DNA of 38,504 nt from Pseudomonadota bacterium (GTDB lineage: Bacteria > Desulfobacterota > Desulfobulbia > Desulfobulbales > SURF-16), in the NCBI GenBank assembly GCA_018897105.1, contig JAHILF010000076.1, positions 1 through 38,504 on the forward strand, in the 5' to 3' direction. Shown here one piece after another: positions 1 through 38,504 of this stretch (positions within the stretch are counted from its first letter, which is position 1; each line of letters begins with the position of its first letter). Both the position numbers and the translations under genes were made by a program. The notes under the pieces were generated by a model that was given only the letters and a program-made list of their open reading frames with translations, did not search any database and was not told where the DNA came from.

Positions 1-75
1 CAGGCCATCTTTGGCCGTGCCTCAATCGCAAAATCCTCGCCGGAGCACTGCTACGCCTGCGGTTTTGCTTAATCG
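1..75. repeat. Partial palindromic repeat at the window edge
   Basis: An imperfect palindrome. GCAAAA at 28-33 pairs with TTTTGC at 63-68, and a GCACTGCTACGC core lies at 45-56. A second small stem (GGCC around 3-6 and 13-16) precedes it. On the minus strand the core reads GCGTAGCAGTG, the same word as the centre of the 181-bp element at 14956-15136, so the two may be diverged relatives. The left boundary is cut by the window end. It lies downstream of the aldolase gene and could serve as its 3' structure. Confidence 0.4.
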
Positions 76-137
76 GCGCAACCAAATCTGACCCAAATCC
101 AGGCGCGATCCAGGTAAATTAACATTTTCCGAGTCCC

Positions 138-1421
138 TTAATCGTCAAAATCCCCCTTCGGGCCTTTATCGGTAGCAAGTGTGGTAGACCTGGCTAGTAT
201 TTTTTCCCGGGTCCATTCGGCAGGGTCTTCAATGCGTTCGGCCTTTGCTCCCAGATCAAAGGAGCCTTTCTGCAGGATGGCCCCGATGGCCAGATCCGCC
301 GTATCCTGAGCGTTAAAGACATTGACCAGCATGTTGTAGACAAAATCCTCCACCCTTTTGCTCATCCGCTCACGAATTGCCGTCGGCTGGCCGAGGAGTC
401 TGTTGTCAAAGGGTAGATTCAGGCTTTTATACCCCCCGGCCTTCCAGCCTTTTTCCTTGGCATAGTTTACCATTTCCTGCCACATCTCTTCGGTGACCCC
501 TTCATTCTTGACCTTGACCAGGTTACCGTCACTGTCAAGCATGGCATTGCCATAGTCATTGACCTCAACCCCCCAGGAAATCATCTGCAGGGCAGTGGCG
601 ACGTTTGCTTTGGTGGTGCGGGTTTTCTGGGCGATTTCCCGCAGCCGGTCCGAACTGTTGCCGGAGGTGCCGTGCTGGGCGCCGGATGTATTATAGGGAG
701 TCAAGGCCTGGTGAATTGCCGCTGTCAGTTCCACCTGGATGCCCTGGCCGCTCGCTTCAAGGCCATGGGTGGTGCCGTTGTTCAAGGCGATCCAGTTGGG
801 AAAGATATTATGGGCATTGAGTCCCTGGATGAGAAAAAGCGCCTCGGCCGGGGAAGAGAGCCCCTCGCTGCCTTTGATTTCCCCCACCTCGGTCTCCAGG
901 CCTGCCCAGGCGGGAATAAATTGATTGAGCTCCAGGTTGGCCAGCAGGTTTTTGTCGTCCGGCATATGCGAGGCGTCAATGGCAATGGAGGTGATGCCGG
1001 CCTCGAAGATGGTGGGTATTTCAACCCTGGCGAAGGGAATGTCCTTTTCGTTCTTGATGCCGTAATGGTCGGCGTGGATGGCCACCGGAATGGTGATTTT
1101 CAGCTCGTTGCAAATCTGGTCGACTTGGCGGGCCATGTTCCAGTAATTGGTCGGGCAGTAGGCCTTTGCCCCGCCTTCGGAGCGGGCAATCTCAATAATG
1201 ATGGCGGCATTGGCTTTCTGGGCGGCCATCAGGGCGCCGCGGATGACAAAATAATTGCGGCCGTTGGCAGCCATGGTCATGGCCTTGCCCTTCAGTGATA
1301 GAGCATGATCAATCACCTTGCCGCTGACGAGCAGTCCGCGTGAATTGGGGAATAGTTTGACGATATTGGGCGGGCGACCGATTTCAAGTGCCTTGTTAAA
1401 CTCTGCTTCGCTGACTGTCAT
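138..1421 (-). CDS. fba: Class II fructose-1,6-bisphosphate aldolase
   Basis: A 427-residue zinc-dependent aldolase that interconverts fructose-1,6-bisphosphate with dihydroxyacetone phosphate and glyceraldehyde-3-phosphate in cytoplasmic glycolysis/gluconeogenesis. Class II landmarks appear in order: HADH at 116-119 (catalytic Asp and first metal His), a SIAIDASH segment around 145-152, acidic LETEVGEI near 175-182, NGTTHG with His219, and AQHGTSG with His250. The His residues match the usual three metal ligands. At 427 residues it is longer than the common 280-360, so it belongs to a long subgroup. The ATG follows an ACGGAGAA ribosome-binding site. It is divergent from the dGTPase gene across a 247-bp AT-rich spacer that must hold both promoters. 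The family call is firm; the exact sugar substrate is inferred from the family. Confidence 0.9.
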   Translation of the reverse strand: MTVSEAEFNKALEIGRPPNIVKLFPNSRGLLVSGKVIDHALSLKGKAMTMAANGRNYFVIRGALMAAQKANAAIIIEIARSEGGAKAYCPTNYWNMARQVDQICNELKITIPVAIHADHYGIKNEKDIPFARVEIPTIFEAGITSIAIDASHMPDDKNLLANLELNQFIPAWAGLETEVGEIKGSEGLSSPAEALFLIQGLNAHNIFPNWIALNNGTTHGLEASGQGIQVELTAAIHQALTPYNTSGAQHGTSGNSSDRLREIAQKTRTTKANVATALQMISWGVEVNDYGNAMLDSDGNLVKVKNEGVTEEMWQEMVNYAKEKGWKAGGYKSLNLPFDNRLLGQPTAIRERMSKRVEDFVYNMLVNVFNAQDTADLAIGAILQKGSFDLGAKAERIEDPAEWTREKILARSTTLATDKGPKGDFDD

Positions 1422-1668
1422 AACAGTTCTCCGTAATGTGTAAATTTTTTCCAGAAATATTCAGTTGAATGAATTCGTTAGAATTTTACAATATTTTTAA
1501 CAGGATGGTCAGTGTTTTTTTTGTGAAAATCGGCAAACCGGCAAAGTTCTGCGGATTCCGCACGGATTATCGGTTGACTGTTGAAAAAAATAGGATAAGA
1601 AGTGTATCTTCTCAAGTAACATGCAGTGAAAACAATGTAATGATAAGCAGGCGGCTGCGTATAAACAG

Positions 1669-2823
1669 ATGAAACAGGATCCCTTTCTCATAGAAATTAA
1701 AACCAGACTGGCGGCAAAGGAGGAGCAGTATCTCGGCCCTTTTGCCGCAAAGAGCAGGGAGGCCGTCCGCCGCCGTCAGGAGCATCTAGAGGGGCACCGG
1801 CCGGCCTTTGCCGTGGACACGGACCGTATTCTCCATTCCCGGGCCTATACCCGCTATATCGATAAAACCCAGGTCTTCTACATGGTCAGAAATGACCATA
1901 TCACCCATCGGGTTCTCCATGTGCAGCTGGTCTCGAAAATTGCCAGAACCATCGGCCGCGTCCTTTCGTTGAACGAGGATCTCCTTGAGTCCATTGCCCT
2001 GGGCCATGATATCGGTCATCCGCCATTCGGCCATGACGGCGAAAAAATCCTTGATGCGCTATGCCTGGAACAGGGTCTGCCGTCTTTTCAGCATAATCTG
2101 CAGAGTGTCCGTTTTCTTGAACATATCGAGAAAAAGGGCAAGGGGGTCAATCTCACCCTGCAGACCCTTGACGGCATTCTCTGTCACGACGGAGAGGTTC
2201 ACGATCGCAGCTTGCGGCCGCAGCGCCATGTTTCCTTTATTGATTTTGATGATAAAATGCGCCGCAAGGCGGGTAAACCTGCCGCCGTGCTTGTGCCCAT
2301 GACCCTTGAAGGCTGCGTTGTCCGTTTTGCCGATACGATCAGTTATATCGGCCGTGATATTGAAGACGCCATTGAACTGGGCTTGATCAGTCGCAGCGAT
2401 ATCCCGGCGGACTGCAGGGCGACTCTGGGCGAGACCAATGGCACAATTGTCCATAATCTGGTCACCGATCTGTTGAAAAACAGCGAGCAGGATGCAATTG
2501 CCTTCAGCCTGGAAATTTCCGAGGCCTTGCGTGCTTTGAAAGAATTCAATTATGAACGGATTTATTTGAATCCTGTCATAAAAAAGGACGTAGAAAAAAT
2601 AAAAATATGTTATCGTCGCCTCTTTCACGCCTACCTGGATGATGTACATTCACCCCAGAAAAAAAGCACTTTTTTCTCCGAATTTATCACTAAGATGGAT
2701 CCCGAGTATGTAGGCGATACCCCACCTGCCGCCATAGTCTGCGATTTTTTAGCCGGCATGACCGATGATTATTTTTTAAAACAGGCGGATTTGTTAGGCT
2801 GTGTAATCCCACAAAAACAGTAA
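1669..2823 (+). CDS. dgt: dGTPase-like HD-domain dNTP triphosphohydrolase
   Basis: A 384-residue HD-superfamily enzyme expected to split deoxynucleoside triphosphates, classically dGTP, into deoxynucleoside and tripolyphosphate, controlling dNTP pools. An early TRYIDKTQVF segment is followed by NDHITHRVLH (about 75-84), the metal-binding GHDIGHPPFGHDGE at 112-125 and an Asp at 222 in the RFADTISYIGRD segment, together the HD signature. It is shorter than the E. coli Dgt of about 505 residues and closer to the shorter bacterial dNTPases, so nucleotide preference cannot be read from sequence. The Shine-Dalgarno sequence is weak. The stop codon shares one base with the ATG of the ClC gene, so the two are probably cotranscribed and translationally coupled. 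Confidence 0.88.
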   Translation: MKQDPFLIEIKTRLAAKEEQYLGPFAAKSREAVRRRQEHLEGHRPAFAVDTDRILHSRAYTRYIDKTQVFYMVRNDHITHRVLHVQLVSKIARTIGRVLSLNEDLLESIALGHDIGHPPFGHDGEKILDALCLEQGLPSFQHNLQSVRFLEHIEKKGKGVNLTLQTLDGILCHDGEVHDRSLRPQRHVSFIDFDDKMRRKAGKPAAVLVPMTLEGCVVRFADTISYIGRDIEDAIELGLISRSDIPADCRATLGETNGTIVHNLVTDLLKNSEQDAIAFSLEISEALRALKEFNYERIYLNPVIKKDVEKIKICYRRLFHAYLDDVHSPQKKSTFFSEFITKMDPEYVGDTPPAAIVCDFLAGMTDDYFLKQADLLGCVIPQKQ

Positions 2824-4601
2824 TGAAGCGTATAAAAAAATTATTTCCGGGCGAAAATGCCCTGATGGTAATTATTGCCTCTGCCATCGGACTTGCGGCA
2901 GGGTTTGCCAATATACTTTTCAGGTCTACCGAAGAACTCGTTCACCATTATATTTTCCAGACCGGGCACGAACTGCTGATCGGTGATGGGGGACTGCGTA
3001 TTCTGCTTCTGCCCCTGATCCCCATGTTCGGCATGGTGCTGCTCATCCCGCTGAGCTATTTTTACCCCGGTGAGGTGAATGGCTACGGCTTTACCAAATT
3101 CCTGCGCAAGGTGAACCTGCAGGGTGGAAAAATCAAATTTCGCACCATCCTGCTCAAAACCGTTTCCACCTCACTCACCATCGGCACCGGCGGTTCCGCC
3201 GGGGTGGAGGGCCCCATCGCCATGGTGGGCGGCGCCATCGGTTCCCAGGTGGGCCAGTTCTTCCGGGTGTCGGGCAATCGTATGAAGGTCTACATTGCCG
3301 CGGGGTGCGCCGGGGGTATTGCCGCCATGTTCAACGCCCCCATCGCCGGTGTTTTTTTTGCATCGGAAATTGTCCTGCTCGGCACCTACGAGATGTCCTC
3401 ATTTTCCGCCCTGGTTATCTCCTCGGCCATGGCCACCGTCGTTTCCCGGGCCACGTATGGTGAAACTCCGGCATTTCCCGTGCCTGATTATCAGCTTATC
3501 AATGCCCCGGTGGAGATCCCCCTTTACATCCTGATGGGCGTTGTGGTGGGTATTGTGGCTGTGCTGCATATCCGGATTTTCTACTGGATCAGGGATAAGT
3601 TCGCCGCCCTTCCCATCAATATCTATGTCAAGCCGATCATCGGCGCCTTCATTGTCGGTTCCATCGGTATCGTCATGCCCCAGGTCATGGGCAACGGCTA
3701 TGATTACATCGGCGATGTTCTGCACGGCAGAGGCATTGTCTGGGTCATGCTGCTGCTTGTTTTTCTGAAGATTTTTGCCACCGCCATCACCCTCGGTTCC
3801 GGCGGGGCAGGGGGGGTGTTTGCCCCCTCGCTCTTTATCGGGGCAGTGCTGGGAGGCACCTTCGGCGGTGTGGCCAACTATTTGCTGCCGGCCGGAACCA
3901 TTGCCTCAAGCGGCGCCTATGCCGCGGTGGGCATTGGTTCTTTTTTGGCCGCGGCGACCCATGCACCGCTGACCGCTATTTTCCTGCTCTTTGAGATGAC
4001 GGGCAACTACCTGATTATCATCCCGATCATGCTGGCCAGCGTCATCGGAACGGTTGTCTCACGAAAACTTTATCAGGATTCCATTGATACGGTTGATTTC
4101 ACCCGGGAGGGAATTGATATCCATGACGGTCGTGAAACAGCGGTCATGAAATCCATCAAGGTGGGCATGGCCATGACCGAGGATGTGGGTTTTGTCAGCG
4201 AGTCTGCCAATGTCAACCATCTGCTGAAAATGTTCAGCATGGCGGAGGACAGCTTTTATTTCCCGGTGTTGGCTGACTCGGGTCAGAATGCCGGACAGAT
4301 GGTTGGCGTCATCTCCCTGCAGGATGTGAAAACCATTCTGCATGACGAGGAATTGCGGGTCAACGCCAGTGTCGGCAATCTTTGCGCCCGAGATGTCATC
4401 ACCCTCACCCCTGACGACGATCTTTACACCGCCATGGAACTTCTGAACAAGAAAGGAATCGAAGAGATCCCTGTGGTGGAAAACGAGAAAGATCGCTGGG
4501 TGGTTGGCATGCTGAAGAGGCGTGATCTTATCGCCGCTTACAACCGTGAAGTCCTGAAGAAAGGCATCAGCAACAAGGGTATGACTCTGCCGCTTCCCTG
4601 A
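2823..4601 (+). CDS. ClC-family chloride channel or H+/Cl- antiporter with CBS domains
   Basis: A 592-residue inner-membrane anion transporter. Hydrophobic segments fill residues 12-415. ClC filter motifs are visible: TGGSAGVEGP with the gating Glu at 129, and GSGGAGGVFAP at about 325-335. A Glu at 182 lies near where antiporters carry their internal proton Glu, but alignment would be needed to say channel or exchanger. After the membrane part a cytoplasmic tail (about 445-575) has two CBS-type repeats, usually adenine-nucleotide sensors. The ATG at 2823 overlaps the dGTPase stop (taATG), so expression is probably tied to that gene although no functional link is obvious. A rho-independent terminator follows at 4749. 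Confidence 0.93.
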   Translation: MKRIKKLFPGENALMVIIASAIGLAAGFANILFRSTEELVHHYIFQTGHELLIGDGGLRILLLPLIPMFGMVLLIPLSYFYPGEVNGYGFTKFLRKVNLQGGKIKFRTILLKTVSTSLTIGTGGSAGVEGPIAMVGGAIGSQVGQFFRVSGNRMKVYIAAGCAGGIAAMFNAPIAGVFFASEIVLLGTYEMSSFSALVISSAMATVVSRATYGETPAFPVPDYQLINAPVEIPLYILMGVVVGIVAVLHIRIFYWIRDKFAALPINIYVKPIIGAFIVGSIGIVMPQVMGNGYDYIGDVLHGRGIVWVMLLLVFLKIFATAITLGSGGAGGVFAPSLFIGAVLGGTFGGVANYLLPAGTIASSGAYAAVGIGSFLAAATHAPLTAIFLLFEMTGNYLIIIPIMLASVIGTVVSRKLYQDSIDTVDFTREGIDIHDGRETAVMKSIKVGMAMTEDVGFVSESANVNHLLKMFSMAEDSFYFPVLADSGQNAGQMVGVISLQDVKTILHDEELRVNASVGNLCARDVITLTPDDDLYTAMELLNKKGIEEIPVVENEKDRWVVGMLKRRDLIAAYNREVLKKGISNKGMTLPLP

Positions 4602-4748
4602 TTGCCACCATCGCCGCGTCCCTGCCGTATGGTCAGTTTCTGCCTTACCAATATCCCTGTTGTCAATATCTGCCCCCCGGCTGAAATCAACAAGCTCGAG
4701 AAGTGGACGGAAAACTAACAACCGGCATTGCCGTTCATAAATGCTGAT

Positions 4749-4776
4749 AAGGTGGGCCTTGCGACCCACCTTTTTT
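4749..4776 (+). terminator. Rho-independent terminator of the dgt-clc pair
   Basis: An 8-bp stem (AAGGTGGG at 4749-4756 with CCCACCTT at 4765-4772), an 8-nt loop and a run of T to 4776. The T tract follows only on the plus strand, so it ends transcription from the ClC gene ahead of the converging ilvC. Confidence 0.85.
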
Positions 4777-4819
4777 ATTGGCGGAAACGATAATATTGTC
4801 CGAATGCCCGGAGTTGCCG

Positions 4820-6612
<1,793 letters not shown>

Positions 6613-7677
6613 ATGCACAGGCTTTTTCTTTCTTTTCTCATTCTGCTTTTCATCAGTTCCCAGGCTTTAGCTGATGCGGTGCTGCCCATTGTTGACAAAG
6701 AGGGCAGCCAGGATCACCCATTGCTGAAACGCTACGAGGGCTCTTTCATCGTCTCCTCTGAACAGCGCAGTTTCGATGCATTTCAACTGCCGCTCTCCAA
6801 ACTTTCCCCGGTGCCGGGCAGAAAGGACAATCACAACAACCATTATTACGAATCCGGGGAAAAGAAAACCCTGGAAGGGGCTCGCACCCGTTTGGTGTAT
6901 CTGCTGCCGGAAAATCGCACTCCACTGGAGGTGCTGCGCAATTACCAGCAGGAGATCAAGGAGCAGGGCGGCATTATCCTGTTTGAGTGCAGTGGCGGGG
7001 AATGCGGCGGTGATCCGGGCCGGAGCAGCGAAGGCGGCGGTGGAGAGATGAGTCTGGCCATGTATCTTTTTCCCCAGGAGAGCATCAGTGACCCGGTTTT
7101 TTCAAATGGTTACTGCGCCATGACCGACCGGATCAACGATCAATGCTATATTGCGGCGGAATTTCCCGCCAGCGGCATCCATGTCTCGGTGCTGACCTAC
7201 ACCCTTAAGGGCGGCTCGTTCTGTAAGGCCTTCAAGGATCGCACCATCGCCATCGTGGATCTGATCGAGACCAAGGCGCGGGAGCAGAAGATGGTGACAG
7301 TCAAGGCTGATGAGATGGACCGGGAGATTGCCGCCAGCGGCAGCATTGCCCTCTACGGCATTTACTTTGAATTTGATCAGGCGGTGGTCAAGCCGGAATC
7401 CCAATCCGCCCTGCAGGAGATCGCCCTGCTTTTAAAAAACAGACCTGAGCTGAAGCTGCTGATCGCCGGCCACACGGATAATGTCGGCACCTTTGCCTAC
7501 AATATGGACCTGTCCCAGCGCCGGGCCGCGGCCGTGGTGCAGGCCCTGACCAACGGCTTCGGCATTGACCGTGCCCGGTTGACGCCGGTGGGAGTATCGT
7601 ACGCCAGCCCCAAGGGCACCAACCGGACCGAGGAGGGCAGGGCCAAGAACCGGCGGGTGGAGCTGGTGGAAAATTGA
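6613..7677 (+). CDS. OmpA-family protein with DUF4892-like N-terminal domain
   Basis: A 354-residue exported protein. A signal peptide (residues 1 to about 20, ending QALA) precedes a region of about 25-220 that resembles DUF4892: DHPLLKRYEGS and a Cys pair in CSGGECGG. The C-terminal 245-350 is an OmpA/MotB-type peptidoglycan-binding domain: YFEFDQAVVKPES, AGHTDNVG and MDLSQRRAAAVV contain the Asp and Arg that contact diaminopimelate, and the protein ends in NRRVELVEN. It probably tethers the outer membrane or periplasm to the cell wall; the role of DUF4892 is unknown. The start follows AGGAGTGA. The gene appears monocistronic: a long inverted repeat at 7700-7779 follows. Confidence 0.85.
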   Translation: MHRLFLSFLILLFISSQALADAVLPIVDKEGSQDHPLLKRYEGSFIVSSEQRSFDAFQLPLSKLSPVPGRKDNHNNHYYESGEKKTLEGARTRLVYLLPENRTPLEVLRNYQQEIKEQGGIILFECSGGECGGDPGRSSEGGGGEMSLAMYLFPQESISDPVFSNGYCAMTDRINDQCYIAAEFPASGIHVSVLTYTLKGGSFCKAFKDRTIAIVDLIETKAREQKMVTVKADEMDREIAASGSIALYGIYFEFDQAVVKPESQSALQEIALLLKNRPELKLLIAGHTDNVGTFAYNMDLSQRRAAAVVQALTNGFGIDRARLTPVGVSYASPKGTNRTEEGRAKNRRVELVEN

Positions 7678-7699
7678 TCAACTCGTGAAAAGTATTTTT

Positions 7700-7779
7700 A
7701 CCACAGAGCGCTCAGAGCACACAGAGAAACACATTCAATTATAATTAGTCAGCTCTGTGTGCTCTGTGCTCTCAGTGGT
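7700..7779. repeat. 27-bp inverted repeat, ACCACAGAG type
   Basis: Arms at 7700-7726 and 7753-7779 are 27 bp each and differ at only a few positions (ACCACAGAGCGCTCAGAG versus ACCACTGAGAGCACAGAG, then a shared CACACAGAG), with a 26-nt AT-rich loop. The sequence is built from CACAGAG-like words typical of a dispersed intergenic repeat seen in many proteobacteria. It could end the OmpA transcript, although no strong T tract follows. Confidence 0.75.
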
Positions 7780-7825
7780 GAATTTTCAGTTTTTATGAAT
7801 GCACTCCAATTAAACGGACCGGACT

Positions 7826-8302
7826 ATGAAAAGCCTCTTGCATGTTGACCTGCAGTCCCTGCGTTCGGCAGTTGTTCGCTATGCGCAGATTGTCCTGGTT
7901 TGCGCTGCGATGTGCATGGCTGGTTCATATCTTCCGACCCTTGCCAATGCCGGCCAGCAGGCCTGGACGCCGCCTGCGGGCAGCAGTGAGCGCAAGCCCA
8001 TTGTCAATGCCCTGCGGCAGGAGGTGAAGGCCCTGCAAGGGCTTGATGTGCAGTTTGTTATCACCCATCGCAAGGTCAAGGATAATTGGGCCTGGATCCA
8101 GACCCGGCCGCAATCTTCGGACGGTGAAAACAGGTATGAGGATATCGCCGCCTTACTCCGCAAGACAAACGGAGCTTGGCGGGTCTGTGAGATACCCTGC
8201 ACCGAACCGGACAATCCCGACTGCCTTGGTGAGCCGGATTTTTTCAAGCGGCTGCAAGGTCGTTTTCCTGGGGTGCCCCGGGAGATTTTTTCTGGGTTTT
8301 AA
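7826..8302 (+). CDS. Small secreted protein of unknown function
   Basis: A 158-residue protein. Residues 1-20 are basic and polar, 21-37 are hydrophobic, and an ANA site near 40-42 looks like a signal-peptidase site, so it is probably periplasmic. The mature part starts WTPPAGSSERKPIVNALR, then has a domain with NWAWIQTRPQ and RYEDIAALLRK, and a tail with three Cys (CEIPCTEPDNPDC) that could form disulfides. I recall similar uncharacterised periplasmic proteins in other proteobacteria but cannot assign a function. It lies between an inverted repeat and two converging membrane-protein genes and appears to be a single-gene unit. Confidence 0.75.
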   Translation: MKSLLHVDLQSLRSAVVRYAQIVLVCAAMCMAGSYLPTLANAGQQAWTPPAGSSERKPIVNALRQEVKALQGLDVQFVITHRKVKDNWAWIQTRPQSSDGENRYEDIAALLRKTNGAWRVCEIPCTEPDNPDCLGEPDFFKRLQGRFPGVPREIFSGF

Positions 8303-8369
8303 GTTTTATGCCTGGGCAGTGCGCGTGTGATAATAGTGAGGTGGGGGTTTAGCGTAACACATGACACGG

Positions 8370-8882
8370 TCACGTTATTGTTTCCGTTGCAGCATTGTCC
8401 AGATCAACGGCCTTCGCCAATAACGCTTCGGCTTTTTCATACTCGGCAGCATCAATGGCTTGTTTGGCCTGGACTTGCAGGGACCGCACTTCGGGATCCG
8501 TGGACTCCAGCAGTGCGGCGCGCTTTTGCAGTTCTTTGTAACGTTCGGCTAATTGCCGCAAGGTGTTATCCCATTCTTCAGTGGGTATATGTTTTTGATC
8601 GAGTATATTTAAGAAATTCTTGACGGCTGCTTCGGCAACCCCCATCTGTTTTGCCAGTTCAATATCGGTCAGGCCGGAATAATTGTAGGATCGCTTATCA
8701 ATGATTCCTGAACCAACCAATGTATCTCCACCGCTGTAAATGTCACCTGTGTTTATTGGCGTCGTTGCGGGTTTGTCAAAGTGGATATAGACGGCCCACA
8801 GACCGCTGACAATCACTACCAGCTCACCTCCCACCCAGGAAAGGATCTCTCGGTTTTCTTTTTTGCGGAGCCAGTTGATCAT
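8370..8882 (-). CDS. Membrane-anchored helical protein with the NWL-ENR-W module
   Basis: A 170-residue protein of unknown function. Residues 1-34 are a membrane module (INWLRKKENREILSWVGG, then a hydrophobic stretch ending GLWAVYIHF). A Gly/Thr-rich linker at about 38-65 leads to a helical region, SGLTDIELAKQMGVAEAAVKN, and a charged C-terminal part at about 105-165 that looks like the first repeat of a TPR array (AIDAAEYEKAEALLAKA). It then stops, so it may be a truncated form of a longer TPR protein. The start is 4 nt after the stop of the 76-residue gene, which carries two copies of the same module. No good Shine-Dalgarno sequence is visible, suggesting translational coupling. Confidence 0.7.
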   Translation of the reverse strand: MINWLRKKENREILSWVGGELVVIVSGLWAVYIHFDKPATTPINTGDIYSGGDTLVGSGIIDKRSYNYSGLTDIELAKQMGVAEAAVKNFLNILDQKHIPTEEWDNTLRQLAERYKELQKRAALLESTDPEVRSLQVQAKQAIDAAEYEKAEALLAKAVDLDNAATETIT

Positions 8883-8886
8883 TTTT

Positions 8887-9117
8887 TTAGTGTCTAAAGT
8901 AGCTATAGACGCCCCACAGGCCGATGACTATCGCTCCAAACCCACTTCCTATCCAGGTGGTGATTTTGCGGTTTTCATCGTTGAGTAGCCAGTTGAGGAT
9001 ATTATTTGTGCCAAGGAAGGTAGAGGCTGCCCACATGCCGAGTGCGACGACCACCACCACTCCTGCCAGCCAGGAGAGAATTTTGCGGTTTTCTTTGTTG
9101 CGGAGCCAGTTGTTCAT
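8887..9117 (-). CDS. Small membrane protein with two tandem NWL-ENR-W modules
   Basis: A 76-residue protein made almost only of two repeats: residues 1-34 (NNWLRNKENRKILSWLAG plus a hydrophobic helix) and 41-74 (LNWLLNDENRKITTWIGS plus a hydrophobic helix). Each repeat has a basic amphipathic head and one transmembrane segment. The ATG at 9117 is preferred because the protein then begins like its neighbour (MINWLRKK). The frame stays open to a GTG at 9240, but the extra 41 residues are low-complexity and unlike the module. Neither start has a strong ribosome-binding site. It lies downstream of ilvY on the same strand, 155 bp away. Function unknown. Confidence 0.65.
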   Translation of the reverse strand: MNNWLRNKENRKILSWLAGVVVVVALGMWAASTFLGTNNILNWLLNDENRKITTWIGSGFGAIVIGLWGVYSYFRH

Positions 9118-9272
9118 TTTGTGATTTATTGATGGTGTTGGTTTAGGGTGGCGTGATTGTGGCTGAAGATGATTATTACCTGACTTATTGTTTTCTGCAA
9201 AACTATATTTTGCCGGTATCAATGAAATGCAAGGTGTCACGGTTTGGGATAAAGGGACAGGCTCTGTCTCAT

Positions 9273-10160
9273 TTATCTGCTGACTTCCCGTTCGGCAATC
9301 TGCCAGAACGACTGAACTGTCGGGTTTGCCATGTTTTTTTGAAAGGTGCAGACGCTGACGGCAAAAGGGGTTAGTGCTGGGATTACCTCCAGGATGACGA
9401 CCTGATCCCGCATGGGGCTCCTGTCCAGCACCAGTTGGGGTACCACGCCGATGCCGCAGCCGAGACTGACCATGGTGATGATGGCCTCGTTTCCCGCCAC
9501 CTGGGCGTAGATGTTGGGCTGGATGCCGCGTTCCTTGAACCAGCTGTCAAGCCGCTGGCGGCCCAGGCCACGCTCGGCCATGATCATGGGCACGGTCTGC
9601 CAGTCGATTGCCGGGCTCAGTTCGGCCGGATCTTTGTCAAAATGGGCCGGGGCGATAAAGAGCAACGGAGTTTCAATGACTGTGATGAATTTAAGCTGGG
9701 GCGGCAGTTTATCCGGTAGGGCGGCAACAATGACATCCGCCTCGTTGTTCTGCAGTTTTTCCAGGGCATTGGCCTGATCACCGGTCTGCAGGGTGATATG
9801 TACCTGGGGGTAGAGCTTGCGGTATTTTTTCAGCATCTGCGGCAGGATACTGTAAACGGCGGTGACCGAGCAGTAGAGGGAGATCTCGCCCCGCAGGATT
9901 TCATCGTCCATGGTCAGGTCGTTGGTCAACTGCTGCCAATTTTTGATCGTCTCCTCGGCATAGGTTCTGTAGCGCTGGCCTGCCTGGGTCAGGGAAACCG
10001 ATCGGTTGTCGCGGATGAAGAGTTTTTTTTCCACCTCTTCTTCCAGGCGCTGGATGGTCCGGGTCAAGGCCGACGGGGTGATGTTGCAGGCTTGGCTGGT
10101 GCGGCCGAAATGCAGGGTGCCGGCCAGGTGCTTGAAGAGTTTCAGTTCCTGGATGTTCAT
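9273..10160 (-). CDS. ilvY: LysR-family transcriptional activator IlvY
   Basis: A 295-residue LysR-type regulator. Residues 1-60 form the winged helix-turn-helix (MNIQELKLFKHLAGTLHFGR, then TPSALTRTIQRLEEEV); about 90-290 is the periplasmic-binding-protein-like effector domain. Stretches such as HFGR, FIRDNRSVSLTQAG and SLGCGIGVVPQLVL match E. coli IlvY as remembered. In E. coli IlvY senses acetolactate/acetohydroxybutyrate and activates ilvC. The divergent placement against an enteric-type ilvC with a 162-bp shared control region supports the same role and autoregulation here. There is no evidence that it controls the plant-type ilvC at 4820-6298. Confidence 0.9.
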   Translation of the reverse strand: MNIQELKLFKHLAGTLHFGRTSQACNITPSALTRTIQRLEEEVEKKLFIRDNRSVSLTQAGQRYRTYAEETIKNWQQLTNDLTMDDEILRGEISLYCSVTAVYSILPQMLKKYRKLYPQVHITLQTGDQANALEKLQNNEADVIVAALPDKLPPQLKFITVIETPLLFIAPAHFDKDPAELSPAIDWQTVPMIMAERGLGRQRLDSWFKERGIQPNIYAQVAGNEAIITMVSLGCGIGVVPQLVLDRSPMRDQVVILEVIPALTPFAVSVCTFQKNMANPTVQSFWQIAEREVSR

Positions 10161-10206
10161 GATTTGCTCGTATTGTGCCGCTCAGAGGTCAGTCCGAAAA
10201 ATGTCA

Positions 10207-10221
10207 TTGCAATATCTGCAA
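10207..10221. promoter_or_regulatory. Candidate IlvY operator between ilvY and ilvC
   Basis: A perfect interrupted palindrome, TTGCA-N5-TGCAA, which also fits the T-N11-A LysR-box pattern. It lies in the 162-bp divergent spacer, about 100 bp before the ilvC ATG and 47 bp before the ilvY start, where LysR regulators usually bind. A second, less regular GCGAATAAATCACTTTACGC segment at 10231-10250 may be the activation site. The assignment rests on position and symmetry. Confidence 0.5.
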
Positions 10222-10322
10222 CATATCATAGCGAATAAATCACTTTACGCAACTAAATTCAATGGTAAGGTGAAATGATAGCGGTTTCAGTCAAAAAAGA
10301 ATGAACTTTCAAGGAGAACAAC

Positions 10323-11795
10323 ATGGCACAGAATTATTTCAATACCTTACCATTACGTATTCAGCTCGAAGAGCTCGGCCAGTGCCGTTTCATGGATCAG
10401 TCGGAATTCAACGGCGTTGAGGCGCTCAAAGGCAAAAAGATCGTCATCGTCGGCTGCGGCGCCCAGGGCCTGCATCAGGGCCTCAACCTGCGGGACAGCG
10501 GCCTTGACATCTGCTACACCCTGCGGGAGTCGGCCATCAGCGAAAAACGCCAGTCATGGAAGAACGCCACGGGCAACGGCTTTCAGGTCGGCACCTATCA
10601 GGAGCTGATCCCCACTGCTGATCTGGTCATCAACCTGACCCCGGACAAACAGCACACCAGCGTGGTCACAGCGATAATGCCGCTGATGAAGGAAGGGGCA
10701 TGTCTGTCCTATTCCCATGGCTTTAATATCGTGGAAGAGGGCATGCAGATCCGCAAGGATCTGACCGTCATTATGGTGGCTCCGAAATCCCCCGGCACCG
10801 AGGTGCGGGAGGAGTATAAGCGCGGCTTCGGTGTGCCCACCCTGATCGCCGTGCACCGGGAGAATGACCCGAAAGGCGAGGGTTGGGAGTTTGCCAAGGC
10901 CTATGCCTGCGGCACCGGCGCTGACCGGGCCGGAGTGCTGCAGTCGTCATTCATCGCCGAGGTCAAATCGGACCTGATGGGCGAGCAGACCATTCTCTGC
11001 GGCATGCTGCAGGTGGGATCGCTCCTGTGCTATGACAAGATGATCGAGAAAGGTGTTGATGCGGGCTACGCCTCCAAGCTGATCCAGTACGGCTGGGAAA
11101 CCGTTACCGAGGCCCTTAAGCACGGCGGCATCACCAATATGATGGATCGTCTTGCCAATCCGGCCAAACTCATAGCAGTTGCCCTGGCGGATAAACTTAA
11201 AGAGATCCTTACCCCACTTTTTGAGAAACACATGGACGACATCATGTCCGGCTATTTTTCCCGCACCATGATGGAGGACTGGGCAAACAATGATGCCAAC
11301 CTACTCAAATGGCGGGCTGAGACAAGGGAGACTGCTTTTGAGAAATCCGTGGGCACGGATGCCGTCATCCCCGAGCAGCAGTACTTTGATAACGGCATAC
11401 TCATGGTGGCCATGGTCAAGGCCGGGGTCGAGCTGGCCTTTGACACTATGGTTTCCGCCGGCATCAAGGAGGAATCCGCCTACTACGAGTCCCTGCACGA
11501 GGTGCCTTTGATCGCCAACACCATTGCCCGCAAGAAGCTGTACGAGATGAACGTGGTCATCTCCGACACCGCAGAATACGGCTGCTACCTCTTCACCCAG
11601 GGCGCCCTGCCGCTGCTTGCCGATTTCATGAAGAAGATCGATACGGATGTCATCGGCCGGGGGCTTACCCTTAAAGATAACGGGGTGGACAATATCGCCC
11701 TGATCTGTGCCAACGAAGAAATCCGCTATACCTGCGTTGAGATGATCGGCGAGGAGCTGCGTTCCTATATGGGGGCCATGAAGCCTATTATCTAA
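10323..11795 (+). CDS. ilvC: Ketol-acid reductoisomerase, enterobacterial class II type
   Basis: A 490-residue KARI closely resembling E. coli IlvC over its whole length: [12 protein letters not shown] start, the Rossmann motif [15 protein letters not shown] around 41-55, the cofactor loop [14 protein letters not shown] with Arg and Ser for NADPH phosphate, the metal site [15 protein letters not shown], and the second metal pair in [12 protein letters not shown]. It carries the duplicated C-terminal domain of long class II enzymes. It performs the same reaction as the gene at 4820-6298 but belongs to a different branch. AAGGAG at 10311-10316 precedes the ATG. It is divergent from ilvY as in gammaproteobacteria, so the pair may have been acquired as a unit. 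A terminator follows at 11829. Confidence 0.95.
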
Positions 11796-11828
11796 GTTGC
11801 CAATCGATCATTGCTGATTTGTTGTTTC

Positions 11829-11860
11829 AAGGGGAGCCTTTTTGCGGGCTTCCCTTTTTG
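11829..11860 (+). terminator. Rho-independent terminator after ilvC
   Basis: A 10-bp stem with one G-T pair (AAGGGGAGCC at 11829-11838, GGCTTCCCTT at 11847-11856) followed by T-rich sequence to 11859. Confidence 0.85.
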
Positions 11861-11969
11861 TTTTTGCAGATTGTGCGGTTAACTGGTACATTCGGCCATC
11901 GGCTGATCGGCATTTTATCTCTTTGCATGATTCATTTGGTTCGCGTCTGCCGCCGGGCCGAATTCACTT

Positions 11970-12587
11970 ATGACACAATTTTCTCCGCAAATACTGACCG
12001 CACTGATCTGGATTACCTGGTGTTTTTTCCACAGTCTGCTGATTTCCCACTGGTGGCTGGGGTATTGCCACGCCCTGTTCGGCGACAGGGTCGTTAACGG
12101 TCTGTATCGTGTTTTATTCAATCTTATCAGTTTGATGGCGCTGCTACCGGTTGTGTTCTATCAATTTAGCGTCAAGCAGGTCGTTCTGTTCGACTGGCCC
12201 GGCTGGTGGCTCGGGCTGAAAATCGTTCTTTATGTTTATGCCTTTTATATGTTTTACACCGGCTGGAAACGCTATGACCTGTCTTTTTTTCTGGGTCTGA
12301 AGCAGCTGCAGGCCTTTATGGCCCACGGGGAGCAGCCAGTTTCAGTCTTTACCACGGATAAATTGGGAGTGGTTCGGCATCCCTGGTATTCGGCCGGTAT
12401 CGCCCTGGTCTGGGCCTTCGGGCCGATTACGGATATCTCGCTGGTGAGCAAGATTGTCATATCGGTCTATTTTATTGTCGGCACGTGGCTTGAGGAAAGA
12501 AAGCTGCACCAGGATATCGGTAAAGCCTATGAAGAGTACTGCCGGAAGATGCCCATGCTGTTTCCGTGGCGCAGGGTGAAGAAATGA
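11970..12587 (+). CDS. ICMT/NnrU-like integral membrane methyltransferase-family protein
   Basis: A 205-residue protein with about five hydrophobic segments (roughly 8-28, 45-65, 78-98, 138-155 and 160-178). The C-terminal signature GVVRHPWYSAG followed by EERKLHQDIGKAYEEYCRK resembles the isoprenylcysteine/phospholipid methyltransferase superfamily (RHP and EE motifs binding S-adenosylmethionine), which includes NnrU and MddA relatives. The substrate cannot be told from sequence. Its stop overlaps the murJ start in an ATGA, so the two are cotranscribed. No clear ribosome-binding site precedes the ATG. Confidence 0.7.
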   Translation: MTQFSPQILTALIWITWCFFHSLLISHWWLGYCHALFGDRVVNGLYRVLFNLISLMALLPVVFYQFSVKQVVLFDWPGWWLGLKIVLYVYAFYMFYTGWKRYDLSFFLGLKQLQAFMAHGEQPVSVFTTDKLGVVRHPWYSAGIALVWAFGPITDISLVSKIVISVYFIVGTWLEERKLHQDIGKAYEEYCRKMPMLFPWRRVKK

Positions 12588-14176
12588 AAAAAGCGGCTTC
12601 CGATACCGGCCGGATCGCCCGTTCCGCCGGCACCGTCTCCGTTGCCGTAATGTGCAGCCGGGTGCTGGGGCTGGTGCGGGAGCAGGTGTTCGCCGTGATG
12701 TTCGGCGCGGGTTTTGCCTATGACGCCTTTGTCGTGGCCTTCCGTATTCCCAACCTGCTGCGCGATCTCTTCGGCGAAGGGGCGCTCAGTTCAGCCTTTG
12801 TTGCGGTGTTTTCCGACTATGATGCCAACAAGGGCGAAAAGTCCACCTGGCAGCTCGCCAATAATGTGCTGGTCTTTTTTGCTATGCTGCTGAGCCTGGT
12901 CACCCTGGCCGGCATTTTTCTGGCCGACCCGCTGGTGCGGCTGCTGGTGGACCCCGAGTTTGTCCAGGTGCCGGGTAAGGTGGATCTGACCCGGCAGTTG
13001 ACCATTGTCATGTTTCCCTTTCTGATCTTTATCTCGCTCTCCGCCGTGGTGATGGGCATGCTCAACACCAAGGGGCGTTTTTTTATTCCGGCCATGGCCT
13101 CAAGCTTTTTTAACGTGGGCTCCATTGTCGGCGGTCTCAGCCTGGCCTTTATCCTGCCGAAATTCGGCTATCCGGCCATCATGGGCATGGCGCTGGGCAC
13201 CTTGATCGGCGGTTTTCTGCAGCTTGCCGGGCAGCTGCCCACCCTGTTCAGGGCAGGCTTTTCTTTTGCACCCCGGCTAGATCTCGCCGACCCGGGCCTG
13301 CGGCGCATTATCCGCCTGATGATTCCTGCTGTTATCGGCCTGTCCGCCACCCAGATCAATATCTTCATCAACACCCGCTTTGCCTCCTCATGTGTGGAGG
13401 GTAGTGTCTCCTGGCTTAATTACGCCTTCCGGCTGGTGCAGCTGCCTATCGGTGTTTTCGGCGTGGCGATTTCCATCGCCTCCCTGCCGGTTATCGCCCG
13501 TTATGCGGCGGCAAAGAATCTGGAGAAGATGCGGGAGACCTTCACCTCGGCGCTCACCATGGCGTTCTGTCTGACCATTCCCGCCAGTTTCGGGCTGTGG
13601 CTGCTGTCGGAGCCCATCATCAGGATCATTTTTCAGTACGGGGCCTTCAGTGCCTTTGACACGGCCCGCACCGCCGAGGCTCTGCGCTTTTACGCGGTAG
13701 GGCTTTTTGCCTATTCATCGATAAAAATCATGGTGCCTGTTTTTTTTGCACTCGATGACACCCGATACCCGGTCATGGCAAGTTTTCTTGCCGTGGCGGC
13801 AAATCTCGTCTTTGTTACCGCCACCATTGGCCAGTTCCAGCACAGGGCCATCGCGCTTTCCACCTCTTGCGCCATGATCTGCAATTTTCTTTTTTTGAGT
13901 GTCGTGCTGTATAAAAAGCTTTCCGGCTATTCGCTTTCCTATCTGTTTGAGGGAATCTCTAAGGTTTTTTTGGCCTCTCTTATTATGAGCGCCTGTCTGA
14001 AGGTTGTGCTCTCCTTGGGAGAGAATTTTTTCAATCAATCGATTTTACTGCAGATTGTCGGTGTTTTCGTGTATATAGCAACGGCAGTCGCAGTCTACGG
14101 CATCCTGCTGTATCTGCTGAAAGTCAAAGAGCTTTCCCTGATTATTGATAAGCTTAAGCAGAAGTTTGCCGGTTGA
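12584..14176 (+). CDS. murJ: Lipid II flippase MurJ
   Basis: A 530-residue MOP-superfamily inner-membrane protein with about 14 hydrophobic segments that flips lipid II for peptidoglycan assembly. The MviN/MurJ signature is clear near the N terminus: SRVLGLVREQVFAVMFG, then DAFVVAFRIPNLLRDLFGEG with the conserved Arg residues, and later NTRFAS and QYGAFSAFD segments. The ATG at 12584 is chosen over an in-frame GTG at 12566: AGGGTGAAG lies just before it and it overlaps the previous stop as ATGA. The 3' end overlaps the convergent rsmE gene by 23 bp. Confidence 0.94.
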   Translation: MKKAASDTGRIARSAGTVSVAVMCSRVLGLVREQVFAVMFGAGFAYDAFVVAFRIPNLLRDLFGEGALSSAFVAVFSDYDANKGEKSTWQLANNVLVFFAMLLSLVTLAGIFLADPLVRLLVDPEFVQVPGKVDLTRQLTIVMFPFLIFISLSAVVMGMLNTKGRFFIPAMASSFFNVGSIVGGLSLAFILPKFGYPAIMGMALGTLIGGFLQLAGQLPTLFRAGFSFAPRLDLADPGLRRIIRLMIPAVIGLSATQINIFINTRFASSCVEGSVSWLNYAFRLVQLPIGVFGVAISIASLPVIARYAAAKNLEKMRETFTSALTMAFCLTIPASFGLWLLSEPIIRIIFQYGAFSAFDTARTAEALRFYAVGLFAYSSIKIMVPVFFALDDTRYPVMASFLAVAANLVFVTATIGQFQHRAIALSTSCAMICNFLFLSVVLYKKLSGYSLSYLFEGISKVFLASLIMSACLKVVLSLGENFFNQSILLQIVGVFVYIATAVAVYGILLYLLKVKELSLIIDKLKQKFAG

Positions 14177-14906
14177 TCTGGCGCAGCAGGTTCAGCTGGG
14201 CCAGCAGGGCGGGTACGGCGCTGTCAACCCGCAGGATGCGGGGGCCCATGGAAAAAGTCTGAAAGCCGAGGGATTGGAACTTGTCGATCTCAAAGTCGAC
14301 CCAGCCGCCTTCCGGACCGATGGCAATGACGACTCGTTGCTTGAGGGGTAGGGAAACGGTTTGCGGTAGAAAGGGGAAGGGGCCGGGATGGGCGGCAAGA
14401 CGCACCGGGCAGTCGTCTATGGCCTGGGGCAGCACGTCCTCGACAAAGGGTCTGAAGCGTTTGTGGATACTCACCTCCGGGACCATGGTATCAACCGCCT
14501 GTTCCAGGCCGTGCAGCAGCAGCGGGTAATAGTTGTTTTCCGTGAGCAGTGAGGCGGAAAAGAAGCTCTTTTCCACCCGGCTGGCGTTGATGAGATAGAT
14601 TTTTCTCACGCCGAAGGTGGCGGCCTGGGAAAAGATTCTTTTCAGCATGATGGGGCGGGGCAGGGCCAGGATGAGATCAATGGCCGGCCGGCCAGGGGCA
14701 GGGCCGTGATGGTTTGTCACAAGTTCCACCGCCTCCACCGTGATGGCGACCACCGTGCTGGTGCCCATGGGGCCGTTGATGAGGCCGGTGCGCAGGGTGT
14801 CGCCGCAGACCGCGCCAAGCACCTTACTGATATGGTCACTGCGTCTGTCCCGCAGGGTCACCCGGTTGTTTTTGACCTCGGCTGGATCGATGAGAATGAT
14901 GTTCAT
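14154..14906 (-). CDS. rsmE: 16S rRNA (uracil-1498-N3)-methyltransferase RsmE
   Basis: A 250-residue SPOUT methyltransferase that methylates U1498 of 16S rRNA. An N-terminal PUA-like part (about 1-70) is followed by the SPOUT fold: LALPRPIMLKRIFSQAATFG, INASRVEKSFF, then the knot and SAM site AIGPEGGW and GPRILRVDSAVPALLAQLNL near the C terminus. The length is normal. The ribosome-binding site is weak. It overlaps murJ tail to tail by 23 bp. On its upstream side the spacer toward waaA is mostly occupied by the 181-bp inverted-repeat element, so the element is within its promoter region. Confidence 0.92.
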   Translation of the reverse strand: MNIILIDPAEVKNNRVTLRDRRSDHISKVLGAVCGDTLRTGLINGPMGTSTVVAITVEAVELVTNHHGPAPGRPAIDLILALPRPIMLKRIFSQAATFGVRKIYLINASRVEKSFFSASLLTENNYYPLLLHGLEQAVDTMVPEVSIHKRFRPFVEDVLPQAIDDCPVRLAAHPGPFPFLPQTVSLPLKQRVVIAIGPEGGWVDFEIDKFQSLGFQTFSMGPRILRVDSAVPALLAQLNLLRQINRQTSA

Positions 14907-14955
14907 GGGGCTACCGTTTTGCGTTTTGGGTTGGCTGCGGAAAAAATGTTACAGT

Positions 14956-15136
14956 TGAGCCTCTTGCAAAATGAACGTCGTAGCGAGATCGAGAGAAAAA
15001 TTTTCTGTGCAAGGATGAGTTATGAAATCGCCCGGAAGCGTAGCAGTGTGCTACGTTGAGGACGATTTCACCAGGAAGACGCCGCACAGGATATTTTTAG
15101 CCGATCGGAGTAGATTTTCATTTTGCAAGAGGCTCA
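14956..15136. mobile_element. 181-bp MITE-like element with perfect 20-bp terminal inverted repeats
   Basis: Left end TGAGCCTCTTGCAAAATGAA (14956-14975) is the exact reverse complement of 15117-15136. The interior is itself largely self-complementary: GAAATCG pairs with CGATTTC and CGTAGCA with TGCTACG around the centre (about 15021-15068), and further out AAAATTTTCTGTGC pairs imperfectly with GCACAGGATATTTTT. The whole could fold into one long hairpin. It contains no coding frame. No clear target-site duplication is visible. It fills most of the rsmE-waaA spacer. It looks like a non-autonomous element mobilised by a transposase elsewhere, or a large REP-like repeat. Confidence 0.8.
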
Positions 15137-15144
15137 GTTATAAA
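15115..15144 (+). promoter_or_regulatory. Possible promoter at the right edge of the inverted-repeat element
   Basis: TATAAA at 15139-15144, immediately outside the element, is 18 bp after TTTTCA (15115-15120), a weak -35 mostly inside the right terminal repeat. It points at waaA, whose ATG is 25 bp further on. The -35 matches only 4 of 6 consensus bases. Confidence 0.25.
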
Positions 15145-15169
15145 AAATCAGGGCAGAATCTCTTTTACC

Positions 15170-16447
15170 ATGCTGGCAGTATATAACCTCATTCAGCTTC
15201 TGGGCCTTCTTTTTCTTTGGCCGTTTTTCCTGTTGCTGGTGGTCTGCAAGGCCAAATATCGCCTGCGCATTCCGGCCAGGCTCGGTTTCGGGCTGAGTGG
15301 TCTTGTGGGAAAGATTCCCGCGGGAGGTCCCCGCATCTGGATTCATGCCCTTTCCCTGGGAGAGGTCTCCTCAGCCGTCACCCTGGTGCATGCCATCAGA
15401 GAGCATTTCCCTGATGCGGTATTGCTTTTTTCCGCGGCCACCTCATCGGGTGAGAAGTTCGCCAGGAGCAGTAAGGGCCTGCCGGTTGATCTTTTTATCC
15501 CGTTTCCCCTTGATGTGTATCCGGTGGTGCAGCGCTTTGTCAAAAACCTGCGGCCTGATCTGTTTATTCTCGTTGAGACCGATTTCTGGCCGAATTTTCT
15601 GCATGAAGTTGTCGCTGAAAATATTGCCGCTCTGTTGGTCAATGGCCGCATTTCCCAGGAATCATATAGGAAATACTCCTTTTTTCAAGCTTTCTTTCTG
15701 CCCATGTTTCGCTCGTTTTCCTTTCTTGCCATGCAGCGGCAGGAGGATGTGGAAAAAATGGTCAACCTGGGGGTTGCTGCCCGCAAGGTAAAAAATCTCG
15801 GCAACCTCAAGTATGAGGCCATGTTGCCCAAGCTGGGCGCAGACATTATCAGCAGAAAGGATCTGGGGATTGATGCTGCCCGCCCTCTGTTGATTGCCGG
15901 CAGCACCCATGACGGCGAGGAGGAAATACTGTGCCGGGTTTATCAGGAACTGGCCAAAAAATTCCCGGACCTGTTTGTCATCCTTGCCCCCAGAAACATT
16001 GAAAGAGCCCAAGGGGTGATGAAACTTGTCCGCAATAAGGGGCTGCTCGTCTCACTCCGGAGTGCGGGAAGCAAGGCTGATGATCAGCTGATGGTGCTTG
16101 ATACCATGGGGGAGCTGGCCGGCCTTTACCAACGGGCTGATATCGCCTTTATCGGCGGCAGTCTGGTGGCCCAGGGCGGCCACAATCCGCTTGAGCCTGC
16201 CGTTGCAGCCATCCCGGTTCTTTTCGGCCCGCATATGGAGGACTTCGCCGATGTGGTGGAGGACATGCTGGCAGCCGGGTGTGCCATTCAGGTCGGCAAT
16301 GAAAGTGAGCTTTTTCAGGGCATCTCAGCTTATCTCAAGGACGCAGGGAAAAGACAGGAAAAAGGAGTGGCAGCCCGTCAATTTGTGGAGTCCCGTCAGG
16401 GAGTGAACATGCGTCATATCGATTTGATCAGGCAGGTTTTGTCATGA
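15170..16447 (+). CDS. waaA: 3-deoxy-D-manno-octulosonic acid (Kdo) transferase WaaA
   Basis: A 425-residue GT30 glycosyltransferase that adds Kdo to lipid IVA at the inner face of the cytoplasmic membrane. Residues 5-26 form an N-terminal membrane anchor. HALSLGEVSSA at 59-69 contains the catalytic Glu65. Later motifs typical of the family are ETDFWPNF (lipid/acceptor side), NGRIS, AGSTHDGEEE, and the nucleotide-sugar site FIGGSLVAQGGHNPLEPA. Whether it adds one or two Kdo units cannot be predicted. The start has only a weak ribosome-binding site. It overlaps lpxK as ATGA, forming a two-gene operon for the inner LPS core. Confidence 0.93.
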   Translation: MLAVYNLIQLLGLLFLWPFFLLLVVCKAKYRLRIPARLGFGLSGLVGKIPAGGPRIWIHALSLGEVSSAVTLVHAIREHFPDAVLLFSAATSSGEKFARSSKGLPVDLFIPFPLDVYPVVQRFVKNLRPDLFILVETDFWPNFLHEVVAENIAALLVNGRISQESYRKYSFFQAFFLPMFRSFSFLAMQRQEDVEKMVNLGVAARKVKNLGNLKYEAMLPKLGADIISRKDLGIDAARPLLIAGSTHDGEEEILCRVYQELAKKFPDLFVILAPRNIERAQGVMKLVRNKGLLVSLRSAGSKADDQLMVLDTMGELAGLYQRADIAFIGGSLVAQGGHNPLEPAVAAIPVLFGPHMEDFADVVEDMLAAGCAIQVGNESELFQGISAYLKDAGKRQEKGVAARQFVESRQGVNMRHIDLIRQVLS

Positions 16448-17487
16448 GTGAACATTTAAATATTCTCTATGCCTTCGGCCGTTTCTTTTCCCCTTTTTAC
16501 AGTATCGCCATGTCGCTCAGGGCCGCGTTGTACCGCAAAGGTCTTCGCAAGCAGCACCGGCTATCGGTGCCGGTGATCAGTGTTGGCAATCTCACCATGG
16601 GCGGCACCGGTAAAACCCCCATGGTTATGTATTTGGCCAGGCTGCTGGCTGATATAAATCCGGTTATTGTCAGCCGGGGGTATGGGGGCAAGGCCAAGGA
16701 AAAGGTCAATGTGGTTTCCGACGGCCGGACAGTCAGTCTGACCGCTTCAGCCGCAGGTGATGAGCCATTCTATATGGCGGAGAACCTGCCCGGGGTGCCG
16801 GTTCTTACCAGCCGCAACCGGGTTGACGGCGGCAGGTATGCCGTGGAGCACCTCAGCGCCGGCGCAGTCATTCTTGATGACGGGTTTCAGCATCTGGGAC
16901 TATATCGCGATCTGAATCTGGCTCTATTCAAGGTCGATACCTTTCTCGGCAATAACCGGGTGTTTCCGGGTGGCGATATGCGGGAGCCGCTCAAGGCCCT
17001 TGAGCGCGCCGACTGCTTTGTCCTGACCTGTGTTGATGAGGGTAACCGCAGCAGGGCTGAAGCGATCAAAAGGGCGCTGAACAAACGATTTCCTTTGATA
17101 CCGGTTTTTATGCACGAATTCCGGCCGGTTTCGCTGATTGCGGCAGACGGCAGCCATGTCGCCCTGCAGGATGGCCCGACTTCTTTTTTCGGCTTCTGCG
17201 GGCTGGCAAATCCCCAGTCTTTTAAGCGGAGTCTGCAACTGGCCGGCATCAACCTGGATGGCTTTCAGGTGTTTCGTGATCACACCCGCTATTTCAAGCC
17301 GGAGATTAACTTTCTGCACAAGCAGTCACGAAACAGCTCCGCCCAAGCCTATATTACTTCCGAGAAAGATCTGGTCAAGCTCAAGGATGGGCAGCTCGCC
17401 AGGCCCCTTTATGCTCTGCGCATGGAGGTGGTGGCTGAGGAGGATTTCGATCGCTTTGTGCTGGAAAAACTGCGGATGGGCGGCTGA
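16444..17487 (+). CDS. lpxK: Tetraacyldisaccharide 4'-kinase LpxK
   Basis: A 347-residue P-loop kinase that phosphorylates the 4' position of the lipid A disaccharide. An N-terminal membrane-associated helix (about 8-35) precedes the Walker A motif GNLTMGGTGKTP at 48-59. SRGYGGK, TSRNRVDGG and ILDDGFQHLGLYRDLNL follow; the DDGFQH block is the LpxK hallmark. It overlaps waaA by 4 bp (ATGA), so the product is made together with the Kdo transferase that uses its product lipid IVA. No terminator follows directly; a 250-bp AT-rich spacer leads to lpxC. Confidence 0.93.
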   Translation: MSEHLNILYAFGRFFSPFYSIAMSLRAALYRKGLRKQHRLSVPVISVGNLTMGGTGKTPMVMYLARLLADINPVIVSRGYGGKAKEKVNVVSDGRTVSLTASAAGDEPFYMAENLPGVPVLTSRNRVDGGRYAVEHLSAGAVILDDGFQHLGLYRDLNLALFKVDTFLGNNRVFPGGDMREPLKALERADCFVLTCVDEGNRSRAEAIKRALNKRFPLIPVFMHEFRPVSLIAADGSHVALQDGPTSFFGFCGLANPQSFKRSLQLAGINLDGFQVFRDHTRYFKPEINFLHKQSRNSSAQAYITSEKDLVKLKDGQLARPLYALRMEVVAEEDFDRFVLEKLRMGG

Positions 17488-17737
17488 CAGGTATGTGCAA
17501 AAGGACATGGTGTGTTTTTTAGACAACAACTTTCAGCTGGCTTAAGGGGATCGCGTTGGTGGTGCCTGTCCTGTTAATGCTCTGAAATCGTTAGTTTTTT
17601 TATATTTTATTGTGTTTCTAGCTAGCTGGCTTTTTTTTTGCATATAACTTTTGACAGTATATTTGTGAATATTTTCTGAAGGTGTTTTTCACCCTCTTTT
17701 TTTCCCATAGAGAGTTTATATAAGAGAAGGTCAGTAA

Positions 17738-18724
17738 ATGGATAAGTGGCAGCACACAATCAGTAAAACCGTTAGTTTCGCAGGTGTTGGTCTTCACTCC
17801 GGCAAAACTGTCAAACTATATATAAAACCTGCCGGTGCCAATACCGGTATCCGTTTCGTCCGCACCGATCTGGGCCGCAAGGCAATGATTCCCGCGACCC
17901 TGTACCGGGTAACCGATACCAGGCTGGCCACCACCCTGGCCAAGGATGATGTCTCCGTGTCAACCACCGAGCATCTTCTTGCCGCCCTTGCCGGCATGGG
18001 TATTGATAACGCGGTAATCGAGCTTGATAATGATGAAGTACCCATCATGGACGGCAGCGCCGCTCCTTTTGTTCATGTGTTGAAGAAAGTGGGCCGCAAG
18101 CGGCAGAAGGCAGCGCGCTTTCTGTTGAAAATCACCAGAAGGATCGAGATCAGCAATGGTGACTCCATGATTGCCATCGAACCCTACGATGGGTTTAAGG
18201 TCAGCGGGGAGATTGATTTTGAGCACCAGCTGGTGCGCAAGCAGAAATTTTCCTTAGAAGTTGATGCGCCGACCTTTATGAAGGAAATCGCTTCAGCCCG
18301 GACTTTCGGATTCCTGCATGAGGTGGAGTATCTGCGGCAGAATGGCAAGGCTCTGGGAGGTTCACTGGACAATGCCATTGTCATTGATCGTTCGGAAATC
18401 CTTAACACGGAAGGGTTGCGCTTCTCCAACGAATTTGTCCGCCATAAGCTGCTTGATCTGATTGGCGATTTGGCCCTGCTCGGTTGCTCGGTGCTGGGTC
18501 ATATTACCGCCATCAAATCAGGGCATGCTCAACATCTGCAGCTTATGAAGGCAATCGCCGATCATCCGGAATGCTGGCAGTTTATCAAGTGGACGGATAA
18601 AGGTGAAGAGAGCGCTTTTGAAAAGGTGGTTATGACCACCAGGGCTGCCGGCAACAAGATATTGCCGTTTCTGGTGCCGCCCCAGGTCCTGCCTGTTTCA
18701 AACAGCTCGCCCCTGCCGGTTTGA
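17738..18724 (+). CDS. lpxC: UDP-3-O-acyl-N-acetylglucosamine deacetylase LpxC
   Basis: A 328-residue zinc amidase catalysing the committed step of lipid A synthesis. Catalytic Glu78 and zinc ligand His79 sit in STTEHLLAAL; His236 and Asp240 in NEFVRHKLLDLIGD; and the general acid His263 in SGHAQH, close to E. coli numbering. The N terminus (TISKTVSFAGVGLHSGK) is canonical. An AGAAGG ribosome-binding site precedes the ATG. The 250-bp upstream spacer includes a consensus TTGACA at 17651-17656 but no matching -10, so the promoter is uncertain. Lying next to waaA-lpxK rather than in a cell-division cluster, it completes a small lipid A locus. Confidence 0.95.
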   Translation: MDKWQHTISKTVSFAGVGLHSGKTVKLYIKPAGANTGIRFVRTDLGRKAMIPATLYRVTDTRLATTLAKDDVSVSTTEHLLAALAGMGIDNAVIELDNDEVPIMDGSAAPFVHVLKKVGRKRQKAARFLLKITRRIEISNGDSMIAIEPYDGFKVSGEIDFEHQLVRKQKFSLEVDAPTFMKEIASARTFGFLHEVEYLRQNGKALGGSLDNAIVIDRSEILNTEGLRFSNEFVRHKLLDLIGDLALLGCSVLGHITAIKSGHAQHLQLMKAIADHPECWQFIKWTDKGEESAFEKVVMTTRAAGNKILPFLVPPQVLPVSNSSPLPV

Positions 18725-18742
18725 TACGGTTTTTCCTTTCGT

Positions 18743-18931
18743 TTAATCAACCTTAAAGGCGCCGGCTTTGCTCTGCAGCCCGGAGGCAAGATTTGCCAAT
18801 TCCGCTGCTGCCCTGGCAATAGCCCGAGCGCCTTTTGTCGTTTCCTGGATCACCAGATTAGAAATCCCGCGGATTGTTTGCGTTCTCAGTGACTCCCCTC
18901 GTCGTCTCCTCAATGGAAGTGCATCACTTCT
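18743..18931 (-). pseudogene. C-terminal remnant of a methyl-accepting chemotaxis protein
   Basis: Reading the minus strand from about 18889 to the stop at 18743-18745 gives IRGISNLVIQETTKGARAIA, then RAAAELANLASGLQ and a final FKVD. This is the heptad-like end of MCP signalling/methylation domains (TKGA, AA-ELA-LA, LQ, FKV). The frame runs only from a stop near 18932, has no start codon, and its first dozen residues are Arg-rich and unlike an MCP. Only about 48 recognisable C-terminal codons remain out of the usual 500 or more. It sits inside the 376-bp lpxC-proC spacer, in opposite orientation to both. A short real gene is unlikely. Confidence 0.55.
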
Positions 18932-19100
18932 TTATCTCTATGTTTGAGGGATACCTGTAAATCGATGTTGAAATGGATGACAAAAAAGACTAAAGACTTA
19001 CCACAGGCTGATGATGCTCGAAAAGAGCCTTTCCCGCTGAGGAAATCTTTTAATTTAACCATTTAATTCATATCGCCGGGCAACTCTTAGGAGTAAAAAA

Positions 19101-19922
19101 ATGAAACTGCAGGGAAAGATAGGATTTTTGGGTGGAGGCCGCATGGCCGAAGCTCTCATCAAAGGAATATTACAGGCAGGTCTTACGGAAAGCTCCCGGA
19201 TCATTGCCATCGATCCTGATAAAGACCGCCGGTACTTTCTTGAGGAAACCTTTGCCATTTCAACAGGAAAATCCCATTCCGAGCTGGCCGACTCCGCTAT
19301 TGTGATTCTGGCGGTCAAGCCGCAGATCATGGGCCGGCTTCTTGAAGAATGCGCGGGATGGCTGAACAGTCGGCATCTTGTCATATCCATTGCCGCAGGG
19401 ATTCCCATCGCCTTTATTGCAGAGCGACTGAACGCTGGCTGCCGGATTATCCGGGTGATGCCCAATACCCCGGCCCTGGTACTGGAAGGAGCCTCGGCCT
19501 TAAGCGGCGGGGCAAACACCACTTCCGATGACATGGAAACAGCGAGCCATATTTTTTCCGCCATCGGCAAGAGTCTTGTTCTGCCGGAAAATTATCTTGA
19601 TGCGGTCACCGGTTTGAGCGGCAGCGGCCCGGCCTATGTTTTTATGTTTATTGATGCCCTGATTGACGGCGGAGTAAAGGTGGGACTGAGCCGTCAGGAT
19701 GCGGAAATCCTCGTTCTGCAGACAGTGCTCGGCTCCGTCAGGCTGGCCCTGGAAACCGGCAAGCATCCGGCCCTGCTCAAGGCCATGGTGACCTCGCCGG
19801 GCGGGACCACCATTGCAGGGCTCCATGAACTGGAAAAGGCGGGATTCAAGGCGGGCATCATGACCGCTGTGGAGGCTGCAACCAGACGTTCCGAAGAACT
19901 TGGCAAACTTGTCGTCGGCTAG
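19101..19922 (+). CDS. proC: Pyrroline-5-carboxylate reductase
   Basis: A 273-residue NAD(P)H enzyme making proline from pyrroline-5-carboxylate. The Rossmann start KIGFLGGGRMAEALIKG is at 6-22. LAVKPQ, RVMPNTPALV, GLSGSGPAYVFMFIDAL and the family signature SPGGTTIAGLHELEKAGFKA complete the picture. Start chosen from TAGGAG 7-8 nt before the ATG. nadK follows 50 bp later on the same strand, with a small CAGGGC/GCCCTG stem between them, and both are probably transcribed together up to the terminator at 20808. Confidence 0.94.
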   Translation: MKLQGKIGFLGGGRMAEALIKGILQAGLTESSRIIAIDPDKDRRYFLEETFAISTGKSHSELADSAIVILAVKPQIMGRLLEECAGWLNSRHLVISIAAGIPIAFIAERLNAGCRIIRVMPNTPALVLEGASALSGGANTTSDDMETASHIFSAIGKSLVLPENYLDAVTGLSGSGPAYVFMFIDALIDGGVKVGLSRQDAEILVLQTVLGSVRLALETGKHPALLKAMVTSPGGTTIAGLHELEKAGFKAGIMTAVEAATRRSEELGKLVVG

Positions 19923-19972
19923 CCGATGCCAGGGCGCGGCAAAAAGCCCTGCCACGACCAGAGTGATAAAAT

Positions 19973-20794
19973 ATGTATAAAAAGGCCGGCATTATTTTAA
20001 AAAAAGACTCAGCCCAGGCCAGAATGGTTGCTGATGAGCTGGTTGACTGGTTTTACCGGAAATCCATTGAAACGGTCATTGACATCATTGCCCCTGACCT
20101 TGATATCCTGATCATTTTGGGAGGTGACGGCACCCTGCTGCATGTGGCCGAGGAGGCAAGTCAATGCCAGGTGCCGGTGGTGGGGGTCAATCTCGGTAAT
20201 CTTGGTTTTTTGACAGAGGTTGCTGAGGATGAAAAATTTCAGGCCCTTGAGATCATTCTTTCAGGTTCAGTTCTGATTGAAAACCGGATGATGCTGAAAA
20301 CAAGGCTCAACTCTGAGGGCAGGCACGGGAGATGGCGCTATGCCTTAAATGACGTGGTTATCAGCAAGGGCGCCATTGACCGTCTGGTACGTCTCTGTAC
20401 CTGGGTCGATGATGAGTATCTGAATACCTACAAGGCAGACGGACTGATATTTTCCACCCCCACCGGCTCCACCGCCTATAACCTTTCTGCCGGAGGTCCG
20501 ATCGTGCACCCCGAGCTTGCCGTCATCATGGTAACGCCAATCTGTCCTTTCATGCTGGAGAGCCGCCCGGTGCTGCTTCCCGACACCGTTCATTTAAGCA
20601 CGAGACTTGCCGGGCCTGCAGCGGACGTAAAGGTGATTGTCGACGGACAGCTTGCCTGGAATATGGACGAGACGGATAGCCTGGAGTTGGCCCTTTCGGA
20701 AAAACCGTTGCGTCTCATCTGTTCGCCGCAAAACAGCTATTTTGACATTCTGCGCCGTAAATTGAACTGGGGCGGAACAGATCAAAATGTCTGA
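19973..20794 (+). CDS. nadK: NAD kinase
   Basis: A 273-residue cytoplasmic kinase that phosphorylates NAD to NADP. GGDGTLLHV at 50-58 is the catalytic diacylglycerol-kinase-fold motif; GVNLGNLGFLTEV follows, then LNDVVIS (NE/D motif) and DGLIFSTPTGSTAYNLSAGGP, which binds NAD. The length is usual for bacterial NadK. The product supplies NADPH-using enzymes, among them proC and both KARIs in this window, although that is general rather than a special link. A strong hairpin terminator follows the stop by 13 bp. Confidence 0.94.
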   Translation: MYKKAGIILKKDSAQARMVADELVDWFYRKSIETVIDIIAPDLDILIILGGDGTLLHVAEEASQCQVPVVGVNLGNLGFLTEVAEDEKFQALEIILSGSVLIENRMMLKTRLNSEGRHGRWRYALNDVVISKGAIDRLVRLCTWVDDEYLNTYKADGLIFSTPTGSTAYNLSAGGPIVHPELAVIMVTPICPFMLESRPVLLPDTVHLSTRLAGPAADVKVIVDGQLAWNMDETDSLELALSEKPLRLICSPQNSYFDILRRKLNWGGTDQNV

Positions 20795-20807
20795 CTGGAT
20801 GATCGTC

Positions 20808-20867
20808 ATCTCACAGAGAGGACAAAGCCGAATCCTCAGCCCGGCTTAGCGTCTCTGTGAGATTTTT
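20808..20867 (+). terminator. Terminator after nadK
   Basis: A perfect 12-bp outer stem (ATCTCACAGAGA at 20808-20819 with TCTCTGTGAGAT at 20852-20863) with an inner AAGCCG/CGGCTT stem, followed by five T. The T tract favours the plus direction; its position also separates nadK from the converging YtxH-like gene. Confidence 0.85.
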
Positions 20868-20901
20868 GGCGGGCTGCCGGAGCAGGCACGTTTGCGGCCC
20901 G

Positions 20902-21285
20902 TTACTCCTCGTAGGCAGCGGACAGTTTTTCCTTTTCTTCCTTCATGGCATCCTTGCCCGCTTCGATGGCAGCGCTTAACGTCTGTTTTTTCTCGTCCAG
21001 GTAATCTTTGCCGTGGCTGACCATTTCCGTTCCCCGGTTGATCATCTGCTTGCCCTGCTCAATCAACTCTTTGCCGCGGTCAATGGCGTGTTCGGCCGAG
21101 TCTTTGATGTGTGCAGGAATCTTGCTGCCTTTATCCTTCAGGTCGTAGCCATAGCCTTTGAGAATTTCCCTCGTCTCTTCGCCTGTTCTCGGTGCAACAA
21201 GCAGAGCGATGCCGGCCCCGATAACGGTGCCTGTGAGAAATGATATTACGGCAACACCAGCACTGCAATTATTGTCTCTATTCAT
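20902..21285 (-). CDS. YtxH-family envelope stress-type protein
   Basis: A 127-residue protein. A single membrane segment with the YtxH core (FLTGTVIGAGIALLVAPRTG, then EETRE) occupies about 15-40; the rest is a long charged, helix-forming tail with repeated Gly-Lys words (DRGKELIEQGKQMINRGTEM). YtxH proteins are small membrane-anchored proteins of unclear, often stress-related, role. The ATG at 21285 is set by a near-perfect AAAGGAGGT site 7 nt upstream; the longer frame upstream is inside the DUF948 gene. It overlaps that gene by 8 bp, a common pairing. Confidence 0.82.
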   Translation of the reverse strand: MNRDNNCSAGVAVISFLTGTVIGAGIALLVAPRTGEETREILKGYGYDLKDKGSKIPAHIKDSAEHAIDRGKELIEQGKQMINRGTEMVSHGKDYLDEKKQTLSAAIEAGKDAMKEEKEKLSAAYEE

Positions 21286-21682
21286 CAAAATACCTCCTTT
21301 CTGAGGGTTTGGATTTTTTAAAAACATTGGTAAAAGCTCCGATGCCGGCGCTGATTGCGCCGATCTGCACGATAAGCGGAGTGGCTGTTTCCTTGATAAG
21401 GGAGGCGGTGTTCAGAAGGGTGTCACCTGCCTGCTGGACCGTATCGATAATACGATCGGTTCTTTCGATTTTTTCATTAAGGGAGACTGACAGGATATGT
21501 AGTTCCTCGGTCACCTCAGTCGTTTTATGCAGAAGCGGCTCCATTTCATTGTTGATTTTCTCCAGCGCGGTTTCCGCCTTTTCGGCGGTTCGTTTCAGTT
21601 GGTACAGAACCGGAACCATGGTCGCAACAAGTATCACGATACCCACTGAAGCTATGATGAAAAAAATATCACTGATCGCCAC
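21278..21682 (-). CDS. DUF948-family membrane protein
   Basis: A 134-residue protein with one N-terminal transmembrane helix (about 5-28) and a long coiled-coil-like region with regularly spaced hydrophobics (KRTAEKAETALEKINNEMEP and following). It ends with a second weakly hydrophobic stretch (PLIVQIGAISAGIGAF). This matches DUF948, often encoded beside YtxH proteins, as here. The start is GTG at 21682: AAGGAG lies 7 nt before it, whereas a TTG two codons earlier would sit against the ribosome-binding site. Function unknown; the pair is probably one translationally coupled unit. Confidence 0.78.
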   Translation of the reverse strand: MAISDIFFIIASVGIVILVATMVPVLYQLKRTAEKAETALEKINNEMEPLLHKTTEVTEELHILSVSLNEKIERTDRIIDTVQQAGDTLLNTASLIKETATPLIVQIGAISAGIGAFTNVFKKSKPSERRYFDE

Positions 21683-21769
21683 TGCCAATCTCCTTAGGTG
21701 TCATTAAAATTTTGTGAGCATATCATACAATATCTGTAAGATATATTCTTGTTATTCATAACCCGGTTG

Positions 21770-23155
21770 TCAATTTTTTTTGATCCCGAATTTTTTCATT
21801 TTGTACTGCAGCAGGCTTTTGGTGATGCCAAGAGAATCCGCGGCCTTGGTCTGGACAAAATCGGCTTTGCTCAGTGCGCTGCGCAGGGCCTTTTCTTCGA
21901 TGGCGTCAAGCATGACCGGCAGAGGGGTGCCGGGAGGCACAATGTCATCGGGATCAAAGGACTGGCTGACCGGCGTTGATAGCTTGGCGGTGTTTCCCTC
22001 GGGCTGCACATCTTCCGGGAGAATGGTGTTGTTGAGGCAGAGAATGCTTGCTCGTTCGATGGTGTTTTCAAGCTCCCTGACATTACCCACCCACGGCAGG
22101 GTAGTTAAAAGACGGAGAGTGGCCGGGGCGATTTTCAGTTCAAGCTTATTGAGCCGTCGGGCGAATTTGCTGACAAAATGTTCGGCAAGCAGGGGGATAT
22201 CCTCGATCCGCTCGCGCAGAGGGGGCAGATGCACATGCAGGACGTTGAGCCGATAATAAAGATCTTCCCGAAAGCGGTTGGCCTCAACCTCTTCCTTAAG
22301 ATCCTTATTCGTCGCGGCCACGATGCGCACGTCCACTTTCTGTTCCTGGGTTCCGCCAACCCGCTGGAATGTCCTTTCCTGGATGATACGCAGCAGTTTC
22401 GCCTGCAGTGACAGGGCCATCTCGCCGATTTCATCAAGAAACAGAGTGCCGCGGTCCGCCAGTTCAAAGCGGCCTTTGCGCAGGGCAATGGCGCCGGTAA
22501 AGGCGCCTTTTTCATGGCCGAAGAGTTCGCTTTCCAGCAGAGACTCCGGCAGGGCGGCGCAGTTGATTGAAATAAACGGCTCCTTGTCCCTGAGACTGTA
22601 ATTGTGGATAGCCCGGGCGACCAGTTCTTTGCCTGTGCCGGATTCGCCGGTGATCAAAACGGACGCTGAGGTGGGGGCCACCTTTTCAATCATGTTGAAA
22701 AGCAGTTGCATCTGCTTGTTTTTGCCGATCATCTCGGCAAAGCTGTATCGTTTCTTGACCTCGCTGCGCAGGCGGGTGTTTTCGCGCAGCAGTGAGTAGT
22801 GTTCAACCGCCTTGGTGATGTTGGCGATGAGTTCGTCGTTTTTAAAGGGTTTGGTCAGGTAATTGAAAGCGCCCTCCCGCATGGCGGCCACCGCTTTATC
22901 CACCTCGCCGTATGCGGTGAGCATGATGACCGGCAGGTTGCGGTTAATAGTCTTAATCTGTCTGAGAAGCTCCATACCGCCCATGACGGGCATCTGCATG
23001 TCGGTGAGCACCAGGTCAAGATCGGTTGACCGGACAATCTCAAGGGCCTTTTCCCCATTTTCAGCGGCAAAGACTTCAAAGCCTTCATCCCTCAGAATTT
23101 CGGCCAGAATAATGAGATAATTCGGCTCATCATCTACCACAAGAATAGTGTGCAT
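21770..23155 (-). CDS. Sigma-54-dependent response regulator, NtrC family
   Basis: A 461-residue three-domain activator. The receiver domain spans 1-118 with phosphoacceptor Asp52 (LTDMQMP) and Lys102 in TKPF. The AAA+ domain at about 140-375 has Walker A GESGTGKE (170-177), the sigma-54 contact loop GAFTGA (217-222), Walker B GTLFLDEIGE (236-245) and the arginine-finger region FREDLYYRLNV. A Fis-type helix-turn-helix is at the C terminus (AADSLGITKSLLQYKMKK). The partner histidine kinase is not adjacent, so its signal is unknown. It lies 91 bp downstream of the PHP gene on the same strand, and no sigma-54 promoter is evident nearby. Confidence 0.92.
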   Translation of the reverse strand: MHTILVVDDEPNYLIILAEILRDEGFEVFAAENGEKALEIVRSTDLDLVLTDMQMPVMGGMELLRQIKTINRNLPVIMLTAYGEVDKAVAAMREGAFNYLTKPFKNDELIANITKAVEHYSLLRENTRLRSEVKKRYSFAEMIGKNKQMQLLFNMIEKVAPTSASVLITGESGTGKELVARAIHNYSLRDKEPFISINCAALPESLLESELFGHEKGAFTGAIALRKGRFELADRGTLFLDEIGEMALSLQAKLLRIIQERTFQRVGGTQEQKVDVRIVAATNKDLKEEVEANRFREDLYYRLNVLHVHLPPLRERIEDIPLLAEHFVSKFARRLNKLELKIAPATLRLLTTLPWVGNVRELENTIERASILCLNNTILPEDVQPEGNTAKLSTPVSQSFDPDDIVPPGTPLPVMLDAIEEKALRSALSKADFVQTKAADSLGITKSLLQYKMKKFGIKKN

Positions 23156-23246
23156 GGCAGTCTCTGTTTCTGTTCTTCAATTTTGTGAAATGATAAAGCG
23201 TTTCTTTGCATTCCAGGACCAGCCTGATGGGCAGGGTGGCCTCTAG

Positions 23247-24128
23247 CTAGCTGACCAGGATGTCTGCGGTTGCGTCCGGCACCGAAGCTGATAAATAATT
23301 TTTCAGAGCGACGAGAAGTTGGTAGGGAGCCCGTTGCTTTTTATTGATCTCAGCCAGGGATGTGCCGTTTCTGATGGCGCCGTGAAAATCGCTGCCTCCT
23401 GTTATGAGCAGGTCCATCTGTTGGCAGAGGGCAATAAGCTTCTGGCGGACGGCAAGGGAGTAAATCGGATAATAGGTTTCCACACCCCCAAGTCCGATTT
23501 CCTTCATTTCAAGTAATATGGCGGGTAGTGTCAGCATGGTATGATCAATGGTGAGCGGATGGGCCAGCACCGCAATTCCTCCTGCCGCAGTGATCATGGC
23601 AATGGCGTCGGACGCCATCAGTCGCTTTCTTTCAACGTAGGCCAGGCCGCCTTTACGCAGATAACGGTAAAAGGCCTCATCAATGGTTTTGACTCTCTTT
23701 TTCTCAATCAGCAGTCTGGCGATATGGGGGCGCCCGGTCTGGCCGGTCTGTGAATAGCGCTTGAGATCTTCTCGCGTCGCAGCGATACCCAGAGTATTCA
23801 ATTTTGCCAGAATGCCGTCATTACGTTCGTTTCTCGCTTTCTGTATCTTTTGCAGATTCCGTTGCAGGGCCGCATCCCCATGGCGGAAACCATATCCCAG
23901 GATGTGCATGGGGATATCATCGAGATAAGCGCTGATCTCGATGCCGGAAAGCACTTCAACCTCCTGTTTCCCCCCTTCCTTCAAGGCTTCGTCAATACCT
24001 TCGGTTGTGTCATGGTCGGTAATGGCGATCCCTTTGATGCCTGCTTTTGCGGCCTCCTGAACCAGTACAGTCGGGGTCATTGTCCCGTCGGAGCAGCTTG
24101 AGTGAAGGTGCAGATCAATGTATTCCAT
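23247..24128 (-). CDS. PHP-domain phosphoesterase (nucleoside 3',5'-bisphosphatase/RNase AM-like)
   Basis: A 293-residue metal-dependent phosphoesterase. Motifs of the PHP family are in order: DLHLHSSCSDG at 5-15 (HxH), AITDHDTTEG near 36-45, SGIEIS near 61-66, HILGYG, RPHIARLL, VLAHP near 199-203 and GGSDFHG near 253-259. An inserted domain follows the first metal cluster. This architecture is that of YciV/TrpH proteins, which remove phosphate from 3',5'-nucleoside bisphosphates or trim RNA 5' ends. The exact substrate is inferred. It may share a transcript with the downstream response regulator. Confidence 0.85.
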   Translation of the reverse strand: MEYIDLHLHSSCSDGTMTPTVLVQEAAKAGIKGIAITDHDTTEGIDEALKEGGKQEVEVLSGIEISAYLDDIPMHILGYGFRHGDAALQRNLQKIQKARNERNDGILAKLNTLGIAATREDLKRYSQTGQTGRPHIARLLIEKKRVKTIDEAFYRYLRKGGLAYVERKRLMASDAIAMITAAGGIAVLAHPLTIDHTMLTLPAILLEMKEIGLGGVETYYPIYSLAVRQKLIALCQQMDLLITGGSDFHGAIRNGTSLAEINKKQRAPYQLLVALKNYLSASVPDATADILVS

Positions 24129-24211
24129 TTTTGAATCCTACCCTGAAGGACTTACCTATGCAAGTCTAATGAGGTCGCCATTCATCATTCGGTCCCGGTT
24201 TGTTTTTTTGT

Positions 24212-24241
24212 TTGAGCTATAGGATGTACTCTTGTTATGAT
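24212..24241 (+). promoter_or_regulatory. Sigma-70-type promoter of pilT
   Basis: TTGAGC at 24212-24217 and TATGAT at 24236-24241 with an 18-bp spacer give 4 and 5 of 6 consensus bases. The pilT ATG is about 70 bp downstream, preceded by AGGAGG. Confidence 0.45.
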
Positions 24242-24310
24242 AAAATAATTTATTATCAATGCTCTGATGGTATTTCCGTCAGTTTTTCGTTTTTACACTA
24301 GGAGGTAGGC

Positions 24311-25393
24311 ATGGCCCAGATTGACGCCTTTTTTAAGTTAATGAACGACCAGGGAGCTTCGGATCTTCATCTCGTTGCCGGACAGCAGCCGGTTCTGCGG
24401 ATCAGGGGTGATATGGAACGGGTAAAGTATAAGGTCTTGGATAATGACACCCTGAAGGCTATGCTTTTTGAGATTGTCAGCGAGGACAAGGCTAAGATCT
24501 TTGAAGAAACGGGAGATGTTGATTTTGGTTATGAGCTGCCCGGTCTGGCCCGTTATCGTGGGAATCTTTTTCAGCAGAAGTATGGTATCGGCGCTGTTTT
24601 TCGTGAAATTCCGAGCGAAATACTGACCTGCGATCAGCTTGGCCTGCCGGCGGTGGTGAAAAAGCTGGCCTCTCTGCCGAAAGGCATGGTGCTGGTAACC
24701 GGTCCGACCGGAAGTGGTAAGTCAACAACCCTTGCCGCCATTGTAGACGAGGTGAACAAGATCCGCAGTGATCATATCCTCACCATTGAAGACCCCATAG
24801 AGTTTGTGCACAAGAGCCAGAAATGTATTATCAATCACCGGGAGGTAGGTCTCCATACCAAGAGCTTTTCCGCCGCCTTGCGCGGGGCGCTGCGTGAGGA
24901 CCCTGATATCATCCTGGTGGGCGAGATGCGTGACCTTGAAACCATTGCTCTGGCCATGGAGGCGGCCATGACCGGTCATCTGGTTTTCGGCACCCTGCAT
25001 ACGCTGAACGCCGCCAAGACCGTGGACAGGGTTATTGAGATCTTCCCCTCCAGCCAGCAGGCCCAGGTTCGGTCCACCCTGGCCGATGCCCTGAAAGCGG
25101 TAGTCTCCCAGACCCTGTTTAAGCGTATCGACAAAAAAGGGCGATGTGCTGCTCTGGAAATTCTCATTTGCACCCCTGCCGTGCGCAACCTGATCCGTGA
25201 AGGCAAGACCTACCAGATTCCTTCTTCCATGCAGACCGGAAAGCGCTATGGCATGCAGACCCTGGACGATGCCATCCTGGATCATCTGACGAGTGGCAGG
25301 ATCTCACCTGATGATGCGTATACTAATTGTATTGAAAAGGGGAAATTCGTGCAGTTTCTCAGCAAGCCTCCCTCTGATTTTACCGATGTGTAG
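24311..25393 (+). CDS. pilT: Type IV pilus retraction ATPase PilT
   Basis: A 360-residue hexameric secretion ATPase that powers pilus retraction, hence twitching and DNA uptake. The N-terminal PAS-like domain begins at SDLHLVAGQQPVLRIRG (17-33). Walker A GPTGSGKST is at 131-139, then the Asp box ILTIEDPIEF, Walker B DPDIILVGEMRD, and the His box GTLHTLNA. The PilT-specific C-terminal motif is present as AVRNLIREGKTYQI, which separates it from PilB. A strong AGGAGG precedes the ATG. No other pil gene is in the window. Its last 14 bp overlap the end of convergent comEC, whose product also serves DNA uptake. Confidence 0.94.
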   Translation: MAQIDAFFKLMNDQGASDLHLVAGQQPVLRIRGDMERVKYKVLDNDTLKAMLFEIVSEDKAKIFEETGDVDFGYELPGLARYRGNLFQQKYGIGAVFREIPSEILTCDQLGLPAVVKKLASLPKGMVLVTGPTGSGKSTTLAAIVDEVNKIRSDHILTIEDPIEFVHKSQKCIINHREVGLHTKSFSAALRGALREDPDIILVGEMRDLETIALAMEAAMTGHLVFGTLHTLNAAKTVDRVIEIFPSSQQAQVRSTLADALKAVVSQTLFKRIDKKGRCAALEILICTPAVRNLIREGKTYQIPSSMQTGKRYGMQTLDDAILDHLTSGRISPDDAYTNCIEKGKFVQFLSKPPSDFTDV

Positions 25394-27905
25394 CAAGGGT
25401 TGTGCTCACAGATAGAGCGCCGCCCTCTGTCACCCTGAAGATGACGGCTCCGTCCAGCGCCGTGTTATAAATGGTGCAGCCGGCACTTCGGCAGCGTTTG
25501 ATGACCTCGGGCGCCGGAAAGAGTTGGCTTTGGTTGCGGCCCGCAGAAATGACCGCATATTCAGGCGCCACGGCGGAGAGAAATTTTGTACTGGTTGATG
25601 AGTTGCTGCCATGGTGGGGCAGCAGGAGCACGTCGGCATGAAGCTCTTTTTGCCCCTCTGTCATTTTCTGTTCCGCGTATACCTCAATGTCACCGGTGAA
25701 AAGAAAGTTTTTCCCATGGCTGCTAAGCCCTATTACCAGACTTCTGTCGTTATCGCTGCCATTTGCCCCATCCTGATGGATATCCGCCACATTATAGAAA
25801 CGGGACTGACTGTTGTTAAAAAGCGTTTCACCACTCTGCGGAACATGGATGTCGGCGCCCTGCTGAGCGGCCAGATCCAGCAGGGCGGTGTAGCTGTTAT
25901 TGGCGGCATTGTCGCCGTTTACCCATAATGTTTGCGGGCGGAATCTTTTGATGATAAAGGCTAACCCGTTAAAGTGATCCGCATCCGGATGGCTGATGAT
26001 CACCGCGTCCAAATGGCTGACTCTTCTGCTCCAAAGAAACGGGGCGATAACCCTTTCCCCGACATTAAATTGCGGGGAGTAGGAGCCGCCGCCGTCAATA
26101 AGTGCGGTAAATCCGCCGGCAAGTTCGATGACGATGGCGTTGCCCTGCCCCACGTCCAGCACGGTAACGGTATCTGTCTCGTTTGCGTGCTGTCTGTAAG
26201 AGGTATAGCCTGCGGTAATGAGCAGGGTGACGATGCTGATGATTGCGGTCAGTCTGGCGATTTTTGATTTTTTGAGGGAAAGAATGCTGAAAAGAAGTCC
26301 ATAGTAGCAGATGACTTCCAGGGGCAACGGCGTGGGCAGCCAGATGGAGCTGTACGGCAGAGCGGCCAGCCAGGCGCAGAGGCGGTCAGCCATGGTCAGT
26401 CCCATTGCTCCCATAGTGAGCAGGACGTGGGCCACCTGGGGCGCAAAAAAGATAAAGGGTGCGCTGATCAGTCCCAGAGGTAAGGCCCAAAAACAGAGCA
26501 GCGGCTCCAGCAGCAGAGTGGAAATCGTCGACAGGGGCGAAAAACGGTTGAAATAAAAAATCAGCAAAGGCAGGGTGCCGGCAAGGGCTGCCAGGGAAAG
26601 AAGAAATCCCATTTTTACGGATGTGCCGATCCTGGCGAAAATCAGGTGCCTGGGGACCTGTTCGGTTGTATCCGCTTGTTGGGGCAGGGGGGCGAATTTA
26701 GGCATGATGGCCGCCATGGCAATAGCCGCAGCAAATGACAGTTGGAAGGAAACGGTAAAAAGGGCGGCAGGGTTGATCAGCAGGATGATCAAGACGGCAA
26801 TGGCGATGTTGGTGGGAATATGCCATTGCCGGTCAAAGAGCACTGCCAGCAGAAAGACGGAGGCCATAATGAGCGAGCGGAGCACCGGAGTCTGCAGGCC
26901 GGCGATGAGGGCATAGCCGCAGAGTATCGACATGATGAAATAGACCGCTGTTTTCCAGGCCGAGGTGTGAATAAGCAGCCAGGTTGAGCGTTTGAGGAGC
27001 CAGTTGATGACAGCGCCGAACCCCAGGGCGATGAGTCCCATATGCAGGCCGGAGATGGCCAGCAGATGCATGGCCCCCGTTGACTTGAAATTTTCCAGGG
27101 TTTGCGGGGAAAGTGACGATCGGTCTCCGGTTAAAATCGCCTTGTAAAGACTGCTCTGGCCGGGGGCAAGATGGACAGTGAGAAATTGATTGATGTGGTG
27201 GCGAAGCTGTTCCGGCACAAAACGTAGTCTGTGCAGCCATGATTGATCGTTGTCTGCCGGGGAAATTGCTATATGAGCCGGGGAGCTGATCCAGCCGTTA
27301 ACACGAATCGATTTGGCGGCGAGGTATTTCCGGTAATCAAAACCGCCCGGGTTGGACAATGCCTTCGGGCGAGAGACATATGCCCTGACCAGCAGTTTCT
27401 GGCCTGGTTGTATCTTTTCCGGCGGTGGACCCCGTAAGGCCAGTTCGATTTTGCCTTGGGCGCGTATGAAGTTGGGCACTGATAAGTCTGCAGAATCAAC
27501 TGGTTGCTGCTCAATGGAGCGAGAGCTGTTTTGCGGGGGAAGGTAAGCATCAGCCTGCATCAGCAGGCGTGTTTTGTCCGCTGATACAGCCGGAGCCTGC
27601 AGGAGTGTGCCTGCAAGGGTTACCTCACGGTCGGTGGCAAAAAGCTGGTAAAGACTGTCCCTTTCGCTGGGCGGCTGCAGAGACGCCCCCTGCAGCAGGC
27701 CGCAGACAAACCAGAAAAGAAACAGTAATGGCAGTTGCAGAGTATTTTTGCGGAACCAGGAGAGGAAAACGGCAAGGGCAAGGAGAAAAAAGGCCGGAAA
27801 AAGAAAAAAAGGCTTTGGGGCAATAAATGCTGCCCAGGCAATGCCGCCGGTAAAGGCGATCACCACCTGGATGAGCATATGGGGTGATCGCCCGGAGAAA
27901 GGCAC
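25380..27905 (-). CDS. comEC: DNA internalisation channel ComEC/Rec2
   Basis: An 841-residue inner-membrane protein that takes up single-stranded DNA during transformation. The N-terminal hydrophobic/DUF4131 part (about 10-230) has the soluble OB-like stretch. The Competence domain (about 260-540) has ISGLHMGLIALG and many membrane segments. A metallo-beta-lactamase domain (about 580-830) carries DVGQGNAIVIELAG, SHPDADHFNGL and LLPHHGSNSS, as needed for a nuclease-active form. The start is GTG at 27905, with GAGAGGA upstream; an ATG nine codons in has no ribosome-binding site. It begins 12 bp after the sigma-factor gene, so it is probably its operon partner. Confidence 0.92.
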   Translation of the reverse strand: MPFSGRSPHMLIQVVIAFTGGIAWAAFIAPKPFFLFPAFFLLALAVFLSWFRKNTLQLPLLFLFWFVCGLLQGASLQPPSERDSLYQLFATDREVTLAGTLLQAPAVSADKTRLLMQADAYLPPQNSSRSIEQQPVDSADLSVPNFIRAQGKIELALRGPPPEKIQPGQKLLVRAYVSRPKALSNPGGFDYRKYLAAKSIRVNGWISSPAHIAISPADNDQSWLHRLRFVPEQLRHHINQFLTVHLAPGQSSLYKAILTGDRSSLSPQTLENFKSTGAMHLLAISGLHMGLIALGFGAVINWLLKRSTWLLIHTSAWKTAVYFIMSILCGYALIAGLQTPVLRSLIMASVFLLAVLFDRQWHIPTNIAIAVLIILLINPAALFTVSFQLSFAAAIAMAAIMPKFAPLPQQADTTEQVPRHLIFARIGTSVKMGFLLSLAALAGTLPLLIFYFNRFSPLSTISTLLLEPLLCFWALPLGLISAPFIFFAPQVAHVLLTMGAMGLTMADRLCAWLAALPYSSIWLPTPLPLEVICYYGLLFSILSLKKSKIARLTAIISIVTLLITAGYTSYRQHANETDTVTVLDVGQGNAIVIELAGGFTALIDGGGSYSPQFNVGERVIAPFLWSRRVSHLDAVIISHPDADHFNGLAFIIKRFRPQTLWVNGDNAANNSYTALLDLAAQQGADIHVPQSGETLFNNSQSRFYNVADIHQDGANGSDNDRSLVIGLSSHGKNFLFTGDIEVYAEQKMTEGQKELHADVLLLPHHGSNSSTSTKFLSAVAPEYAVISAGRNQSQLFPAPEVIKRCRSAGCTIYNTALDGAVIFRVTEGGALSVSTTLATHR

Positions 27906-27917
27906 CGGGGAATCCTC

Positions 27918-29237
27918 TCAGTCGAGGAAAAACTTCAGTTTATCCCGCCTGCTGGAGTGGCGTAAGCGATTCAATGCCTTTTTTTCGATCTGTCGGATAC
28001 GTTCCCTGGAAACATTAAACCGTTTGCCGATTTCTTCGAGGGTGTATTCAGCATCTTCGCCGATACCAAAACGAAGCCGGATAATTTTCTCTTCCCTGGG
28101 GCTTAAGGTGGCAAGGATATTTTTGACCCTGTCCGACAGTTCGGTGTTTTTCACCGCCTCATAAGGGGAAACAGATTCCTGGTTTTCCAGAAAGTCTCCC
28201 AGGGTGCTGTCATCATCGCCCACCGGGGTTTCCAGCGAGATCGGCTCTCTGGATGCTTCGAGGATGGCAAGGATCTTATCCATGGGTAACCCGGTTTTTT
28301 CGGAAATTTCCACCGGGGTGGGTTCGCGGCCGAGTTCTTTGAGCAGGGAATAGAAGGCCTTGAAAAACTGGCTGCGCAGCTCCAGAAAATGAACCGGCAG
28401 GCGAATGGTGCGGGTTTTATCCAGAATCGCTCTGGTGATTGCCTGTCTGATCCACCAGCTGGCATATGTGCTGAATTTGTTGCCTTTTTTGTAGTCAAAA
28501 CGGAAGACGGCCCGCATGAGGCCAAGATTGCCTTCCTGGATGAGATCGGCCAGGCTTAAACCTTGGTGCATATAACGTTTGGCGATGCTGACAACAAGCC
28601 TCAGGTTGGCCTTGATCATGGCGTCCTTGGCGGACTCAATGGAACGGGCGTAAAGTGATATCTTGTTTTCCGCCTGTTGCAACTGCTCGATGTCACGATA
28701 AAGGGAAGCGGCCTCCTGTACTTTCTTGACCATGAAGTTGAGGTGTTGTTTTTTCGGCTTCAAGGTCGGGTCCCGTTTTTCCCAGAGGGATATGCGGTCC
28801 GTCAGTATTTTGATTTCCACAACGCCTGATTCATCGCTATGGATCGTTTTGATGATGGCATCAAAACCTTCCCTGATGATTTTGCTGTACTTTTCCTCCT
28901 CTTCCGGAGTGAGGAGGTCAAAACGACCCATTTCGCGCAGATAAGTGGTGGTGGTTTCTTCCGCCTCCTGGAGTTCGTCCTTGGTTATCGCAGACTTGCC
29001 CCCCGCTTTTCTGTCGTCAGCGTCTTCTTCCTGCCATTCTTTGTTATCAATCCGTTTGCCTTTGCCAAGTTCCGGACGACTGGCAACGTCAATTTCGTTT
29101 TGATCTAAAAAGGCAAAAATTTCATCGATATAGCTGGCGTCTGTATCTTCCGGAATAAGGTCGTTAAGCGTGTCAATGCTGATGCAACCTTTTTCCTTTC
29201 CAGCTTTCAGTATTCTGTCTTTGATATCGACATGCAC
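27918..29237 (-). CDS. RpoD-like sigma-70 factor with divergent region 3
   Basis: A 439-residue sigma factor. Residues 5-52 resemble region 1.1 (ILKAGKEKGCISIDTLNDLI), a mark of primary sigmas. Region 1.2 is at 97-123 (TYLREMGRFDLLTPEEEEKY). Region 2 spans about 205-285 and includes NLRLVVSIAK, DLIQEGNLGLMRAV and STYASWWIRQAITRAI. Region 4.2 (about 395-425) has LEEIGKRFNVSRERIRQIE. Where primary sigmas have PVHMIETINK, this protein has PVHFLELRSQFFKAF, and it lacks a large insert between regions 1.2 and 2.1. It may therefore be a second RpoD-like factor rather than the housekeeping one, which usually sits with dnaG. The start is GTG, with GGGAG about 11 nt upstream. Confidence 0.88.
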   Translation of the reverse strand: MHVDIKDRILKAGKEKGCISIDTLNDLIPEDTDASYIDEIFAFLDQNEIDVASRPELGKGKRIDNKEWQEEDADDRKAGGKSAITKDELQEAEETTTTYLREMGRFDLLTPEEEEKYSKIIREGFDAIIKTIHSDESGVVEIKILTDRISLWEKRDPTLKPKKQHLNFMVKKVQEAASLYRDIEQLQQAENKISLYARSIESAKDAMIKANLRLVVSIAKRYMHQGLSLADLIQEGNLGLMRAVFRFDYKKGNKFSTYASWWIRQAITRAILDKTRTIRLPVHFLELRSQFFKAFYSLLKELGREPTPVEISEKTGLPMDKILAILEASREPISLETPVGDDDSTLGDFLENQESVSPYEAVKNTELSDRVKNILATLSPREEKIIRLRFGIGEDAEYTLEEIGKRFNVSRERIRQIEKKALNRLRHSSRRDKLKFFLD

Positions 29238-29342
29238 TGATTTTTGTCTCCCGACTCGGTTAAGATGTTGCTGATGGATATATGCATAAGAAAAGGTGCA
29301 TCGAAAGCAAAATGGCTGGCTTTCAGAGCACGAAAACTCCCT

Positions 29343-29371
29343 ATCCTATAACAATATTTGCTTTGTTGCAA
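29343..29371 (-). promoter_or_regulatory. Candidate promoter of the sigma factor-comEC unit
   Basis: On the minus strand TTGCAA (29371-29366) and TAGGAT (29348-29343) are 17 bp apart, each matching 4 of 6 consensus bases. It is about 105 bp upstream of the GTG and back to back with the malQ promoter. Confidence 0.35.
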
Positions 29372-29394
29372 TAGAAAAAAGAGAGTTTGGTTTC

Positions 29395-29423
29395 TTGACT
29401 TTGCTGTAACGGTATTTCATAAT
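29395..29423 (+). promoter_or_regulatory. Sigma-70 promoter of malQ
   Basis: TTGACT (29395-29400) and CATAAT (29418-29423) are separated by exactly 17 bp, 5 of 6 consensus matches each. The inferred start near 29430 leaves a leader of about 100 nt before malQ. It is one of the best promoter matches I found in the window. Confidence 0.6.
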
Positions 29424-29532
29424 TTACTTTCTGATAGGAGTGAGGGATAATAAGGAATGTTCCGTTAGAAAAGATATGTAATCATGCTCATTAATATTAG
29501 CAAAAAAAAAGATTCTTTTACAAGGGAGAAAA

Positions 29533-31065
29533 ATGCTACAGCAACGAGCCAGTGGTATTCTTGCCCATCTGTCTTCCCTTCCTGGTCCTTACGGCATAGG
29601 AGATCTTGATTCCGGATACTTTTTCCTGGATTTCCTCGAACAGGCAGGCCAGTCCTATTGGCAGTTTCTGCCTACTGGTATTGTCGATGATGTTTTCGGT
29701 AATTCCCCCTACATGAGCCTTTCGGCATTTGCCGGCAATCCTCTGCTGATAAGCCCGAATCTTCTTCTTGAGAAAGGTCTTCTGCATAGCGAGGATTTAA
29801 TGAGCAAGCCTCACTTTTCCGAATATGCGGTTGATTACTCTGCTGTTAAGGATTTCAAGAACAGGTTGCTGGAAACGAGTTTTCAGAAATTTATAGCCAT
29901 CAAGCTCTTTGATGAGGCATTTGAGCACTTTTGCAGCGAACATACGTCATGGCTTGATGATTTTGCCCTTTTCATGAGTTTGCGGGAAAAGTTCGAATCC
30001 AAGCCCTGGTATGAATGGCCCCGCAAAATTGCAACCCGTGACAAAAAGAGTTTGATCAGGGCGGCAGAGGAGCTTGATGAGCGGTGCCGGTATCATAAAT
30101 TTGTGCAGTTTGTTTTTTTTATGCAGTGGGGGAGAATGCGCCAGGCATCACAGCAGAAAGCAATCAGGCTGATTGGGGATATCCCCATCTATGTAGGTCA
30201 GGACAGCGCTGATGTCTGGGCCAATCAGTCATGTTTCGATCTTGACCAGACCACCCTGCAGCCCCGTCATGTTGCAGGGGTTCCGCCTGATTATTTCAGT
30301 GAAACCGGTCAACGCTGGGGCAATCCTCTCTACCTCTGGGAGATTGGCCGTAAACCGAACAAATCCCTTTATGAGTGGTGGCGGCAGCGGTTTCTGCATC
30401 TCGGCAGAATGGTCGATGTGGTTCGTATCGATCATTTCCGCGGCTTTTCCTCCTACTGGCAGATCCCTGCCAGTGAGGAAACGGCCGTGAACGGCACCTG
30501 GGCCAAAGGCCCCGGTCTGTTCTTTTTCGAGCAGGTAAAGGAGGCCACCGACCAGATAGATATCATTGCCGAAGATCTGGGGGTCATTACCCCGGATGTT
30601 GAAAAATTGCGGGATGATTTAGGTTATCCGGGCATGAAGATTCTGCAGTTTGCCTTTGATTCAGACGAGTTAAACCTCTATCTTCCCCACAATTTCAAAA
30701 CAACAAACTGCGTGGTCTATACCGGCACCCACGACAATGATACCACGGTGGGTTGGTATTTTGACAGTAAGGTTCCCCAGGCAAGTAAAGATCGGGCAAG
30801 GCGTTATGCCAACAGCGACGGGCAGGTGCTATACCGTGATTTTGTGCGCCTGGCCTATTCTTCGGTGGCCGCACTGGCCGTTATTCCATTGCAGGATGTG
30901 CTGGGTTTCGGATCAGACTGTCGGATGAATCGACCCAGTACCCTGGAAGATAACTGGGTGTGGCGATGCGCTTCCCCCTTTCTTTCGCCAGATGTTATTC
31001 ATTATCTGCGGGATGAGGTTCGTTTCTATGGGCGGGAGAAGAGCTGCCCGATAATAAAAGGATGA
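29533..31065 (+). CDS. malQ: 4-alpha-glucanotransferase (amylomaltase) MalQ
   Basis: A 510-residue GH77 enzyme that transfers alpha-1,4-glucan segments in maltodextrin and glycogen turnover. It starts with the family's RASGILAHLSSLPGPYGIGDL; SPYMSLSAFAGNPLLIS follows near 57-73. Catalytic segments are VDVVRIDHFRGF (nucleophile Asp), IIAEDLGVITPDV (acid/base Glu) and YTGTHDNDTTVGW (third Asp). The length is typical of bacterial amylomaltase. AGGGAG precedes the ATG. It overlaps the frame of the downstream flavoprotein gene. Together with the GH57 enzyme at 32394-34976 it points to alpha-glucan storage or recycling. Confidence 0.94.
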   Translation: MLQQRASGILAHLSSLPGPYGIGDLDSGYFFLDFLEQAGQSYWQFLPTGIVDDVFGNSPYMSLSAFAGNPLLISPNLLLEKGLLHSEDLMSKPHFSEYAVDYSAVKDFKNRLLETSFQKFIAIKLFDEAFEHFCSEHTSWLDDFALFMSLREKFESKPWYEWPRKIATRDKKSLIRAAEELDERCRYHKFVQFVFFMQWGRMRQASQQKAIRLIGDIPIYVGQDSADVWANQSCFDLDQTTLQPRHVAGVPPDYFSETGQRWGNPLYLWEIGRKPNKSLYEWWRQRFLHLGRMVDVVRIDHFRGFSSYWQIPASEETAVNGTWAKGPGLFFFEQVKEATDQIDIIAEDLGVITPDVEKLRDDLGYPGMKILQFAFDSDELNLYLPHNFKTTNCVVYTGTHDNDTTVGWYFDSKVPQASKDRARRYANSDGQVLYRDFVRLAYSSVAALAVIPLQDVLGFGSDCRMNRPSTLEDNWVWRCASPFLSPDVIHYLRDEVRFYGREKSCPIIKG

Positions 31066-31070
31066 ACACG

Positions 31071-31643
31071 ATGAAAGTGCTGGCTTTTAACGGATCGCCC
31101 CGGCGCGGCGGCAACACGCAGGTGTTGCTCTCCGCAGTGGCGCGAGGGGTGGAGTCTGCCGGAGGTGAGATTGAGATCATCCGGTTGGCCGATTTGAGTA
31201 TCTCTGGCTGCCAGAGCTGCGGGGGCTGCGACAAGACAGGAGTTTGTGTTGTCAAAGATGATATGGGGCTGCTGTATGAAAAGATAGATGAGGTAAAAAG
31301 GATCATTCTAGCCTCGCCCATCTACTTCTACGGCGTCACGGCCCAGGCCAAGGCCTTTGTGGACAGGGCTCAGGCCCTTTGGAGCCGCAAATATCTTCTC
31401 AAGAAAAAAGGTGAGTGGCAGGAAGACGCCAGTCGGCTCGGTTTTTTTGTTTCGGTGGCTGCCACTAAAGGAGAAAAGGTTTTTGACGGCGCGGTGTTGA
31501 CGGCAAAATATTTTTATGATGCGATCGGCTTCGGCTATGGCGGGGCGCTTCTGGTTAAAGGCATCGATAAGCGTGGCGAAATGGCAAAGGTTGGTGAGAA
31601 GATAGCTCAGGCGGAAGAGTTCGGTCGACGGATTGTCAGCTGA
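31071..31643 (+). CDS. Iron-sulfur flavoprotein / NADPH-dependent FMN reductase family
   Basis: A 190-residue flavodoxin-fold protein. FNGSPRRGGNTQVL near the N terminus is the FMN phosphate loop. CQSCGGCDKTGVC follows, a compact C-x2-C-x2-C-x5-C pattern like the 4Fe-4S ligands of Isf proteins, and ASPIYFYGVTAQAKAFVDRA near residues 80-100 binds the flavin ring. It likely shuttles electrons in an anaerobic cell; partner unknown. Of two in-frame ATGs, 31071 is preferred because AAAAGG is 9 nt before it; the ATG at 31062 touches that ribosome-binding site and would overlap malQ as ATGA. It is probably cotranscribed with malQ, with no clear metabolic link. Confidence 0.82.
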   Translation: MKVLAFNGSPRRGGNTQVLLSAVARGVESAGGEIEIIRLADLSISGCQSCGGCDKTGVCVVKDDMGLLYEKIDEVKRIILASPIYFYGVTAQAKAFVDRAQALWSRKYLLKKKGEWQEDASRLGFFVSVAATKGEKVFDGAVLTAKYFYDAIGFGYGGALLVKGIDKRGEMAKVGEKIAQAEEFGRRIVS

Positions 31644-31658
31644 GCACGCATATAATTC

Positions 31659-31686
31659 TTGACATTTTCCTGATTTCCGTTACTTT
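31659..31686 (+). promoter_or_regulatory. Promoter of tRNA-Glu
   Basis: A consensus TTGACA at 31659-31664, a 16-bp spacer and TACTTT at 31681-31686 (3 of 6 at -10). The expected start near 31693 is 11 nt before the mature tRNA. Confidence 0.45.
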
Positions 31687-31703
31687 TGGTTTCCATCATT
31701 CAA

Positions 31704-31778
31704 GGCCCCATCGTCTAGCGGTCAGGACGTTGGCCTCTCACGCCGAAAACAGGGGTTCGATTCCCCTTGGGGTCACCA
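31704..31778 (+). tRNA. tRNA-Glu (anticodon CTC)
   Basis: A 75-nt cloverleaf with encoded CCA. Acceptor GGCCCCA pairs with TGGGGTC (one G-T), discriminator A; D arm GTC...GAC; anticodon arm TTGGC-CTCTCAC-GCCGA places CTC at positions 34-36, reading GAG codons; T arm AGGGG-TTCGATT-CCCCT. Overall it resembles bacterial tRNA-Glu. It is followed by a strong terminator and transcribed alone. Confidence 0.95.
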
Positions 31779-31790
31779 CTTGAAATTGTT

Positions 31791-31827
31791 AAGGGAATCA
31801 GCTTATAGCAGCTGATTCCCTTTTTTT
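31791..31827 (+). terminator. Rho-independent terminator of tRNA-Glu
   Basis: A perfect 13-bp stem (AAGGGAATCAGCT at 31791-31803 with AGCTGATTCCCTT at 31810-31822), a 6-nt loop and a run of seven T starting inside the stem. Confidence 0.93.
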
Positions 31828-31861
31828 GTTTCAGACCGGCGCTCTTTTATAAGGGCAAAAG

Positions 31862-31930
31862 ATGACCGGCAGAAAGAAATCATTTGCCACCGAAGACCCA
31901 TGGGATAAGGCTTCAGCCGTAATGCAATGA
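31862..31930 (+). CDS. Possible 22-codon small ORF before the DUF2721 gene
   Basis: ATG at 31862 to TGA at 31928 encodes a 22-residue peptide starting MTGRKKSFATEDPWDKA. AAGGG lies 6 nt before the ATG, better than many larger genes here, and the stop is 7 nt before the DUF2721 start, so translation could couple. It has no run of one amino acid and no membrane segment, and I do not recognise it. It could equally be chance. Confidence 0.3.
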   Translation: MTGRKKSFATEDPWDKASAVMQ

Positions 31931-31937
31931 GGAAAAT

Positions 31938-32366
31938 ATGAATGTTATTTTCAGTGAAACCCTGTCAGCTGCCACCGCCCCGCTTGTGTTTGTTTCAGGC
32001 ATCGGCATTCTGGTTCTGACCATAAACGCGCGCTATATTCAGGCAACCAGCAGAACGAGAGAGTTATATGATCATTCTCTTGCCGGCAATGCACCAGCCT
32101 CGATAAAACAGGAAATCGATCTGCTGGTGTTTCGGTGCAGATTGTTGAAGTATAGCTTTGCTACCCTGGTTTTAAGCACAATCTTGAGCAGCTGCCTGGT
32201 AATGGTGTCTCTTTTTGATAAGTTGCTTGGACTTTCCGTGTCGATGTTTGAAATTTCACTTGTCGGCGGCAGCTGTCTCTTCATCCTGGTGTCGATGATT
32301 CTGCTTTTTGTCGATGTGCTGTTATCGATGAAGGCGACCATGATTCATATCGGCCGTTCTTCCTAG
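31938..32366 (+). CDS. DUF2721-family membrane protein
   Basis: A 142-residue protein with three hydrophobic segments (about 12-28, 72-92 and 104-130) and a charged cytoplasmic loop between the first two (INARYIQATSRTRELYDHSL, then KQEIDLLVFRCRLLKYS). The order apolar helix, RY-x3-S/T-R-R, long loop, paired helices fits DUF2721, function unknown. GAGGAAA precedes the ATG. Its TAG lies inside one arm of a palindrome whose other arm holds the stop of the convergent GH57 gene. Confidence 0.75.
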   Translation: MNVIFSETLSAATAPLVFVSGIGILVLTINARYIQATSRTRELYDHSLAGNAPASIKQEIDLLVFRCRLLKYSFATLVLSTILSSCLVMVSLFDKLLGLSVSMFEISLVGGSCLFILVSMILLFVDVLLSMKATMIHIGRSS

Positions 32367-32400
32367 GAGAAAGGAGCCAGCCAGTCATTTCTCCTAGGAA
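32360..32400. terminator. Bidirectional hairpin spanning two convergent stop codons
   Basis: TTCCTAGGAGAAA at 32360-32372 is the exact reverse complement of 32388-32400, with a 15-nt loop. The DUF2721 stop (TAG, 32364-32366) and the GH57 stop (TAG on minus, 32394-32396) are the same base positions in the two arms. No T tract follows on either side, so it may be an mRNA 3' stabiliser as much as a terminator. Confidence 0.65.
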
Positions 32401-34976
32401 GTTGCCGCAATGCGGGAAGACGATTCTGATTTGGTTTTCCCGTCCTGTGCAGGCAGGAGCAGCGCCACTTTTTTTTGCACTGTGTCCCTGTTGGCAATCA
32501 CATCATCGACATTGATAAACAGTCCGTCGCCAAGGCGCATGAACTCCTCAAGCCATTTGACTGCTTCACGGTCACCGCTGTCAGAAAGTTCCTTTTTTGC
32601 CGAATAGCTGGAGTGCAGCAGGTCGAAATAGGTATTCTGAGTCTGCCAGAGGTTTACCTGTACAGGAAAAAGATAGAGCATCGACACTTTTCCATTCATG
32701 TGCGCCAGGTTGTTGGTTGTCGGGGCATTCTTGATTGTAGTCATTTCCTTCTCGATAAGGGTCCGCAGTGTTCGCTCAAGCCATTCATTGTCCAGGGAGA
32801 TGTGCCACCGGTTAATTTCATCAAGCAGCAGGCGGATGGTCTCATGGGTTGATTTCTGGCTTTTGAGGGCATTGACCAGTTTTCTTTTCAGGGTAACCTC
32901 AGCGGCAATGATAAACGGCGTTGGTATGCTGTGGCCGCATTCTTCGAGCAGCACGGTGAGAAATGAGGTCTTTCTGTAGGCCGCCTCAAGGGTTTCCCCA
33001 ATGTATTCAAGCTCCCCTTCCAGAACGATGTTGAGGAGTTCCTCCTGCTCATCCTTGAAAAGGTCCTTGATGGTATAGCGGCCCGTGCCCAGATATTGGT
33101 CGATTACCTTCAGGGCTGCGCTCGGTCCCTTGGCCTTCAGGTTGGTAAAGAGTGAATCCGTCAGTTCCGTATAGAGGTGATTGGCGGAAGAGTTCCCCCC
33201 GGGCGATGTCCCGCATGAAGCGGTTATATCGGAACAATCCTTGACCGTACAGTAATAATCATGGGGTTCCTGCTGCAGGGCGGCAAAGATAAAGGAGGCC
33301 TCTTCCTCGGTGATGGTGGATCTTGCGTGTAATCTGCCTGTAGCGGCAAGGGTATGCTCATGCCGCTGTTTTTCGTATTCTTTGAGTTCAATGGTGTAAC
33401 AGCCGAGACTGTTTTTCTGTTGATAGTTTTCAAAAAATGAGCTGAGGGAAAAATGGATGGCAACCTCTTTGAGGTGTGATTTGCTGGCAAGGATGAATCG
33501 GCGGTAGATGTCGGCCCCGGTCCCCATGCCGCTGATGTTGCTCTGGGCTTTTGCGAGCCGTTCAATAAAGGCGTCTTCCAGTGATTCCGTTGAACAGCGT
33601 TCGGCCAGTTCAATGGCCCGGGCGGCATATCTGAGCACCTGGGTAGCCTCGATGCCGGACATCTCATCAAAAAACCAGCCGCAGCTCGTATACATCAGCA
33701 TGGCATTCCGCTGCATCTCCAGAAGCTGCAAGGCCCTGGATCGATCCGTATCGCTCAGCGGTTTGCTGCTGCGGGCATGCCTGTGGAGAAAGTCGGTCTT
33801 GGCGGTCTCAGAGCGGGCCATGGTGACCTCGATGTATTCATCCCTTGCCTGCCAAGGATTCTGCAGGAGGGAAGCTGCGCGGCTGCTGTAGATGCGGATC
33901 AGTTCGTGTCTGAGCCAATCAAGGCTTTCCCGTAGTACCTGCCGCCATTTCTGGTTCCAATTGTCATGTCCACCGGCCCGGCATCCGCAATCGGCCCGCC
34001 AACGCTCAACCCCATGTATACAGCTCCAGGAGCTGTTGTCGATAATTTCAACCTCATGGGTTGGCTTGAACAGGGAAAGGTATTCACCGTAATTCGTCAG
34101 GCCGACATCAGGCTTCTTTCTGACCTGTTCCAGTGCGTAGGCAAGCGCCATATCTCCGAACCGGTGGTGGTGGCCATAGGTTTCACCGTCGGTGGCGACA
34201 TTAACCAGCGGCGGATTTTTGCCTGCGGCGGGCAGGGCCTGAAAAAGTCTGTTTTTATAGTTTTCCGCATTCTGCAGAAGACCGCCAAAGGCCAGGTCAT
34301 GGGCAATGGCGCCGTGATAGAAAAAGACGGCAATGACGCCGCCACAGGGAAGACGCACCAGATAGGGCATGGTGGTGTCAATAGACTCGTTGCTGACATC
34401 GCACCAGATAGATGTGGTGAGGGGGCGGATTCTCCTGGCCTGGCGTGGAGCAAGGATAGTAAAGCGAATGCCGTGTTCGCAGAGGATCTCCAGGGTCTCG
34501 AGATCCACCGCGGTTTCCGGCAGCCACATTCCCTCAGGAGCACGGTTGAAATGTTTGCGGAAGGAGTTGATGCCCCAGACGATTTGCGTGATCTTGTCCC
34601 GCCGATTGGCCAGCGGCATGATCATGTGGTTGTATGCCTGGGCGATGGCATTGCCGTGGCCGCCATGTTTTTCCGCGCTTATCCGGTCTGCTCCAATAAT
34701 CTTTTGGTAAATGTCGGTTGCTTCCCGTTCTATCCAGGATAAGAGCGTGGGGCCGAAATTAAAGCTGATATGTTCATAGTTGTTGACGATGCCGGTTATT
34801 CTGCTTCTCTCGTTCAGGATGCGGGAAACGGCGTTGGGTGCGTAACATTCCGCATGCACTCTGGCATTCCAGTCATGATAAGGGGCGGCCGAGTCCTGCA
34901 CTTCGATGCGTTCAAGCCAGGGATTTTCGCGCGGAGGCTGATAGAAATGGCCGTGTATGCAGATATATCCTTTCAT
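32394..34976 (-). CDS. Glycoside hydrolase family 57 protein with DUF3536
   Basis: An 860-residue cytoplasmic enzyme without a signal peptide. HGHFYQPPRENPW at 8-20 is the GH57 first motif; FGPTLLSW follows near 74-81; the nucleophile Glu154 is in GMWLPETAVD; and the acid Asp263 is in ATDGETYGHHH. Residues from about 330 onward are the helical DUF3536 region. GH57 members are alpha-amylases, branching enzymes or 4-alpha-glucanotransferases; the DUF3536 group is uncharacterised, so action on alpha-glucan is inferred from the family and from malQ 1.3 kb away. The ATG has a modest AGGGTG site. Its stop is inside the shared palindrome at 32360-32400. Confidence 0.87.
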   Translation of the reverse strand: MKGYICIHGHFYQPPRENPWLERIEVQDSAAPYHDWNARVHAECYAPNAVSRILNERSRITGIVNNYEHISFNFGPTLLSWIEREATDIYQKIIGADRISAEKHGGHGNAIAQAYNHMIMPLANRRDKITQIVWGINSFRKHFNRAPEGMWLPETAVDLETLEILCEHGIRFTILAPRQARRIRPLTTSIWCDVSNESIDTTMPYLVRLPCGGVIAVFFYHGAIAHDLAFGGLLQNAENYKNRLFQALPAAGKNPPLVNVATDGETYGHHHRFGDMALAYALEQVRKKPDVGLTNYGEYLSLFKPTHEVEIIDNSSWSCIHGVERWRADCGCRAGGHDNWNQKWRQVLRESLDWLRHELIRIYSSRAASLLQNPWQARDEYIEVTMARSETAKTDFLHRHARSSKPLSDTDRSRALQLLEMQRNAMLMYTSCGWFFDEMSGIEATQVLRYAARAIELAERCSTESLEDAFIERLAKAQSNISGMGTGADIYRRFILASKSHLKEVAIHFSLSSFFENYQQKNSLGCYTIELKEYEKQRHEHTLAATGRLHARSTITEEEASFIFAALQQEPHDYYCTVKDCSDITASCGTSPGGNSSANHLYTELTDSLFTNLKAKGPSAALKVIDQYLGTGRYTIKDLFKDEQEELLNIVLEGELEYIGETLEAAYRKTSFLTVLLEECGHSIPTPFIIAAEVTLKRKLVNALKSQKSTHETIRLLLDEINRWHISLDNEWLERTLRTLIEKEMTTIKNAPTTNNLAHMNGKVSMLYLFPVQVNLWQTQNTYFDLLHSSYSAKKELSDSGDREAVKWLEEFMRLGDGLFINVDDVIANRDTVQKKVALLLPAQDGKTKSESSSRIAATS

Positions 34977-35286
34977 GGATCACACCCTGGCAGGTCGGCA
35001 TGGTGCCGGATTGGCATTCCGCGGACAATCGCCTTGAATGCGGGGGAGGAAGTCAGCTCATAACTGATACATATAGTATGGATTTTTTCTTTTTGTCAAG
35101 AAAATTACGCTGGCCCGCCGGTAGGGCTTGTCCTAGTCGGCATAGGCGGAGTTGCTCCCTGTGGGTTACATTTAGGAATTTAGAGGCGTTCGAAGCTGGC
35201 AAAGATGGAATTTCTGGCGAGGAGATATTCCTGCCTGCCGCGAATAGCGCGGCAGGCAGGAATACTTGTTTCACGCCGGTTTGCTG
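34977..35286. repeat. Intergenic region with nested hairpins, possible repeat element
   Basis: 310 bp without a gene. The right part holds two hairpins: GCCG-TAGG with CCTA-CGGC at 35117-35141, and a perfect 17-bp stem (35226-35242 with 35248-35264, AATAG loop). AGGAAT words near 35173 are complementary to ATTCCT near 35227. The 17-bp stem follows the stop of the 588-residue gene by about 22 bp on its strand and may terminate it, although the T tract is poor. The left part, next to the GH57 start, presumably contains its promoter; I see no clear boxes. Confidence 0.5.
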
Positions 35287-37053
35287 TTAACGCAAGCCGG
35301 GAATTTGATAGGTGTGAATATAGCCAATGGTATGCAGATCGTCATCAGACATGGCGGTAAAGCCGGTGATGTCGGTGCCGGTAAAATTCTGGCCGATACT
35401 GCCGTCGCCGAAAACGTTGGCAAAGATCGACATGTCTTGTTGCACCCAGGTGCCAGGTGTAGCGGCATCTTCAACCAGAACCGTGACGGTGCCGTCATAG
35501 GCGCCTTGAATGCCGCCGCCCGGTTCAGCAGTTATGTTTCCACGGTTTGAAAAGGTGGATTGCCTGTTGTACTGGCCCATATGGGCGCCATAGTTGAAAT
35601 ATACGGGGTTTTTGGAATAACTGATGGCCCCTTCGGCCGGGTCGCCGTTCTCGTCATACTCGCTGTAGCCGATCACCAGATTGATGCCTAAGATGGAGTT
35701 GATGTAGACAACCTTGTCCATGGTCATACTGCCGGTTTTGTCAGCGGCAGAGGCAACAAAGGTGGCGCTGAAGGCAAAATCGTCGTCGTTGCAGAAGTCG
35801 TTTCCCGATCTGGTCGTAATCCCGTAGGATTCTTCGCAGCCTTCACAGGCTTCACTTGAAACGATCAGATTGCCCTCTTCGTCACGATGTGTCCAGTAGG
35901 TGGTAGGGTTGGCAGCATCGACCAGATTGCCGAGGCCGAATTCCTGCATGTGGGCGATGTCGATGGTGGGCCGCAGTGATTGTGACGGACCGTCTTCAAG
36001 TTCCAGCAGCTTCCACAGCGGGATGCCGCCGCGGGTGGAGCGATCGATGGCGCTCCGCTCATCCGCCGGGGTTATCAGGTGGCCGTCTTTCATGAGTTTA
36101 ATGTACAGGGCAAGGTTTTCCAGCGGTGAGTCGATGGCCTTGGTGACGGTTTCGATATATACGGGGGTGCCGTCTGGATTGGTAAGGAACTCGTCATAAA
36201 CATCAGTGGTGAGCAACAGCCGGCCCGAGGCATCGAGTGATATGCTTTTTGAGTTATTGATACTGCTGATAGCTTCATCAAAGGCCTGATCAAGAACCGC
36301 ATCAGGCGCCCGTCCCAGATTCAGGCGGCCGAAGTCCACCTCCTGCACGAGATCATTGTATAAAATATCACTGTAATAGGTCACCCCGTCCCAGGTTTCG
36401 CCATTGGCGAGAAAGGTAGTGCTTTCGACCTCGCACTCGGTTCTTTCCCAGGTTGAGTCATAGGCGATGATCAGGGGCAGATGGTTTACCGGAAGACCGG
36501 TCTTGGACGATATGTCTCCCCAGCGTACAGTATCGGCCACCGGCTGTACACACTGACTCGGATACGGAGCAGCAAAATAAATATCGCCGGTAATCGGGTT
36601 GATTTCGTATTCGCCGGTATCTTCATTGACAATGGTGTACCTGCCGAAAGCTTCGGTCAGTTTCGGTTCACCGCCGATAGCAACGGCTGTGTTCCAGGCT
36701 TGCTGTTCAACCTGATAGGGATTGCCGGTGCTGGGGTCAATAACCGGATTGCCGTTTTCATCGATCCAGTCACCCATAATCATGATCGGTTCACCTGCCG
36801 AGTCAACTGCTGGTACAAGTTTGGTTTCACCTCCCAGATAGCGGTCAATCACGTAGAGATCGCCGAAAAGTTCTCCCTGTTCAGATCCTTTGTCACCCAG
36901 GGGACCGTCAGAGGTGGTGCCTCCATCCGTGCTGCCCGACTCCGATCCAGCTGTGGTTGTTCCCTGGCCACCCATGTAACCGTTCCCTGCCAGGGCTAGC
37001 GACGAACAGCCCAGGAATAATGCAAATGCTGCGACATACATTGAGCGTTTCAT
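35287..37053 (-). CDS. Large secreted protein of unknown function
   Basis: A 588-residue exported protein. A signal peptide occupies 1-22 (ends SLALA) and a Gly/Ser/Thr-rich linker about 23-57. The body has GELFGDLYVIDRYLGG, a CVQPV motif, EVDFGRLNLGRAPDAVLDQA, SISLDASGRLLLT, AIDSPLENLALYIKLM, a Cys pair EACEGCEESYG, and ATFVASAADKTGSMTMDKVV. I recall similar motif sets in uncharacterised proteins of other environmental bacteria but have no function. There is no membrane anchor, haem motif or obvious catalytic triad. Asp/Glu are abundant. AAGGAGA precedes the ATG; a GGGCTG/CAGCCC hairpin sits in its leader at 37091-37106. It is a lone gene in AT-rich surroundings. Confidence 0.8.
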   Translation of the reverse strand: MKRSMYVAAFALFLGCSSLALAGNGYMGGQGTTTAGSESGSTDGGTTSDGPLGDKGSEQGELFGDLYVIDRYLGGETKLVPAVDSAGEPIMIMGDWIDENGNPVIDPSTGNPYQVEQQAWNTAVAIGGEPKLTEAFGRYTIVNEDTGEYEINPITGDIYFAAPYPSQCVQPVADTVRWGDISSKTGLPVNHLPLIIAYDSTWERTECEVESTTFLANGETWDGVTYYSDILYNDLVQEVDFGRLNLGRAPDAVLDQAFDEAISSINNSKSISLDASGRLLLTTDVYDEFLTNPDGTPVYIETVTKAIDSPLENLALYIKLMKDGHLITPADERSAIDRSTRGGIPLWKLLELEDGPSQSLRPTIDIAHMQEFGLGNLVDAANPTTYWTHRDEEGNLIVSSEACEGCEESYGITTRSGNDFCNDDDFAFSATFVASAADKTGSMTMDKVVYINSILGINLVIGYSEYDENGDPAEGAISYSKNPVYFNYGAHMGQYNRQSTFSNRGNITAEPGGGIQGAYDGTVTVLVEDAATPGTWVQQDMSIFANVFGDGSIGQNFTGTDITGFTAMSDDDLHTIGYIHTYQIPGLR

Positions 37054-38413
37054 ACCGTTTCTCCTTTTTCATTCCTCATTTTTCTCTTGCGGGCTGCTGT
37101 CAGCCCAAGTTTGTACTATCTCTTCCCTCATTTATTCTCTTAAAAGGTCTTACTCTTCTAAAAGAAACTCCTTAAAAACGGCAGCTGAATAATATGTTTC
37201 AGATGAGTTAATAAATTATTGCACATGCAAGTTGTGCAGCTTGTAATCTTCTGCATGTAATTTCCTGCGTCCCAATTCACTTACATTTTTATGCAAAATA
37301 CTCACCACTTAATATAAAAAATAAGGAATAAATACCCTATTCTAACTAATTGTTATAATGACATTTTTTATCTACAGGCAATGGGTGCGACGTTAATTTG
37401 CTAGGTGTGTTTACGGATATCCGGAATACTTTAATAACTTCCTCAGTAAATGTTGAATTTTAATTCATTTCTTATAAAATAAGTCTCTATATACAGTATG
37501 TTAGTTGTTTCATTTCGGTGAATGCTTATTCATTTGTCTGGTTGCGGATCGTTCATGTCGGTGTTAAGGGCGCTGTCAGAAAATCCCGGAGAGTATGTAA
37601 AAATATCGTATCCAATCTTTGCTGGTTGCTGAAAGGCCAGGCCTTAGCGGCAAAAATAGTGATCAGGAAATTAAATTTCAATGTCCAGTCTTTTGGGATA
37701 TTTTAATTTGCAAGACACCAGTTTCTGGTGAACAGCTAATCAGTTTCTGGCGAGTTATTGGTCGTAGTTGACCAATGAGGTAGCGATATTCTGGGAAAAA
37801 ATGAAATTCAGTAAGTAATTTATTCAGGCCATTTCTAAATAAGGTTGGTTGATAATATTTTGCCGTTTTGGCTGTGTCATTGCTCTTTTGTTTGCGCTTG
37901 GTTTGCACATTTTGCACAGTTGTTTTTTGTGTATTGTGTGAGTGATAGCTATTTTGACTTTGCTATGTGTAAAAAAAATATGCCGAAATTTAAAATAAGT
38001 TTTCAAGTCACTTCGACGGCAAGATTAAATTTCTGGCGCCCATCTTATTTTGATAACTTGCCGTATTTAAAAGGTTATTTTTTGTGATAATGCTATCGAA
38101 ATGAATCCGGTGAGTATTTCTACCTATGGCGTGAGTAATTTTACGCATATGTGGAAAAATTTCCGGATATATGGAAATTGCCGCAACTTATCCTTACATA
38201 TCCATGAGGTTAATGTAATTTATTAAGGAAATAGAATTTGCATCGCAATTATTTCAATTTGGTATTTTTTCGCCACTTGTTATGGGTTTGAAATGTAATA
38301 ATTAATGATCATGTCTTAGTGTGTCAGGACGTTGTGGTATTATTTTTTTTATTGCTATAAACAATTCAATGTCATTAACTTAAGCCTTTTCGCCGGTTGC
38401 CTGAGCCCAGGTT
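37054..38413. other. Long AT-rich region without a convincing gene
   Basis: About 1.36 kb, visibly richer in A and T than the rest. It should include the promoter of the 588-residue secreted protein near its left end. Structures seen: GGGCTG/CAGCCC at 37091-37106, TGCACA/TGTGCA at 37220-37238, a CACCAG-TTT-CTGGTG palindrome near 37716-37730, and ATTGGTC/GACCAAT at 37757-37776. The open frames (60-80 codons) lack ribosome-binding sites, recognisable motifs and normal composition, so I call none of them. Confidence 0.5.
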
Positions 38414-38484
38414 CGTCATTCCGGCGAAGGCCGGAATCCAGGTAGTTACGACAATTCTGGACCCCGGCCTTCGCCGGGGTGACG
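38414..38484. repeat. Double-hairpin intergenic palindromic repeat
   Basis: Arms 38414-38441 and 38457-38484 (28 bp each) are reverse complements except at four positions. Each arm is also its own hairpin: ATTCCGGC-GAAG-GCCGGAAT and ACCCCGGC-CTTC-GCCGGGGT. The four differences fall in two base pairs of these small stems and keep pairing. The CGTCATTCCGGCGAAGGCC type of sequence is a very common dispersed repeat in proteobacterial genomes. Confidence 0.88.
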
Positions 38485-38504
38485 ACGAGTGTAGTCAGTT
38501 TTTC

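Follow-up and report, generated by a model that had tools for sequence, protein, structure and literature searches.

A short gene-less inverted-repeat element with IS1182-like ends in the rsmE-waaA spacer of a Desulfobulbales genome

The stretch of DNA analysed here (the window, 38,504 nucleotides) carries rsmE and a gene for a waaA/kdtA-type Kdo transferase (Table 1). The product of the latter also matched the NCBIfam equivalogs at up to 329 bits, under their cut-offs. As a first-pass annotation of the sequence had stated, the two genes are divergent and are transcribed away from the DNA between them, where perfect 20-bp inverted repeats, TGAGCCTCTTGCAAAATGAA, lie at 14956-14975 and 15117-15136. 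That annotation described a 181-bp element with these ends and a foldable interior, and both properties were confirmed: the 181-nt strand has a folding energy of -85.1 kcal/mol, against -44.7 ± 3.9 in shuffles (n = 200; z = -10.35), and none of the 200 shuffles matched its fold. The repeats are thus real, but comparison of copies moves the bounds inward by one base on each side. Since a duplicated AGTT takes in the bases at the two extremes, T at 14956 and A at 15136, the element itself is 179 bp long (GAGCC...GGCTC) with a 19-bp perfect TIR. The interior, described earlier as lacking a coding frame, holds no ORF of at least 80 aa and the element has space for fewer than 60 codons; the sole ORF above this threshold that overlaps it (14706-15059) starts on the rsmE side.

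Table 1. Features of the rsmE-waaA region, with positions in the window, and full-length insertion sequences with similar ends, with their lengths.
Feature	Position or length	Strand	Target duplication	Basis or remark
rsmE, 16S rRNA (uracil1498-N3)-methyltransferase, neighbour outside the element	14154-14906	-		NCBIfam NF008700, 276 bits (cut-off 252); PF04452
Left target-site duplication, 4 bp	14953-14956	.	AGTT	Identical to 15136-15139; relatives with empty site
Element read as a MITE, 179 bp, ends of the IS1182-like family, long imperfect palindrome, no known gene	14957-15135	.		Own-genome copies; 4-bp duplications at copies
Left TIR, GAGCCTCTTGCAAAATGAA, 19 bp, perfect in the window copy	14957-14975	+		Similar ends on full-length insertion sequences
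Right TIR, minus-strand reading GAGCCTCTTGCAAAATGAA	15117-15135	-		Inverted-repeat match
Right target-site duplication, 4 bp	15136-15139	.	AGTT	Identical to left copy
waaA/kdtA-type Kdo transferase, neighbour outside the element	15170-16447	+		Pfam PF04413, 169.7 bits (cut-off 23.9)
L190, Spirochaetae MAG	1481 bp		GCCT	Transposase gene
L148, Paracoccaceae MAG	1349 bp		ATTA	Gene interrupted by stop
L269, same order	1391 bp		ATTT	Transposase gene
L265, same order	1296 bp		GATG	Transposase gene
L267, same order	1296 bp		CATG	Transposase gene
L251, same order	1233 bp		AATA	Transposase gene
L253, same order	1492 bp		TGTT	Gene with stops

With the element and one AGTT removed, the rsmE-waaA spacer is 80 bp long and aligns nearly base for base with that of two members of the genus, G002 and G004. 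None of the five same-genus relatives has the element in this spacer, a result of the comparison suggested in the first-pass annotation that favours a MITE. In G001, of the same genus, additional DNA of another kind (L201) precedes the waaA start in the spacer and includes an inverted repeat, ACCACGGAGCGCACAGAG... / ...CTCTGTGTGCTCTGTGGT, as though the spacer had been struck by another element. The window element had been expected either to carry or to tolerate the promoters of its neighbours. A consensus scan, which covered the sigma-70 type only, found no sigma-70-like promoter in 14880-15200, so that toleration fits better than carriage. As far as the sequence can tell, no effect on rsmE or waaA was found.

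The genome of the window (G000) is a draft of 4.95 Mb in 177 contigs. Among the matches listed (the best 40 of 44 candidates scored), the element was found at 26 places in it, comprising 17 full-length copies, six cut by contig ends, one interrupted (C38, with some 150 bp inserted), one internally deleted (C132) and one fragment (C103). Because two pieces cut at contig ends may belong to a single copy, the number of copies among the matches listed could be 23-26 rather than simply 26. The 17 full-length copies have a mean identity of 97.2% to the consensus, the window copy 98.3%, and the length across copies is mostly 177 bp. Recent movement had been proposed on the strength of the perfect ends; the ends alone give no date, but the closeness of the window copy to the consensus, its intact duplication and its absence from the nearest relative all favour the proposal. 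Four 18-base ends that stand alone, each with no more than one mismatch (C136:8232, C157:97318, C158:7004 and C33:31649; L055, L056, L057 and L059), also occur in this genome. No recognisable second end or interior accompanies them when degenerate partners are sought. Comparison of L055 and L057 with relatives pointed to no clear mechanism, and L057 is nine bases longer than its G002 counterpart. The reversed control pattern for the 18-base end gave no match at one mismatch.

If selection had kept a regulatory RNA or attenuator here to serve the rsmE-waaA region, this would account for the very stable fold and for a position upstream of both genes. The first-pass annotation had named one lone copy, retained at the locus across distant species, as the sign of such an RNA; what we found are dispersed copies in the own genome and relatives' spacers without the element. 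In addition, no Rfam family matched 14900-15200 up to E = 1, and a consensus scan recognised no intrinsic terminator-like site in the element. Taken with the empty spacers of all five same-genus relatives and the 26 places listed, this leaves a regulatory RNA with a negligible probability.

Six contig ends of the own genome (C8, C15, C71, C77, C90 and C125) lie inside copies, from which it follows that the element causes assembly breaks. That copies do break the assembly lends some substance to the idea that the window element is an assembly artefact. However, the duplication around the window copy is intact where relatives have an empty site, and the same element is present in the assemblies of other species, so we give an artefact virtually no credence.

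Duplication of the target was not confined to the window copy. A scan for such ends gave at least 109 stretches among the matches listed. Among 102 elements that differ in sequence, measure roughly 80-190 bp and have such ends with both flanks, exact 4-bp repeats flank 71, where permutation gave an expectation of 1.7 and a maximum of 7 in 2000; repeats of 3, 5 and 6 bp flank 3, 5 and 1 of the same elements. At the 16 testable copies of the own genome the repeat is exact over 4 bp in seven, is 5 bp in one (AATAC, copy L014), differs by one base in six and is unmatched in two. The age of some copies, recombination among them or joins made in assembly could each account for this lower 4-bp share. 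When the flanks of these 16 copies were joined, 11 junctions were spanned by no ORF of at least 120 aa. The other five were spanned by an ORF, with the junction at most 12 bases from the ORF end (L005, L009, L013) or the ORF opposite a longer one (L010, L012); at L013 there is additionally a 135-aa ORF over the junction, opposite a 502-aa ORF. By mechanical gene calls, none of the 16 copies has clearly broken a gene.

The first-pass annotation had also proposed looking for an insertion sequence (IS) with the same ends. Complete ISs of 1.2-1.5 kb with similar ends, 4-bp duplications and a DUF772/DDE transposase were found in other genomes (Table 1), those of the host's order coming from G127, G139 and G011. 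Of further full-length candidates, L247 has a 5-bp repeat, and L250, L260 and the L261/L266 element have no exact one of 4 bp. The 205-aa L141 query gave ten transposase matches in G011, from the host's family, and six of these ran from residue 3 to residue 205. Transposase pieces stand beside such ends at seven more loci, mostly at contig ends (L141, L135, L087, L110, L180, L117 and L133); four of the seven are from Desulfopila aestuarii.

These ISs also bear on whether the element might be a REP/BIME-like repeat moved by a RAYT (TnpA-REP) and not a derivative of a DDE IS. Such repeats would likewise be palindromic, multi-copy and mostly intergenic, but a length of about 177 bp, fixed ends, 4-bp duplications and the similar ends on DDE-type ISs make this origin highly improbable. 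DUF772 and DDE_Tnp_1 exceeded the Pfam cut-offs in all three transposases scanned (L190, L265 and L269). Both domains also occur in IS5, and so are not specific to IS1182. The best NCBIfam match was NF033551 (IS1182), at 86.9 bits for L190, 85.6 for L269 and 71 for L265 against a cut-off of 270, and IS5 models of NCBIfam also matched the partner transposases below cut-off. Compared with the transposase of L265, the presumed partner, those of ISUnCu17 and other plasmid ISs, mostly annotated IS1182, show 43.8-45.4% identity. From these sequence matches the partner family is probably IS1182-like, a name that rests on scores under the curated cut-offs.

Agreement between the element and the ISs is limited to about 15-20 terminal bases, which makes the element a type II MITE. 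Since homology ends there, the link between MITE and IS rests on the ends and on the length of the duplication. Searches of the own draft genome found no transposase like that of L190, none like the 205-aa L141 piece at E 1e-10 and no DUF772 (PF05598). When four MITE-bearing genomes (G000, G002, G004 and G053) were searched for DUF772, matches were obtained in G002 alone. The weak or DUF772 matches L192-L195 (G002, G003) were considered as partners and rejected: three of the four have no ends at up to five mismatches, and L195 has one poor end match per strand and no credible pair. A pair of ends 1412 bp apart in G053 proved to be two MITE pieces around host genes, not an IS. In the minority of IS-bearing genomes covered, an IS and the 177-bp MITE were not seen together; G011 carries the IS but gave no match to the MITE.

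The short length, TIRs, AGTT duplication, dispersed copies, empty sites and ISs with similar ends support the earlier reading of the sequence as a MITE. The element is almost certainly a gene-less MITE of type II inserted between rsmE and waaA; its family is probably IS1182-like, and for movement it most likely depends on the transposase of a full-length relative. Its anatomy suggests that a DDE transposase from the full-length relative would recognise the 15-20-bp ends and that the element would move by DNA transposition. Insertion would be mostly intergenic, at AT-rich 4-bp targets that become duplicated; the targets and the duplication were seen. The empty sites indicate that the window copy, which has no evident cargo, was inserted into the 80-bp divergent spacer, most simply after the split from the five sequenced same-genus relatives.

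Comparable elements have been described. The account in PMC3852290 gives a MITE of ISMac2 (IS1182 family) in Methanosarcina acetivorans, assigned to its IS1182 partner by its ends, with 160 bp, 14 copies, 26-bp inverted repeats and 4-bp direct repeats, and a second with 169 bp, 7 copies, 25-bp repeats and no direct repeat. Compared by these descriptions (PMC3852290), the window element is like the ISMac2 MITEs in size, in the 4-bp repeats of one of them and in the IS1182 link, but their host is an archaeon. Prokaryotic type II MITEs are characterised in PMC10969869 by similarity to ISs in the TIRs only, AT-rich intergenic sites, a stable stem-loop and direct repeats. From that characterisation (PMC10969869) the window element shows no essential difference, although it forms a separate sequence family. 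A text search for the 15-base end sequence and a topical search, together a weak test, did not find the element in print. It is well supported that the element is new by sequence at most and not by kind, being an ordinary MITE. This settles the nature of the rsmE-waaA hairpin, and a defined element (GAGCCTCTTGCAAAATGAA ends, mostly 177 bp, 4-bp duplication) with a candidate transposase is available for annotating genomes of Desulfobulbales, whose draft assemblies are broken by its copies.

A search of the genome and its relatives, as the first-pass annotation had suggested, established that the element is repeated beyond its host, with matches in 11 of the 58 genomes searched, the own genome included (10 of 57 relatives). 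The match numbers of relatives are not copy numbers, as both strands of the palindrome were counted and the best 14 candidates at most were taken per genome. Clear copies occur in G002 and G004 of the same genus and in G053, G056 and G039 of other families of the order. Weaker matches are partial, at 71-72% identity (G023, G027), or of end length only (G047, G048, G051). In this search of 57 relatives the same-genus genomes G001, G003 and G005 had no element match. The consensus sequences of G000, G002, G004 and G053 are 97.7-98.9% identical to each other, with 98.9% between G000 and G053, which belongs to another family. A tree of 57 copies, with good support for 7 of its 54 inner branches, mixes the copies of G000 with those of G002 but groups those of G053, G004 and G056 in clusters. 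Horizontal spread between families of the order is a plausible reading of these sequences, and the near-identity of the consensus across families makes the element a possible marker of horizontal exchange. No plasmid or phage sequence searched gave a DNA match to the element at E 1e-5.

The same ends also enclose other interiors. When 103 elements were clustered by interior, groups of 68, 14, 7 and 5 and nine singletons were obtained, with exact duplications at 49, 10, 6, 2 and 4 of them respectively, so that at least four unrelated interiors lie behind the same ends. One singleton, L153, was masked inside, and in the five singletons that have no duplication the ends may have been paired by chance. 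G005, which had no element match, yet has many of the same ends; three pairs (L305, L306 and L307) are spaced 162-163 bp, and the interior between them differs from that of the window element.

A variant of the MITE reading holds that the hairpin is selected over its whole length, as transcript structure or cruciform, and not just because its ends must match. Covariation was tested on 24 sequences of one core group, chosen from 65, over 54 pairs. Overall, 97.0% of cells were paired, and changes on both sides were seen at 7 pairs and in 20 cells. Shuffles reached 7 pairs in 3 of 500 cases and 20 cells in 0 of 500, versions with the structure slid along gave 1-4 pairs and 1-7 cells, and six of the seven pairs with two-sided change lie in the core, beyond the outer helix. 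However, the alignment used for the test had also supplied the structure, which favours it over the slid versions, and related copies inflate the counts. A further 22 pair types were equalled by 45 of 500 shuffles, the covariation term of RNAalifold was -0.49 of -44.88, and arm-to-arm copying in replication would yield an identical pattern. Selection of the hairpin thus seems unlikely, at perhaps one chance in a handful. A broader proposal is a little less likely still: that one IS1182-like end sequence is a portable shell, taken up in Desulfobulbales and in some other phyla by several palindromic cores unrelated to one another, that selection acts on the hairpin of the core as well (for example as a transcript that folds, or as a cruciform that aids transposition or shields neighbours), and that the elements spread horizontally between families with the autonomous partner rare or absent.

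Other inverted repeats were encountered within such elements. At L154:7117-7248 the same ends flank a core that contains another palindrome, CTTCGACAGGCTCAG... / ...CTGAGCCTGTCGAAG, as though these ends had captured a repeat. The stretch of about 150 bp inside the interrupted copy C38 of the own genome (L064:467-619) likewise has another inverted repeat, GTAGGAGCGGGC... / ...GCCCGCTCCTAC, which we take to resemble the REP sequences of Pseudomonas.
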